DNA of 59,214 nucleotides from Helicobacter monodelphidis. Lineage in GTDB: Bacteria > Campylobacterota > Campylobacteria > Campylobacterales > Helicobacteraceae. The stretch is taken from contig NZ_NHYN01000012.1 of the NCBI RefSeq assembly GCF_003288845.1, positions 1-59,214 on the forward strand, given 5' to 3'. Shown one piece after another: positions 1-59,214 of this stretch (its first letter is position 1; every line of letters starts with the position of its first letter). The position numbers and the translations under genes were made by a program. Under the pieces are notes generated by a model, which had not been told where the DNA came from, searched no databases, and worked only from the letters and a program-made list of their open reading frames with translations.

Positions 1-2
1 TA

Positions 3-1256
3 GATTTAGACTTAGATACGATGGGTGAAGAATTAAATCTTGATGAAGCAATGGATTTAGACACTGAAGAATCTGCTACTACATCGCCAGATTCCATAGA
101 ACAAGATACACTACTTGATGATTTAGGGTTAGAGACTGAAGCTAAGGCAGAGGCTAACGAAGCTGATTTAGATTTAGATTTAGATTTGGGCATTGATGAT
201 TCTTCAGAAGAAACAACAGAAACAAAGGAAGAACCAAATCTTGACTTAGAGGCTGATACCGATTTGGGTACTGATTTAGAATCCGATACTACTTCAGATG
301 ACCTAGATTTAGACTTAGATACGATGGGTGAAGAATTAAATCTTGATGAAGCAATGGATTTAGACACTGAAGAATCTGCTACTACATCGCCAGATTCCAT
401 AGAACAAGATACACTACTTGATGATTTAGGGTTAGAGACTGAAGCTAAGGCAGAGGCTAACGAAGCTGATTTAGATTTAGATTTAGATTTGGGCATTGAT
501 GATTCTTCAGAAGAAACAACAGAAACAAAGGAAGAACCAAATCTTGACTTAGAGGCTGATACCGATTTGGGTACTGATTTAGAATCCGATACTACTTCAG
601 ATGACCTAGATTTAGACTTAGATACGATGGGTGAAGAATTAAATCTTGATGAAGCAATGGATTTAGACACTGAAGAATCTGTTGATGAAATGGATACGGC
701 CACTACTGAAAGTATTCTAGATAGTCACGATATTGCTGAAGTTAAAAATCTACTTGAAGAACCTGAAGAAGTCCAAGATCCTTCAGATATTCAAGATTTG
801 CTAGATTCTGCCCCTAGTGCACAAGATTTAGATATTGATATTGAAGCTGCTGAAGCTGCCGCAACAGCTGCAACAGCTGCAAAAACCGCAACAACAAGTG
901 TTACAGAAGAAACTGATAACACTTTAGGTGAATTAAGCACACTCGATGAAGTAGAAGTCGGTGCAGCACTCGGAGAAACTATTCAAGAAACAAAAACAAC
1001 AAACAAGGATAATGCAGTGAATGAACAAACAAACGACAACATAGAAATTCCTATTGATGATGATTCCTTAATGTTAAATATTCCAGCTATGGAAGACAAA
1101 AAAGAATCTGAAACTCAAGCCCAAGCCATACCACCAGCGAATGCAACAACTCAAGCCCTAAATGCTATGCAGGGGCTGCCCATCTCTGCATTGAAACAGT
1201 TACTTGATGGAATGCAACTGACAATTTCTATTTCCTTTCCAGATAAGAAAAAATGA
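3..1256 (+). CDS. Acidic repeat protein, 3' part (poly-E-rich protein type)
   Basis: The reading frame is open at the window edge, so the true start lies upstream. The protein is very rich in Asp, Glu, Leu and Thr. It is built from a 101-residue unit beginning MGEELNLDEAMDLD: two complete copies (nt 21–323 and 324–626) and a third that diverges after about 18 residues. The non-repeated C-terminal half has an Ala/Thr-rich stretch and ends in a short conserved-looking segment (LPISALKQLLDGMQLTIS). The gene overlaps gmk by 4 bases (ATGA). In H. pylori an acidic 'poly E-rich' protein precedes gmk–tatA–argS, so I infer this is its positional counterpart. No enzymatic motif is visible and the molecular role cannot be read from the sequence. 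Confidence 0.75.
   Translation, partial: DLDLDTMGEELNLDEAMDLDTEESATTSPDSIEQDTLLDDLGLETEAKAEANEADLDLDLDLGIDDSSEETTETKEEPNLDLEADTDLGTDLESDTTSDDLDLDLDTMGEELNLDEAMDLDTEESATTSPDSIEQDTLLDDLGLETEAKAEANEADLDLDLDLGIDDSSEETTETKEEPNLDLEADTDLGTDLESDTTSDDLDLDLDTMGEELNLDEAMDLDTEESVDEMDTATTESILDSHDIAEVKNLLEEPEEVQDPSDIQDLLDSAPSAQDLDIDIEAAEAAATAATAAKTATTSVTEETDNTLGELSTLDEVEVGAALGETIQETKTTNKDNAVNEQTNDNIEIPIDDDSLMLNIPAMEDKKESETQAQAIPPANATTQALNAMQGLPISALKQLLDGMQLTISISFPDKKK
21..680 (+). repeat. 303-bp perfect tandem repeat inside the acidic protein gene
   Basis: Bases 21–323 and 324–626 appear identical, and a third copy is identical for about 54 bases before diverging near 680. The period of 303 is a multiple of three, so unit gain or loss keeps the frame. 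The bases just before 21 match the end of the unit, so more copies probably lie upstream. Identity at third codon positions points to recent duplication or ongoing homogenisation. Confidence 0.95.
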
Positions 1257-1876
1257 AACCTCGTTATAAAGGTGGCATTCTTGTCTTAAGCGGTCCTAGT
1301 GGTGCAGGAAAAAGCTCATTAATTAAAAGCCTTTTTAAGCATTTTAGCAATGTTTACTTTTCTGTTTCTTCAACCACAAGGCAACCGCGTATGGGTGAAA
1401 TTCATGGGCAACACTATTATTTTATCTCAAAAGAACAATTTGAATCAGATATTAAAGAGGGCAAATTCTTAGAATATGCCCGCGTACACGGCAATCTTTA
1501 TGGCACAACAAAGATACAAGTGCAAAGAGCATTAGAAGAAGGTAAAATTCTTCTTTTTGATATTGATGTGCAAGGACAGAAAGCCATCAAAAAAGAATAT
1601 GGCGACTACGCTACTTGCGTTTTTGTGACAACGCCCAATAAAAGTACATTACAAAAACGTCTTTACGAGCGAGGGAGCGATGAGGAAAATGTGATTCAAA
1701 AACGGCTAGAACACGCTAGCATGGAAATGGCGGAACTAAATTGCTTTGACTATATCCTTATTAATGATTGTTTTGAGGAAGCAGAAAGAAAAATCCTAAG
1801 CATTGCTGAAATTATCTTAAATCGTTGTATTTACTGCAATATTCAAAGCTTTATGCAAGATTGGAACACAAACTAA
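1253..1876 (+). CDS. gmk: Guanylate kinase
   Basis: This enzyme phosphorylates GMP to GDP with ATP in cytosolic nucleotide metabolism. The 207-residue length is normal for the family. A P-loop, GPSGAGKSS, lies at residues 14–22, and the GMP-binding segment SSTTRQPRMGE follows near residue 40. Downstream FDIDVQGQKAIK and the KRLYERG lid segment are also typical. The start overlaps the stop of the acidic protein gene in an ATGA, so the two are probably translationally coupled. tatA and argS follow on the same strand, the order I recall from H. pylori. Confidence 0.97.
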   Translation: MKPRYKGGILVLSGPSGAGKSSLIKSLFKHFSNVYFSVSSTTRQPRMGEIHGQHYYFISKEQFESDIKEGKFLEYARVHGNLYGTTKIQVQRALEEGKILLFDIDVQGQKAIKKEYGDYATCVFVTTPNKSTLQKRLYERGSDEENVIQKRLEHASMEMAELNCFDYILINDCFEEAERKILSIAEIILNRCIYCNIQSFMQDWNTN

Positions 1877-1927
1877 GAAAGCTAAAAGTATCTTAATAAT
1901 ATAATCCCCAAATAAAAAGGAGTAATA

Positions 1928-2284
1928 ATGGGACCAAGCGTTCAACAACTACTAATTATTCTTGCCATCGTTGTTTTAATCTTTGGTGCAAAGAAAATTC
2001 CAGAGCTTGCCAAGGGTTTGGGTTCAGGAATCAAGAATTTTAAAAAAGCCGTCAAGGACGATGAAGGAGAAGACGATCAGGCTAATCAATTAAACCAGCC
2101 CAGTCAACCTATTGCTATGCAAAATACACAGCCCGTGCAACCAATGCAAACCACACAGCAACCTATGCAACAACCTGCACAACCCATTCAGGCTAATCCG
2201 GCACAACCTATGCAACAACCTGCACAACAGCCCAATCAAACAATGAATGTTGCAGGAGAACCCACAGCAAATCCTAAACAATAG
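1928..2284 (+). CDS. tatA: Twin-arginine translocase subunit TatA with long Gln/Pro-rich tail
   Basis: TatA forms the oligomeric pore-like component of the Tat system, which exports folded, often cofactor-bearing proteins. It has the family's short N-terminal membrane helix (about residues 7–21), the [14 protein letters not shown] hinge and an amphipathic helix (about 27–43). After an acidic patch (DDEGEDD) it carries a tail of about 65 residues made almost only of Gln, Pro, Met, Ala and Asn in imperfect MQQPAQP-like repeats. At 118 residues it is longer than a typical TatA of 60–90. A good ribosome site (AAAAGGAG) precedes the ATG. It lies between gmk and argS. Confidence 0.93.
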
Positions 2285-2293
2285 GGGAATAGT

Positions 2294-3940
2294 TTGCACA
2301 ATCAAGTTAAGCAACAAATTGCACAAGTACTTTCTTTGGATGCAGAGAAAATAATTTTGGAGCGTCCAAAAGACCAGAAATTTGGACATTATGCAACACC
2401 TATTTCCTTTGTTATTGCAAAAGAAAAAAAGCAGAATCCAAATATTATCGCAGAAGGTATCGTGCAGACATTGTTGGAATCACCCTTAAAGGATTCTATT
2501 TTTGCAAAGATTCAGGCTGTTGGCGGATTTATCAACTTCACTCTTTCAGCACAGTTTCTTTGTCAATTATGTGATTTGGCATTAGAATCGGGGGAGCATT
2601 TTGGTAAGCAACAAAAAGATAAAAAGATTCTTCTTGAATTTGTGAGTGCAAATCCTACAGGACCTTTACATATCGGTCATGCAAGAGGAGCAGTTTTGGG
2701 TGATAGCCTTGCTTCCTTAGGACGTCACTTGGGCTATCAAATCACAACTGAATATTATGTGAATGATGCGGGGAATCAGATTTTTCTTCTAGGCTTATCT
2801 GTTTATCTTGCAGTGCGAGAATCCTTAGGCTTGGATGTGGAATATCCAGAACAATTCTATCGCGGGGAATACATTTTAGAAATCGCAAAGAAGGCTTTGT
2901 GCGAGTTTGGAGAAGAGTTTTTTCATGCAGAATCCAATATTCCAATAATCTCTTCTTTTGCTAAGGATTTAATGTTGCAAGAGATTCAACAAAATCTTGC
3001 ACAAATTGGTATTACATTTGATTCGTATGTTAGCGAGAAAACTCTCTATACGCAATGGGATTCCATCAAAAGTAAACTACTTCAAAATGGTGGAATTTAT
3101 GAGCAAGATTCAAAAATTTGGATTAAGTCTGAATCTTTTGGCGATGAAAAGGACCGCGTTGTTGTGCGCGAAAGTGGTGAGCCAACCTATCTTGCGGGAG
3201 ATATTATTTATCACCACGACAAGTTTAATCGTCATTTTGAGCATTACATTAACATTTGGGGTGCAGACCATCACGGTTATATTACACGTGTCAAGGCGGC
3301 AATCTCTCTGCTAGGATTTGATTCTAGCAAACTTGAAGTTCTACTTTCACAAATGGTCACCTTGCTTAAGGGCGGAGAACCCTATAAAATGAGTAAAAGG
3401 GCTGGAAATTTTATTTTGATGAGTGATGTTATCTCTGAAGTAGGAGCTGATGTATTACGTTTCGTTTTTTTAAGCAAAAAGAATGATACACATTTAGAAT
3501 TTGATGTAGAGGATTTTAAAAGAGAGGATTCAAGCAACCCCATATACTATATTCATTATGCATACGCTAGGATACACACACTTTTTGAACGAAGCCAGAA
3601 AACGCAACAACAGATTAGGCAAACTTCTTTGGAAAAGCTTTTTTCTGATGAGACAATCAAAAAAGATGCACAAGATTTGCTTTTTTTAAGTTTGCAATTA
3701 TCACAGGTGATTGAAGATGCATTCACAAGTCGCAATCTTGTAAAAATGAGCGATTACCTCAAAAATCTTGCAAATGTCTTCCATCGTTTTTATACAGAGC
3801 ACAGAGTCATTCAAACACCACTTGAACTAGAATTACTCAAACTTTGTCAAATGGTTGCACTTTCCTTAAATGTAGGATTGGGGCTTTTAGGTATTCAGGC
3901 AAAAACAAGTTTATATAGGCAAGGGGCAGATAATGCTTAA
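2294..3940 (+). CDS. argS: Arginyl-tRNA synthetase
   Basis: This class I synthetase charges tRNA-Arg. The 548-residue protein carries the HIGH signature at residues 126–129 (GPLHIGHARGAVLGD) and a KMSKR signature near residue 365, with an N-terminal Add1-like domain and a C-terminal all-helical anticodon-binding (DALR) domain. The start is a TTG at 2294 with AGGGGAA just upstream; no ATG fits the N-terminal homology better. It follows tatA by 9 bases and overlaps pyrD by 8, so it is part of a tight plus-strand run. Confidence 0.97.
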   Translation: MHNQVKQQIAQVLSLDAEKIILERPKDQKFGHYATPISFVIAKEKKQNPNIIAEGIVQTLLESPLKDSIFAKIQAVGGFINFTLSAQFLCQLCDLALESGEHFGKQQKDKKILLEFVSANPTGPLHIGHARGAVLGDSLASLGRHLGYQITTEYYVNDAGNQIFLLGLSVYLAVRESLGLDVEYPEQFYRGEYILEIAKKALCEFGEEFFHAESNIPIISSFAKDLMLQEIQQNLAQIGITFDSYVSEKTLYTQWDSIKSKLLQNGGIYEQDSKIWIKSESFGDEKDRVVVRESGEPTYLAGDIIYHHDKFNRHFEHYINIWGADHHGYITRVKAAISLLGFDSSKLEVLLSQMVTLLKGGEPYKMSKRAGNFILMSDVISEVGADVLRFVFLSKKNDTHLEFDVEDFKREDSSNPIYYIHYAYARIHTLFERSQKTQQQIRQTSLEKLFSDETIKKDAQDLLFLSLQLSQVIEDAFTSRNLVKMSDYLKNLANVFHRFYTEHRVIQTPLELELLKLCQMVALSLNVGLGLLGIQAKTSLYRQGADNA

Positions 3941-4991
3941 CTATACATTTTGGCAGAATCTTCTTTTTAAACTTGATGCAGAAAAGGCACACGATTTAAC
4001 AATACGACTTGCAAAACTCTTAGGTTTTTGTCCTTTTAGCTTATCATTTCTAGCAAAAAAATATGCTTTTTTTGATTCAAGATTAGAGCTAAACATTGCC
4101 GGTTTACCTTTCAGTTCACCTGTGGGTTTAGCAGCAGGATTTGATAAAAACGGTGAAGCATTGGAGTTATTAACTAGTCTTGGTTTCTCTCATCTTGAAA
4201 TTGGCACAATTACCCCAAAACCTCAAGAAGGAAACCCGCATCCTCGATTATTCCGACTCAAAGAGGATAAGTCAATCCAAAACGCAATGGGTTTTAACAA
4301 TAAGGGGCAAGAAGTAATCGCTAAAAAACTAGATTCCTACACCCCTTTTATCGTCCCACTTGGGATTAACATCGGTAAGAATAAAACAACAGCGAATGAA
4401 CAGTCTTTAAATGATTACGAAAGTTTATTAAGGAAATTATCACCTTATGCCTCCTATATAACAATTAATCTTTCTTCACCCAACACGCCAAACCTCAGAG
4501 ATTTGCAGAATGAGGAATTTATTACGGAGCTTTTTTCACTTGCAAAAACTATCACACAAAAACCAATTTTTTTAAAAATTGCACCAGATATGAGCATTGA
4601 TACCGCATTAGAATTGACTGAAAAAGCGATTGCAGAGGGTGCAAGTGGGATTATTGCAACAAATACAACAACCGACTATAGCCTAAGCTCAAGTGCTAAG
4701 GATTTTGGTGGGATTAGCGGACAGCTTTTAAAGCAAAAAAGCTTTGAAATGCTTCAATCTTTAGGTAAGGCTTTTTATTCACAAACCATACTCATCAGCG
4801 TAGGTGGTATAGATTCTGCACAAGAAGCCTACAAACGCATTAAAAAAGGTGCTTCTTTAGTGCAAATTTATACTTCTCTCATTTACGAAGGACCTCGCCT
4901 TATTTATTCTATAAAAGAAGGTTTGGTTGAGTGTCTAGAGAAAGATGGATTCTCACATATCACAGAGGCAATAGGGGCGGATATTCAATGA
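3933..4991 (+). CDS. pyrD: Dihydroorotate dehydrogenase (quinone), class 2
   Basis: The enzyme oxidises dihydroorotate to orotate in pyrimidine synthesis and passes electrons to membrane quinone, here probably menaquinone. The 352-residue length and the N-terminal helical extension (YTFWQNLLFKLDAEKAHD) are class 2 features. FMN-site motifs AAGFDKNGEALE and NLSSPNTPNLRDLQ, with the catalytic Ser in the second, are intact, as are SVGGIDS and QIYTSLIYEGP near the C-terminus. It overlaps argS by 8 bases and the protease gene by 4. The pyrD–M16–dapA–SDR–pgsA order matches H. pylori HP1011–HP1016 as I remember it. Confidence 0.97.
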   Translation: MLNYTFWQNLLFKLDAEKAHDLTIRLAKLLGFCPFSLSFLAKKYAFFDSRLELNIAGLPFSSPVGLAAGFDKNGEALELLTSLGFSHLEIGTITPKPQEGNPHPRLFRLKEDKSIQNAMGFNNKGQEVIAKKLDSYTPFIVPLGINIGKNKTTANEQSLNDYESLLRKLSPYASYITINLSSPNTPNLRDLQNEEFITELFSLAKTITQKPIFLKIAPDMSIDTALELTEKAIAEGASGIIATNTTTDYSLSSSAKDFGGISGQLLKQKSFEMLQSLGKAFYSQTILISVGGIDSAQEAYKRIKKGASLVQIYTSLIYEGPRLIYSIKEGLVECLEKDGFSHITEAIGADIQ

Positions 4992-6283
4992 ATAAGGCTT
5001 TATTTATTTTATTATTCTTTACAGGAGTGCTTATGGCAAATGCGTTACCCAAGCATTATGAAAAAACTTTAGAAAATGGGCTAAAAGTTGTGGTAATTCC
5101 TCTTGAAAACCACTCAAATGTTATTGCAACAAATATTTTTTACCGTGTTGGCTCTCGTAATGAAATTATGGGAAAGAGCGGAATTGCACATATGCTTGAA
5201 CACCTCAATTTCAAATCTAGCAAAAATTTGAAAGCTGGTGAATTCGACCAAATTATTAAACGATTTGGAGGCACAACAAATGCATCAACTGGTTTGGACT
5301 ATACGCATTATTATATTAAAAGTTCGACTAAGAATCTTGATAAATCCTTAGAACTCTTTAGTGAATTAATGCAAAATTTAGCCCTGAAAGATGAAGAATT
5401 CCAGCCTGAGCGAAATGTTGTTGCTGAAGAAAGAAGATGGAGAACAGAAAACGACCCTTTCGGTTATCTTTATTTTCGCTTATTTAACACCGCATATACC
5501 TATCACCCTTACCATTGGACACCGATTGGTTTTATGGCAGACATAGAAAATTGGACAATTGAAGACATTCGTTCTTTTCATAAAATCTATTACCAACCTA
5601 AAAACGCAATTGTTGTTGTGAGTGGAGATATTCAACCTGAAATCGTTTTCCAAAGTGTGGAAAAACATTTTAATACTATTAAGAATCAAGCGGATTTACC
5701 AACGTTCTATCAAAAAGAACCGCCGCAAGATGGACCTAGACGTGCGATAGTTAAAAAGGAGAGTGAAGTTGAGATGGTTGCTATCGCGTTTAAAACCCCC
5801 CCCTTTAATCATAAAGACCAGCTTGCCCTAGATATGCTAAGTTTCATTTTAGGTAGCGGAAAAAGCTCCCAGCTCAACCGTAACATTGTAGAGAAAAATC
5901 GCCTTGCTTCTTCCATCTATGTGCGTAACATGGATACTATTGATGATGGTATTTTCTTTATCTTAGGTATTGCAAATCCAAATATTAATGCAAAAAAAGT
6001 AGAAACAGGGATTCTTGACCAAATTGAAAAATTACAAAGAGGCGACATTAGCGATAATGAAATTGCTAAGGTTAAAAAAAATCTACTTTCAAGCTTTGTG
6101 TACTCCATTGAAAGTAGTAGCTCTATTGCAAGCTTGTTTGGTAGCTACTATGCAAAGGGAGACATTACACCCTTGCTAGAGTTTGAAGAAAAACTACAAA
6201 AAATTACTAAGCAAGATATTATAGCGGTAGCGAATCGTTATTTTACAAAAAATGTTCGCACCACTTTGATTCTAAAAAAATAA
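4988..6283 (+). CDS. M16 family zinc peptidase (PqqE/processing-peptidase type), probably exported
   Basis: The 431-residue protein has an N-terminal hydrophobic signal (residues 1–16) and the inverted zinc motif HxxEH at 68–72 (HMLEH). The third zinc ligand fits Glu147, 75 residues after the motif, as in active M16 subunits. The C-terminal half is the inactive-type M16 domain. I chose the ATG at 4988, which overlaps the pyrD stop, because it gives the signal peptide; a longer frame from 4931 only reads pyrD out of frame. Codons near residue 270 contain a run of eight C (5796–5803), encoding the TPPF segment, where slippage would break the gene. The counterpart in H. pylori is annotated as protease PqqE. 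Confidence 0.92.
   Translation: MNKALFILLFFTGVLMANALPKHYEKTLENGLKVVVIPLENHSNVIATNIFYRVGSRNEIMGKSGIAHMLEHLNFKSSKNLKAGEFDQIIKRFGGTTNASTGLDYTHYYIKSSTKNLDKSLELFSELMQNLALKDEEFQPERNVVAEERRWRTENDPFGYLYFRLFNTAYTYHPYHWTPIGFMADIENWTIEDIRSFHKIYYQPKNAIVVVSGDIQPEIVFQSVEKHFNTIKNQADLPTFYQKEPPQDGPRRAIVKKESEVEMVAIAFKTPPFNHKDQLALDMLSFILGSGKSSQLNRNIVEKNRLASSIYVRNMDTIDDGIFFILGIANPNINAKKVETGILDQIEKLQRGDISDNEIAKVKKNLLSSFVYSIESSSSIASLFGSYYAKGDITPLLEFEEKLQKITKQDIIAVANRYFTKNVRTTLILKK
5796..5803 (+). repeat. C8 homopolymer inside the M16 peptidase gene
   Basis: There are eight consecutive C bases in the codons acc-ccc-ccc. The gene is in frame at this length. The tract is as long as the G8 tract that splits the specificity gene at 24479, so it could be a slippage site, although TPP at this position may be kept simply for protein function. 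Confidence 0.6.
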
Positions 6284-6292
6284 GGTTAGGGT

Positions 6293-7177
6293 ATGGCTGA
6301 AGTAATTGGCTCAATGAGTGCATTGATTACACCATTCTTGAATGGGAAAATTGATTTTGTTACCTACGAAAAACTTATTAGGAGGCAAATTCAATATGGA
6401 ATGGATGCTGTTGTTCCAGTTGGTACAACCGGAGAATCTGCAACACTCTCACATGACGAACATAAAGAATGTATTGAGGCTGCTGTGCAAATTTGTAAAA
6501 ATAGTGGCGTTAAGGTTTTAGCAGGAGCAGGGAGCAATTCTACAAAAGAAGCGATTGACTTAAGTCAATTTGCACAAAAAATGGGGGCTGATGCCATTCT
6601 TTCTGTTACACCTTATTACAATAAACCTTCGCAAGAAGGGCTTTTTGAGCACTATAAGGCTGTTGCACAAAGCGTGGATATTCCAGTTATGCTATATAAT
6701 GTGCCGGGTAGAACAGGCATTAGCATTGAAATAGAAACTATCACAAGGCTTGCAGAAATTAAAAATATCTACGCCATCAAAGAAGCAAGTGGTTCAATGG
6801 AAAGAACAATCTCTATTGCTACTTCAGTGCCAAATATTAAAATACTAAGTGGGGAAGATGCGATTAATTATCCTATTTTAGCCGCTGGCGGGGTAGGAGT
6901 TATTTCGGTTACAGGAAATTTACTTCCACGTCTTATTGCAAAATTAACAAAAAGTGCCATGAGTGGGGAAGATAAAGAAAGTCGACAAATTAACCAAACT
7001 CTTTATCCAATCAACCATACGCTTTTTGTGGAATCAAACCCTATCCCTATTAAAGCAGCGATGTTTATTGCTGGTTTAATACCAAGTTTAGAATATCGTT
7101 TGCCTTTACTAAAGCCTAACGAGGGCAATTATCGTTTAATTGAAAAAATCATCAAATTATATGAGGTGGAATTATGA
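6293..7177 (+). CDS. dapA: 4-hydroxy-tetrahydrodipicolinate synthase
   Basis: DapA condenses pyruvate with aspartate semialdehyde, the committed step to lysine and meso-diaminopimelate for peptidoglycan. The 294-residue protein has the [11 protein letters not shown] phosphate-binding loop, the YNVPGRTG tyrosine region and the Schiff-base Lys in AIKEASGS near residue 162. It starts 9 bases after the protease stop and overlaps the next gene by 4 bases (ATGA), so the genes are very likely co-transcribed. Confidence 0.97.
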
Positions 7178-7944
7178 AAGGAAAAACTTTAGTCATCAGC
7201 GGTGCGACACGAGGCATTGGAAAGGCAATCTTGTATCGGTTTGCACAAGGAGGAGTGAATGTTGCTTTTACTTACAACAAGAATGAGGAAGAGGCAAAAA
7301 AGATTAAAGATGATATAGAAAAAACTTACGGTGTTAAGGCATGTTATTATCCGCTGAATGTACTAGAACCCGAACAATATAAAGAGTTGTTTGTGCAAAT
7401 CGATGCTGATTTTGAACGCGTTGATTTTTTTGTCAGCAATGCAATTATTTATGGCAAAAGTGTTGTTGGTGGATTTGCCCCCTTTATGCGACTAAAACCT
7501 AAAGGATTAAATAATATCTATACGGCGACCGTTCTAGCCTTTGTTGTGGGAGCACAAGAAGCAGCAAAGCGTATGAAAGAAGTCGGTGGAGGAAGCATTA
7601 TTTCATTGAGTTCTACAGGAAATCTTGTTTATATGCCTAATTATGCAGGACATGGGAATTCCAAGAATGCCGTTGAAACAATGGTAAAGTACGCCGCGAC
7701 AGAGTTGGGAGAATGGGGAATTCGTGTCAATGCTGTGAGTGGAGGACCCATTGACACAGATGCCTTAAAAGCATTTCCAGATTATGCAGAAATTAAGGCT
7801 AAGGTTGAGGAGCAATCCCCATTAAATCGTATGGGAACACCTAAAGATATTGCAGGAGCCTGCTACTTCCTTTGCAATCCAGTTGAAAGTGCATGGCTAA
7901 CAGGACAAACTATTGTCATCGATGGAGGAACAAGCTTTCAGTGA
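7174..7944 (+). CDS. Short-chain dehydrogenase with FabL-like active site (enoyl-ACP reductase III type)
   Basis: This 256-residue SDR has the NAD(P)-binding motif GATRGIGKA near residue 10 and a Ser-Tyr-Lys active site. The usual YxxxK is absent: the residue four before the catalytic Lys is His (HGNSK), and the only suitable Tyr gives Y-x6-K (NYAGHGNSK). That spacing is the hallmark of FabL-type and other enoyl-ACP reductases rather than sugar or steroid SDRs. The H. pylori positional counterpart has been labelled 7-alpha-hydroxysteroid dehydrogenase. I infer enoyl-ACP reductase activity is at least as likely, and the next gene also concerns phospholipid synthesis. It overlaps dapA and pgsA by 4 bases each. 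Confidence 0.85.
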
Positions 7945-8483
7945 GAAATATTCCTAATATTCTTACTTTTTCACGCATTGTTTTTTCTTTTTTATTATTG
8001 GGGGTTGTGCTCTATGGAGAATTTTTGCTTCCGCCACCCATTCACCCTAGCTGGAGGGATTATTTTGCCTGTTTGATTTTTATCCTAGCAAGCATAACAG
8101 ACTTTTTTGATGGTTTCATCGCAAGAGAACACCAAATCACCACAACTTTTGGTGAAGTATTCGACCCATTAGCTGATAAAATGCTAATCCTATCAGCATT
8201 TTTGGCTTTATTGATTCTAAAGAGGGCTGATGTGTGGGCAATTTTTCTTATTTTAAGTCGAGAATTTTTTATTACTGGGCTACGCGTTGTTGCAATTAGC
8301 AAAGGTATTAGTGTTGCTGCTTCTAATTTGGGTAAATACAAGACAACTTTGCAAATTGGGGCTATTGGCTTTTTATTAATGGAATATATGCAAATTGGCA
8401 CGGTTCTCCTATGGCTTGCCGTTTTGGTTACACTATATTCTGGCTATGACTACCTGAAGAGGTATTGGGGCTATACACAATAA
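7941..8483 (+). CDS. pgsA: CDP-diacylglycerol–glycerol-3-phosphate phosphatidyltransferase
   Basis: PgsA makes phosphatidylglycerophosphate at the inner membrane. The protein (180 residues from this start) carries the full CDP-alcohol phosphotransferase signature DGxxAR-x8-GxxxDxxxD at residues 57–79 and several membrane helices. I chose the GTG at 7941, which overlaps the SDR stop as GTGA and gives [13 protein letters not shown], the usual N-terminus of the family. A longer open frame starting at 7893 would only read through the SDR gene in another frame. Confidence 0.95.
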   Translation: MRNIPNILTFSRIVFSFLLLGVVLYGEFLLPPPIHPSWRDYFACLIFILASITDFFDGFIAREHQITTTFGEVFDPLADKMLILSAFLALLILKRADVWAIFLILSREFFITGLRVVAISKGISVAASNLGKYKTTLQIGAIGFLLMEYMQIGTVLLWLAVLVTLYSGYDYLKRYWGYTQ

Positions 8484-8497
8484 TCACAAGGATTAAT

Positions 8498-11400
8498 ATG
8501 AGAAATACACCTGCTTACACACACCTGCACCTGCATACTGAATATTCTATGCTTGATGGCATCAATAAAATTAAAGCCCTTGCCAAACGTGTCAAACAAT
8601 TAGGAATGCATAGCGTTAGCTTAACAGACCACGGCACAATGTCTGGAGCATTGGAATTTTATTTAGCAATGAAGGCTGAAGGCATCAAACCTATCATTGG
8701 CATTGAAGCTTATGTCCACAATGGTGAGAAAATTGACGATAAAAGTCAACGCTACCATTTCCATCTTTGTCTGTATGCAAAAAATGAAGTAGGCTACAAA
8801 AATCTAATGAAGCTAAGCTCTGAAGCCTACATTCATGGATTCTACAGTAAACCGCGTATCAATAAGCAATTATTGTATGAATTGCGTGAGGGCATTATTT
8901 GCTCTTCAGCTTGTTTGCAAGGTGAAGTGCAATGGCATTTGAACACCAACAACAATACAGAAGAAAAGATTAAAAAACGCAATGGTTTAACCGCTGGAGG
9001 TTATGTAAAAGCCTATGAAATCGCTATGGAATATCGTGATATTTTTGGCGAGGATTATTACTTAGAAATTATGCGACATGGCATTAAAGACCAACTTTTA
9101 ATCGATGAACAAATTATCCGATTAAGCAAAGAAACAAACATTAAGATTCTTGCCACAAATGACACACATTACCTCAACAAAGAGGATGCAGAAGCCCATG
9201 ACGCATTTATGTGCATTGCTACAAACAGAGACTACAACGACACTAATCGACTCAAACATAGCGTTCATGAATTCTATCTCAAAAGCCCAGAAGAATTACA
9301 TAAGCTTTTTTTAGATATTCCAGAAGCACTGGAAAACACACAAGAGGTAGCAGAGAAATGCACACTAGAATTAAAGTTAGGCAACCCAACACCACCTAGC
9401 TTTAAATTCACAAAAGAATACGCACAGCAAGAGGGCTTAGACAACACTACCGAAGATAAAGATTATTTTATTCATCGTTGCAAAGAAGGACTCAAAGAAC
9501 GTTTAAAGCACATTCCACAAGCAAAGCATTCTCTTTATTGGGAACGTTTAGAATATGAAATGAAAATCATTAATGAGATGAAATTTCCGGGTTATATGCT
9601 AATTGTTTGGGATTTTGTACGTGCTGCAAAAGAAATGGGAATTCCAACAGGACCAGGAAGAGGAAGTGCTGCAGGAAGTCTTGTAGCGTATGCTTTACGC
9701 ATTACAAACATTGACCCAATGAGCTATGCATTGCTTTTCGAACGATTCTTGAATCCAGAACGTGTAAGTATGCCAGATATTGATATGGATTTTTGCCAAA
9801 ATCGTCGCGATGAAATTTTTGAATATGTCGTCAATAAATATGGACGCTACCATGTTGCACAAGTCATTACCTTTAACACACTTAAAGCAAAAGGGGTTGT
9901 GCGCGATGTTGCAAGAATTATGGGTATGCCTTATCAAGAAGCTGACGCAATGGCAAAACTCATTCCCGATGAACTAGGAATTACCCTCAATGGAATTGGG
10001 ACCGAAGGGCAAGAGGGCTTTATTCCGGGTGCAATTCAAAAAGAACCTAAAATTAAGGAACTGATTTCAAGCAACGAGAATGCAAAGCAAGTTTGGCAAT
10101 TTGCAAAATCGCTAGAAGGCTTAAAGCGCAATTCTGGAATTCACGCTGCTGCTGTCGTGATTGATTCTAATGCAGAATTATGGAATAAAACCCCCTTATA
10201 TAAACCTAGTGGCGAAGAGAGAATCGTTACACAATATTCAATGAAATATCTTGAAGATATTGATTTGATTAAGTTTGACTTCTTAGGCTTAAAAACCCTC
10301 ACGCTCATTGATGCAGCAATTAAACTTATTGAATTTCGCTACAATAAAACCATTGACTTAGATACCCTTGATATGAATGATACTCATATCTATGACCTTA
10401 TCTCAAGTGGAATGACCATCGGCTTATTCCAAATAGAATCTAAAGGAATGCAGGATTTAGCCAAACGTCTGAGACCATCGTCTTTTGAAGACATTATTGC
10501 GATGTTAGCTCTGTATAGACCTGGACCTATGGAATCAGGAATGCTTGATGACTTTATTTTACGCAAACATGGCAAAGAACCAATCACCTATACCTTTGAT
10601 TCACTAGAAGAGATTCTTCGCCCAACTTATGGCATTATCGTTTACCAAGAACAAGTGATGCAAATTGTGCAAAAAATTGGGAAATTCAGCTTAGGTGGTG
10701 CAGACCTTGTACGACGTGCGATGGGAAAAAAGATTAAATCTGAAATGGACCGCCTTAAAGGTGAATTTTTGCAGGGTGCAATTCAGCAAGGCTATGACAA
10801 AAGAAAGGCTGATGAGTTATTCGATTTAATTGTCAAATTTGCAGGCTATGGATTCAATAAATCCCATTCAGCTGCTTATGCAATGATTACATTCCAAACA
10901 AGCTATCTTAAGCATTACTATCCACATGAATTTATGGCAGCCCTTCTCACTTCAGAAGGTGGCGATACAGATAAAATTGTAGAGTACATAGAAGAAGCCA
11001 AACGTATGGGTATTGCTGTTTTACCACCAGATATTCACCACTCAAACATTGAATTCAGCGTTGCTGACAAGGGAGAAGAAAAAGTTATTCTTTTTGGTTT
11101 AGGTGCGATTAAAGGTGTGGGTGGAGTTGCCTTGAATATTTTACTAGAAGAAAGAAACAAATCTCCATTCAAAGATTTAGAAGACTTCATCTCAAGAATT
11201 GACCCACAAAAGGTGAACAAAAAAACTTTGGAATCCCTTATTAAAAGCGGTGCATTAAGCTTTGGTTACTCACGATGTGCCTTGCTAGAATCCATAGAAG
11301 ATATTACAGAGGCGGCAAGAATGACGCACAAAGCAAAAGAAGAACAGAAAAATTCCTTATTTTGCAATGTAGAGGAATTTGTGCAACTCAATATCAATAT

Positions 11401-12076
11401 TCAAGAAAAAGAAGAATATGGTATCAAAGAAATTTTAGAATTTGAAAAAGAAACTTTAGGCTTTTATGTTTCCGGACATCCACTAGACGCATTTAAGGAA
11501 AGAATTGAAAAAATTAACTACACAAAAAGCAATGAATTAGAACGTGTAAAAGATGAATCTACATTGCTTCTTGTTGGTAAAGTTGAAGACATTAAAATCA
11601 AATTTAGTAAAAAAGGAAATCGTTTTGGCATTATCTCCTTGCTTGATTTCTATGGTATTACAGAAATTACTGCTTTTGATTCCATTGTACAAGAATTAGA
11701 AAATCTTGGCGATAAATTACAACAAGAGCCTATCTGCCTTAAATGCAAACTTGAACGCGATGGAGAAAGAATCCGCTTGAGCGTCAATAGCATTATTGAT
11801 TTCAACACTGCACATAAAAGCAAAGTGAACACGGAAATGATTAATGAAGATATCATTAATGACTCTACAGAACCATTGATTTTGCTACTAAATGCGGCAG
11901 ATTCTCCATGCATTATTGAAGAACTTCACTCACAAGCTATTATTCATCAAGGACGACGAGAATTACATCTTAGCATTAAAAGCGGAAGCGATGAACTTTA
12001 TATCCAAACAGCAATGCAAGTATGTAGCCGAATCAAAGAATCCTTACCAACACTACAGTGGCGCGATGGGGCATAG
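8498..12076 (+). CDS. dnaE: DNA polymerase III alpha subunit
   Basis: This is the replicative DNA polymerase catalytic subunit (1192 residues). In order it has the PHP domain (YTHLHLHTEYSMLDG at the N-terminus), the palm with catalytic acidic residues in PDIDMDFCQNRRDEI, the fingers with GFNKSHSAAYAMI, a helix-hairpin-helix region (GLGAIKGVG) and an OB-fold domain near residue 1010. I chose the ATG at 8498 with AAGGA upstream; a TTG at 8465 would add 11 residues that overlap pgsA. The rRNA pseudouridine synthase gene follows directly, as in H. pylori. Confidence 0.97.
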   Translation: MRNTPAYTHLHLHTEYSMLDGINKIKALAKRVKQLGMHSVSLTDHGTMSGALEFYLAMKAEGIKPIIGIEAYVHNGEKIDDKSQRYHFHLCLYAKNEVGYKNLMKLSSEAYIHGFYSKPRINKQLLYELREGIICSSACLQGEVQWHLNTNNNTEEKIKKRNGLTAGGYVKAYEIAMEYRDIFGEDYYLEIMRHGIKDQLLIDEQIIRLSKETNIKILATNDTHYLNKEDAEAHDAFMCIATNRDYNDTNRLKHSVHEFYLKSPEELHKLFLDIPEALENTQEVAEKCTLELKLGNPTPPSFKFTKEYAQQEGLDNTTEDKDYFIHRCKEGLKERLKHIPQAKHSLYWERLEYEMKIINEMKFPGYMLIVWDFVRAAKEMGIPTGPGRGSAAGSLVAYALRITNIDPMSYALLFERFLNPERVSMPDIDMDFCQNRRDEIFEYVVNKYGRYHVAQVITFNTLKAKGVVRDVARIMGMPYQEADAMAKLIPDELGITLNGIGTEGQEGFIPGAIQKEPKIKELISSNENAKQVWQFAKSLEGLKRNSGIHAAAVVIDSNAELWNKTPLYKPSGEERIVTQYSMKYLEDIDLIKFDFLGLKTLTLIDAAIKLIEFRYNKTIDLDTLDMNDTHIYDLISSGMTIGLFQIESKGMQDLAKRLRPSSFEDIIAMLALYRPGPMESGMLDDFILRKHGKEPITYTFDSLEEILRPTYGIIVYQEQVMQIVQKIGKFSLGGADLVRRAMGKKIKSEMDRLKGEFLQGAIQQGYDKRKADELFDLIVKFAGYGFNKSHSAAYAMITFQTSYLKHYYPHEFMAALLTSEGGDTDKIVEYIEEAKRMGIAVLPPDIHHSNIEFSVADKGEEKVILFGLGAIKGVGGVALNILLEERNKSPFKDLEDFISRIDPQKVNKKTLESLIKSGALSFGYSRCALLESIEDITEAARMTHKAKEEQKNSLFCNVEEFVQLNINIQEKEEYGIKEILEFEKETLGFYVSGHPLDAFKERIEKINYTKSNELERVKDESTLLLVGKVEDIKIKFSKKGNRFGIISLLDFYGITEITAFDSIVQELENLGDKLQQEPICLKCKLERDGERIRLSVNSIIDFNTAHKSKVNTEMINEDIINDSTEPLILLLNAADSPCIIEELHSQAIIHQGRRELHLSIKSGSDELYIQTAMQVCSRIKESLPTLQWRDGA

Positions 12077-12077
12077 A

Positions 12078-12839
12078 ATGCGTTTAAATCAATATCTTGC
12101 CCACAATTCACAATATTCAAGACGCGAAGCAGACCGCTTAATTAATGAGGGATGCGTAAAAATTAACCATAGGATTGCAAAGCTCGGAGATAGTGTTTAT
12201 AAAAATGATAAAATCTTTGTAAATGGGCAATTCATCAAAGAAAAAGATAAAAATCAATACTCTGTTATCATCTATCACAAACCAAAAGGGGAAATTGTAA
12301 GCAAGAAAGACGATAGAGGAAGACGCATTATCTATGATTCTTTGCCTTCTGGTTTTTCTCATTTTATCCCTGTCGGGCGGTTGGATTTTGCAAGTAATGG
12401 ACTCTTAATGCTGACTGATAGCCCAATGGTTGCACAAAAGCTAATGCACAGCTCATTAGAAAGAATATACTATCTCAAAATAAAGGGTTATGTGAATGAG
12501 CAAATAAAAAGAAGTATGCTGGAAGGTTTGAAATTAGAAGATGCAAGAGCTGGAGGACATAGATTAAACAATATTCAATCAATGGAATTTGCACCCTTTA
12601 CCGGCTTTGAGATTATTCAAGAAAGCGGAGGATATACGCGTTTGAAAGTAGGCATTGTTGAGGGGCAGAATCGTGAATTGCGTAGATTCTTTGCGGCATT
12701 TGATACGCATGTTATGGACATTAAACGCGTTCGCTTTGGTTTTGCTTCCTTAGGAAAACTCGCTTTACAAAAATGGAGATTTCTAGAAAAATCCGAGTAC
12801 ACCAAATTACACCATTTCTTAAAAAAGGAAAGTGAATGA
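12078..12839 (+). CDS. 23S/16S rRNA pseudouridine synthase (RsuA/RluB family)
   Basis: The product is predicted to isomerise a specific rRNA uridine to pseudouridine. It has an N-terminal S4 RNA-binding domain (MRLNQYLAHNSQYSRREAD through about residue 50) and the catalytic motif PVGRLDFASNGLLMLT, whose Asp is the nucleophile, then the GQNRELRRFF motif. The start at 12078 follows the dnaE stop by one base; an in-frame ATG at 12066 overlapping dnaE would add four residues. Whether it acts on 16S or 23S rRNA cannot be told from the sequence. It overlaps the next gene by 4 bases. Confidence 0.93.
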   Translation: MRLNQYLAHNSQYSRREADRLINEGCVKINHRIAKLGDSVYKNDKIFVNGQFIKEKDKNQYSVIIYHKPKGEIVSKKDDRGRRIIYDSLPSGFSHFIPVGRLDFASNGLLMLTDSPMVAQKLMHSSLERIYYLKIKGYVNEQIKRSMLEGLKLEDARAGGHRLNNIQSMEFAPFTGFEIIQESGGYTRLKVGIVEGQNRELRRFFAAFDTHVMDIKRVRFGFASLGKLALQKWRFLEKSEYTKLHHFLKKESE

Positions 12840-14191
12840 AAAAATTTCTAGTTTTATGTCTTATCGTCATTATAGGGATAGCTACATTCGCTCTATTCAA
12901 TAGTGCACTTTTTGAAAGTAGCCCTCCAACCATTCATAGCAAAAATGAGATTTATTGGAATTATAAAGATCCCTTAAAAATTAAAATTACTGATGATTCA
13001 GGCATTCAGAACTACCGCGTCTATATGAATAGTAGCAAAGAAACATTACTTTTAGACTCTGTGAACCCAGAAGGCACACCCAAAGAAGTTGAGATTGAGA
13101 TTGACCCACCAAAAAACACGATGTTTATGCAAGAAGATGGCATAGAAATTGAAATTGTCGCGACAGACTCAAGCCTATTTTTTGGAAACTCTACTTCCTT
13201 GAAGATTCAAGCAAAAGTTGACACTAAACGTCCACAAATTGAAGTCATTGCACATTCTTATAAAATCACTAAGGGTGGTGCAGCTTTTGTTGTTTTTCGT
13301 GCCATCGACGACAATTTAAGCAATATCGTTATTAAAAATGGACAAGATGAATTTGTGCCAGTTTATTTTGCTGATGATGGATATTATGCCGCTCTACTTA
13401 ATTGGAACATCAAGAGCGAGGGCTTCAGTGCACAAATTTTTGCAAAAGATAAAGCGGGAAATGTCTCTAGTGCCATCATTCCTTTTTATCGCCAAAACAA
13501 AAAATACAGGGAATCTACAATCAAAGTTGACGATAGCTTCTTAGAAGGTAAAGTAAGCTCTTTAATTCAAGAAGTAGGTGAAAGAGAATTGCAATCCTTT
13601 AATTCTCTTGCAGAACGTCTCACCTATATTAATCAAAAAGTGAGAGGTGAGAATGAAAGTAATATTTTACGCATTGGACAAGCTTATGACACAGGACTTG
13701 TGAATCCACAAAATTTTCGCCTAACCGCCTTCTATCCTTTGCGTAACGGGGCAGCTGTTGCTGGTTTTGGCGATCATCGCTTTTTCTCTTACAATAATGA
13801 GATTATTAGCGAATCCTACCATTTAGGTATCGATTTTGCAAGCGTTAAACAAGCACCCATCGTTATTACAAACGGTGGCGTGGTAACCTTTGCTGGATTC
13901 AATGGCATTTATGGTAATATGGTATTAATTCACCATGGAATGGGTTTGATGAGCCTATATGCACATATGACACAAATCGATATCAAAGAGGGTGATAGAC
14001 TAGAAGCAGGAACAACAATCGGCAAAACAGGGCTTACAGGGCTGGTATTGGGTGACCATTTACATTTTGGAATCACCATTCAAGGCTTAGAATCCAACAC
14101 TGCTGAATGGCTTGATAAGCGATGGTTGCAAGATAACATTTTTCGCGTTATCGAGAATGCAAATAAACTCATTCAGTCACGGACAAGATAA
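12836..14191 (+). CDS. M23 (LytM) peptidase domain protein, membrane anchored
   Basis: The 451-residue protein has an N-terminal membrane anchor or signal (residues 5–22), a long beta-rich periplasmic region and a C-terminal LytM domain with a complete zinc site: HLGID (HxxxD) and HLHF (HxH). It is probably a periplasmic endopeptidase acting on peptidoglycan cross-links. It overlaps the pseudouridine synthase gene by 4 bases and is followed by minC after 58 bases. In H. pylori the gene next to minC (HP1054) is a similar-sized protein, so I infer orthology. The minC neighbour suggests a link between wall cleavage and division. Confidence 0.85.
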   Translation: MKKFLVLCLIVIIGIATFALFNSALFESSPPTIHSKNEIYWNYKDPLKIKITDDSGIQNYRVYMNSSKETLLLDSVNPEGTPKEVEIEIDPPKNTMFMQEDGIEIEIVATDSSLFFGNSTSLKIQAKVDTKRPQIEVIAHSYKITKGGAAFVVFRAIDDNLSNIVIKNGQDEFVPVYFADDGYYAALLNWNIKSEGFSAQIFAKDKAGNVSSAIIPFYRQNKKYRESTIKVDDSFLEGKVSSLIQEVGERELQSFNSLAERLTYINQKVRGENESNILRIGQAYDTGLVNPQNFRLTAFYPLRNGAAVAGFGDHRFFSYNNEIISESYHLGIDFASVKQAPIVITNGGVVTFAGFNGIYGNMVLIHHGMGLMSLYAHMTQIDIKEGDRLEAGTTIGKTGLTGLVLGDHLHFGITIQGLESNTAEWLDKRWLQDNIFRVIENANKLIQSRTR

Positions 14192-14249
14192 ATTGCTCTT
14201 AAAAAAGCTTATGTTTCAGACGATATAAAAGGAAATCAAATGAAGGTAG

Positions 14250-14855
14250 ATGATGATTCACGCAAAGCAAAAAAACTTAAGAATTTTTGAATTTCAACCC
14301 AGTGACGAGAATGCATTATGGCAGTATATTGAACGCAACAAATTCTTGTTACAAGGCTTTTTATTGCTTTTACCCACAGAACCAAGTAGCGAATTTAAAG
14401 CATTTTTGCAACAAGAAAATCTTATCTTTATGGATTCGACATACCTTAATCCACTTCTCACTAAAACCAAACAATCTAACCACAGCATCTTACCCACGCG
14501 AGAACCAAACATTCCCCAAGAACAAACCCAACAGAATAATCAACAACCACACAATCTTTATCTTAATCGGATTATTCGTAGTGGCGAGGAGATTCATTGC
14601 GAAGGTAGCATTATCATCTATGGACGCGTCAATAGTGGAGCTAGAATTTATGCAAAAGGGGATATTCAAATTTATGGCAATATTGATGGCATAATAGAAT
14701 GCGAGGGAAATTTTATGATACTCACACAAATTACACATGGAAGTGTTTTGTTCGGTGGAGAAATCATTAATCCTGCATTATTTGATGATGGAAAAATGCG
14801 TATTCTCACACATAGAGATGGCATTCTACAAGTTCAAGAAATTCAAACTATCTAA
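14250..14855 (+). CDS. minC: Septum site-determining protein MinC
   Basis: MinC blocks FtsZ polymerisation away from mid-cell together with MinD. The C-terminal half (from about residue 105, LYLNRIIRSGEEIHCEGSI) is the right-handed beta-helix MinC domain, with the INPALFDDGKMRI ending expected for the D-interface. The N-terminal domain is divergent and is followed by a Gln/Asn-rich linker. The start is uncertain: ATGs lie at 14250 and 14253, while the stronger ribosome site (AAAGGA, 14228–14233) is better spaced for an ATG at 14240 that opens a 16-codon frame ending inside minC. AAGG at 14243–14246 suits the ATG at 14253. Confidence 0.93.
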   Translation: MMIHAKQKNLRIFEFQPSDENALWQYIERNKFLLQGFLLLLPTEPSSEFKAFLQQENLIFMDSTYLNPLLTKTKQSNHSILPTREPNIPQEQTQQNNQQPHNLYLNRIIRSGEEIHCEGSIIIYGRVNSGARIYAKGDIQIYGNIDGIIECEGNFMILTQITHGSVLFGGEIINPALFDDGKMRILTHRDGILQVQEIQTI

Positions 14856-14910
14856 AAAAACCTATTCAGAATCTACCCCCTACTTTTAGCTTATTGCAAT
14901 CATTTCAAGC

Positions 14911-14923
14911 ATATAATATTATA
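14911..14923 (+). promoter_or_regulatory. Likely -10 region for the second M23 gene
   Basis: The sequence CATATAATATTATA, about 25 bases upstream of the ATG at 14944, contains TATAAT. No clear -35 element is seen, as is common in Campylobacterota. A ribosome site TTGGAG follows 8 bases before the start. Confidence 0.5.
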
Positions 14924-14943
14924 TTCTAATATTTGGAGAAACT

Positions 14944-15789
14944 ATGAAATTACTCGCCTTAATCATCACAACAGGTATCCTCTTTCCGTTATATGCAAAA
15001 ACAACTTCCCCTCTTCCCCCCTCTTTTTTACAACGTCCAACACACCAAAACACTGCTTATAATGGTTCTACATTCATTGCCACCACAAACAAAAGCAACC
15101 CAAAGCCCCTACAAATCGATAAAAAAACCTATCAATGGATTCCACACCCCAAAAATCCTCACCAAAAAATCTCTCTTATTGGTATTAACTACCACAAAAA
15201 ACCTCAAACAATCCAAATTGGTGAGGGCATTACATTGCAAATTCTGAAAGGAAATTACAAACAAGAGCAAATTCAAGTAGAATCAGGCAAGGCAAAACCC
15301 AACCCAAAAAATGCAAAACGAATCGCAAAAGAGGCGAAAGAGGCGGCAGAAATTTATGCAAAATATACTCCTCAACGCTACTGGAATAGCCCTTTTATAC
15401 TTCCAATGAAAAGTAAAATCACTAGCCCTTATGGCACAGCACGCACATTTAATGGGGAAGTCAAAAGCTACCACAGCGGAACAGATTTTAGAGCACCAAT
15501 TGGAAAAAAAATTTTTGCTAGTAATGATGGCATTGTTGTAATTGCAAGAGACAGATTCTTGTCAGGCAAGGGTATCGTCATCAGTCATGGGGAAGGCATT
15601 TTCAGCATGTATTATCATTGTAGCGAACTCAAGGTTAAAGAAGGACAAATCGTTAAAAAGGGTGAGTTAGTTGCATTAAGCGGTAATAGCGGTAGAGTTA
15701 GCGGACCTCATTTACATTTTGGCTTTCTTGTAAATGGTGCATCTGTTGATCCTATGGATTTCTTGGAGGCTGTAAATGCTTTATTTTGA
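14944..15789 (+). CDS. Secreted M23 (LytM) peptidase
   Basis: The 281-residue protein has a clear signal peptide (MKLLALIITTGILFPLYA) and a C-terminal LytM domain with an intact zinc site: HSGTD (HxxxD) and GPHLHFG (HxH). Between them are a Pro/Lys-rich region and a Lys/Ala-rich helical linker. It is expected to act in the periplasm on peptide cross-links and so on cell shape or separation. It is the second M23 gene flanking minC; a third (csd3) lies at 47481. Its stop codon touches the parS-like motif at the left edge of the accessory island. Confidence 0.88.
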   Translation: MKLLALIITTGILFPLYAKTTSPLPPSFLQRPTHQNTAYNGSTFIATTNKSNPKPLQIDKKTYQWIPHPKNPHQKISLIGINYHKKPQTIQIGEGITLQILKGNYKQEQIQVESGKAKPNPKNAKRIAKEAKEAAEIYAKYTPQRYWNSPFILPMKSKITSPYGTARTFNGEVKSYHSGTDFRAPIGKKIFASNDGIVVIARDRFLSGKGIVISHGEGIFSMYYHCSELKVKEGQIVKKGELVALSGNSGRVSGPHLHFGFLVNGASVDPMDFLEAVNALF

Positions 15790-15805
15790 TGTTTCACATG
15801 AAACA
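15789..15805. repeat. parS-like near-palindrome, left island boundary copy
   Basis: The 17-mer ATGTTTCACATGAAACA has two 7-bp arms, TGTTTCA/TGAAACA, around CA. It differs from the classical ParB-binding parS consensus (TGTTTCACGTGAAACA) by one central base. An identical 17-mer lies at 32272–32288, at the other edge of the accessory island. Confidence 0.7.
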
Positions 15806-15815
15806 AGGGACAAAA

Positions 15816-17663
15816 ATGCTTAAATTTAACTCTATTCCACCAGAGCAATTCCTTGATGTATACGCAGCCACTCCAAAAAAGTATGAAAATTTTCAACAAT
15901 CGTTAAAAAATTACTTAGAATACCTAAAATCCAACAAAACAGATAGCGAACGTGCCCTTGTGTCAAATGCACTCAAAAATTTTTTTGAGCAATTAGGGTT
16001 TAAAACAAAAGTCGAGCAAACTTCAGGCAAGGGTAATTCTAACATCGACCTAGCTTTAATGTGCAATGATAGAGTTAAAGTGCTTATTGAAGCAAAAAAG
16101 CCAAATTCTAAAGATTTCTTTTCATCCAACAATGTGAATTGTAAAGCCCTACACGAAGCAATATTATATTATTTTCGCGAACGAGAACAAAACAACTATC
16201 CATAATTTATTATTTTGAGTGACTTTTATCGATTCTATATTTTTAGAGCATCGATTTTTGAATTTTATTTCTTCAAGAACAAATCTTTTCAGCAATTTTA
16301 CAAGAACTATACCGACCCAAATTCACTTTTTAGACACCTCAATACAAATTCAATTAAGACCGAAGAATTTTACAATGAAGCAAAGAGGATTATAGATTCT
16401 GAAGAGTATTTATCAAATCTCAAAAAAGAAAACTTGGATAATTCCCTGCAAGGCTATTTTGTAGATTTTAGGCAAATAGACTTGCAGGCAGGAAATAATA
16501 CATTCTACAAAACTCAAGCTATATCAAAATCACTTGAGAATATTATCTCTATATTTTCGCCAAATTTCTTACTAAATATCCATAGTGTTGATGCAAATGA
16601 ACTCAATAGAGATTTTTATAACGAGCTGATCCATATCTTAGGGTTAAAAGAATTTGATAATAAAGGCAAGATTCTCATTGTCATTGATGACACCAAAAAA
16701 GAAAGTTTTGCAAAACATATTTTAACTAAACTTCAAGATAAATCTAATGAAATGCCAGAATTACTTACAGAAATCACGATGGGACTTTTGATTGTATGGC
16801 TTAATAGAATTCTATTTCTTAAACTTATTGAAGCAAATTTAATTGACTTTAATGATAAAAGTCTCGCTTTTCTTAGCTTTGATAGAATTAAAGATTTTAG
16901 TACACTTTCACATTTATTTTTTGAAGTTTTGGCCAAGAAAAAAGAAGAAAGAAATTTAAATAAGGGCTTTAACAATCTCCCTTATCTTAACTCATCACTT
17001 TTCACACAAACCGAACTAGAAAACAAATATCTTGAGATAAATTCTCTTGATAATACCTTAGAAGTCGAGTATTTTACTCATACTAGAATCTACACAAAAG
17101 ATAAAAGGCATCAAGGCAAAGTGCGATTTTTACAATATCTTTTTGAATTTTTGAGTATATGGGATTTTGGAAAAATCAAAGGGCAGGACAGGACAAAACT
17201 TATCAACTCTGCTGTACTAGGACTAGTTTTTGAAAAGCTCAATGCTTACAAGGAGGGAAGCTTTTATACGCCAAGCTTTATCACAATGCATATGTGTAAA
17301 GTTTCGCTAGAACGAATTGTATGCAAAAAATTTAATACTCAATTTCAATGGAACGCAAAAAATCTACAAGAGTTAAGAGAAAACTTTATCGATAGGGATT
17401 TTTCGCAAGACAAGAAAATATTATATAAAGAAGTCTTAAAATCTATTCGTATTTGCGATCCTTCCGTTGGTAGTGGCCATTTCCTTGTCTCTGCACTTAA
17501 TGATCTAATTTATATTTATTACAAGCTTGGCTTGCATGATTTTACTTGTGAATTAAAGATAGATAATGACGAACTTATTATCATAAATAAAAATGGTGAA
17601 TTATCCTTTGTGTTGCCAAAACAAATTTCATACAATAACATATTTTTAAAGGATAAAAAATGA
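15816..17663 (+). pseudogene. Type IIG restriction-modification enzyme, 5' part, with internal stop and lost 3' end
   Basis: Two consecutive open stretches lie in the same frame, split by a TAA at 16203–16205 (reading ...NNYP-stop-FIILSDFYRFYIF). The joined product resembles Eco57I-like type IIG enzymes: an N-terminal nuclease-type region (IDLALMCNDRVKVLIEAKKP with an acidic/ExK pattern), a long helical region, then methyltransferase motif I (DPSVGSGHFLVSALNDL). The expected NPPY motif IV, later methylase motifs and target-recognition domain are absent, because the frame ends at 17663 where the recombinase gene starts (ATGA overlap). I read this as an inactivated gene; a suppressed stop is conceivable, but the missing 3' half still argues against activity. 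A TTG at 16215 could restart the second part. Confidence 0.8.
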
Positions 17664-18289
17664 CATACGCATATACAAGGGTTTCTAGCGATAAGCAAAC
17701 AACAGAAAATCAAAGATTTGAGATTGAAACTTATGCTAAGAAAAATGACATACGCATTGATGAATTTTGGGAGGAAACAATGAGCGGTAAGGTTGCCATA
17801 GACCACAGAATCTTAGGGAAGCTAAGAAAAAAGCTAAAAAAAGATGATTTGCTTATTGTGCCAGAACTTAGCCGATTAGGCAGGAGCTTACTGAATGTTA
17901 TGGCTTTTTTAAATGAATGTGCAGAAAAAGGCGTAAGAATATATTCACTTAAAGAAAAATTTGAGTTAGGAGACAATATCCAAAGTAAAGTCATAGCCTT
18001 TGCATTTAGCTTAAGTGCAGAGATAGAAAGGCAACTTATCTCACAAAGAACTAAAGAAGCTTTAGCAAGACTAAAAGTAGAGGGCAAAATACTAGGGCGA
18101 CCCACAGGAGCTAAGACAAGATTAGAACTCCACCCTTGCTTTCACGCAAGAGAAAGAATCTTAGAATGGGATTTAAAAGGCGAATCCCACGCAAAAATAG
18201 CAAAAAGACTAGGGGTGCATAGAGACACATTAAGGCGTTGGTTTATCATAAGCGGCAATGAGAAACTTTTAAAAGGAAGGAGTTATTGA
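17660..18289 (+). CDS. Serine recombinase (resolvase/invertase family)
   Basis: The 209-residue protein has the small serine recombinase layout: a catalytic domain beginning YAYTRVSSDKQ (nucleophile Ser9), the SRLGRS arginine motif near residue 72, the long E-helix (SLSAEIERQLISQRTKEAL) and a C-terminal helix-turn-helix (residues about 165–200, HAKIAKRLGVHRDTLRRW). Such enzymes invert, resolve or insert DNA at short dyad sites. It sits exactly where the type IIG gene is interrupted, with that gene's 3' tail remnant following directly. Twenty-two bases of this gene recur at 21488–21509. I did not identify its target sites. Confidence 0.9.
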   Translation: MTYAYTRVSSDKQTTENQRFEIETYAKKNDIRIDEFWEETMSGKVAIDHRILGKLRKKLKKDDLLIVPELSRLGRSLLNVMAFLNECAEKGVRIYSLKEKFELGDNIQSKVIAFAFSLSAEIERQLISQRTKEALARLKVEGKILGRPTGAKTRLELHPCFHARERILEWDLKGESHAKIAKRLGVHRDTLRRWFIISGNEKLLKGRSY

Positions 18290-18293
18290 ATGG

Positions 18294-18507
18294 TGAAACT
18301 ATAAATATATTAATTTTCAAATAGATTCTACAAATAAATCTTTGTGTGATGAGATAGTGGCTTTGGTGGAGAGAATATTAGAATCTAAAGCTAGAGATTC
18401 TCATTTGAATACAAATATGCTAGAATCTGAAATAGATTCTTTAGTGTATAAATTGTATAATTTGAGCGATGAAGAGGTAAAAATTATGGAAAATAAGCTA
18501 CTTTAAA
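18294..18507 (+). pseudogene. Type IIG tail remnant A
   Basis: There is no start codon, but one frame reads ...CDEIVALVERILESK..., then LESEIDSLVYKLYNLSDEE, and ends at a TAA at 18505. This coiled and 'IDxLVYxLYxLxxEE' ending is the typical C-terminus of Eco57I-like type IIG enzymes. It is in the right place to be the 3' end of the broken gene at 15816. Related remnants lie at 19735 and 20499; the stretch at 18362–18388 is identical to 20504–20530. Confidence 0.75.
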
Positions 18508-18549
18508 TAACAATTAATGCATAATACTCAAAATATTAGGAGGTGTAGT

Positions 18550-18987
18550 ATGGCAATAAGTGCTTTAGAGCTTGCAAAATACATCCTTAACAAATCAGAT
18601 AAGGAATTGAGTAATCTGGAATTACAAAAAACATTGTATTTTACAGAGCTTGATTATATAGAGAATTTTAATGAACATTTAATTGCAGATGATTTTGAGG
18701 CTTGGCAATATGGACCTGTTGTAAGGGAAGTTTATGGTGAATATCGCAATTATGGAGCTAATTCGATAGATAAGCCAGAAAAAGAAACTTTATTGGGACT
18801 TGATGAAAAAAAACTAGAAGTCATTAATCAATCCATTGAAAAATGCAATAAAAAGTCTTATTGGAAACTAGTCGAAGAAAGTCATAGAGATGGTGGTGCT
18901 TGGAAGAAAAGTTTTAAGGAAGGTAAAAAAGAAATAATAAGTAAAGCTTTAATTAAACAAGAAGCGAAAAATAATAATGGTTTCTAA
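18550..18987 (+). CDS. Panacea-domain (DUF4065/SocA-like) protein, probable antitoxin
   Basis: The 145-residue product looks like the Panacea/DUF4065 family: ALELAKYILNKSDKELSNLELQKTLYF at the N-terminus, then the typical EAWQYGPVVREVYGEYRNYG core. Panacea proteins neutralise very different toxins and are usually encoded directly beside them. I chose the ATG at 18550 because of the strong AGGAGG just upstream; a further in-frame ATG at 18517 lacks one. It overlaps the next gene by 11 bases, the tight coupling expected of a toxin–antitoxin pair. The family assignment is from recognised motifs only. Confidence 0.8.
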   Translation: MAISALELAKYILNKSDKELSNLELQKTLYFTELDYIENFNEHLIADDFEAWQYGPVVREVYGEYRNYGANSIDKPEKETLLGLDEKKLEVINQSIEKCNKKSYWKLVEESHRDGGAWKKSFKEGKKEIISKALIKQEAKNNNGF

Positions 18988-19723
18988 AGAAAAAGATAAA
19001 AAATTAGAAAAAATTGTTAGATTGTTATGTGAGGAGCAAAACCTATCTGACAAGCAAAATGGCATAATTAATGATCTTGTTGAAATTTATACGGGAGAGG
19101 ATAAGTATAGACATCAGTATTCAAAAATTACTACTATTATTCTATACTCAAAAGACAGAGAACAAAGCCTTATGACGCTTGCACAAAATATAAGAATGCT
19201 TGAGGATATTGTTGATGAAGAAGATAATGTTGATAAAAAATACAATGAAAGGTTAAAGGATATTAAACCTGAATTAAATAAACTTTATGATCACATTAAT
19301 CTTGAATGTATTAGACTGCAAGATTTTGATGGTAAAATAAGCGAGATTAAAGAGATGTCTAAAGATGTTGAGAGGGGATATAAGGATTTAAAAAATAATC
19401 TAGACAAACAACAAACGCAATATGTTACTATTTTGGGAATTTTTGCTTCTATTGTATTAGCTTTTGTGGGTGGATTAGTGTTTTCAACATCTGTTTTATC
19501 TAATATCGATAAAGCAAGCATTTATCGTTTAGTTTTTGTTATGGCTTTTATAGCTTTATTCTTTGGAAATATTTTATACGCTTTGTTTAATTTCCTGTCT
19601 AAAATAGTTTTTACTAAGAGTGATAGTGAAATTTGGGATAAGACACCTGTTTGTTGGTTTAATGCCATTATCTGTATAATAATAGTCTGTAACTTTATTG
19701 TATATATGTGCAATCATAGATAA
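18977..19723 (+). CDS. Coiled-coil membrane protein, candidate toxin partner of the Panacea protein
   Basis: I do not recognise a family. The 248-residue protein is a charged, helical cytoplasmic region (residues 1–145, including a likely coiled coil at 85–145) followed by three hydrophobic segments at about 148–168, 180–206 and 224–245. It starts inside the Panacea gene and the pair is flanked by type IIG tail remnants A and C, so the two genes form a discrete cassette. Membrane-acting toxins are known partners of Panacea antitoxins. I infer a toxin or abortive-infection effector; direct evidence is lacking. Confidence 0.6.
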   Translation: MVSKEKDKKLEKIVRLLCEEQNLSDKQNGIINDLVEIYTGEDKYRHQYSKITTIILYSKDREQSLMTLAQNIRMLEDIVDEEDNVDKKYNERLKDIKPELNKLYDHINLECIRLQDFDGKISEIKEMSKDVERGYKDLKNNLDKQQTQYVTILGIFASIVLAFVGGLVFSTSVLSNIDKASIYRLVFVMAFIALFFGNILYALFNFLSKIVFTKSDSEIWDKTPVCWFNAIICIIIVCNFIVYMCNHR

Positions 19724-19734
19724 CTAAACCTTTA

Positions 19735-19870
19735 AGCGATAAGATAAGTAGCTTTGGTAGAGAGAATCTTGGAAACTAGAGCTTAAAAATTCTGCCACTG
19801 ATACAAAAGAACTAGAATTTCGAATAGATTCTATGATATATCAACCCTATAAAAGGTAAAATATTAGAAT
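19735..19870 (+). pseudogene. Type IIG tail remnant C, heavily decayed
   Basis: The DNA can be aligned by eye with remnants A and B: GATAAGATAAGTAGCTTTGG resembles the DEIVALVERIL coding stretch, and GAATAGATTCTATGATATAT resembles the EIDSLVYK stretch. No frame is open throughout. With A and B it suggests repeated capture of cargo at the end of a type IIG gene. Confidence 0.5.
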
Positions 19871-19983
19871 CTTTAAAATCCCTATATTTCTAATCACTTC
19901 ATCAACACAATCTTTAGTAGATTCTAGGAGAATAAAATTTGCGATTAGAGTAGCAAAATTATTTCTAGTGTTAATAAAACTTA

Positions 19984-20181
19984 ATGGACAAAATCTCAGA
20001 TATCACTATCCCTCCAATTACCTTAAAGATTACGCCAAGCAAGACCTTTATGGGATATACCTTGACAATAATAGCTCCTCACAATAAAATACACTTCGAT
20101 ATTCCACAAAACCAAATTATCATACAAAAATTGACTATCTCACACATAATCTTATATAATCCCAAAAGTAAATTTATTTAG
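19984..20181 (+). CDS. Small hypothetical protein (doubtful)
   Basis: This is a 65-codon frame with no recognised family and a beta-rich look (alternating Ile/Thr). No ribosome site stands before the ATG. It lies in the cargo segment between remnants C and B, 7 bases before the next small frame, so the two might be one cassette. The rest of 19724–20188 shows only remnant C and no other convincing gene. Confidence 0.3.
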   Translation: MDKISDITIPPITLKITPSKTFMGYTLTIIAPHNKIHFDIPQNQIIIQKLTISHIILYNPKSKFI

Positions 20182-20188
20182 GATAAGG

Positions 20189-20530
20189 GTGATTGTGGAA
20201 AAATCTAGCATACTTGAGATAATGTCAATAGATACACAGAATCTTCTTGCATATCTCAAATCTTGTGAAAAATATGTGAGTAATCAAAATACTATTGATT
20301 TCAAGGAATTTCTAAAGTGGCTTAAGCAAAACTCTCCTGATAAAAAGATAGAACTCCGCATTACTCACGATAATCAAGGTAGAGAAGTAGAGATTGCTTG
20401 CACAGATACACCAATATATTTAAATTTTAATAAAATTAGTAATACAAAAATTAAAACTTTAGTGTTTAAAAATATCGAAATAGATGGGATAAAGATTCAA
20501 GGGTTTGGTGGAGAGAATATTAGAATCTAA
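20189..20530 (+). CDS. Small hypothetical protein, 3' end formed by type IIG remnant
   Basis: The 113-codon frame begins at a GTG (20189) with AAGGG nearby; an in-frame GTG follows at 20195. I do not recognise the protein. Its last nine residues (FGGENIRI and neighbours) are an out-of-frame reading of the type IIG tail remnant that begins near 20499, so the natural 3' end was probably lost or replaced by recombination. It could be a truncated gene. Confidence 0.4.
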   Translation: MIVEKSSILEIMSIDTQNLLAYLKSCEKYVSNQNTIDFKEFLKWLKQNSPDKKIELRITHDNQGREVEIACTDTPIYLNFNKISNTKIKTLVFKNIEIDGIKIQGFGGENIRI

Positions 20531-20644
20531 GGCAAAGATTCTAACTTTAATACAAATATGTTAGAATCTGAGATTGATACTTTAGTGTATAAACTCTACA
20601 ATCTCACAGATGAGGAAATTAAAGTTATTGAGGGTAAAGGATAA
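20499..20644 (+). pseudogene. Type IIG tail remnant B
   Basis: It starts LVERILESKA, suffers a one-base deletion near 20535 relative to remnant A, then continues LESEIDTLVYKLYNLTDEE to a TAA at 20642. Twenty-seven bases (20504–20530) are identical to remnant A. The next gene starts 5 bases after its stop. Confidence 0.7.
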
Positions 20645-20648
20645 ATCT

Positions 20649-21395
20649 ATGGAAAATAATACACTAACCATAAAAATAGATAGCGATCAACTTAAAATAG
20701 ACAATCTTTTTCAAGCTTTAAAAAGCATCGAGGAAGGAATACAAAAAGAATCCTATACAGAAACTGAAATCTATATCAAAGAAGTTCGCAAGGGTTCTAT
20801 TATTATCGAGCTTATTCAAGTTATTTTAGCAGGTAGTCTGCCTTTTGCTGAAAATGCTAATAGTATTATTTCTTTTATTGAAAAAATAAATAAATATAAA
20901 ACAATGCTTTTGTCTTCCAATAAAGAACGGATAATCCAAGAGAAAGATATTGATAAATCTGCAATAAAAGAACTGGATACAATAGCAAATGCTATATCAA
21001 ATAATCCTAATGCAAATATTCAAATTAATACTTTTAATAATTGTAGCTTTAGTTTAGACTCACAAGAATCAACACAAATACAGAAAAATAGCCAACAATA
21101 TCTATCTGATAGCCATTCTAATGAAGATAAGTCTCGCAGTCAAATTGTATCAAATGCTTTAATATCTTTTGTTCAAACAAATACAAAATCCAAAAAAGCC
21201 GATAAAGCGATATGTGAAAAAATATCTAAAAAAGAAGTAAAAACTTTTATTGAGAATACCGAAGTAAAGAAAAATATCTTAAAGAATCCCTATAAATATA
21301 ATTTTATTGTTGATTTGGAGGTTCAATATAAAGACAACAAGCCCACACTTTATACCATTTTACAATTAAAAGAAAAATTTGAAAATGATGATTAA
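20649..21395 (+). CDS. Hypothetical protein, island cargo
   Basis: The 248-residue product is of no family I can name. The first 70 residues (YIKEVRKGSIIIELIQVILAG) look like a compact alpha/beta domain with one hydrophobic stretch. A Ser/Gln/Asn-rich linker follows (about 125–165), then a basic C-terminal domain ending in beta-strand-like repeats. I chose the ATG at 20649, preceded by AAAGGA; an upstream frame from 20610 only reads the type IIG remnant. Its position after the remnant and before a recombinase fragment suggests a captured accessory or defence gene. Confidence 0.55.
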   Translation: MENNTLTIKIDSDQLKIDNLFQALKSIEEGIQKESYTETEIYIKEVRKGSIIIELIQVILAGSLPFAENANSIISFIEKINKYKTMLLSSNKERIIQEKDIDKSAIKELDTIANAISNNPNANIQINTFNNCSFSLDSQESTQIQKNSQQYLSDSHSNEDKSRSQIVSNALISFVQTNTKSKKADKAICEKISKKEVKTFIENTEVKKNILKNPYKYNFIVDLEVQYKDNKPTLYTILQLKEKFENDD

Positions 21396-21487
21396 GTGTA
21401 AACTTAAATTATTAAAGGAAAAATATAAAACAGCAAAAATAATAAAATATAAAGTTAAACTTATTGGAGATTTGATAAATATTGATT

Positions 21488-21509
21488 AAGGCGAATCCCA
21501 CGCAAAAAT
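21488..21509 (+). repeat. 22-bp copy of recombinase-gene sequence
   Basis: Bases 21488–21509 are identical to 18177–18198 inside the serine recombinase gene, where they encode part of the segment before the helix-turn-helix. The surrounding sequence does not match. It may be a recombination footprint or the end of a deleted second recombinase copy. Confidence 0.7.
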
Positions 21510-21568
21510 CATATTCTATAAAAGATTTTGCTATCATTGCAAGATAAAAATATCATTTGAAGGCGGGT

Positions 21569-21919
21569 ATGGACAATCAACAATACCTCATCATCATCAA
21601 GGGTGAGGACAAAACAAGCGAGATTATAAGCTACGCATTTCAAGGCGAAAAAGTCGAAATTACTTATCCAAATAAAACATATCTCTATGCGAAAAACAAT
21701 GTCGAGATTTTTACCAATCCGCTTGATTTGGGCGATAAGATAAGCTTAAAGCAAGGGGATTTGCTCTGTGTGCAACAAGCCCTCAAATTTGATACCTATA
21801 TCAAAATCTTTTTTGACAATGGCACGGAGGAGATTATCCCCTCAAGTGCGCTTCAAGCAAGTTCAGATTCTCACGCAAAACCCCATATAATCCTATTTCT
21901 AAGCTCTCTTACACTCTAA
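21569..21919 (+). pseudogene. N-terminal fragment resembling a superfamily I helicase-like protein
   Basis: The frame starts MDNQQYLIIIKGEDKTSEI and continues with the pattern NKTYLYAKNNVEIFTNP. As I recall it, this pattern opens large AAA/superfamily I helicase-like proteins in Firmicutes and Campylobacterota. Only about 115 residues remain and no Walker motif is present, so I read it as a truncated gene left at a recombination junction. An independent small protein is possible. Confidence 0.4.
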
Positions 21920-21930
21920 GGAGCTTTATA

Positions 21931-21945
21931 TTTTATGATATAATT
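21931..21945 (+). promoter_or_regulatory. Extended -10 promoter of the type IIB operon
   Basis: TTTTATGATATAATT contains an extended -10 (TGATATAAT), 37 bases before the ATG at 21982. The same 15 bases occur at 25478–25492 upstream of the rhodanese/Dnd operon. Confidence 0.6.
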
Positions 21946-21981
21946 TATCTTGAATTTCACACTTTAATATTTGAGTATGTT

Positions 21982-23943
21982 ATGGCAAAAAAAGAAATAA
22001 AAACAGATTTGTGGGTATATGAGCTTTTAAAGGAGGCTAATATTAATTTAAGTCCGCAAGGCAGTGATATAAAAGAACTTAGCGAAGCTTTAAGCAAAGC
22101 TTCCAAAAAAGGCACAGGAGGAGTGGGTTACCCCGAATATGTGGGCGTGGTGAAAGATTTTGTAATCGTGATTGAGGATAAAGCGAGTGTGGATAAGCAC
22201 ATAAAGCACGATGAAAACAATCTCATCTCACAAAAGCAAAAAGATATAGAAAATTATGCGTTAAATGGGGCTTTATGGTATGCAAAAGCAATTATTAAAC
22301 ATCAAACTTCGTATAAAAAAGTCTTTGCTATTGCTGTGAGTGGTAACGAGAAAAACCATAGAATCACTCCCTTATTTATTGATGATGGTGCATTTATTAG
22401 AGAGCCTTTAGAAGATATAGAAACTTTTATGCTTTTAAATGAGAAAAATATAGACGAGTATTACAAACGAGAAGTTTTAAAAGAAGATTCGCCAAAACAA
22501 AAAACCAAAGAAGAAATAGAAAAAATCGCTACAAGATTACACGAAGATTTAAGAAATTATGGAGCATTAGACGATAGAAATAAGCCTTTGGTTGTCGCTG
22601 GAATCTTATTAGCCCTTGATGAGATGAAAGCACAAAATTTAACATTAGAGCATCTCAATAATGATACAATTAACACCGATGGCAATAAGATTTATGGATT
22701 AATTGAATCCAATCTCAAACGCTCTAGTCTCTCTCCTCAAGTCAAATTTGACAAGGTTCTTACTCAATTTTCTGTCATAAAAGATACAAAAAAGATAAAT
22801 GAAATATGCGAAATAACCGATAAAAAAGGTTCGAAAATTAATTCGACACCCTTAAAATATTATGCAAAAACTATTAAAGAAGAAATTTTTGACTCTATTC
22901 ATATCATAAAAAATTCTTATGATTATTTAGGAGTGTTTTATAGCGAATTTATGCGTTTTAGTGGCGGAGATGGACAGACTTTAGGAATTGTTTTAACCCC
23001 TACGCACATTACAGAATTATTTTGTGATTTAGTTGATTTAAAGATGAGTGACAGAGTGCTTGACCCTTATTGCGGGACAGCTGGATTCTTAATCACCGCT
23101 ATGGATTATATGCTTCTTAAGACAGATAAAGAAGAGCAAAAAAGACAAATCAAACAAAATCAGCTTTTTGGTTTTGAGCTTCAATCTTTTATGTTTGCAG
23201 TCGCTACGACAAATATGGTTTTGCGAGGAGATGGTAAAAGCAATCTAAATGATGAGGATTTTTTAAAACAAAATCCCTTAAAACTCCAAGAAAACTTTAT
23301 GGCAAATGTTGGCTTTATGAATCCTCCTTATTCTCAAGGTAAAATTGACAAAAGACTAACAGAAATCGCATTTACAGAACATTTATGTGATTCTATACTT
23401 AAGGGTGGTAAAGTAGTTGTCATCGTCCCTCAATCAGCAATGACAGGGAAAAGCAAAGAAGAAAAGGCTATTAAAGAAAATATATTAAAACATCACACTT
23501 TAGAAGGGGTTATTACGCTTAATAAAAACACTTTCTATGGGGTAGGGACAAATCCTTGTATCGCAGTTTTTACCACAGGCTTACCCCATGATAAAGAGAA
23601 AATTTGCAAATTTATCAACTTTGAAGATGATGGTTTTGAGGTGCAAAAACATAGGGGCTTGGTAGAGACTATCCACGCAAAAGATAAAAAAGCTCATTTG
23701 CTCGATATTTGGTTTGAGAGAAAAGAAGCCCCTTCAAAATTCTGCGTAAAAACAACCATAGAATCTGATGATGAATGGCTGCATAGTTTTTATTATTTTA
23801 ATGATGAGATTCCAAGTCAAAGTGATTTTGAAAAGACAATGGCTGATTATCTCACATTTGAGTTTAATATGATAACGCATGGCAGAGGGTATTTATTTGG
23901 ACTTGATGAGAATAAAAATAAGATAGAGGCTAAAAATGAGTGA
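21982..23943 (+). CDS. BcgI-like type IIB restriction-modification subunit (nuclease + adenine methyltransferase)
   Basis: The 653-residue product combines an N-terminal PD-(D/E)XK-type nuclease region (GYPEYVGVVKD followed by VIVIEDKAS, with the ExK at about 65–67) and a gamma-class N6-adenine methyltransferase. The methylase has motif I DPYCGTAGFL near residue 361 and motif IV NPPY near 447. This fused layout with a separate specificity gene downstream is that of the BcgI A subunit (637 residues), whose complex cuts on both sides of its site. It overlaps the specificity gene by 8 bases. All key motifs are intact, so the subunit itself is probably functional, but the partner gene is split. 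Confidence 0.85.
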   Translation: MAKKEIKTDLWVYELLKEANINLSPQGSDIKELSEALSKASKKGTGGVGYPEYVGVVKDFVIVIEDKASVDKHIKHDENNLISQKQKDIENYALNGALWYAKAIIKHQTSYKKVFAIAVSGNEKNHRITPLFIDDGAFIREPLEDIETFMLLNEKNIDEYYKREVLKEDSPKQKTKEEIEKIATRLHEDLRNYGALDDRNKPLVVAGILLALDEMKAQNLTLEHLNNDTINTDGNKIYGLIESNLKRSSLSPQVKFDKVLTQFSVIKDTKKINEICEITDKKGSKINSTPLKYYAKTIKEEIFDSIHIIKNSYDYLGVFYSEFMRFSGGDGQTLGIVLTPTHITELFCDLVDLKMSDRVLDPYCGTAGFLITAMDYMLLKTDKEEQKRQIKQNQLFGFELQSFMFAVATTNMVLRGDGKSNLNDEDFLKQNPLKLQENFMANVGFMNPPYSQGKIDKRLTEIAFTEHLCDSILKGGKVVVIVPQSAMTGKSKEEKAIKENILKHHTLEGVITLNKNTFYGVGTNPCIAVFTTGLPHDKEKICKFINFEDDGFEVQKHRGLVETIHAKDKKAHLLDIWFERKEAPSKFCVKTTIESDDEWLHSFYYFNDEIPSQSDFEKTMADYLTFEFNMITHGRGYLFGLDENKNKIEAKNE

Positions 23944-25053
23944 AAAGCTAAGTTTAGATTCTGTAGAATGGGGAGAATTTGTAATAGGGGAGATTTTTGA
24001 GGTTACTTCAACTTTAAGTGGTATTGATAAAAATAAACTAAATGGCAAGGAAGGTAAAATCCCATATATTACAAGAACAGATAAACAAAATGGCATAGAT
24101 AGTTTCATTGATACCCAAGAATTATATACTAGAAATGATGGGAATGTGATTACCATTGGGCTTGATACACAAACAGCTTTTTATCAAAATAACTATTTTT
24201 ATACAGGACAAAATATACAAATTTTGTTTAATAAAAAACTCAATAAATATAATGCTATATTTATTTTACGAAATCTTAAAGTGTTTATGACAAAATTTAA
24301 TTGGGGTGGCAATGGAGCAACTCTTACTAGACTAAAACGAGGCAAAATTTTGCTTCCAAAAACTACCGATAATAAACCCCATTGGGAATTTATGGAAAGC
24401 TATATGAGACAAATCGAGCAAAAACATCTAAAAACTATCATTGCTTATTATCACTCTAAAATTGATTCAGATTCTAATGGGGGGGGTAATAACCTTTGAT
24501 TTAGAAGAATACAAAACATTTTGTGATAATTTTAGAACTCATAACAGCCTCCATACTTGCAAATGGAGAGAATTTTATTTTGATGAAATTTTTACCAAGA
24601 TTCAAAGAGGTAAAAGGCTAATAAAAGCAAATCAAACTCAAGGTAAAACCCCTTATGTCTCATCGAGTGCTATAAATAATGGAATTGATAATTTTATAGA
24701 TAATGATAGTGGGGTTCGTAAATTTCAAAATTGTATTAGCATAGCAAATAGTGGTAGTGTGGGAAGTGCATTTTTTCATCATTATACATTTATTGCAAGC
24801 GACCATATCACAAAGCTTGAAAATAAACAATTCAGTAAGTTATGTTTATCTTTTTCTTGTGCCACTTATTCATCGTTTGAGTGAGAAATATAGCTTTAAT
24901 CGTGAGATAAATGATAAAAGAATTAAAAGAGAGAAACTTATATTACCCATAGATTCTAAAGGTAATCCTGATTGGAAATTTATGGAATCTTATATGAAAA
25001 ATGTAGAAAAACAACAATTAGAAAAGTATTTACAATATTTGAAATTAAAATAA
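23936..25053 (+). pseudogene. BcgI B-like specificity subunit, split at a G8 tract and by a second frameshift
   Basis: Two half-subunits with the HsdS-like pattern are visible. The first runs from VEWGEFVIGEIFEV to the G8 tract at 24479–24486. The second runs from CKWREFYFDEIFTKI to about 25053. At G8 the first half reads GGGNNL-stop; a G7 tract would continue in frame as GGVITFDLEEY. A second break lies near 24840, where removing one T would join FSK to YVYLFLVPLIHRLSEKYS. Each half ends in a matching segment (HWEFMESYMRQIEQ and DWKFMESYMKNVEK), the usual internal repeat of specificity subunits. Without both corrections only the first recognition half is made. Confidence 0.75.
24479..24486 (+). 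repeat. G8 tract in the specificity gene
   Basis: Eight G bases lie at the junction of the two half-subunits. Loss of one G restores the frame into the second half. Poly-G tracts in restriction-modification genes are classical slippage sites in Helicobacter and Campylobacter. Confidence 0.8.
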
Positions 25054-25538
25054 TTTTTGATACAAAATGTTTAGATTCTATCTTTGAGAAATATAACGCA
25101 CCCTTGCTCCGCCTTAGCACGATAGGGAGCAATGAAGAAGTGATGATAGAATCTAAAATCAGAGAGGAGTTAAGGAAACCTCATGATAGCACAATATCCA
25201 ATTCGTCACACTAAAGCAAATGCGAAGTATCCAAAAAAGACAATGTAGATTCTAAAACTATGGATTCTTCAGTCGTTACACTTCTTCAGAATGACAAAAA
25301 ATATTTTAAAATGAGAGGTGCATCAATAAATAAAAATATACTAGATTGTGCTTTGTAGAACTTCACGGAAACTTTATTATTGATAATAAATTCAGTATAG
25401 AATCTCAATGAAACAAGCATACCAAACAAATGACTAAATTATAATTCCATAAAAAGCATAAAAAGAGCTTTTTCTATTTTTATGATATAATTCAACTTTT
25501 TAAGTAAATAGTATTGAATATAAATTTTAGGGATTTTT
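25054..25538. other. Intergenic region between the type IIB and Dnd operons
   Basis: These 485 bases contain no convincing gene. A frame open to 25214 continues from the previous region without start or family. Around 25262–25295 a GATTCTTCAG...TTCTTCAGAATGAC pattern resembles short dispersed intergenic repeats known from many Helicobacter genomes. The end holds the Dnd promoter. Confidence 0.5.
25478..25492 (+). promoter_or_regulatory. Extended -10 promoter of the rhodanese/Dnd operon
   Basis: TTTTATGATATAATT is the same 15 bases as at 21931–21945. It lies 47 bases before the rhodanese ATG at 25539, with TTAGGG as a weak ribosome site. Confidence 0.6.
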
Positions 25539-25958
25539 ATGAGTGCAAAAAGTGTAAGGCAATTAGCTTTAGAGGAATTTCGCAACAATCAAGATAGCTT
25601 TTGCATTATCGATATTCGTGGGAAACAAGCCTTTCACGCAACACATTTACGAGATTCTATCAATCTGCAGACTTTGGAGGAGATTTTGGATTTTCTATGC
25701 TCTTCGCAAGTTACAAAACCACTTTTACTTATCTGCTTTAGTAGTGCAAAAGCTAAACAAATAGCTTTAAAACTTACAAAATCTCTTTCAAATATATCCG
25801 CAACAATCTATCAGGGAAGTGTGTATTATCTCAATGCGGGGATTATGGAGGTTGCTGATAACGGGATTCCTATCACAGAATCACAAGCAAATCCTTACTC
25901 AAACACCATTACTATGGGGGGGGGGGGCGACTACCTCCTTTGGTCGCCCATACCATAG
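25539..25958 (+). CDS. Rhodanese-domain protein, potential N-terminal part of a rhodanese–DndC fusion
   Basis: Residues 1 to about 110 form a rhodanese-like domain: SFCIIDIRGKQAFHATHL, then the active-site Cys in LLLICFSSAKAK, then SATIYQGSVYYLNAGIM. Rhodaneses carry a persulfide and hand sulfur to acceptors. In the present sequence the frame runs through the G12 tract and ends 30 bases later as GGGGDYLLWSPIP. With G13 or G10 it continues GGGGRLPPLVAHTIEDIKSK into the DndC frame with no intervening stop. I infer a sulfur-donating domain for DNA phosphorothioation that is switched on and off by slippage. As it stands, the domain ends before DndC. Confidence 0.75.
   Translation: MSAKSVRQLALEEFRNNQDSFCIIDIRGKQAFHATHLRDSINLQTLEEILDFLCSSQVTKPLLLICFSSAKAKQIALKLTKSLSNISATIYQGSVYYLNAGIMEVADNGIPITESQANPYSNTITMGGGGDYLLWSPIP
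25916..25927 (+). repeat. G12 tract between rhodanese and DndC frames
   Basis: Twelve G bases, the longest homopolymer I noticed in the window. The upstream frame is 0 and the DndC frame is 2 (modulo 3), so +1 or -2 bases fuses them. At G11 the rhodanese frame instead ends after GATTSFGRPYHRGY. Confidence 0.9.
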
Positions 25959-27259
25959 AGGATATTAAGTCTAAATATCTCTCATCAAAAAGAGCTTTTG
26001 TCGTCGCCTTTAGTGGTGGGAAAGATTCGACTTGTGTTTTACAGCTCGTCTATGAAATGCTTGTATCCTTGCCACAAGAGCAGAGACGACCGACATTTGC
26101 CATAGCCTCAAATACACTTGTAGAAGCTCCTCATATAGAGAGATTCCTGCAATCAGTCATCACTTCAATCAACAAACACGCAAGAGAAAATGGGATTCCA
26201 TTTGAGGTCATAGAAGTCGCACCAGAATCTAAAGATGAATTTTGGGTAAATCTCATCGGCAAAGGCTATCCAAGCCCGACAAGGACATTTCGCTGGTGCA
26301 CCGATAGATTGAAAATCACACCGACAAAATCAACAATTGCAAATATCACTCACAAGTTTGGAAGCGTGTTATTATGTCTTGGCACAAGAAAGCAAGAATC
26401 CACTAATCGCAAAAAATCTATGGAAAAACGTGTATTAAACGAAGATGGCTATTCACAGCACCATGAATTCCCAAACACTCTCACTTATTCACCGATAGCA
26501 CAATGGAGTACTGATGATGTCTGGGGATATTTGATTGGCAATAAACCGCTATGGGACAAAGACCATAGTGAGCTTTTTGCACTCTACTCTAAGGCAAGTG
26601 GCGATGAATGTCAATTTATCACGGATTTGAGACAAAGTAGCTGTGGCGGGAGTCGCTTTGGGTGCTGGGTTTGCACGGTGGTCAATGAGGATAAATCCCT
26701 ACAAGGCTTTATAGGTAATGGAGAATCTCATCTCAAGCCACTTAATGAGTTTCGCAATTTTATCAAAGATTTAAGGGAGAATCCACAATCAAGGGCAGAT
26801 TATAAGCGAGATGGCAGGGCTGTATATAAAGTCGGTGGGCTTGGACCGTTTTTAAGCTCAACACGAATTGAGATTCTACATAGGCTTTTGGAAGCTGAAA
26901 AGGATTTTAAAAACAATGGTGGAGATAATTTAATTTCAGATTCTCAAATCTTGGCTATTCAAGAAGAATGGGATAAAGATTTTGACTTTAATGATACTGC
27001 AATAAACCTAGCAAAGGAGTATAACAGAATGGAAAAATACGAAGTAAAAACGCAAAGTAATATTTTGCATAAAGAAATTTTAGAAGAAATCATAGCAAAT
27101 GATAGTGAGAATCTAGGATTAGATTCTCAAAAAGTAGAGAATGTCATTGCAAAAAGTATTGAAATTTTTAATGACAATGGCAAGACAAATGCTAATCGTA
27201 AAATCAAACAAGAAATTGAAAAAATACTTGATGATAAAACGAGCAAATCTCAATTCTAA
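25940..27259 (+). CDS. dndC: DNA phosphorothioation protein DndC
   Basis: DndC is an iron-sulfur, PAPS-reductase-like ATP pyrophosphatase that activates DNA for sulfur insertion into the backbone. The PP-loop SGGKDST lies near residue 25. Cysteines in RWCTDRLKI and in SCGGSRFGCWVC fit the Fe-S cluster ligands. The listed start is a TTG (25940) without a good ribosome site, and the homology begins only about 15 residues later. In the fused G13/G10 state translation would come from the rhodanese ATG. In the present G12 state DndC may be made weakly by re-initiation or not at all. The C-terminal 90 residues are a charged helical extension. DndD follows after 12 bases. Confidence 0.85.
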   Translation: MVAHTIEDIKSKYLSSKRAFVVAFSGGKDSTCVLQLVYEMLVSLPQEQRRPTFAIASNTLVEAPHIERFLQSVITSINKHARENGIPFEVIEVAPESKDEFWVNLIGKGYPSPTRTFRWCTDRLKITPTKSTIANITHKFGSVLLCLGTRKQESTNRKKSMEKRVLNEDGYSQHHEFPNTLTYSPIAQWSTDDVWGYLIGNKPLWDKDHSELFALYSKASGDECQFITDLRQSSCGGSRFGCWVCTVVNEDKSLQGFIGNGESHLKPLNEFRNFIKDLRENPQSRADYKRDGRAVYKVGGLGPFLSSTRIEILHRLLEAEKDFKNNGGDNLISDSQILAIQEEWDKDFDFNDTAINLAKEYNRMEKYEVKTQSNILHKEILEEIIANDSENLGLDSQKVENVIAKSIEIFNDNGKTNANRKIKQEIEKILDDKTSKSQF

Positions 27260-27271
27260 AAGGAATAATCA

Positions 27272-29296
27272 ATGTTTATAGAAAAAATTATAATTTGCAA
27301 TATATTTGCATATTATGACAAGGTTGAGGTAGATTTTATCCATATCCCAAATAAAAATCTCTATTTTATTTATGGCAAAAATGGCTATGGAAAAACAAGC
27401 TTTATCCGCTGTGCAAAGTTACTTTTTCTAGGAAGTGGGCTTTTGGAAGAAAATAATAAGATTCCAGAAATTATTGAGAGATTTGGTAAAAATATCAAGC
27501 TACCATCTCCTTATATATTTATCGAGGGAAGCAAGACAAATTCTTGGAATGGAATCCTCAATAAAACTGCAGTAAGCGAAGAAAAAAGAGAATATTATAT
27601 AGAGTTTCAAGGCAAAATTGACAATAAAGCTTTTTGCCTTAAGCGAAGTTGGAATAAGTCTTTTAAAACAAATGAATTAAATGAGAGTTTAGAATTAGTG
27701 ATTAATAATGAAACATATAAAAATGAAGAGGCTCAAAATGAAGTAAATAAATTTCTACCTCCTAATTTTGTAGAATTCTTTTTCTTTGATGGTGAAGAGA
27801 TTGAGGATATTAGCGATAATTTACGCTCTTCACTTAAAGAAAAAATTAGTGCAATTTTACAAATCACTCCGCTAGAATGTATCATTAAACAAATTGATAA
27901 GATAAAAGATGAATTAAATCAAAGCCAGATTCAAAATCAAGAAGAGAAAAATAGATTTGAAGTAAAGAAAAAAGAGTTAGAATTACATCAAACTAAGCTA
28001 GAAAATCTCAATAACGAAATTACTCAAATTGAAAATATGCTTCAAGAGGAACAAGATAAGAAAAAGTCCAAAGAAAATGAAAAAAGCACACTTATTGCCA
28101 ATCAAAGCGAACGACATAATGAGCTAGAACGACAAAGGGTTAAGCTTGAAGAGGATATTGCTACAACGAGAAACGAGCTTCCTAGCCTCTTACAATCTAT
28201 CGTCTTTACAAGCAATCCGAAGCTTATTACGAATCTAAAAAATGAAATCGATGAGATATACTCTAAAGCAAATAAAAGTGATATTGAGACGCTTAAAAGG
28301 CTTTTACCAGAAATAAAGCATTGTTTCTCTCAAATGCTTGATAGTATTAATGAAATACGAGATTCTAAGGCTTCAAATAAAATTTTAGATTCGCTAGATA
28401 CTTTGCCAGATTCACTGCAACAACGACTCACATATTCAAATTTACCATTCAATATTATTGAAAATATTAAAGATATGCTGATACGACTTGAAAGCAATAA
28501 TGCTAATAATCACATAAAAACAATGCAAAGATTAAAAAGAGATTTAAAAGAGATTAATGAAGAAATAAGGGATTTAAACCTTGATGATAGCACAAAAATT
28601 AAAGAAGATAATCTCAACGATGAAATAAACAAAATAGAAAGCCAGATAAAACAATATCAAGAAAAGTTAGATTCTAAGAAGGAAGGGAGAATGAAATTAA
28701 AAATTGAAGAAGAGAATTTAGAAAAAGATATTCATATTATCGAACAAAGAATTAATACAGAGAGAATTGATAATAAATTAAAAATATTAAAAAAACTAAG
28801 GACATATATAGAATCTTATAAAGATAAGCTAGTTATGCAACTTCGAGAAGATTTGCATACAAAGATTATAGAGAATTATAAGATTCTATTACCTGATGAT
28901 AATATCGCTGATTTAGAGATTAATAATGATTTTGAAATGACTTTAAAAGATAGTTATGGCAATAATATCAATGTGGCAAATCAAAGCAGTGGGCAAAAAC
29001 AGATTCTAGCTATTTCTATCTTTTGGGCATTAAGCAAACTCTCGCAATCCCAAATTCCGCTTATCATCGATACACCATTAAGTAGGATTGATAGGGCAAA
29101 TCGCAAAAGGATTATCCAGCAATATTATGCTAAGGGTGCAGAACAAGTAATTATACTTCCTCACGATGGCGAAATGGGATATGAGGAATATGAGTATTCT
29201 AAAACTTATCTTGCTGGATTATATAAGATAGATAATCCAAGTGATAGACAACACGCGACAATCAAAGAAGTAGCAATAGAAAATATACTTAATTAG
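27272..29296 (+). CDS. dndD: DNA phosphorothioation protein DndD (SMC-like ATPase)
   Basis: The 674-residue protein has a Walker A (YGKNGYGKTS, about residues 33–42), two long coiled-coil arms (about 200–300 and 410–520) around a central hinge-like region, and a C-terminal half with the ABC signature SSGQKQILA and Walker B IPLIIDTPLSRID. This is the DndD layout; DndD is thought to nick or deform DNA during phosphorothioate insertion. It follows dndC by 12 bases with AAAGGA before the ATG and precedes the DndE-like gene by 14. Generic RecN/SbcC-like ATPase is the alternative, but the neighbours fix the call. Confidence 0.87.
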   Translation: MFIEKIIICNIFAYYDKVEVDFIHIPNKNLYFIYGKNGYGKTSFIRCAKLLFLGSGLLEENNKIPEIIERFGKNIKLPSPYIFIEGSKTNSWNGILNKTAVSEEKREYYIEFQGKIDNKAFCLKRSWNKSFKTNELNESLELVINNETYKNEEAQNEVNKFLPPNFVEFFFFDGEEIEDISDNLRSSLKEKISAILQITPLECIIKQIDKIKDELNQSQIQNQEEKNRFEVKKKELELHQTKLENLNNEITQIENMLQEEQDKKKSKENEKSTLIANQSERHNELERQRVKLEEDIATTRNELPSLLQSIVFTSNPKLITNLKNEIDEIYSKANKSDIETLKRLLPEIKHCFSQMLDSINEIRDSKASNKILDSLDTLPDSLQQRLTYSNLPFNIIENIKDMLIRLESNNANNHIKTMQRLKRDLKEINEEIRDLNLDDSTKIKEDNLNDEINKIESQIKQYQEKLDSKKEGRMKLKIEEENLEKDIHIIEQRINTERIDNKLKILKKLRTYIESYKDKLVMQLREDLHTKIIENYKILLPDDNIADLEINNDFEMTLKDSYGNNINVANQSSGQKQILAISIFWALSKLSQSQIPLIIDTPLSRIDRANRKRIIQQYYAKGAEQVIILPHDGEMGYEEYEYSKTYLAGLYKIDNPSDRQHATIKEVAIENILN

Positions 29297-29310
29297 GACG
29301 GAGGAAAGAA

Positions 29311-30828
29311 ATGGCAGATTTTTATACAAATAAAGCAGAGGAGTATTTGATTCAAAGAATTATTGGCAGAGATGGTTTAGGATTTAGTCCCGATACTTTG
29401 CCTAAATATTTCATACTGCGTCTCGCCCTCTCTCTTGCCCTTAAACTCCCACATCTCCCACTTCATTCACCAGAATGGGAGAGGAAACGATTAGATGCTC
29501 AAAGAGATAAAGAATATCATTTAGAGCAACTCACAGGCAAAGGAAAATCCAAACAAGAAGACTTTGATAGCCTCACACGAAGCATATTCTATATCAACCA
29601 CAAAGATGAACTCAATGACAAAAATATTGATATTTTTTCTCACGATGAAAAATACTTAGAGATTCTCTCCAAGTACATTCATCGCGGTTTGTATGAGATA
29701 CACAATACTTGGAAAAATAATGACTGCTTTTATCAATGGTGTATTGATAATCTCAAACTTGACTTCCCCCCACAATCGCACAAAAATATAGAATCTTCCA
29801 CACAAAATAAGGATTTATTTGAACAAATCAAACAATATTTTTCAAAATTCAGTATTGATGTAGAGCATATCAATACCACACAATCCTATCGTCACGATAT
29901 TTGCCGCATACAGATACTTGATTCTAGTAAAATAGAATCATTTAAAAATAAAGCAAAAAATCTCGAAGATGAACTCGGCGTAGAGAGCGTATTGTTGCAA
30001 TCGTGTAAAGAAAATAATCTCTCCAAAACCTATGATATTCAAGTGGCAAAACCACAAGATAAATGGAGCAAAATCACTAAAGATGACTTTAAACAAGGCA
30101 TAGAATCTCTTCATACTAAGGACTACAAGCTAGGAATCTTCGCAGGATTTGGTATCGATAAAAATCCTTATTGTTTTGATTTGGCTTCAGCCCCTCATCT
30201 CTTTGCCGCAGGGGCAACCGGGAGTGGAAAAACGATTTTATTGCAAAATATCATTATCTCTTTGCTAAAAAATAAAAATCGCATTGATATTATCATCATA
30301 GACCCCAAAAATGGCACAGACTATAAAATTTTTGAATCTCACTTGGAAGAATTTATTATCGATATGCGTCAAGCAAGTAAAAAGCTTGATGAATATATCG
30401 ATGAAATGGAGGAGCGTTACAAGCTACTTGCAGGGCATAATGCAGATGATATAAACGCACTTAATCTTCCTTATCAAGTCATCATCATCGATGAACTAAA
30501 CGACCTTGTGATGAGTGATAAAACGATAAATGACAAACTCACACGACTAGCCCAAAAATCTCGTCAAGCAGGAATCCACCTCATACTTGGCACACAGAGA
30601 CCAGATTCTAAAGTTTTCACAGGAGGCTTGCGGAGCAATATCCCTACTAGAATCGCCCTCAAAGTTTCTAAGGCAAGTGATTCACGAATAATCCTTGATG
30701 AAAATGGTGCAGAAAAGTTACTTGGGCAAGGCGATATGCTTATCAAAACCACAAAGTCAAGTGAGCTTAAACGCGTGTTTGGCGCGAAGTTAGAGGCTAG
30801 TGAGATACAATCTCTCATTGTAAGATAA
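29311..30828 (+). CDS. dndE: DndE-like N-terminal domain fused to FtsK/HerA-type ATPase
   Basis: The first 60 or so residues (LGFSPDTLPKYFILRLALSLAL) resemble the small DndE protein, which binds nicked DNA. The C-terminal part from about residue 270 is an FtsK/SpoIIIE-type motor: Walker A GATGSGKT, Walker B VIIIDELND, the GTQRPDSKVFTGGLRSNIP sensor region and GQGDMLIKT. Free-standing DndE is about 110–130 residues, so this 505-residue form is a fusion. It has the strongest ribosome site in the operon (GGAGGAAAG). A translocase here suggests DNA tracking during modification. I am sure of the motor and moderately sure of the DndE part. Confidence 0.75.
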   Translation: MADFYTNKAEEYLIQRIIGRDGLGFSPDTLPKYFILRLALSLALKLPHLPLHSPEWERKRLDAQRDKEYHLEQLTGKGKSKQEDFDSLTRSIFYINHKDELNDKNIDIFSHDEKYLEILSKYIHRGLYEIHNTWKNNDCFYQWCIDNLKLDFPPQSHKNIESSTQNKDLFEQIKQYFSKFSIDVEHINTTQSYRHDICRIQILDSSKIESFKNKAKNLEDELGVESVLLQSCKENNLSKTYDIQVAKPQDKWSKITKDDFKQGIESLHTKDYKLGIFAGFGIDKNPYCFDLASAPHLFAAGATGSGKTILLQNIIISLLKNKNRIDIIIIDPKNGTDYKIFESHLEEFIIDMRQASKKLDEYIDEMEERYKLLAGHNADDINALNLPYQVIIIDELNDLVMSDKTINDKLTRLAQKSRQAGIHLILGTQRPDSKVFTGGLRSNIPTRIALKVSKASDSRIILDENGAEKLLGQGDMLIKTTKSSELKRVFGAKLEASEIQSLIVR

Positions 30829-31104
30829 ATGATTTTTTTTACAACCTACCAACTTTATGATATGGATTGTGTTGTTTGAAAATACTTAGACAATAGCACC
30901 ACATATCTAAGATTCTTTATTTTACTTAATCACACTATCGCCCTTTTAGCGCATTTTCACATCATTTATGCTAAAATCTTGGTTTTTTATAGCAATATTC
31001 ACAGATTGTCATAGCTTTTTGGCAAAGTCTCACAACATAGATAATTTATAGAATCTTAACTTATATAAAACACAACACTTGGCTTGATGGTTTTGGAGGT
31101 TATT

Positions 31105-32067
31105 ATGCAGCATTCACATAAAAAGCTTACATTTTTGGCACTTGCACAAGCAGTGCTAGAGGAGAGCAAAATCCCGCTTAATGCAGGGCAAATATGGGAG
31201 GAGGCACAAGCAAAAGGCTTGGATAAGGAACTAGGGAGTATTGGCAAAACACCTAGACGAACACTTGAGGCGAGACTCTACACAGACATTAAAAGCGAAG
31301 ATTCTCCCTTCATATTTGCCTCAAAGAAGCCCACGACTTTATGGCTCAAATCTCGCGAAAGTGAGCTAGATAAGCCACATATAGAGGAGCAGATTTTAGA
31401 GAGTGAAAAAGTTTCAATGCAAAAAAGTAAATTTAAAGAACGCGATTTGCACCCATTGCTTGTGAAGTATTTGAGTGAAAATGAGCATTTCAGACTCTAT
31501 TGCAAGACAATCCGCCACGAAACAAGCAAGAAATCTCAAAGTGGGCAGGATAAATGGAATTACCCTGACATTGTTGGGATTCACTTCGCATTTAGTGATG
31601 ATTATGAGAGCGAGACTTTGGAATTACTTGATGCTATCGGCTATTCGAACTATAAACTTTGCTCTTTTGAGCTAAAAATTGCTTTAAATTTTAGCAACCT
31701 CAAAGAATCTTATTTCCAAGCCGTCTCTAATTCAAGTTGGGCGAATGAGGGATATTTGGTGGTATTTGAGGAGATTGATGATGAGATTCTCACTGAATTA
31801 AGGCGGCTAAATACGAGCTTTGGGATTGGGGTGATTCAGCTGACAAGTGATATTGTAAGCTCAAAAATCCTCTTATCCTCACAAAGTAGGGATATAGATA
31901 GTGAAACACTCAATATGCTTGTGAGTAAGAATCCTAATTTTAGGGACTTTGTGGATTCTGTGGTAAAAGATATTGACATTAGAGATGAAAAGCGAATCGT
32001 CAAGGATAGCTATGATGAGATTCTCAACGACAAAGAGTTAGAAAAATATTTGAAAGATAAAAAATAG
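31105..32067 (+). CDS. hrgA: HrgA-like HARE-HTH / PD-(D/E)XK nuclease
   Basis: The 320-residue protein starts with a HARE-HTH domain (about residues 4–75, KKLTFLALAQAVLEES through GKTPRRTLEARLYTDI), which I recognise from H. pylori HrgA. A C-terminal nuclease-like domain has a PD...ExK signature: YPDIVGI near 154 and FELKIAL at 189–191. HARE-HTH domains are predicted readers of modified DNA. I chose the ATG at 31105 with GGAGG 6 bases upstream; upstream TTG/ATG codons in frame lack spacing. It lies 276 bases after the Dnd genes, without other genes between. I infer a restriction partner for the Dnd modification, but it may be independent. Confidence 0.75.
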   Translation: MQHSHKKLTFLALAQAVLEESKIPLNAGQIWEEAQAKGLDKELGSIGKTPRRTLEARLYTDIKSEDSPFIFASKKPTTLWLKSRESELDKPHIEEQILESEKVSMQKSKFKERDLHPLLVKYLSENEHFRLYCKTIRHETSKKSQSGQDKWNYPDIVGIHFAFSDDYESETLELLDAIGYSNYKLCSFELKIALNFSNLKESYFQAVSNSSWANEGYLVVFEEIDDEILTELRRLNTSFGIGVIQLTSDIVSSKILLSSQSRDIDSETLNMLVSKNPNFRDFVDSVVKDIDIRDEKRIVKDSYDEILNDKELEKYLKDKK

Positions 32068-32271
32068 AAAACAATACTTAAATCCTACTATAATGGCATG
32101 AAAATGGCTTGTTGCCCTATCTGCTATCAAACAACTTATGACAAAAATATGTTCCTTAATCTACAAAAACTCATCTCATGAAAGATTAAGGTTAAGCTAA
32201 AAACAAAAGACAAAATGCTAAACACCACAAAGACTGGAACAAGATTTAAATTTAATCCTCATCGCTAAAAT

Positions 32272-32288
32272 ATGTTTCACATGAAACA
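32272..32288. repeat. parS-like near-palindrome, right island boundary copy
   Basis: ATGTTTCACATGAAACA is identical in sequence and orientation to 15789–15805. It lies 3 bases before the stop of the minus-strand ABC gene. The 204 bases before it (32068–32271) contain no gene I can recognise. Confidence 0.7.
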
Positions 32289-32290
32289 TA

Positions 32291-33016
32291 TTAACGAATA
32301 AACGCAATTACTTCTTCTCTTTTACTCTGTGCAAATTCTTCTTTTGTACCATATTCAATAATTTTCCCCTCAAAAAGCATAGCAATGTCGTCTGCTGATT
32401 TAAAGCTCTCCTTAATGTCATGGCTAATTAAGATAGAAGTTACATGCAATTCGTCTTGCAAGTGGCGAATCATTTGTGTAATATGATTGCTTGAAATAGG
32501 GTCTAAACCACTTGTAGGTTCATCGTACAAAATCACCTTAGGATTCATCGCAATACTTCTCGCAAGCCCAACTCTCTTTTTCATACCACCACTCAATTCA
32601 TCAGGAAAAAGATTTAAAACAACATTAGGCTTTAAACCTACAAGTTCTAATTTCTCACAAACAATGCGATAAATCTCCTTTTCACTCATCAAAGTATGCT
32701 CCCTTAAGGGAAATGCAACATTCTCAAACACATTCTTAGAGTCAAACAATGCACCTGATTGAAACAAGAATCCAATCTGTTTGCGAATTTCATACAATCT
32801 CTTTATTGAAAGCTGTGTAATATTTTCGCCACCTATCAAAATATCTCCGCGATTAGGCTCAATCAAACGCACAATTAACTTAATAATTGTTGATTTTCCC
32901 CCACCAGATGTCCCGAAAATGACGGTTGTGCGTCCGGGTTTAATGGTTAGATTCACGCCTCTTAAAATTTCCCGCTCTCCAAAAGATTTGTATATATTTC
33001 TCAATTCAATTTTCAT
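32291..33016 (-). CDS. ABC transporter ATPase (MlaF/Ttg2A-like)
   Basis: The 241-residue ATPase has Walker A GTSGGGKST (35–43), the signature LSGGMKKRV and Walker B VILYDEPTSGLD. The LSGGMKKRVGLARSI and IGFLFQSGALFDSKNVFENVAFPL segments are typical of MlaF, the ATPase of phospholipid-trafficking ABC systems. No permease (MlaE) or MCE-domain gene is adjacent. Its start overlaps the end of the RND gene by 11 bases, so the two are co-transcribed. It could instead serve a permease encoded elsewhere. Confidence 0.85.
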   Translation of the reverse strand: MKIELRNIYKSFGEREILRGVNLTIKPGRTTVIFGTSGGGKSTIIKLIVRLIEPNRGDILIGGENITQLSIKRLYEIRKQIGFLFQSGALFDSKNVFENVAFPLREHTLMSEKEIYRIVCEKLELVGLKPNVVLNLFPDELSGGMKKRVGLARSIAMNPKVILYDEPTSGLDPISSNHITQMIRHLQDELHVTSILISHDIKESFKSADDIAMLFEGKIIEYGTKEEFAQSKREEVIAFIR

Positions 33017-36000
33017 ATTTTACTCTCTTAGCAAATCGAATCTTATTTAAAATTTTATCTTTCAATGATTCTCTTTGTGGCTTAGACTGACGATTTTGAT
33101 GGATCAGAGCATAAATCAAAGGTAAATAGTAAAGATTCAGAACCGTTCCCCACGCAAGTCCAAAGCCCAAACAAATAGCTAGAGGTTGCAAAATCACCGC
33201 TTGCCCAGATGGAAAAAAAATCAATGTAGCCAATCCAATAAAAGTTGTAATAGAGGTTAGCATAATAGGTCTCAGACGTTTGGTTGCATTTGCAAAAAAT
33301 TCCTGCACATTCTTTGCCTTGCGTAAAAAATCAAGCATTACAATCCCATCATTTACAACAACTCCACACAACCCCAAAAGCCCAAGCAAAGAAGTCATAG
33401 ATAAGTTTACGCCCATAATCAAATGCCCAAGAACCGCACCAAGCAAAGATAGTGGAATTACAGAAAGAACGGCAAAAGAAATCGCTAAAGAATTAAACAT
33501 TAAAAGCAAAGTTATAAAAATTAATGATAGGGCAACTGCACTTGCAATAATCATATCCTGAAAGAGAATCACATTTTGTTCATATTCTCCGCCTAAACGC
33601 ACAGCAATACCTTGCTGTTTGAATTCTTCCAATGTAGGATTTAAAAGCGACAATATCGAATTTGCATTCGTTTCTTCAGCATTCACATTAATTGAAAGAG
33701 TACGTGTACGATCACCCTCTTGCTTTTTTATACGTTCAATGGTTTGTTGTTCAGTGATTGTTGCAACATCTTTTAATAATACCTGTTTTTCTCCAGTATT
33801 TACCACAAAATATTTCAATGTATTCAAGTCATCTTTATATGTATCTTCGATTCTTATCTGAACAATCCCATCAGAATCAAGGCTTTTTCCACGTTTTGCA
33901 AACAAAAAAGAATCACTTAAGGCAGCACTCAACTTACCCTCATTCAGCCCTAAGCTTTCTCCATAATTATTGATAGAAATTTTTAACTCCGTAATTCCAT
34001 CTTTCAAATCATCTTGCACATCTCTTATGCCACTTAACCCCTCTGCTTCCGCCTTTAACCTCTTTAAAGCAGAAGCGACTTTCTCATTAGAACCAATTAG
34101 AGAAATTTCTATATCTGCATCTGTAATACCCGTTTGCACAGACTGCACAGAAAATTCTACAAAATCCTTATCGCTAATATAAGCCTGAATCTTCTCATTT
34201 AGTTCTTTTGCAATAATAAAACTTTTTACCACACGTCGCCCTTCATTACGTTCCTCAAACCAATCAAATGCAAGGATAGGCGTAATGTAACGTTCCAAAA
34301 AATTATCCTCCATTGCATCTTCTAATTCCACTTTTACCATAAACACATTACTTGCTTGTTCTGACTCCATACCCTTTTGGCGAAATCCGCTAAAAGCAGA
34401 AGTTGAACGGATAAAATATTGTTCCTTGTGGGAAAGAATCTCTTTTTCTAAGCCATTAACAGCTTTAATAGTCTCTTCAAGAGTATAAGAACTAGGTAGT
34501 TGCCCATTGATATGAATCTCATTGCCATCAAAAGTTGTAAAAAGTTGATATTTCATAAAAGCATAAATAAAGCAACCAATCGTTAAAATCGGCACAACAA
34601 CCAAAAAAAGTGTAACTGCAAGCTTTCTCCATGCAAAAATCCATTTCAAAGAAGCATAATACATTTTTAGCACTCTACCCCAACGACGTTGTTTTTCAGC
34701 CTTACTAAGAGTATGGGCGGCATGCAGAGGTAAAAAGAAAAAAGATTCAAGCAAAGAGGCAATAATTAAAATAACAATGGCAGCAGGAATGAGTTTAGCA
34801 AATGTACCAACATCTCCGCGTATAAAAAACATCGGCAAAAACGCACAAATTGTTGTTACAGCCGCAACAACAACTGGTAAAATTACCTCTTTTGTGCCGT
34901 CAAATGCTGCTTGCATAGGGCTTTTTCCCTGCTCAATGTGCCTTTGAATATTTTCAGAAACAATAATCGCATCATCAACAAGAATCCCCACAGCAATTAA
35001 TGCACCCAATAAACTAATGAGATTCAAACTATAACCAAGAATATAAAAAATTAATGCACCCAACAAGAATGCAAATGGAATACCAAGTGAGACAACAAAA
35101 GCTATACGCTTGTTAATCAAAAGCCACATACACCCACCCACAAGCAAAAATCCAAGAGTAATATTCGAAATAACCGTACTTAAGCGATTGCTTACAGGAA
35201 TAGAACTATCTAGCGAAATAGAAAAAGTAAGATAAGGAAAAGCAGTCTTTAAACGTTCTACTTCCTCTTTAACTCTCTTTGAAAGAGCTATTGCATTGCC
35301 CTTCTCATCTTTAGAGATATTGATTGTGAATGATGGAAAACCATTAAAGCTAGAATGCGTACTGCTTTCACCATAGCCATAATAAACCTCTGCAAATTCA
35401 CGCATTAAAATCCGCTTACCGCCCACACTTACAAGAGTATTGAGTAATTCCTGTGGGTCCTTTTTACCATAGGTTGTAGAAAGGTAATATTGTGCTTCAC
35501 GGGTTTCAATTGTACCTAATGGAAAAATATACGAAAGATTGGCGATAAAACTTGCGACTTCTTGAGCATTCAGCCCATATGCCTTTAGTTTACTTGAATC
35601 AATACGAATCTGAATTTCTTTCTCTGCTTCGCCCAAAAGTTGCACATTACTTAAATTTGGAATTGCTGCAAGCCTCTTTCTTACCTCCTTCGCTTCGCTC
35701 AATAGCTGATCTTTATTTAAAATTGCCTCACCATTACGAACTTGTGAAGAAATAGCAACAAGAATTAATGGCATTTGAATATCAACATTCTGTGCAATAG
35801 GTTCGTCCATATCACTAGGCAAATTAGGACGTGAAAGTGCAATTGCATCTTTAATACGATTTAATGTGTCACTTTTATCGCTCCCATTCGCTAACTCAAC
35901 AATCATACTAAAAAAACCAGATTGTATTGTGGATTCTATTTTTGTAATGGCTGGAATAGAACGTAATTGGTCCTCAATATCACTCACCGCCATTTTATCC

Positions 36001-36182
36001 AAATTATCTGCACTTGCACCAGGATACGCACCTGAAATCATTATTTTATCGGAAGCAAAAGGGGGAAACATCTCACGCGGTAAAGCAGAGTATGCATAAA
36101 AACCTGCCAACATTAGAAAAAATGTAAGCGTATAGTTTAATCGATAATTATGGAGGAAGAACTTAATCAAATTTTCTAGCAA
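33006..36182 (-). CDS. RND family inner-membrane transporter
   Basis: The 1058-residue protein has the RND architecture: an N-terminal membrane helix, two large periplasmic loops and two groups of membrane helices. The proton-relay Asp pair is present in GILVDDAIIVSENI, and the second half has GLCGVVVNDGIVMLDF. No membrane-fusion protein or outer-membrane channel gene is adjacent, unlike standard efflux operons; the neighbours are an ABC ATPase and a small coiled-coil membrane protein. Substrate unknown. It starts one base after the upstream gene's stop. Confidence 0.9.
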   Translation of the reverse strand: MLENLIKFFLHNYRLNYTLTFFLMLAGFYAYSALPREMFPPFASDKIMISGAYPGASADNLDKMAVSDIEDQLRSIPAITKIESTIQSGFFSMIVELANGSDKSDTLNRIKDAIALSRPNLPSDMDEPIAQNVDIQMPLILVAISSQVRNGEAILNKDQLLSEAKEVRKRLAAIPNLSNVQLLGEAEKEIQIRIDSSKLKAYGLNAQEVASFIANLSYIFPLGTIETREAQYYLSTTYGKKDPQELLNTLVSVGGKRILMREFAEVYYGYGESSTHSSFNGFPSFTINISKDEKGNAIALSKRVKEEVERLKTAFPYLTFSISLDSSIPVSNRLSTVISNITLGFLLVGGCMWLLINKRIAFVVSLGIPFAFLLGALIFYILGYSLNLISLLGALIAVGILVDDAIIVSENIQRHIEQGKSPMQAAFDGTKEVILPVVVAAVTTICAFLPMFFIRGDVGTFAKLIPAAIVILIIASLLESFFFLPLHAAHTLSKAEKQRRWGRVLKMYYASLKWIFAWRKLAVTLFLVVVPILTIGCFIYAFMKYQLFTTFDGNEIHINGQLPSSYTLEETIKAVNGLEKEILSHKEQYFIRSTSAFSGFRQKGMESEQASNVFMVKVELEDAMEDNFLERYITPILAFDWFEERNEGRRVVKSFIIAKELNEKIQAYISDKDFVEFSVQSVQTGITDADIEISLIGSNEKVASALKRLKAEAEGLSGIRDVQDDLKDGITELKISINNYGESLGLNEGKLSAALSDSFLFAKRGKSLDSDGIVQIRIEDTYKDDLNTLKYFVVNTGEKQVLLKDVATITEQQTIERIKKQEGDRTRTLSINVNAEETNANSILSLLNPTLEEFKQQGIAVRLGGEYEQNVILFQDMIIASAVALSLIFITLLLMFNSLAISFAVLSVIPLSLLGAVLGHLIMGVNLSMTSLLGLLGLCGVVVNDGIVMLDFLRKAKNVQEFFANATKRLRPIMLTSITTFIGLATLIFFPSGQAVILQPLAICLGFGLAWGTVLNLYYLPLIYALIHQNRQSKPQRESLKDKILNKIRFAKRVKYEN

Positions 36183-36183
36183 C

Positions 36184-36498
36184 CTAATCTCCCATATCTA
36201 AGATAAGATATTTGAATTTAACATCCTCAAGTTGTTTTTTTAAGTGCTTGTTCTCCTCCCTCAATGCATCAGCCTGTGTTTGCAAATGCAAAATATTGCG
36301 ACTTGCATAATAAATATTACTGCGAATATAGATTTTTGGGGCAAAAAGTGCTAATATTAAAAAAAGTAAAATAAATATTGTGATCAAGCTTTTTAGATTA
36401 AGATTATTACTTTCTTCTTGATAGCGATCATATTCTTGTAATAATTGTTCTTTTTCCTCTCGCTTCACATCTGTATTTTGTTCAATTGCCTGCTCCAT
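36184..36498 (-). CDS. Small membrane protein with coiled coil (FtsL/FtsB-like shape)
   Basis: The 104-residue protein has a charged N-terminal helix, one membrane helix (about residues 35–55) and a C-terminal coiled coil (LHLQTQADALREENKHLKKQ). This layout resembles FtsL/DivIC division proteins, but the sequence alone does not prove it. It is the first gene of a minus-strand operon with the RND pump and ABC ATPase, and diverges from gmhB. It could be an accessory subunit of the pump. Confidence 0.65.
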   Translation of the reverse strand: MEQAIEQNTDVKREEKEQLLQEYDRYQEESNNLNLKSLITIFILLFLILALFAPKIYIRSNIYYASRNILHLQTQADALREENKHLKKQLEDVKFKYLILDMGD

Positions 36499-36622
36499 CT
36501 CAATGCCTTCAATAGTTTGCTATTTTTGTGAATTATACCATAGTTTCACCACCCTACCCGCCTTTCTTTAAGCCTAATTTGTATATTCTTATCCAAATAA
36601 GAATCCAAAATGAGAGGACGCG

Positions 36623-37159
36623 ATGTGCACAAAAGCCCTTTTTTTAGACCGCGATGGAGTCATTAATGTGAATACAGAATACTTACATTCCGCATCTCAA
36701 CTGACTTGGGTGGAGGGTATTTTCGAGATTTTAAGCTTTTTTAAGCAAAAAGGTTTTTTGCTATTAATGGTTACAAACCAATCAGGTATTCACCGCCACT
36801 ATTTTTCTTTTTCTGAGTTCAGCACTCTTAGCCTTTTTATGCAAGAATATTTACATTTTCAGCTTGGCTTTGGATTAGACCGTATCTACTTTTGCCCCCA
36901 TCTACCGCAAGAAGAATGTGCTTGTCGTAAGCCTAAAGCAGGTATGATAGCTGAATCTCTACATGATTTTCCACAAATTCAACTTTCCTCATCGGTACTG
37001 ATTGGAGATTCTTGGACAGACATTCTTGCCGCAAGAAATGCAGGAATCCAAAAAAGTTTTTGGCTGAATTCAAGCACCACAAAGGAAGAATCACTACAAG
37101 AATTAAAACCTAATGAAATACGCATTTCTCATCTTCAAGAAGTTATAGATCTTTTTTAG
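36623..37159 (+). CDS. gmhB: D-glycero-beta-D-manno-heptose-1,7-bisphosphate 7-phosphatase
   Basis: This HAD-family enzyme (178 residues) removes the 7-phosphate in ADP-heptose synthesis for the lipopolysaccharide core. Catalytic FLDRDGVIN has Asp9 and Asp11; VTNQSG is motif II. CPHLPQEECACRKP supplies the CxH/CxC zinc ligands typical of GmhB, and IGDSWTDILAA holds the late acidic motif. GAGAGG-type ribosome site precedes the ATG. Other heptose genes are not nearby. Confidence 0.92.
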   Translation: MCTKALFLDRDGVINVNTEYLHSASQLTWVEGIFEILSFFKQKGFLLLMVTNQSGIHRHYFSFSEFSTLSLFMQEYLHFQLGFGLDRIYFCPHLPQEECACRKPKAGMIAESLHDFPQIQLSSSVLIGDSWTDILAARNAGIQKSFWLNSSTTKEESLQELKPNEIRISHLQEVIDLF

Positions 37160-37201
37160 GTTTCTGATGCTACAATTCGTTATCCACAAAAAGGCATAAC
37201 A

Positions 37202-38029
37202 TTGCAATTGCAAGAGATTCTTAAAAAGGGTACTTCGCAACTCCGGAACATTGCCGAAAGACCGCTTTTAGAAAGTGAAATTCTACTTAGTTTTATTTTA
37301 CAAAAAAATCGTGTTTTTTTACACACTCACCCCAACCTCATACTTACAAATTCACAAATAAGAGCCATTCATAAACTTTTTAAACGTCGTGAAAATGGAG
37401 AACCTATTGAATACATCACCCATTCTGTAAGTTTTATGGAGTATTTTTTTTATATTACTAAAGGGGCTTTGATTCCGCGTCCAGAGAGCGAAATTCTTAT
37501 TGAAAAAACAAAAAGTCTTATACTGCAAACCAACGCAAAGAATGTCGCTGAAATTGGTGTTGGTAGTGGTGCTTTAATATGTAGTCTTTCCCTTTCCTGC
37601 CCAAATATCCAATTTTTTGGAAATGATATTTCACTAAAGGCTTTGCGTATTGCAACAATCAATATTAAGCGACATTCACTGCAAAAACGCATTACATTGA
37701 ATCAAAGCTCTTTGTTAGATAAAATACCTCAAAACATCGAAATTATCTATTCAAATCCACCCTACATTCAAAATAACATACCTCTTCCCAAGCCTGTATT
37801 GTATGAGCCTAAGGAAGCACTATTTGGGGGAGAAATGGGCGATGAAATCCTCAAGCAAATCATTTTTTTAACCCATCAGAGAAAAATTCCTTACCTTTTA
37901 TGCGAGATGGGTTATAATCAACGAGAATCCATAGAAGCATACGTTCAACAATTTACACCTAAAAAGATTACATTCTACCAAGACTTAGCAGGGCTGGAAC
38001 GCGGATTTATTATTGAATTTGGCGGTTAA
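37202..38029 (+). CDS. prmC: Peptide chain release factor N5-glutamine methyltransferase
   Basis: PrmC methylates the Gln of the GGQ motif in release factors, and prfB is in this window at 41826. The protein (275 residues) has the SAM-binding EIGVGSGALICSLS segment and the diagnostic NPPYIQ near residue 185. It starts at a TTG (37202), 9 bases after AAAGG; a second TTG at 37208 is possible. Confidence 0.92.
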   Translation: MQLQEILKKGTSQLRNIAERPLLESEILLSFILQKNRVFLHTHPNLILTNSQIRAIHKLFKRRENGEPIEYITHSVSFMEYFFYITKGALIPRPESEILIEKTKSLILQTNAKNVAEIGVGSGALICSLSLSCPNIQFFGNDISLKALRIATINIKRHSLQKRITLNQSSLLDKIPQNIEIIYSNPPYIQNNIPLPKPVLYEPKEALFGGEMGDEILKQIIFLTHQRKIPYLLCEMGYNQRESIEAYVQQFTPKKITFYQDLAGLERGFIIEFGG

Positions 38030-38152
38030 AAACATTAAAAATAATTTTGTTTTATAGATTTATTGATAATTTTATACAAAATATTGGATAATCACTGCGT
38101 TATTTTAACTTTGGCGTTGCTTTAAAGTGTGTTTATGAGCGTTTTTGGTTTT

Positions 38153-38184
38153 TGCTGGATTTTTTGAGAATCAAAAAATCAGCA
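38153..38184 (+). promoter_or_regulatory. Leader hairpin upstream of the 38202 gene
   Basis: Arms TGCTGGATTTTTTGA and TCAAAAAATCAGCA pair around a GAA loop with one bulged G. The structure ends 6 bases before the AGGAG ribosome site. There is no T-run after it, so it is not a typical terminator; a leader or attenuation structure is possible. Confidence 0.5.
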
Positions 38185-38201
38185 CATATGAGGAGTGAAC
38201 C

Positions 38202-38624
38202 ATGGTCGATATGGAAGAGAATGTCCAATTCTTTGCAAATAATCAAACTAGAGGACCTGCACCCGCAATTTCAAGCGTAGAGGTTGTCAGAGTAATATCC
38301 GATCAACATCCAAATGGAGAGTCGATTGATCCTTTCCAATTCACAACAACACTAGACCACGATACAGGTATTAAGGCGGTTGTGGGCATTATAGGATACA
38401 ACAACACCATGCTAGATGTTATGCGTTTTGCTGGACAAGAGTTTGGAAAAAATCCAAGATTACTTAGTCACACAGCTATTCATACGGATGGCGATGGATT
38501 TGTCGATGGCTGGCAAGAAACTTGGGACTTATCAGGACTTCCAACAGAAGGTTCATTTCAGCTGATTGCTCGTTCGCTTAGCGGAATTTCTCGCACAGAA
38601 TCTGATTCTATTTACATTCTTTAG
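38202..38624 (+). CDS. Hypothetical protein with DxDGDG motif, possibly secreted
   Basis: The 140-residue protein has no classical signal peptide. Its C-terminal half (HTDGDGFVDGWQETWDLSG, then SFQLIARSLSGISRTES) looks like a beta-sandwich with a calcium-loop-like DGDG. From memory it resembles small DUF4879-type proteins; I hold this loosely. The ribosome site AGGAG is 6 bases from the ATG, and the ACCATGG start context matches that of the flagellar-type gene at 43958. A sigma-54-type gene follows. Confidence 0.55.
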   Translation: MVDMEENVQFFANNQTRGPAPAISSVEVVRVISDQHPNGESIDPFQFTTTLDHDTGIKAVVGIIGYNNTMLDVMRFAGQEFGKNPRLLSHTAIHTDGDGFVDGWQETWDLSGLPTEGSFQLIARSLSGISRTESDSIYIL

Positions 38625-38627
38625 TTT

Positions 38628-38645
38628 CAGGAATCCTTTTTGCTT
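38628..38645 (+). promoter_or_regulatory. Sigma-54-type promoter overlapping a hairpin
   Basis: CAGGAATCCTTTTTGCTT has GG and GC separated by exactly 10 bases, with the TTGCTT half perfect. It resembles the promoter at 58223 upstream of a paralogous gene. It lies within the left arm of a 16-bp inverted repeat (38631–38647 with 38660–38675, one bulged T) whose right arm covers the AAAGGA ribosome site of the next gene. Confidence 0.6.
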
Positions 38646-38679
38646 ATCTTTGAATAAGAATAAGCAAAAGGATTCATTT

Positions 38680-39573
38680 ATGATTACTTCTATAAACTCC
38701 AAAAAGGATTTCTCTTATTTACCAGATACAAAAAAACAAACGCTTTCTAACATTTTTATAAAAGACTTACAGAAAGCTCAAAAATCAAAATACACAGAAT
38801 CATCGATCAATATAGAGCAATTAACTGCACATATCAACAAACAATACAATCTAACGGCACACCCTAAAAGCGACCAAGTTACACAGGAACAAGCCCAAAG
38901 AGCCCTTGAAAACAATGAAATTGTCTTTGATGATCAAGGCGAAGTTGTTGGAATTGTCATAAGAACGGGTTCAAAAGAAGGTGGAAGTGGGTGGACAGCT
39001 AATCTGCTCGCGGTTGAATTGCAAAAAGTAGGTGCAAAAGAAGCCGCAAAGGCAGTAAGTACACTATGGGAACAAAGTAACAGGGAAGAGAAAAATTTTC
39101 TATTAGAGGCAATTGAAAACAAACGGCGAAGAAGAATGTATGAGGAAAATCAACCTTACAGTTTACTTGATCCAAACACTCCCACTTTTAAAAACACGCG
39201 AGGGGAGGCGGCAGTTTGTGAATTCTTACATGGACTTGAGGAGCATATCTCACTTGTTAAACTTAATCAAGGGGAAGAACCTGCGGAACGCATTCGGGCT
39301 AAAATTAACCTTTTCAATCAGCTTTCGGAATCACTAAGAAACACCTTGAGTGAATCGGGATTAAATGATTTTTTAAATGGCACTTATCAACCCAAATTTT
39401 CATCTAAAAATCTTTCGGAATCCATTCAAGAGCATTTGAAATTTTTAGTAACAGGAAAAACAAAAGAAGATGAGGAAAAAGAAATGTTTAATCAGATTCT
39501 TAAGCGTTTCAACGAAAAAGATCAAGGGGGAAGTATTTTTACGCAAGTCTTGCAAGAAAAGGAAAAGCATTAA
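38680..39573 (+). CDS. Hypothetical protein, paralogue of the 58286 gene
   Basis: The 297-residue, Lys/Glu/Asn-rich, soluble protein has no recognised domain. It shares a central block with the 58286 product: QEQAQRALENNEIVFDDQGEV against EEQVAEALRRNEIVFNENGEV, followed by a matching 'AVEL.K.G..EEA' stretch. I chose the ATG at 38680; an upstream frame from 38566 overlaps the previous gene. The sigma-54-like promoter suggests expression with class 2 flagellar genes. Role unknown; a secreted or flagellum-associated protein is a reasonable guess. Confidence 0.65.
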   Translation: MITSINSKKDFSYLPDTKKQTLSNIFIKDLQKAQKSKYTESSINIEQLTAHINKQYNLTAHPKSDQVTQEQAQRALENNEIVFDDQGEVVGIVIRTGSKEGGSGWTANLLAVELQKVGAKEAAKAVSTLWEQSNREEKNFLLEAIENKRRRRMYEENQPYSLLDPNTPTFKNTRGEAAVCEFLHGLEEHISLVKLNQGEEPAERIRAKINLFNQLSESLRNTLSESGLNDFLNGTYQPKFSSKNLSESIQEHLKFLVTGKTKEDEEKEMFNQILKRFNEKDQGGSIFTQVLQEKEKH

Positions 39574-39623
39574 TTCACTGCAAAAACCAATAAAATCCCT
39601 TAAGATACCTGCTTGCTAGAATT

Positions 39624-40586
39624 CTATCCTAATTGTATTAAAGCCTTAAGGAGCATTAAGAGTGCGTAATGTGTGGCTTGTTGCTGGATATAAATTCTAT
39701 CGCCTTGAAATTGCAGACGTTCTACCTGCGTTGAAGCACCTCTTTGTGCCACAGCAATATAAACACAACCCACAGGCTTTGTTGCACTTCCTCCACCAGG
39801 TCCAGCCACCCCGCTTGTTGCAATTCCAAATTCTACCCCTGCTTTTTGTATAATCCCTTCTGCCATTTGTTGAACGCAGAATTCACTCACACTTGAATAT
39901 GTTTTTAAAATGCCTTCATCAACCCCTAACCAGCACTGCTTTAGATTATCTTGATAGCTAACCATTGTTCCATTAAATACACAAGACGCACCCGCCAAAG
40001 CAGTAATTTTTGCTGCAACTAGTCCACCTGTGCAACTTTCGGCCGTTGCCATACGCATTCTTTTTTCAAGTAATAGCTCCGAAACTTTAACCTCAATCCC
40101 ACCACGACAAAAAACAAAATGATTGCCAAAATATGCATTCACTTCTTTCATAAATTCTTCATTCTGCCCCTTGATTAAAAATGCATTACTTATCGTTATT
40201 ACAGGAATTAGCTCAACATCAAAAGATTGTGCAAGCGGTGAAAGAAACAATATTGCCGTATCTTTCTCAAAACCCAAAGAATAAAGCCATACTTCATTAC
40301 TACAAACATAAGGTTGCTGAAAATAACCGGGTACATAAACAGACAATAAGGGATTTTGCAACCTCAAAGACTTCAATGCTTCTAAGTGTGATTCAAAACA
40401 AATTACGATACCGTCTTCATAAATTTTAAGGATACTTTGAATAATCTCACAATAATTCTCACTCTCTAAAATGCGAAATACAGCAGAAACTCTTCCATAC
40501 TTTTGAATCACTTGTCGATGATAGTAATCAAAAAATGCGTTATCGTAAAAAAATGAATCACCGATGGTTGCAAAAAACTTTTTCAT
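39624..40586 (-). CDS. cinA: CinA family protein (nicotinamide-nucleotide amidase domain)
   Basis: The C-terminal domain of this 320-residue protein is the CinA/PncC amidase fold: TAESCTGGLVAAKITALAG, then TSGVAGPGGGSATKPVGCV. It is predicted to deamidate NMN in pyridine-nucleotide salvage. The N-terminal half is shorter and more divergent than the MoCF-like domain of full-length CinA (about 410 residues), so the usual pyrophosphatase part may be reduced. It stands alone on the minus strand between plus-strand genes. Confidence 0.8.
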   Translation of the reverse strand: MKKFFATIGDSFFYDNAFFDYYHRQVIQKYGRVSAVFRILESENYCEIIQSILKIYEDGIVICFESHLEALKSLRLQNPLLSVYVPGYFQQPYVCSNEVWLYSLGFEKDTAILFLSPLAQSFDVELIPVITISNAFLIKGQNEEFMKEVNAYFGNHFVFCRGGIEVKVSELLLEKRMRMATAESCTGGLVAAKITALAGASCVFNGTMVSYQDNLKQCWLGVDEGILKTYSSVSEFCVQQMAEGIIQKAGVEFGIATSGVAGPGGGSATKPVGCVYIAVAQRGASTQVERLQFQGDRIYIQQQATHYALLMLLKALIQLG

Positions 40587-40687
40587 TCACTCCCTTTTAT
40601 TCTATGTTCAGTGAAAAATTAATTATTGTGTAATTGTTTTTATACTATACTCAAATCTGTTTTTTAAATTTCTTAAAAGGAGTAGGA

Positions 40688-41536
40688 ATGGCAAAGCAAA
40701 TTGTAATTCGCCCAGAAGAAGCGAATCCACAAAAAGCATTTAAGAAAGATGGTCGCATGAAGAGGGATTTTTATGAGGAGGAAATCAGAAAACTTCAGAT
40801 TGAGCTTGTTAAGCTTCAAAATTGGGCAAAAGACCAAAATAAGAATATTATTATCATTATGGAAGGACGCGACGGTGCTGGCAAGGGTGGGACAATCAAA
40901 GCCTTGACAGAACATATGAATCCTAGAGGTTGTCGTGTTGTTGCGTTGCAAAAACCTAGCGATGTGGAACGGACTCAATGGTATTTCCAACGTTACATTA
41001 GTAGTTTTCCAAATGGTGGTGAGATTGTTTTCTATGACCGTAGCTGGTACAATCGTGCAGGGGTAGAACGTGTGATGGGATTTTGCTCTGTAGACCAATA
41101 CAAAGAATTCATTTATCAAGCACCAAATTTAGAACAAATGTTGCTAGGAAGCGGATTCTTACTATTTAAATACTTCCTTGATGTTGGGCAAGATGAACAA
41201 CTTATGCGCATCAAACGAAGAGAAACTGACCCTCTTAGAATGTGGAAACTTAGCCCCATCGACTCAAAATCACTCGATTTATGGGATGACTACACAGAAG
41301 CTTTCCAAAAAATGTTCTCACGTACACACACACCTTATGCTCCGTGGGTGATTGTTGACTCCAATGATAAAAAACGTGCAAGATTAAATTTAGCAAGAGA
41401 TTTACTCTCACGCATTGACTATGAAGGAAAAGACCAATCTAGCGTTTGTTTGCTTGCAGATCCTAGCATTGCATCGCGTTATTCGCAAGGCTACACCGCT
41501 CAAGATAGCAAACGCAAAAAGAAAAAGGACAAGTGA
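40688..41536 (+). CDS. ppk2: Polyphosphate kinase 2
   Basis: PPK2 enzymes transfer phosphate between polyphosphate and nucleotides. The protein (282 residues) has Walker A GRDGAGKGG, the Walker-B-like FYDRSWYNRAGVERVMGFC and the WKLSPIDSKSLDLWDDYT lid region of class I PPK2. I chose the ATG at 40688 with AAAGGAGTAGGA before it; an upstream frame from 40634 has no ribosome site. The C-terminus is a Lys-rich tail. A terminator follows. Confidence 0.93.
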   Translation: MAKQIVIRPEEANPQKAFKKDGRMKRDFYEEEIRKLQIELVKLQNWAKDQNKNIIIIMEGRDGAGKGGTIKALTEHMNPRGCRVVALQKPSDVERTQWYFQRYISSFPNGGEIVFYDRSWYNRAGVERVMGFCSVDQYKEFIYQAPNLEQMLLGSGFLLFKYFLDVGQDEQLMRIKRRETDPLRMWKLSPIDSKSLDLWDDYTEAFQKMFSRTHTPYAPWVIVDSNDKKRARLNLARDLLSRIDYEGKDQSSVCLLADPSIASRYSQGYTAQDSKRKKKKDK

Positions 41537-41555
41537 GTAGAATCAATGTCTACTA

Positions 41556-41582
41556 CCCCGCATTTTGTGGGGTTTGTTAGCT
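41556..41582 (+). terminator. Intrinsic terminator after ppk2
   Basis: CCCCGCA and TGTGGGG pair around a TTT loop (one G·T pair), followed by TTTGTT. Confidence 0.7.
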
Positions 41583-41718
41583 ACTTCACGATTATGTGAC
41601 TCAGATTTTAAAGAACAAGTAACAATGTTAAAGAGATATCAAGCCCACTCCAAAACACAGGATTCAGGCTTTTAACTTTAATTAGACACAAAATTAGATT
41701 TTACATACAAGGGGCAAA

Positions 41719-41808
41719 ATGCTTGATGTTGGACTCATTATTTTTTTAAATGTGGTAGTAGTCATTGGAATAGGAAGCTTTCTCTATTATGCCTATTTCA
41801 AAAAATAA
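41719..41808 (+). CDS. 29-residue single-span membrane protein
   Basis: The frame reads MLDVGLIIFLNVVVVIGIG and ends YYAYFKK-stop. It is almost entirely one membrane helix with a positive C-terminus. AAGGGG lies 5 bases before the ATG. Small proteins of this kind often stabilise membrane enzymes such as terminal oxidases, but no partner is nearby. It lies between the ppk2 terminator and the convergent prfB. Confidence 0.55.
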   Translation: MLDVGLIIFLNVVVVIGIGSFLYYAYFKK

Positions 41809-41825
41809 ATTTTAGCAACAAGAAT

Positions 41826-42923
41826 CTATCTTTGTGCGTTTGCAATTAAAACACCCTCCAAAATATCGTCTAAATCGCCATCTAAAATCGCCTCTGTGTT
41901 ACTGTAAGCAAGATTAGAGCGAACATCTTTAACTTGCTGATAAGGATAAAGCACATAATTACGAATCTGATAGCCCCAACCATTTTCTCCCTTAATATCC
42001 ACCTCACCTTGTGTAGTTTTTTTCAGCATCTCCAATTCATAAAGTCGACTTTTTAACATTTTAAAAGCAGTAGCTTTATTTTTATGTTGACTACGGTCAT
42101 TCTGACATTGCACGACAATGCATGTCGGAATATGTGTGATTCTCACGGCAGATTCTGTCTTATTAATATGTTGCCCACCCGCCCCACTTGCACGATAAGT
42201 ATCAATACGAATATCTTTATCTAAAATTTCAATTTCAATATCATCATCAATTTCTGGACTTACCACAACAGAACTAAAAGAAGTATGTCGCTTTCCATTT
42301 GCGTCAAAAGGGGAAATCCTCACTAAACGATGAATTCCGCTTTCTACTTTCAAATAACCATAGGCGTTATCCCCTTTAATCAAAAAAGAAACATCTTTAA
42401 TCCCTGCTTCCTCTCCCTCTTGATAATCCAATAATTCTACCTTAAACCCTTTGCGTTCGCTATAACGCAAATACATGCGATAAAGCATACTTGCCCAATC
42501 TTGTGATTCTGTTCCTCCAGCACCCGGATGAATCGTTAAAATTGCATTCGCACTATCATACTCACCATTCAGCATGACTTCAATCTCTAGGCCTTTGAGC
42601 TGTTTTTCAAGCTCCACAGATTCCTGAAATAGCGAATCTAACATACTTGCATCATCTTCACTTGTCGCAATTTCAAAAAGCTCCCTTGCATCTTTGAGTG
42701 CATTTGCATTCTGGTAATATTTATCTAAAACTCTTTCAATATGCCGCTTTTCTTTTTGTAATTCACTCGCCTGCTTTGCATTCTCCCAAAATATTGGGTC
42801 TTGTTCTTGCTTAGCAATATCATCTAAACGCGTATGAAGTTTATCAATGCGAATAATGCTCTTAATGTTTTCAATCTTGATTTCAAGTATTTTCAGCAAC
42901 TCGCCATACTCATAAATATCCAT
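41826..42923 (-). CDS. prfB: Peptide chain release factor 2
   Basis: RF2 ends translation at UGA and UAA. The protein (365 residues) carries the SPF recognition tripeptide ([16 protein letters not shown]) and the catalytic GGQ ([17 protein letters not shown]). The frame is continuous: the programmed +1 frameshift with an in-frame UGA found early in many bacterial prfB genes is absent. prmC, which methylates GGQ, is 3.8 kb away. Confidence 0.96.
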
Positions 42924-42994
42924 TAAAATTTAACTCCCAAAAGAAAAATTTTGTATAATTCACACTTCAATTCTACACAACTAAGGCTTAAGGT

Positions 42995-43825
42995 ATGCAA
43001 GTTATCCAAAAGATAGAAGAATTACGACAACATATCACACATTTAAAAGACAATTCTCTAAGTATCGGTTTAGTCCCAACAATGGGGGCTTTGCACAATG
43101 GGCATATTTCTTTAATCCAAAAAGCAAAGGAAGAAAATCAAAAAATCATTGTTTCTATTTTTGTGAATCCAAAGCAATTTGGTAAGGGTGAAGATTTTGA
43201 ACGTTATCCACGCACATTGCAAACAGATATAGATATCTGCCAAAAAGCAGGAGTGGATATTTTATTTACCCCAGATGCTGATGAAATTTATCATAATGAT
43301 CCAATCAAGATTCTGGCACCAAGCAAAAGTGGTAACATCTTAGAGGGTGCTAGACGAAAAGGGCATTTTGATGGTGTACTAGAAATTGTTTTGCGACTCT
43401 TGAACCTTACTCAAGCTAATCGTGCATATTTTGGCAAAAAAGATGCACAACAGCTACTCATCATTCAACAAATGGTAAGGAATCTATTTTTACCTGTAAA
43501 AATTGTGGGGTGTCCTATCATTCGCGATTCAAAGGGGTTAGCACTCAGTTCCAGAAATCGTTATTTAAGCAAAGCAGGTTACGAACAAGCCCTACAAATT
43601 CCTCTTGCACTAGAGACAATAGGACGTAAAATTATGGGAGGAGAATATTGCTGTGAATCCCTCAAACAAATTGGTTTGGAGTCTTTGAGGCAAATAGAAG
43701 TTGATTATCTAGCGATTGTTGATCATCAGCTCAACGATATCAAAGAAATCAAAAAAAATGAAAGTCTCATTTTGTTAGTTGCTAAAATTGAGGGTGTTAG
43801 ATTACTGGATAATCTTTGGATTTAA
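42995..43825 (+). CDS. panC: Pantothenate synthetase
   Basis: PanC joins pantoate and beta-alanine using ATP in coenzyme A synthesis. The 276-residue protein has the PTMGALHNGHISLI nucleotide-binding motif near residue 28, the SIFVNPKQFGKGEDFERYPRT loop, YFGKKDAQQL and the RDSKGLALSSRNRYLS segment. It diverges from prfB. Confidence 0.96.
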   Translation: MQVIQKIEELRQHITHLKDNSLSIGLVPTMGALHNGHISLIQKAKEENQKIIVSIFVNPKQFGKGEDFERYPRTLQTDIDICQKAGVDILFTPDADEIYHNDPIKILAPSKSGNILEGARRKGHFDGVLEIVLRLLNLTQANRAYFGKKDAQQLLIIQQMVRNLFLPVKIVGCPIIRDSKGLALSSRNRYLSKAGYEQALQIPLALETIGRKIMGGEYCCESLKQIGLESLRQIEVDYLAIVDHQLNDIKEIKKNESLILLVAKIEGVRLLDNLWI

Positions 43826-43868
43826 GAGCTAAATTAATTCTTATCGAAACTTTTTAAACAAAAGGAAC

Positions 43869-43895
43869 TAAAGTTTTTCATAACTTAACCGATAT
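43869..43895 (+). promoter_or_regulatory. Sigma-28 (FliA) promoter
   Basis: TAAAGTTT, 11 bases, then ACCGATAT: the -35 is perfect and the -10 matches GCCGATAA at 6 of 8 positions with correct spacing. It lies 62 bases before the ATG at 43958. Confidence 0.8.
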
Positions 43896-43957
43896 AGATG
43901 ATGTAAACCCCCAGAAAGGAATAGGGGAAGAAGATATCAATATGCGGAGAAGGAACC

Positions 43958-45637
43958 ATGGATGGTTTAACGACATCTTTTCAACAATATAATCGATTGA
44001 GTTCATTCGCTTTTGGCGAATCTGGCAAGGCTACAGAAGAGGAAAGAACCCCCTCTAAAGGCAAAAATCCACACAGTAGCACTAATACTAACACCAATGA
44101 TCGCGTTGCAACATTACAAGAGCCTATTGCAGGCGTAAGTGATAAACAAGAAGGTCAAGGCGGTGGAAATGGTAGTGGCAACTCCCAATTTCAACAAAAT
44201 ACTATTCAAGCAGGCGTCATAGAAGGGCCTAGCTTTGGCGAAATTCTAGACAGCAAAAGAATAACTGAAGCCATCATTGATAAGGCTTTACAAGTTGTAA
44301 GTAGCATTCGCGATGTTTTTCTCATAGAATATGCAAAAATGCTTGGCACAACAAGAGAACAAGCCTCTGATATTGCAGATAGCATTCAAAAGGGCAACGG
44401 GAGTTCCTTTTCAATGATTTTTGATTCAGTCATTCAGGGTGCGGATATGTCGCAATATGTCTTTAAAACTGAAATTAGCTTCTCAAGTAGCTTTATGCAA
44501 CAAAACTTTTTTAATGGTGCAGATGGCACAACTGCTGGTATGGATTTCTCTTTCACAAATATTTCGTTTGGTGCAAGCATGAGCCAAACCAATAATGGCA
44601 ATTCAATAACCACAAACTTTAACTTCATGTTCAACTCCACACAAATCAACGCTAGCCTTTCAGGTACTCCAGGTGGAAATTCTACATTAAATCTTATTGA
44701 CCCATTAATTATCGACTTGGGTGGTGAGGGAGTAGAGTTAAGCACAGACTATTTTCAATTTGATTTAGATGCTGATGGAGAGCTTGACCAAATCTCTCGC
44801 CCAGCAGGAAATAGCGGATTTTTGGCATTAGATAAAAATGAAGATGGGGTAATTAATGACGGAAAAGAGCTATTTGGGACACAAAATGGCGATGGATTCA
44901 AAGATTTAGCACAACATGACTCTAACAATGACGGGAAAATTGACAAGAATGATCCCATTTTTGAAAAATTACGTATTTGGCAGCCTGGTGCCGACGGCAA
45001 AGGTAAATTAATCGGGCTTGGCGAAGTTGGAATTGGTGCAATTTACTTGGATGCACAAAAAAATCAACATATCTTTGAAAGTGCGTCTGGCGAGGTTTTA
45101 GGTGTTCAGCAGAAAAGCGGAACATACGAAAGAGTTGATGGCACAACAGGTGGAATTCATCATGTCGACCTTGCAAAACGACAAGAAGAACAACAAGAAG
45201 AGACAACATCAAATGCAAGTAAAGAAAAAGGAATTGCGAGATACAAACAAAGTCAAGGCGACCTCGAACGCTTACGATTCCTTAACAATAAACCAACAAG
45301 CGCTGAAGACAAAATTAATCTTAATGAGGGTTTCAGCGAAGAATTCTTAACTTCTATCCTCAAAGATATTACGCAAAAACTCGGCAAGGAGAATGTGGGC
45401 TTACTGCAGGGAAATGAAGATGCATTCTTGCAACGATTTTCAGCCTTACAGAAAGGTGAAATTAGCAACGAAGAGCTAACAGCAATGCAAATTGATTTCA
45501 TTTTTAGCAAGAATCGCAATCCTAGTTCGCATGCTTCTATCTTAAACAGTATGATTTTTGGAGATAACCTTAGTCAGGTCAATGCTTCAATGTTCCAGTA
45601 TGACGCACTACTAAGAGCACAAAGACTACTTACTTAG
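43958..45637 (+). CDS. EF-hand-type calcium-binding protein of the flagellar regulon
   Basis: The 559-residue protein has no classical signal peptide. After a Ser/Asn/Gly-rich N-terminal region there is a helix (KALQVVSSIRDVFLIEYAKM), an Asn/Phe/Ser-rich beta part, then calcium-loop motifs: DLDADGELD, DKNEDGVINDGKE and DSNNDGKIDKNDP, about residues 267–332. The C-terminal part is helical. The FliA promoter suggests late flagellar expression. I infer a flagellum-secreted or flagellum-coexpressed protein; the function is unknown. GGAGAAGGAACC precedes the ATG. Confidence 0.8.
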   Translation: MDGLTTSFQQYNRLSSFAFGESGKATEEERTPSKGKNPHSSTNTNTNDRVATLQEPIAGVSDKQEGQGGGNGSGNSQFQQNTIQAGVIEGPSFGEILDSKRITEAIIDKALQVVSSIRDVFLIEYAKMLGTTREQASDIADSIQKGNGSSFSMIFDSVIQGADMSQYVFKTEISFSSSFMQQNFFNGADGTTAGMDFSFTNISFGASMSQTNNGNSITTNFNFMFNSTQINASLSGTPGGNSTLNLIDPLIIDLGGEGVELSTDYFQFDLDADGELDQISRPAGNSGFLALDKNEDGVINDGKELFGTQNGDGFKDLAQHDSNNDGKIDKNDPIFEKLRIWQPGADGKGKLIGLGEVGIGAIYLDAQKNQHIFESASGEVLGVQQKSGTYERVDGTTGGIHHVDLAKRQEEQQEETTSNASKEKGIARYKQSQGDLERLRFLNNKPTSAEDKINLNEGFSEEFLTSILKDITQKLGKENVGLLQGNEDAFLQRFSALQKGEISNEELTAMQIDFIFSKNRNPSSHASILNSMIFGDNLSQVNASMFQYDALLRAQRLLT

Positions 45638-45653
45638 ATATAACATAAAAGGG

Positions 45654-45673
45654 GGTGGGTATTTAAGCCCACC
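45654..45673. terminator. Bidirectional terminator between convergent genes
   Basis: GGTGGG and CCCACC pair around an 8-base loop, with A-rich sequence on the left side, between the ends of the EF-hand gene and the minus-strand SIMPL gene. Confidence 0.6.
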
Positions 45674-45694
45674 TTCGTAACATTAAAATCATTT

Positions 45695-46477
45695 TTACCG
45701 ACAACTAAACTGCACGACCGCTTGAGAACTAAACTCCCTATCTTGTACAATAGGCGTTGTATTTTTTGCCATTCTCAAAGAACCTCCATCAGCCATAGGT
45801 GATGCTGCAAGCATACGAGGTACAATATGCCCATTGCCAATCTGCATTGTTACAACCCTGCACTGACGATTCAAGATTTTAGAATAAGATTCTGCATACT
45901 TTGAAGCTTTCAACAAAAGCTCCTCATACATTTTATCTTCATTTTCATTCATTTCTTCTGTGCTAAAAGTTTGTTCTAATGCAGGAATATTTAACGTTGC
46001 ATATCCACTTTCTGAAACAAAACGATCTAAATCATGCAAAAGTGCACTATAGGATTCAAGCTGCTCCTTGGTAATTTTACATTGCAATCGTGAATCTAAT
46101 TCCTGCCCAATTATATTCCTTGCACCTTCTTCATAGCGATAAATAGGACGCACTTCATAACTTCCGCCACTACAAAATTTCTCACGAGAAACACGTTCTA
46201 AAATTTTTGCAAATAAATCGCCGACTGCAACTTTATCTTCGCTTGTTAATTCTGCCTTACTGCTCAAAAGTTTTGCAGCATTGAATGTTGGAGTTGAGGT
46301 AAAAAGTGTTGCCATCATCATAGAATTCACACTGATATTACGGCTAAACTCTAAATTTTCCTGCTCCAATTCTTTTTTGAGTTTGTCTGTAAGAATTTCA
46401 AAAAAAATTCCTCCAACAAAAGCACCCACAATGCAAACCCCAGCAACAACATACTTAAGAATATGTAACCATTTCAT
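45695..46477 (-). CDS. SIMPL-domain (DUF541) protein, membrane anchored
   Basis: The 260-residue protein has an N-terminal membrane segment (residues 8–28) and an extracytoplasmic region. The C-terminal part (YAESYSKILNRQCRVVTMQIGN) resembles the SIMPL/DUF541 family, whose role in bacteria is not settled. A ribosome site (AAGGAGG) precedes the start. It stands alone. Confidence 0.65.
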   Translation of the reverse strand: MKWLHILKYVVAGVCIVGAFVGGIFFEILTDKLKKELEQENLEFSRNISVNSMMMATLFTSTPTFNAAKLLSSKAELTSEDKVAVGDLFAKILERVSREKFCSGGSYEVRPIYRYEEGARNIIGQELDSRLQCKITKEQLESYSALLHDLDRFVSESGYATLNIPALEQTFSTEEMNENEDKMYEELLLKASKYAESYSKILNRQCRVVTMQIGNGHIVPRMLAASPMADGGSLRMAKNTTPIVQDREFSSQAVVQFSCR

Positions 46478-46586
46478 TCCACCTCCTTAAAAAAGCGAAA
46501 TTGTAGCTTGTATACAATTAACCCTCCATTAACTTTGATATGCAAAAATGTTTCTATGTTTAAAATAAAAATTTTAGGAACTAATT

Positions 46587-47024
46587 ATGATTCAGTCGAT
46601 TCATCAAATACAAAGCCAACTAACCATTCTTAATCATCAAGAACCTACATCGCAGTCTAATCGCTTTAACGATATTCTTAACGCAATCAAGCAAAAAGAT
46701 TCAACTCTACCAATAAAATCCATTCTACCTTCTTTAGAGGATAAAGAATCTGTCGCAAGAGAAAATCTAGCTATGCGTATCGAAATAGCACAGCAAGAAA
46801 TAGCACAAGAAATACGCAAGGGGCAAAGAATGGAACATTCTGTTAAAGCCGTTGTCGGACTTGTAAATCAAGACTTCTGGCGACAAGCCTTCAGTCCTGC
46901 CATTGAAAATCAAGAAAAAAGCAACAACCCCACCCTAAGTCTAGGAAATGATCATACGCAGGTGGGGGAAATCAGCACCTTTGCCGATATGTCCCTATTG
47001 AGTGGCGGAATCAAGGACAACTGA
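46587..47024 (+). CDS. Small hypothetical soluble protein
   Basis: The 145-residue protein is Gln/Asn/Ser-rich at both ends with a central helix (LAMRIEIAQQEIAQEIRKGQ). I do not recognise it. The composition resembles small flagellar or secreted accessory proteins, but no flagellar promoter was found upstream. TTAGGA precedes the ATG by 7 bases. It is convergent with the next small gene (3 bases apart). Confidence 0.55.
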   Translation: MIQSIHQIQSQLTILNHQEPTSQSNRFNDILNAIKQKDSTLPIKSILPSLEDKESVARENLAMRIEIAQQEIAQEIRKGQRMEHSVKAVVGLVNQDFWRQAFSPAIENQEKSNNPTLSLGNDHTQVGEISTFADMSLLSGGIKDN

Positions 47025-47027
47025 CTC

Positions 47028-47297
47028 TTAATGCACAAGCACTAGACGCGGATTCTCCTGCCCATTTGCACGGAAAGCTTCACTAAAAGCTTTCTGTAGT
47101 GCTATCGTTAGAGCGATTTGACTTTCATACTCCACTGCCTCCTGTGGATTTTTAGCCATTTGCTCCAATGTCCCTTTACTTAGCACAAAATTATCCGTTT
47201 TACGATTAGGCATGGCCACATCGATACTAAACTCAACCTCCTGGAACCGATTCTTTAAAGCATTAAAGCATTCTCTTGTTGTTTTTGTCTCATTCAT
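47028..47297 (-). CDS. Small hypothetical protein
   Basis: The product from the ATG at 47297 has 89 residues (MNETKTTRECFNALKNRF...). A GTG at 47309 would add four. I do not recognise the family. The C-terminal half is a likely helix pair (EYESQIALTIALQKAFSEAF). It diverges from csd3. Confidence 0.5.
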   Translation of the reverse strand: MNETKTTRECFNALKNRFQEVEFSIDVAMPNRKTDNFVLSKGTLEQMAKNPQEAVEYESQIALTIALQKAFSEAFRANGQENPRLVLVH

Positions 47298-47480
47298 TTT
47301 GCTTCTCACATCCTTTTGCCTTGTAGCAAAAAATTTAAATTTCTGCTTTAGTTTTCAGCAATTAATGTTCCACATTGGTATATTTTTATTATATAAAAAA
47401 GTTTTAATAATTTATAGATTCATATACCTTTCTGTGATAGAATGGCAAACTTCATTCTAACAAAAAGGGGTGGTTTCAAA

Positions 47481-48680
47481 ATGAGATTCTTGGGCTTAAT
47501 GATGTGTTTTATGATAGCACTATCAGCAAATAGTTTTGCTGCTGTTGTGCAAGAAGGTATTTGGGGAAATGGTGTAACTTTTCTTGATTTTTTAGATAAA
47601 CACAAAATTCCTCAAAATCTCTACTATAACCTTTCTCCAGAAGATAAGGAGTTGGCAACGGAAGTGATAAGTGGTAATAAGTACTTTATTCTTAAAGATG
47701 ATAAAAATGGGCAACTTTTGCAAGCATTGATTCCAATCGGTGAAGACAATCAAATCCATATTGTTAAAGATGATTCCACAGAAAATGGCTACCACTTTGG
47801 CACTATTCCTGTACAATTCTTCCAAAAGCAACAATCCATTGCCTTAGAATTGAGCAATTCCCCCTATCATGAAATTACGAAAGCCACCAATGATACTCGA
47901 TTAGCAAATGAATTTGCAATTGCCTTTAAACAATCTTTCAATATTAATAATTTACAAGTTAAAGATAAAATTGCTCTTATTTATAACCGCAAATATCGCT
48001 TAGGTGCTCCTTATGGTTCTCCTGAAATTGTTGCTGCTTTTGTTAACACAAGAAATAAACCTTACTATGTCTTTGCTTACAAAGATGGGCGCTATTACAA
48101 TGAGAAGGGTGAAGAATTAGCAAGATTTCTACTCACTAATCCCGTACGTTATACGCGCATTTCTTCACGTTTTTCAAATGCAAGAAAACACCCTATTTTG
48201 GGTTATAAACGCCCACATTTAGGTGTGGATTATGCGGCAAAAAAGGGTACGCCTGTTCATGCTGCTGGTGATGGAAAAATCACTTTTGTTGGAAACAAAG
48301 GTGGCTACGGACGCACAGTCATTATTAACCATACCGATGGCTTTAAAACGCTTTATGCCCACCTCAATGGTTATGCAAAAGGTATCCGCTCTGGGCAGTT
48401 TGTGAAACAAGGTAAAATCATCGCTTATGTTGGTAACAGCGGATTAAGCACAGGTCCCCACCTGCATTTAGGTTTATACAAACATGGACGTGCAATTAAT
48501 CCCCTTAAAAGCGTAAAAGTTGCAAAAAGGGTACTAAACAAAAATGAAATTAAAGAGTTTAACCTATTGGCAGTTGACTACAAAGCCCGTATTCAAGAAG
48601 TTCTTGCCCAAGAAAACTTGCCCTTCTATGAAAAAGCAGTTGAATATCTTGCCAAGCACGACACTAACAAGGATTTATAG
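47481..48680 (+). CDS. csd3: Peptidoglycan D,D-endopeptidase/carboxypeptidase (Csd3/HdpA type, M23)
   Basis: In H. pylori Csd3 trims pentapeptides and cross-links and is needed for helical cell shape. The 399-residue protein from the ATG at 47481 has a signal peptide, two N-terminal regulatory domains that in Csd3 hold the active site shut, and a LytM domain with HLGVDYA (HxxxD) and GPHLHLG (HxH). The length matches the roughly 400 residues of H. pylori HP0506. I chose this start over the ATG at 47442 because it begins the signal peptide directly and GGGG lies upstream. The Nudix, pgbA and glcD genes follow in H. pylori order. Confidence 0.9.
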   Translation: MRFLGLMMCFMIALSANSFAAVVQEGIWGNGVTFLDFLDKHKIPQNLYYNLSPEDKELATEVISGNKYFILKDDKNGQLLQALIPIGEDNQIHIVKDDSTENGYHFGTIPVQFFQKQQSIALELSNSPYHEITKATNDTRLANEFAIAFKQSFNINNLQVKDKIALIYNRKYRLGAPYGSPEIVAAFVNTRNKPYYVFAYKDGRYYNEKGEELARFLLTNPVRYTRISSRFSNARKHPILGYKRPHLGVDYAAKKGTPVHAAGDGKITFVGNKGGYGRTVIINHTDGFKTLYAHLNGYAKGIRSGQFVKQGKIIAYVGNSGLSTGPHLHLGLYKHGRAINPLKSVKVAKRVLNKNEIKEFNLLAVDYKARIQEVLAQENLPFYEKAVEYLAKHDTNKDL

Positions 48681-48682
48681 AA

Positions 48683-49255
48683 GTGAATAGCGACAATATC
48701 AAAATTTTACATACTGAAGAATGCCCAAACTCTCCTTATATTCGCACTAAAAGGGTGCATTACCTTGAGAAAGGTTGCCAAAAAAGTTGGGATATTCTAG
48801 ATGCTCACGATAGTGTTGCAATTTTGATTTTTGACAAGACACAACAATCCTTAATTGTCGTCAAGCAGTTGCGTATTGCAGTTTATGCAAAAGAAAACAT
48901 CCCTTACACTTATGAGCTATGTGCCGGGCTTGTCGATAAACAAAAAAGCTTAAGAGAAATCGCAAGTGAAGAAGTTTTAGAGGAATGTGGCTATGCTATT
49001 TCTCCAGATGCATTAGAAGAAGTTGCTCTCTTTTACTCTTCTGTGGGCTTTGCCTCCACAAAGCAACATCTCTACTATGCAGAGGTTGACGGCACAATGA
49101 AGATGAATGAGGGCGGGGGCATTGATGATGAAATGATTGAAGTTGTCAGCATTCCCATTCAAGAATTACAACAATTCATTTTCGATTCTCAATATGCAAA
49201 AACATCGGGGCTACTATTTGCCTTTTTGTGGTTTTTAAGGAAATACCCGCAATGA
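48683..49255 (+). CDS. Nudix hydrolase resembling UDP-sugar diphosphatase (NUDT14-like)
   Basis: The 190-residue protein has a Nudix box of the form YELCAGLVDKQ...REIASEEVLEECGY. The metal-binding EExxEE core is intact, but the canonical Glu of Gx5E is Lys and the usual Arg of REUxEE is Glu. The same departures, with the ELCAG and GGGIDDEMIEV segments, are what I recall of human NUDT14 and related ADP-/UDP-sugar diphosphatases. It starts at a GTG 2 bases after csd3 and overlaps the next gene by 4 bases. Confidence 0.82.
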   Translation: MNSDNIKILHTEECPNSPYIRTKRVHYLEKGCQKSWDILDAHDSVAILIFDKTQQSLIVVKQLRIAVYAKENIPYTYELCAGLVDKQKSLREIASEEVLEECGYAISPDALEEVALFYSSVGFASTKQHLYYAEVDGTMKMNEGGGIDDEMIEVVSIPIQELQQFIFDSQYAKTSGLLFAFLWFLRKYPQ

Positions 49256-50046
49256 TTATACGAAAAATAATTTTTGGATTTTTTTTAGCTATTATCTGGC
49301 TACAAGCAGAGGACTTTGGGAATCGTATTTCCATTCCTATTTTAGAATTAGGAGAAGAATCTGAATTTTTCTACACACCCTCTATGGATTTGAAAGTAGG
49401 CGAAAGTGGCTTTGTTGTCCGCCAACTTGACAATAGACATTCAGCAATTATAGCACGTACCGCTGTTGTTGGCATTCAAGACGGACGTGCTAAAATCGCC
49501 TTTGAGCGATTCAAAACACTAGACCACGCCTCTTTTCCACGCCCTATAATTCAACCAAGCATTGGCGACAATATTGTTTTTCGCTCCTTAAACCATCGTG
49601 CAATTCTTATCTCGCCTAATCAGGATTTATACACAAAAATTACAAATCGTTACACGGGGGTTGAATGGATTCACCCTGATCTTTTTGCAGCATATTTAGT
49701 CAAAGAAGGGAAGTCTGCCCCTAGACGCAATGATTTTCGTGCATTATGTGATAGTTATGGAGTAGGGATCGTTTACATTGTCGGTGTTGGTAGCGGTGAA
49801 ATCAGGGATTGTCAAACCTTTGGACTTCTTAAACAAGATTCTTTAAGCGAAGTGAGTACGGAAACGCAGCAGGTGCACCCATTCTTTTCACGCATTGGAG
49901 AATTAAACAATAATTGGTTTAGTTTTGGAAAATTAGAGATGGACGATTACTACCGCTTTTATAGGGATCTGGGTAGGGGTGCGATTAAAGATGACGAAAG
50001 AGGATTTTTTAACACAATTTTTAATATCATCATCGACCAAGAATAA
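49252..50046 (+). CDS. PgbA-like (plasminogen-binding protein N-terminal domain) protein
   Basis: The 264-residue product has a signal peptide (IIRKIIFGFFLAIIWLQA) and corresponds to the N-terminal domain of H. pylori PgbA, in the same gene order between the Nudix gene and glcD. The H. pylori protein is about 450 residues with a Lys/Glu-rich C-terminal extension linked to plasminogen binding. That extension is absent here, so surface plasminogen binding should not be assumed. The ATG at 49252 overlaps the Nudix stop. Confidence 0.78.
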   Translation: MIIRKIIFGFFLAIIWLQAEDFGNRISIPILELGEESEFFYTPSMDLKVGESGFVVRQLDNRHSAIIARTAVVGIQDGRAKIAFERFKTLDHASFPRPIIQPSIGDNIVFRSLNHRAILISPNQDLYTKITNRYTGVEWIHPDLFAAYLVKEGKSAPRRNDFRALCDSYGVGIVYIVGVGSGEIRDCQTFGLLKQDSLSEVSTETQQVHPFFSRIGELNNNWFSFGKLEMDDYYRFYRDLGRGAIKDDERGFFNTIFNIIIDQE

Positions 50047-50055
50047 GGAGGAATA

Positions 50056-51438
50056 ATGATTAACGAACAACATATCAAAGCCTTAAAAGCGATTGTTGGT
50101 GAGGAGAACTGTTATGATGATATCGCACACAAACTTGCATATTCCTACGATGCAACACGCAACCGCTATGAACCCGATGCCGTCATATTTCCACGCGATG
50201 AGCAAGATGTAAGCCAAATTCTTGCTTATTGCAACACACACAGAATCACTATTACACCACGAGGTGCGGGAAGCGGATTTACCGGTGGTGCATTACCTAT
50301 CAATGGAGGCATCATTCTTGCCTTAGAAAAGCATATGAACAAAATTCTTGAAATTGATATGGAAAATATGTTAGCACGTGTACAACCGGGAGTTGTGAAT
50401 AAAAAATTCCAACAAGCCGTAGAAGAAGTCGGGCTTTTTTATCCCCCCGACCCTGCAAGTGAAGAATACTCCACGCTTGGAGGTAATGTGAGTGAAAATG
50501 CGGGCGGAATGCGGGCAGCTAAATACGGCATTACAAAAGATTTCGTAATGGCATTGCGTGCAGTTTTACCAAGTGGAGAAATTATCCGTGCAGGTAAAAA
50601 AACCATCAAAGATGTTGCGGGCTATAATGTTGCTGGAATTCTTATTGCAAGCGAAGGAACACTTGCTGTCATCACAGAAATTACACTAAAGCTATTGAGT
50701 AAGCCTAAATTACGTCAAAGTGCAATGGGCGTTTTTCCCACAATTCAAGCCGCCATGAATGCAGTGTATAAAACGATGTCTGCTGGGGTTACACCTGTTG
50801 CGATGGAATTTTTAGACAATCTTAGTATTCGTGCTGTAGAAGAACGCTTCCACAAAGGGCTACCTAAGAATGCCGGTGCAATTTTGATTACAGATGTTGA
50901 TGGAAATTTACCTGAAGAAATTGACTATGCTATCAACAAAATTCAAGAAAAATTTTACGAAAATGGTTGCACAGAATTCAAAAAAGCGACAACTGATTCA
51001 GAAATTGCCGACCTATGGTTTGCAAGACGAAATGCAAGTCAAAGCATTACAATTTATGGAAGCAAAAAACTCAATGAAGATATCACTGTTCCACGTAGCA
51101 AGCTTCCAGAACTTTTAGAAAGGATTGAGCAAATTGCCCAAAAATACAGTGTTGTTGTGCCATGTTTTGGGCATACTGGTGATGGTAATGTACACACAAA
51201 TGTAATGGTTGATGGTAATGATCCAAAAGAATTAGAAAAGGGACATTTAGCTATTACGGAAATTTTCAAAGTTGCAATTGAATTAGGTGGCACCCTAAGC
51301 GGAGAACATGGCATAGGTATTGCAAAAGCACCTTTTATGCCCCTTGCATTCAATGAATCAGAGATGAATTTATTTCGTGCAATTAAAAAAGCGTTTGACC
51401 CTAACAATATTTTAAACGGAGGAAAAATGGGATTATAA
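50056..51438 (+). CDS. glcD: FAD-linked oxidase (glycolate oxidase/D-lactate dehydrogenase GlcD type)
   Basis: The 460-residue flavoprotein has the PCMH-type FAD domain (TITPRGAGSGFTGGALP, then PASEEYSTLGGNVSENAGG) and a C-terminal cap with CFGHTGDGNVHTN and GGTLSGEHGIG. It oxidises a 2-hydroxy acid such as glycolate or D-lactate; the exact substrate cannot be told. AAGGAGG precedes the ATG. GlcE and GlcF genes are not adjacent. Confidence 0.92.
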   Translation: MINEQHIKALKAIVGEENCYDDIAHKLAYSYDATRNRYEPDAVIFPRDEQDVSQILAYCNTHRITITPRGAGSGFTGGALPINGGIILALEKHMNKILEIDMENMLARVQPGVVNKKFQQAVEEVGLFYPPDPASEEYSTLGGNVSENAGGMRAAKYGITKDFVMALRAVLPSGEIIRAGKKTIKDVAGYNVAGILIASEGTLAVITEITLKLLSKPKLRQSAMGVFPTIQAAMNAVYKTMSAGVTPVAMEFLDNLSIRAVEERFHKGLPKNAGAILITDVDGNLPEEIDYAINKIQEKFYENGCTEFKKATTDSEIADLWFARRNASQSITIYGSKKLNEDITVPRSKLPELLERIEQIAQKYSVVVPCFGHTGDGNVHTNVMVDGNDPKELEKGHLAITEIFKVAIELGGTLSGEHGIGIAKAPFMPLAFNESEMNLFRAIKKAFDPNNILNGGKMGL

Positions 51439-51616
51439 CTTTTTAAAGAGCCTAGCTATTTCTTTAGTGATATTTTCTTGTCATTTTTAGAAACAATTTT
51501 GATAAAACTCTATTATAGTTTTGAAAATTTAGGGCAAAATTTAGAAGTTTATTGTTATAATTGAGGGTTTATTTTAGAGGTTTTACTCTAAAAGATATAT
51601 GGAGTGCAAAAAGGGA

Positions 51617-52711
51617 ATGAAATTTAAAGCAGCATTACAATCCTTACAAACCTATGAGGCAGGGAAACCAATAGAATTAGTTGTAAGGGAATTTGGCATT
51701 TCTGCAAACGAGGTCATCAAGCTTGCAAGCAACGAGAATCCGCATGGCTGTTCAAAAAAGGTTCAGCAATGTGTAGCACAAAAGCTTGCTTCAATGCACC
51801 TTTATCCTGATGATTCATTTTATCAACTCAAAGAGGCTTTGGGGGCAAAGCATAAAGTGGATACATCGCAGATTATCATTGGTGCGGGTAGCGATCAGAT
51901 TATCGAATTTGCAATTCATGCGAAATGTGCTAAGAATGATGGCATTTTAATGGCTGGTGTAACTTTTGCTATGTATGAAATTTATGGGAGAATTGCTGAA
52001 GCAAAGATTATCCGCACAAAAAGTTCCACCCATAATCTTTCTGAATTTACAGAATTATATAAGCAGCATTCACCCTCTATCATTTTCTTGTGTGTCCCCA
52101 ACAATCCATTAGGAGAATCGCTAAAAGTTTCTGACATTCAAACATTCTTAAAACAAATCAATAAAGAATGCCTTGTTGTCATTGATGGGGCATATCAAGA
52201 ATATGCAACATTTAAAGATGAAGAGATGCGAATTTCTGTGGCTGAATTTATTAGGGATTTCCCAAATGTATTGTATTTAGGAACATTCTCAAAAGTTTAT
52301 GGCTTGGGCGGAATGCGTGTAGGTTATGGCATTGCACAGCAAGAGATTATCCAAACACTTTACAAATTACGTCCCCCATTCAACATTACAACCCTTTCTT
52401 TGGTGGCGGCCATAGAGGCATTAAAAGATGAAGAGTTTATAAAATATTCATTGCAGGATTGCTTCACACAAATGAAGCAATACGAAGATTTTTGTCGGCA
52501 ACGTGGAATTCGATATATTCCTTCTTTTGCGAATTTTATTACTCTTTTCTTAGATGGGTTGGGCGATTCGACGACTCTTGCACAAAAAATGCTAGAAAAA
52601 GGCGTCATTATCCGCAATTTAGCATCATATGGGCTAAATGCAGTCAGAATCACCATAGGCACAAAAGAGCAGAATCAAAGGGCTTTATCGCTTATGAGTG
52701 CTCTTTTGTAA
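51617..52711 (+). CDS. hisC: Histidinol-phosphate aminotransferase (HisC family)
   Basis: The 364-residue class II-fold PLP aminotransferase has the LASNENPHG substrate loop, the PLP-Lys in GTFSKVYGLGGMRVGYG and a C-terminal RITIGTKEQN segment. It probably makes histidinol phosphate, though broad aromatic aminotransferase activity is possible; no other his genes are here. I chose the ATG at 51617 with AAAGGGA upstream. A TTGTTATAAT promoter lies near 51551. fliF starts 23 bases downstream. Confidence 0.88.
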   Translation: MKFKAALQSLQTYEAGKPIELVVREFGISANEVIKLASNENPHGCSKKVQQCVAQKLASMHLYPDDSFYQLKEALGAKHKVDTSQIIIGAGSDQIIEFAIHAKCAKNDGILMAGVTFAMYEIYGRIAEAKIIRTKSSTHNLSEFTELYKQHSPSIIFLCVPNNPLGESLKVSDIQTFLKQINKECLVVIDGAYQEYATFKDEEMRISVAEFIRDFPNVLYLGTFSKVYGLGGMRVGYGIAQQEIIQTLYKLRPPFNITTLSLVAAIEALKDEEFIKYSLQDCFTQMKQYEDFCRQRGIRYIPSFANFITLFLDGLGDSTTLAQKMLEKGVIIRNLASYGLNAVRITIGTKEQNQRALSLMSALL

Positions 52712-52734
52712 GGATTAAATACTAAGGGATAAAT

Positions 52735-54456
52735 ATGGATTTTCAGGCAATATTTAGGCAAATTCAAGCAATTTATAAAAAACAGAGTTTTCGCCAACGA
52801 CTTGTGATTATTGGGACAATCGTGGCTGTTATTTTGATGATTGCTTTTTTGTTTATTTACAATGGACGAAGCAGTCAGCAAACTTTAGCAGGTTATTCAA
52901 CGCTGTTTGAGGGACTATCTCCTCAAGATTCAGCTTTAGTGTTACAACATTTGCAACAAAACCAAATTCCTTATGAGATTCCTAAGGAAAATACAATTGC
53001 TATTCCATCAGAACAAGTTTTGCAACAACGCATTATCCTTGCCGGAAATGGCATTCCAAAAACTTCTAAGGTCGGTTTTGAAATTTTTGATGTTCAACAA
53101 TTTGGTGTAACTGACGAAGAACAAAAAGTAAAGTTCTTACGTGCAACAGAGGGAGAATTAAGCCGTACAATCGAAAGTCTTTCTCCTGTGCAAAAAGCTA
53201 TTGTGAAAGTTGCACTACCTAAACAATCTGTGTTTACACAACAATCTACACCACCAACTGCCTCTATTGTTTTACACTTACAACCCAATATGGCATTAAC
53301 CCCCGCACAGATTATGGGAATTAAGAATCTCACGGCTGCAGCTGTTACAAGCCTCACACCCGAAAATGTGAAAATCACAAATTCAGATGGTGATCCACTC
53401 GGTGAAGATGATGCCCTTACCTCCTTAAAATCTCAGTCTGCAATGCAACGTGCACACCAAAAGGCAGCCGAAACCGCCTTAGAAGAAAAAATTACCTCGA
53501 TTCTTGCTGCTGTCGTAGGTGGCCCAGATAAAGTTGTCGCAAAAGTTACAATGGAGTTTGACTTCTCCCAAAAACAAAGTACAAAAGAAAGCTATGGTCC
53601 CAATAGTTTTGTGTTTAGTGAACAAAATATCGAAGAAAAAAGGGAAGGTTACAAGCCTAAAGAAATTGGAGGCGTTCCGGGTACGGTGAGCAACATTGGT
53701 CCTGTGCAAGGGTTGGACAATCAAGATATTCGCGAAAAATATGAACGTTCTGAAAACACAACAAACTATGTTACAGACAGAGAAGTTGCAAGCATTAAGG
53801 GTGAATTTGCAACATTGAAACGTTTAACAGCTGCTGTTGTTGTTGATGGGCGCTATAATGTCGAAATTGATGATGTGGGCAATGAAGTTTTGCGTTATTC
53901 TGCTTTGGATGATGACACGATGACAAGAATCCGTGCACAAGTACGCGATGCTATTGGCTTCAATCCCGACCGTGGCGATACCGTTAGTGTTGATAATTTT
54001 GAATTCAGTGCAACAACTGCTGCATACATTCCAAAAACTGCCTTTGAACGTTTTATGGAAGGAATGCAAAAACTGCTTGGACCATTCACGCCATTGTTTA
54101 AGTACCTTGTTGTGGCATTCATTCTATTTGTGTTTTACAAAAAAGTTATTGCACCCTTTATGGAACGTATGCTTGAAATTCACGAAGATGAGGACGATGA
54201 AATTGAATCTCTCATCAAACTTGATGAGGACGATGAAGATAGTCGCAATAAACTCAATGAAATGCGCAAAAGAGTGGAGGATCAACTTGGACTTAGTTCA
54301 GGCTTGAATGAAGATGAAGTTAAATACGATATTCTGCTTGAAAAACTCAAGGCATTAATCCAGGACAAACCAGAAGATGTCGCTAGTGTATTCCAGGCAC
54401 TTGTACATGATGAGTTAGGCATTGACGATGCCAAAGCATTAGCAGAGAAAAAGTAA
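52735..54456 (+). CDS. fliF: Flagellar MS-ring protein FliF
   Basis: FliF forms the MS ring, the first assembled part of the flagellar basal body. The 573-residue protein has two membrane helices (about 22–42 and 445–465) around a periplasmic region with the ring-building motifs (AGYSTLFEGLSPQDSALVLQHL; KVGFEIFDVQQFGVTDEEQ). The C-terminal cytoplasmic tail that binds FliG is acidic. GGATAA precedes the ATG. It leads the fliF–fliG–fliH–dxs run. Confidence 0.97.
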   Translation: MDFQAIFRQIQAIYKKQSFRQRLVIIGTIVAVILMIAFLFIYNGRSSQQTLAGYSTLFEGLSPQDSALVLQHLQQNQIPYEIPKENTIAIPSEQVLQQRIILAGNGIPKTSKVGFEIFDVQQFGVTDEEQKVKFLRATEGELSRTIESLSPVQKAIVKVALPKQSVFTQQSTPPTASIVLHLQPNMALTPAQIMGIKNLTAAAVTSLTPENVKITNSDGDPLGEDDALTSLKSQSAMQRAHQKAAETALEEKITSILAAVVGGPDKVVAKVTMEFDFSQKQSTKESYGPNSFVFSEQNIEEKREGYKPKEIGGVPGTVSNIGPVQGLDNQDIREKYERSENTTNYVTDREVASIKGEFATLKRLTAAVVVDGRYNVEIDDVGNEVLRYSALDDDTMTRIRAQVRDAIGFNPDRGDTVSVDNFEFSATTAAYIPKTAFERFMEGMQKLLGPFTPLFKYLVVAFILFVFYKKVIAPFMERMLEIHEDEDDEIESLIKLDEDDEDSRNKLNEMRKRVEDQLGLSSGLNEDEVKYDILLEKLKALIQDKPEDVASVFQALVHDELGIDDAKALAEKK

Positions 54457-54468
54457 AAAGGAGTCAGA

Positions 54469-55494
54469 ATGGCGTTAACACCTCGTCAGCAAGCACAATA
54501 TGATGAAATGAGTATGGCGGAGAAAATTGCCATACTTCTTCTGCAGGTCGGTGATGATTTAGCAGGGGATATTCTTGCACGGGTTGATTTGGATACTATC
54601 ACAGAAATTTCAAAATACATTGCACAAAATACTGGTATCGATAAACCCATTGCAACAGCGATTTTAGAAGAGTTCTATGCCATTTTTCAATCCAACCAGT
54701 ACATTGCAGCAGGAGGCTTGGAGTATGCAAGAGAGATTCTTTATCGTGTGCTTGGTCCAGAAGAAGCAAAGAAGGTTTTGGATAAGCTTGCAAAGTCTAT
54801 GCAATCTGCACAGAATTTTTCTTACCTTTCAAAAATTCGCCCACAACAACTTGCAGACTTCATTATTAATGAACACCCCCAAACCATTGCATTAATTCTC
54901 GCCCATATGGATCCTACAAATGCAGCAGAAACCCTAAGTTATTTTACCGATGATTTGAGGGCGGAAATTGCTATTCGTATGGCAAATTTGGGGGATATTT
55001 CACCTAATGTTGTTAAAAGGGTTTCAACAGTGCTAGAAAACAAACTAGAATCACTCACAAGCTATAAAGTAGAAGTGGGCGGAACAAGGGCGGTTGCTGA
55101 AGTATTTAACCGCTTGGGACAAAAAGCTGCAAAGGCAACGATTGCTTATATTGAACAAATCGATGAGCAATTAGCTAATGAAATTAAGGAAATGATGTTC
55201 ACCTTTGAAGATATTGAGAAGCTTGATAATGCGGCAATTCGTGAAATTCTCAAAACTGTGGATAAAAAAGAGCTTACTTTAGCGCTTAAATCTGCACCAG
55301 AGGAATTAAAGCAAAAGTTTATCTCCAATATGTCTCAAAGGGCAGGAGAGCAGTTTATAGAGGAAATGCAATTTTTAGGTGCCGTCCGCGTTAAAGATGT
55401 GGAAGGCTCACAAAGGAAAGTTGTAGAAGTCGTTCAAGCTTTAGCAGAGCAGGGCGTAATTCAAATTGGCGAACAAGAGGATATGGTTGAATAA
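54469..55494 (+). CDS. fliG: Flagellar motor switch protein FliG
   Basis: FliG couples stator torque to the rotor and takes part in switching direction. The 341-residue protein shows the N-terminal FliF-binding domain (MAEKIAILLLQVGDDLAGDI), the middle domain with EHPQTIALILAHM, and the C-terminal charged torque helix (FTFEDIEKLDNAAIREILKTVD). AAAAGGAG precedes the ATG 12 bases after fliF. Confidence 0.97.
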   Translation: MALTPRQQAQYDEMSMAEKIAILLLQVGDDLAGDILARVDLDTITEISKYIAQNTGIDKPIATAILEEFYAIFQSNQYIAAGGLEYAREILYRVLGPEEAKKVLDKLAKSMQSAQNFSYLSKIRPQQLADFIINEHPQTIALILAHMDPTNAAETLSYFTDDLRAEIAIRMANLGDISPNVVKRVSTVLENKLESLTSYKVEVGGTRAVAEVFNRLGQKAAKATIAYIEQIDEQLANEIKEMMFTFEDIEKLDNAAIREILKTVDKKELTLALKSAPEELKQKFISNMSQRAGEQFIEEMQFLGAVRVKDVEGSQRKVVEVVQALAEQGVIQIGEQEDMVE

Positions 55495-56329
55495 TTTACA
55501 GCATCAAGAAAATGTCATCGCAACAGATAGACGCAGTCGGCACGATATTAGGCGGTATGAATTCAAGGCGCTTGAAGTTCCAAGCGAAGAATCTCTACCA
55601 AAACTGGATTCACTTCCTGTGTTAGAACAGGACACTCCACAGGAAGTAACACAAGAAAGTATAGCCCCAACGGCACAAACGACGCAGGAAATGCCACCTC
55701 CACAAGTGATAAGCGGTATTGAAGCAGAACTAATTGAACGTTTACTGGAACGGAGTGATGATCTTGCAAAATCTTTGGATTCTGTCCAAGCAAAGCTTGA
55801 AAAACAACAAGAAGAGATGGAAAAGATTTTAAGAGAAGCAAAAGAAGAATCCAGAATGCAGGGCATTAAAGAAGGTGAGGAGCAAGCACGAGCACAAATG
55901 CAAGCTGAAATTGATGCCGTGATTGAAAAATTTGGTGATTCTATCGCAGGCATTGGTGAAACATCTCTAAAAATGGAAGAGCATATTAATGGCATAGAAA
56001 AAGACTTAAGCCTTATTGCAATTGATATCGCAAAGGAGGTCATTGCAAGAGAAGTGAGCGAACAAAGCGGTGAAATTGCACTTTCTCTTTCTAAAAAACT
56101 CCTAGAATCTCTAAAAGAAGCCACAAAAATTCTTATCAAACTCAATCCGGAAGATTATGCTATTTTACTCAAACGTTTTGATGGAGATAGTCGCATTAAA
56201 CTTCAGGCAGATAAAGCCATCACAAAAGGCGGAGTGGTCGTTGTCAGCGACAGTGGTAATTTAGATGGAACAATCCATTCTCGCTTTGAAAATCTTAAAC
56301 GTTCAATTCTAGAAGGCAATCAAGGATGA
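55487..56329 (+). CDS. fliH: Flagellar export stator protein FliH
   Basis: FliH regulates the export ATPase FliI and docks it at the flagellar type III apparatus. The 280-residue protein has a long Glu/Gln coiled coil (about 100–150) and a C-terminal domain (AIDIAKEVIAREVSEQSG...). There is no ATG. A TTG at 55487, overlapping the fliG stop by 8 bases, gives a family-like N-terminus (MNNLQHQENVIATDRRSRHD); a TTG at 55466 would add seven residues. It overlaps dxs by 4 bases. Confidence 0.9.
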   Translation: MNNLQHQENVIATDRRSRHDIRRYEFKALEVPSEESLPKLDSLPVLEQDTPQEVTQESIAPTAQTTQEMPPPQVISGIEAELIERLLERSDDLAKSLDSVQAKLEKQQEEMEKILREAKEESRMQGIKEGEEQARAQMQAEIDAVIEKFGDSIAGIGETSLKMEEHINGIEKDLSLIAIDIAKEVIAREVSEQSGEIALSLSKKLLESLKEATKILIKLNPEDYAILLKRFDGDSRIKLQADKAITKGGVVVVSDSGNLDGTIHSRFENLKRSILEGNQG

Positions 56330-58191
56330 TTTTGGAAAAAAGTGAACTCAACATCAAAGAAAAAAGCATCGAAGAATTAGAAGTACTTTGCTCTTTAATC
56401 CGAAAACGCATCTTGGAAGTTGTTTCTAAGAATGGGGGGCATCTTAGCTCAACGCTTGGTGCAACGGAACTCATTGTCGCGATGCACTTTGTTTTTGATT
56501 CACCTAACGATCCTTTTATTTTTGATGTCTCGCACCAGGCTTATGCACATAAGTTATTAACAAATCGTTGGGAAGAGTTTGAATCTTTAAGGCAAACCGG
56601 CGGTTTAAGTGGCTTTACTAAACCGCAAGAAAGTGAACACGATTATTTTATTGCCGGTCATAGCTCCACCTCCATTTCTTTGGGTGTGGGTGCAGCTAAA
56701 TCTATTGCCATCAAACAAGAAAACAGAATTCCTGTTGTTCTTATTGGTGATGGTTCACTATCGGCTGGATTATGCTATGAGGCGTTAAATGAATTAGGCG
56801 ATCGTAAATATCCTTTAGTGATTATTTTAAACGATAATGAAATGAGTATCGCTGAACCTATTGGTGCAATCAGCAAATATCTTTCACAAGCCATCGCGGG
56901 AGGATTCTTCCAAACTCTTAAAGCAAAGGCAGAACCCATCTTTAAAAAGCTACCAGAAGGTGCGACTTATATGGCTAAGCGGTTTGAAGAATCCCTTAAA
57001 CTCATCACGCCAGGGCTACTCTTTGAAGAATTGGGGTTAGAATATATCGGACCCATCGATGGACATAACTTAAAAGAAATTATTGAGGCATTACATATCG
57101 CCAAGGGGCTTAGAAAACCCATTGTCATTCATGCACAAACCATTAAAGGAAAAGGCTATAAGATTGCTGAAGGACACTTTGAATCATGGCATGGTGTTTC
57201 ACCCTTTGACCTAAGTAGCGGAAAAGCCTTGACTCCAGTCAATATAACTAATGCCCCAGCACCAACAAGTGTATTTTCTAAAACCTTACTAGAATTAGCA
57301 AGAAAAGATGAAAAAATTGTCGGGGTTACGGCTGCTATGCCAAGCGGAACTGGAATGGACGCACTCATCAAAGAATTTCCCAACCGCTTTTGGGATGTTG
57401 CCATTGCAGAAGCCCATGCTGTTACCTCAATGGCAGCTGCCGCTAAAGAGGGGCTTAAGCCATTTGTTGCCATTTACTCCACATTCTTGCAACGTGCTTT
57501 TGATTCTTTAATGCATGATGTTGGGATATCTTCATTGCCTGTGCGATTTGCAATTGATAGGGGAGGAATTGTGGGAGAAGACGGAGAAACACATCAAGGG
57601 CTTTTTGATGTTGGCTATTTGCGTTTAATTCCACATTTTACACTCCTAGCACCCTACTGCAATGCCCAACTTAAAGATATGGTTAAGTTTTCTTACACCT
57701 TCGATCAAGGACCGATTGCATTTCGCTATCCGCGTAAAAAATTTATTATTCAAGATAATGAATTAACTTTTAGTCAAACGGAGTGGGGAAAGGGCGAAAT
57801 ATTACTTGATGGAAAAGAGATTGCCTTTATTGGTTATGGAAATGGTGTAGGCAGGGCATTCAAGCTTATCAAAGCGCTGGAAACAAGACATAATCAACCA
57901 CTACCTGCTTTGGTTGATTTGCGTTTTGTTAAACCTTTAGATTCTCACTTACTTCTTCATCTTGCACAAAAATATAAAAAATGGTTTGTTTTTAGCGATA
58001 ATAGTGTTGTAGGCGGTGTTGCAAGTGCATTGATGGAATGGCAAATGACAAATCATCTTCAAATTCAAACGATTTCCTTCGAATTTGAAGATGATTTTAT
58101 TACACACGGCAATGCTGATGAAATAGCTAAACAAATTCACATCGACACAGAATCCTTACTACAAAGGTTTCTAGCTTATCAAAATCAGTAG
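56326..58191 (+). CDS. dxs: 1-deoxy-D-xylulose-5-phosphate synthase
   Basis: DXS condenses pyruvate and glyceraldehyde-3-phosphate with thiamine diphosphate, the first step of the non-mevalonate isoprenoid pathway. The 621-residue protein has the diphosphate-binding GDGSLSAGLCYEALNELG...ILNDNEMSIAEP motif, the pyrimidine-domain AEAHAVTSMAAAA and the transketolase C-terminal domain with PRKK and DNSVVGGVASAL. It is coupled to fliH (ATGA), an order also known from H. pylori (fliF–fliG–fliH–dxs). Confidence 0.97.
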   Translation: MILEKSELNIKEKSIEELEVLCSLIRKRILEVVSKNGGHLSSTLGATELIVAMHFVFDSPNDPFIFDVSHQAYAHKLLTNRWEEFESLRQTGGLSGFTKPQESEHDYFIAGHSSTSISLGVGAAKSIAIKQENRIPVVLIGDGSLSAGLCYEALNELGDRKYPLVIILNDNEMSIAEPIGAISKYLSQAIAGGFFQTLKAKAEPIFKKLPEGATYMAKRFEESLKLITPGLLFEELGLEYIGPIDGHNLKEIIEALHIAKGLRKPIVIHAQTIKGKGYKIAEGHFESWHGVSPFDLSSGKALTPVNITNAPAPTSVFSKTLLELARKDEKIVGVTAAMPSGTGMDALIKEFPNRFWDVAIAEAHAVTSMAAAAKEGLKPFVAIYSTFLQRAFDSLMHDVGISSLPVRFAIDRGGIVGEDGETHQGLFDVGYLRLIPHFTLLAPYCNAQLKDMVKFSYTFDQGPIAFRYPRKKFIIQDNELTFSQTEWGKGEILLDGKEIAFIGYGNGVGRAFKLIKALETRHNQPLPALVDLRFVKPLDSHLLLHLAQKYKKWFVFSDNSVVGGVASALMEWQMTNHLQIQTISFEFEDDFITHGNADEIAKQIHIDTESLLQRFLAYQNQ

Positions 58192-58222
58192 TTCACCTCA
58201 TTTTTTATTTTTTTCTATTTTT

Positions 58223-58240
58223 TTGGAATAACTTTTGCTT
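58223..58240 (+). promoter_or_regulatory. Sigma-54 (RpoN) promoter
   Basis: TTGGAATAACTTTTGCTT matches TTGGCAC-N5-TTGCTT except for two bases of the -24 half; GG and GC are 10 bases apart. The ATG follows 46 bases after the -12 element. Confidence 0.8.
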
Positions 58241-58285
58241 ATTAAATATTAAGGGTAAAGGCAATTTCAATAGTAAGGAAATAAA

Positions 58286-59104
58286 ATGATAACAACAGGT
58301 TACAACAATCATAATACTTTTGTAAGAGATTTAAAACAACCACAGCAAGTAAAATCCTTTAAAGATACTTTCTCGCTAGATTTACAGAATACAAACACTA
58401 AAGAATCTACAAATTGGCTAGAAGATGATTCTACACAAAAGATTAAAACCCCACTCAAAGAGGGTTTAAGTATTTTAAACCTTATCTCTCCTCAACAAGC
58501 AGAAAACAAAGAACCACAAGAAACAGAAGCAGAAAAAATAGCAAGGATTACAAAACATTTCAATGAGAAGTTTAATCCTAATAAAATTAAACGCAACAAT
58601 GTTACAGAAGAACAAGTTGCAGAGGCACTGAGAAGAAATGAAATTGTTTTTAATGAGAATGGGGAGGTAACTGATGCCTTTATACGAGATCCTAAACGAG
58701 ATTGGTTTTTATATAAGCCTAGGGGTAATCCTTGGGCAGTGGAACTTAATAAAGCAGGGCTAACAGAAGAAGCAAGGGTGGCAAGTGATTATTGGCAAAC
58801 GCTTAGCTCTGATGCGCAAAAAGAGGTATGTTTCACGCATACCCTGCATAAAGTAAAGCAAGCAGAACTTTATACAGGAACTCCCTTTAGCGCATTTGAG
58901 CGAGGTATAGAGTTTCCTTTTTTTAATTCTACAAGCAAAGAAGAGATAATGAATGAATTCTTTAAGACAATCGATAAGAGCCTTAAAATGAATGAAAACA
59001 ACGCAGGTGGTAATTCTATAGAACAGGTGCAAAAGGATAAAAGAATCCTCACTGAATTTAGAAATACAATGCAAGAAGTTTATTCTAAGAAGGAAATAAA
59101 ATGA
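58286..59104 (+). CDS. Hypothetical protein, sigma-54-type gene, tandem copy 1
   Basis: The 272-residue soluble, Lys/Glu/Asn-rich protein belongs to the same unknown family as the 38680 product (shared EEQVAEALRRNEIVFNENGEV and AVELNKAGLTEEA blocks). The N-terminus MITTGYNNHNTFVRDLKQPQ is repeated almost exactly by the next gene, which starts inside this gene's last codons (59101). AAGGAAATAAA precedes both ATGs. Under a strong RpoN promoter, it is likely made with class 2 flagellar genes. Function unknown. Confidence 0.75.
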   Translation: MITTGYNNHNTFVRDLKQPQQVKSFKDTFSLDLQNTNTKESTNWLEDDSTQKIKTPLKEGLSILNLISPQQAENKEPQETEAEKIARITKHFNEKFNPNKIKRNNVTEEQVAEALRRNEIVFNENGEVTDAFIRDPKRDWFLYKPRGNPWAVELNKAGLTEEARVASDYWQTLSSDAQKEVCFTHTLHKVKQAELYTGTPFSAFERGIEFPFFNSTSKEEIMNEFFKTIDKSLKMNENNAGGNSIEQVQKDKRILTEFRNTMQEVYSKKEIK

Positions 59105-59214
59105 TAACAACAGGCTACAACAATCATAATACTTTTGTAAGAGATTTAAAACAACCACAGCAAGTAAAATCCTTTAAAGATACTTTCTCACTAGATTTAC
59201 AGAATACAAACACT
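59101..59214 (+). CDS. Hypothetical protein, tandem copy 2 (runs off the window)
   Basis: The first 38 codons agree with copy 1 except for two apparently silent base changes (near 59115 and 59191). It overlaps copy 1 by 4 bases (ATGA), so they are co-transcribed. The end is outside the window. Confidence 0.75.
   Translation, partial: MITTGYNNHNTFVRDLKQPQQVKSFKDTFSLDLQNTNT

Follow-up and report, generated by a model that had tools for sequence, protein, structure and literature searches.

A gene of Helicobacter monodelphidis joins an N-terminal rhodanese domain to the PP-loop sulfurtransferase DndC and carries a run of twelve G between the two parts. We propose, with good though not complete confidence, that slipped-strand mispairing at this run turns DNA phosphorothioation ON and OFF and that the assembly analysed here caught it in the OFF position, with the rhodanese acting as an in-cis carrier of sulfur. 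Comparison of related genomes gives strong support to the switch, which has not been observed in cells; variation of tract length within a strain has not been shown.

The rhodanese-DndC gene and its G tract

The window, that is the whole stretch of 59,214 nucleotides that was analysed, is contig 32 of a draft assembly (1.99 Mb, 131 contigs), and the named relatives of its DndC belong to Helicobacter and Campylobacter. The rhodanese ORF starts at ATG 25539, comprises 139 aa as assembled and matches Pfam PF00581 with 29.3 bits (cut-off 22.2). Its putative catalytic cysteine sits in the segment KPLLLICFSS and aligns with the cysteine of HP1203 (2k0z). As stated in a preliminary description of this DNA, the ORF runs directly into a G12 tract, the exact position of which we confirmed; the tract begins with the last letter of an ATG codon (25914-25916) that is in frame with the rhodanese. 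An open DndC frame extends from 25862 to its stop codon at 27257-27259 and meets the family criterion, with a TIGR03183 match of 358.3 bits against a cut-off of 290.4, and the DndC model of PADLOC gives 398 bits for the window protein. The PP-loop SGGKDS and the cysteine motifs FRWCT and SCGxxRFGCWxC are present in the window and almost unchanged across the alignment.

Table 1. Features of the fusion gene and its operon (window coordinates)
Feature	Position	Strand	Basis
Rhodanese domain, N-terminal fusion part, up to the slip tract	25539..25913	+	PF00581
G12 slip tract in the linker	25916..25927	+	G count in sequence; OFF length
Stop closing the rhodanese frame when the tract is G12	25956..25958	+	ORF/frame analysis
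DndC (PP-loop sulfurtransferase), C-terminal fusion part	25928..27259	+	TIGR03183, PADLOC
dndD homologue, SMC-like/ABC ATPase, operon gene 2	27272..29296	+	TIGR03185, PADLOC
DndE-like N-terminal domain with FtsK/HerA ATPase, operon gene 3	29311..30828	+	FtsK_SpoIIIE, pairwise matches

Reading the frames directly, we observed that tract lengths of 7, 10, 13 and 16 fuse rhodanese and DndC without a stop between them, yielding a joined ORF of 571 aa at length 7 and one further residue for every three G. The preliminary description had named 10 and 13 as joining lengths and 12 as a separating one, and this holds, with 7 and 16 to be added to the former; the G12 of the window assembly is out of frame. 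The other facts given in that description were borne out as well. The locus has the hallmark of a phase-variable gene, namely a pure in-frame repeat whose length modulo 3 sets the full-length ORF. Between the tract and the PP-loop, the sole candidate start for a separate DndC in the window is TTG 25940, at which no Shine-Dalgarno match of at least four bases was found, and the earlier remark that DndC lacks a convincing start was a fair one. In two relatives, L013 and L015, the DndC frame contains no ATG, GTG or TTG from the tract to the PP-loop, and at the loop-type loci the starts that follow the tract lie mostly within the rhodanese or the linker, nearly all without a Shine-Dalgarno sequence. 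Because start codons are absent or lack a Shine-Dalgarno sequence, out-of-frame alleles should be expected to produce little or no working DndC, TTG 25940 leaving a weak chance of a separate DndC in the window genome.

Fusion and tract among relatives

We searched for dndC in a sample of 121 Helicobacteraceae genomes, with one genome per species. The gene is present in 22 of them (21 above the cut-off and one broken copy), besides five weak partial matches, and in all 22 genomes a rhodanese domain precedes DndC. The same arrangement was found in Campylobacter troglodytis (L012) and, uninterrupted and tract-free, in two loci of another Campylobacterales family (L131 and L132) that were identified via the third operon gene, giving 25 fused loci in total. 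A pure G or C tract of length 8-16 occurs in 19 of the 25 loci, or 19 of 23 when L131 and L132 are left out; the tract is kept in relatives and varies in length and frame. The six tract-free loci (L011, L020, L029, L034, L131 and L132) are all single uninterrupted in-frame fusions. Homologues with a continuous rhodanese-DndC frame, which the preliminary description had proposed to search for, thus exist, and relatives that always keep two genes with a real dndC start, which it had named as a refutation, are ruled out by these six fusions and the 19 tract-bearing ones. Its reading of the gene as a phase-variable fusion gains support from the same comparison, the 19 tract loci differing in length and frame.

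The tract lies in the linker in the window, L012, L013, L014, L015 and L035, and in 13 loci it is located inside the rhodanese, just ahead of the Cys-bearing strand, where G tracts encode consecutive Gly residues and C tracts consecutive Pro residues. Two fusion genes have decayed, one by an in-frame stop (L014) and one by a second frameshift (L037). Among the 17 tract-bearing loci with an intact fusion gene, five are in frame (L018 with C14, L021 with C13, L022 with C12, L026 with C14 and L030 with C14) and 12, including the window, are out of frame; each of the 12 gives one stop-free ORF of 562-706 aa at another tract length. Five in 17 is close to the one third expected from free slippage. 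A difference in length between related genomes was observed for L026 (C14, in frame; genome G045) and L033 (C13, out of frame; genome G044), which share 97.6% identity over 2990 nt. Most of dndD has been lost from G044 as well, which makes the pair suggestive but not clean evidence of a length change. Homopolymer lengths taken from draft assemblies may also be miscounted.

We compared the fusion with its flanks. Within 680 nt around the DndC start, a tract of at least eight G or C was present in 18 of the 22 loci tested (19 of 23 once L010 is added), whereas the flanking bases contained 15 tracts in 406,519, corresponding to 0.025 expected per locus. The nominal P of this enrichment is about 1e-25, with the kinship of the loci ignored, and by this estimate the presence of the tract at the fusion is far beyond chance. 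Both rhodanese and tract are absent from 14 above-cut-off DndC loci in other families of the order, and in these 14 unfused proteins a few dozen residues precede the PP-loop. Outside Campylobacterales, where only plasmid records were covered, none of 2,335 records with a DndC-like match spans 80% of the fusion.

Selection was observed on either side of the tract. In tract-free or in-frame pairs, the rhodanese together with the linker had a dN/dS of 0.22-0.29, and DndC one of 0.09-0.12; in out-of-frame pairs, the values were 0.15-0.38 before and 0.07-0.11 after the tract, with synonymous sites near saturation in the most distant pairs. These ratios show strong purifying selection on the DndC frame, in comparisons of out-of-frame loci too, and genes that are permanently off would not be predicted to show such values. 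In the tree, the fused DndC proteins form one clade (support 100/100), within which loop-G, loop-C, linker-G and linker-C tracts and tract-free members are intermixed. The position of the long-branched pair L021/L030 is unsure, and tracts were counted only as four kinds of site and base. Because tract kinds and tract-free members are mixed within a single clade, the fusion probably arose once and the tracts were probably gained, moved or lost several times, the switch not being peculiar to the window genome. That a tract keeps reappearing at different sites throughout a bacterial family suggests that the ability to switch is itself what is selected. Since the fusion is accompanied by a G or C run in nearly all relatives, often at another site than here, the most likely picture, as far as genome comparison can tell, is that members of this group turn DNA sulfur marking ON and OFF at random.

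Operon context and sulfur supply

Judging from gene order and family matches, the fusion gene is the first of a conserved compact three-gene operon encoding rhodanese-DndC, DndD and DndE-FtsK, which is predicted to serve DNA phosphorothioation and occurs in Helicobacteraceae and some other Campylobacterales. The second gene matches TIGR03185 with 191.6 bits, under the cut-off of 245.85, and PADLOC assigns it 577 bits for PbeC and 215.5 bits for DndD; 21 of the 22 loci examined for it contain a dndD homologue. The third gene, found in all 22 genomes with dndC, reaches 98.9 bits with FtsK_SpoIIIE and has the fold of the E. coli FtsK motor. In pairwise comparison, its N-terminal part matches the small gene that follows dndD in ordinary dnd loci. 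The protein does not reach the DndE family model TIGR03184, and its N-terminus is of low confidence in the AlphaFold model; the predicted DndE-like identity rests on the pairwise matches and on the published DndE-FtsK architecture (PMC10853773). The order expected of an operon, DndC followed by a dndD homologue and DndE-like/FtsK, is met, with DndE by pairwise similarity only. Beyond the three genes, no other gene is conserved in the flanks examined. The operon lacks dndA, DndB (TIGR03233) had no match in the 22 genomes, and TIGR03238, used to find a DndFGH partner, had no match in the 22 genomes in a search without positive control.

The surroundings of the operon yielded several separate observations. 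Directly after it, at 31084-32067, a gene encodes a HARE-HTH protein (PF05066, 54.6 bits) that is possibly restriction-related; it was discarded as a conserved restriction partner, not being among the conserved neighbours. On the other side, an HsdS-like Type I/IIG specificity gene (23936-25053) adjoins an N6 methylase (21982-23943) and is split into three overlapping frames with a G run near 24479 at the first break; it is possibly a further phase-variable gene or a specificity gene that has decayed. The genome as a whole contains about 17 G tracts of at least 10, with four and five such tracts on contigs C40 (19604-27082) and C44 (26458-38350), within 8-12 kb. In G044 (L097) and G062 (L134), dndD breaks off after about 57 residues and is replaced in both genomes by the same pair of ORFs, one N6-methylase-like (440 aa) and one of 236 aa; the replacing stretches share 94.8% identity over 2.3 kb. 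In G097 (L080/L109), the DndE-FtsK gene contains an in-frame TAG and, near its end, a C9 tract that is perhaps a second switch of the operon. Finally, the close relatives L095, L097 and L098 have one extra G12-14 tract on each side of the operon, roughly 1.4 kb ahead of dndC and 6.2 kb behind it, with lengths that differ among the three.

We examined the rhodanese part in a structure predicted for L029, a tract-free relative (mean pLDDT 81.5); in this model, a rhodanese domain precedes a PAPS-reductase-like PP-loop domain. The rhodanese superimposes on GlpE with a Z of 12.8 (rmsd 2.5, 105 residues) and on HP1203 with a Z of 12.7; together with the PF00581 match and the Cys alignment, this satisfies the two marks of a rhodanese, fold and active-site Cys. 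The Cys is kept in every relative with an alignable rhodanese, including the distant L131 and L132, where for loci with the tract inside the rhodanese, missed by a Cys pattern search, the alignment was used. The DxR motif is kept as well. The active-site loop begins with CFSS or CFSA and is not of the classical CxxxxR form, and the rhodanese evolves faster than DndC.

Sulfur is known to reach DndC from DndA or IscS (PMC9239217, PMC10853773). The preliminary description had suggested that the rhodanese supplies sulfur in cis, replacing DndA or helping it. Because a desulfurase-like protein (PF00266, about 390 aa) is encoded outside the operon in all 22 genomes, a full replacement of DndA was rejected as unlikely, whereas the helping role, recast as a relay, fits better. 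The most economical reading, drawn by analogy, is a persulfide relay from desulfurase via the rhodanese Cys and DndC to DNA. As the loop CFSS is not the classical CxxxxR, this relay remains an inference, and so does the sulfur transfer activity itself.

In the mechanism that we propose, the functional product would be a single protein with an N-terminal rhodanese and DndC. The pure G or C tract would change its length by slipped-strand mispairing during replication, and the fusion protein would be made only at the right length modulo 3. When the gene is ON, a housekeeping cysteine desulfurase would load the rhodanese cysteine with a persulfide, to be handed on to the DndC cysteines, and DndC would insert the sulfur into DNA with DndD and DndE-FtsK; the combination of rhodanese and DndC would be much like the PP-loop enzyme and rhodanese of ThiI. 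With G12, translation would leave the frame and end at 25956-25958, giving no DndC and presumably no phosphorothioate (OFF). That OFF cells lack phosphorothioate is inferred, as is reversible switching in culture. Extending the reading to the family, we lean somewhat toward a phosphorothioate phasevarion in Helicobacteraceae, in which DNA phosphorothioation itself is an epigenetic state inherited as ON or OFF, with one fusion origin, shifting tracts, marked and unmarked cells and no adjacent DndFGH. If true, marked and unmarked cells would differ in phage defence and perhaps in gene expression, with no adjacent DndFGH partner to punish loss of the mark; a bet-hedging benefit in defence or epigenetic state is inferred.

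Alternative explanations and known systems

The start at TTG 25940 underlies a reading as two separate genes, with DndC coupled to the overlapping rhodanese stop and the G tract serving as an inert linker. A DndC made from this codon would have ordinary length, and the rhodanese stop does overlap its start. However, the codon lacks a Shine-Dalgarno sequence, L013 and L015 offer no start whatever, 13 loci have the tract inside the rhodanese and the six tract-free relatives are continuous fusions, all of which makes separate genes very improbable to us. We give hardly any credence to an assembly artefact or a dying gene. The draft state of the assembly with its 131 contigs and the decay seen in a few relatives (G041, G050, dndD of G044 and a remnant in G062) would be in keeping with it, but tracts recur in independent assemblies, including the single-contig G044, G065, G097 and G103, and open frames under purifying selection lie on either side of the tract.

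Long homopolymers can cause slippage in transcription or translation. Slippage of RNA polymerase or the ribosome would yield a fixed fraction of fusion protein in every cell, and the tract would then regulate level rather than act as a heritable switch; the persistence of selection although 12 of 17 assemblies are out of frame would agree with this. We nevertheless consider it a rather poor explanation, given that lengths and frames vary freely among loci with about a third in frame, as DNA slippage predicts, that G and C tracts are both in use at different sites, and that such tracts are the usual phase-variation repeat of the group (PMC4965091, PMC6321876). It is also conceivable that the switch is real and the rhodanese carries no sulfur, having a structural or regulatory role (docking or dimerisation, for example) while the desulfurase charges DndC directly. 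Ordinary DndC works without a rhodanese, rhodanese-like domains can be non-catalytic, and the loop is atypical and the domain evolves faster than DndC. Against this stand the conservation of the Cys in all alignable loci including L131 and L132, the retained DxR motif and GlpE-like fold, and the precedent of ThiI for a rhodanese plus PP-loop (PMC5372739). A rhodanese without sulfur carriage thus seems unlikely, though it keeps some weight, and we retain the slipped-strand switch with a sulfur-carrying rhodanese as the preferred reading.

Phase variation of base methylation and of modification genes is well known. A poly-G frame switch has also been reported (PMC12003011), as has a subset of Dnd systems with DndE fused to HerA/FtsK beside a DndD-related ATPase (PMC10853773, Rakesh et al. 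2024), and Dnd systems with a desulfurase supplied from elsewhere in the genome are known (PMC10853773). The main text of this 2024 survey (PMC10853773) makes no mention of rhodanese, Helicobacter or phase. In the literature searched, which excluded subscription papers and supplementary tables, we found nothing joining dndC, rhodanese and phosphorothioation, and no report of slip-tract (phase-variable) control of DNA phosphorothioation. What appears new is the domain fusion and the target of phase variation, neither of which we found described; DndE-FtsK and phase-variable modification genes are known. Such a switch would mean that phosphorothioate heterogeneity has a genetic source as well, and would allow the costs and benefits of the sulfur mark to be tested in isogenic ON and OFF cells. 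The fusion would moreover provide a natural one-chain system for studying the sulfur route to DndC, with the rhodanese as a concrete candidate step that can be mutated.

Like the surveyed Dnd systems (PMC10853773), the locus combines a DndC above the family cut-off with a DndD-type ATPase and DndE-FtsK, the desulfurase coming from elsewhere; unlike them, it has a rhodanese fused to DndC and a slip tract in the gene, and no dndA or dndB. The rhodanese shares its fold with GlpE (1gmx) and HP1203 (2k0z) and its Cys position with HP1203, in which the loop reads CRAG instead of the CFSS or CFSA found here, where the domain is fused to DndC. ThiI, the 4-thiouridine synthetase of E. coli, likewise has a PP-loop enzyme and a rhodanese on one chain, with a C-terminal rhodanese whose cysteine carries the persulfide (PMC5372739); here, the rhodanese is N-terminal, the PP-loop is of the DndC type, the target would be DNA rather than tRNA and the mechanism is inferred. 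With the phasevarions formed by phase-variable restriction-modification genes of Helicobacter and Campylobacter (PMC3230613), the locus shares a homopolymeric in-frame G or C tract, a full protein in one of three length classes and a DNA modification enzyme as the target, whereas the predicted mark is a sulfur in the backbone instead of a methylated base.
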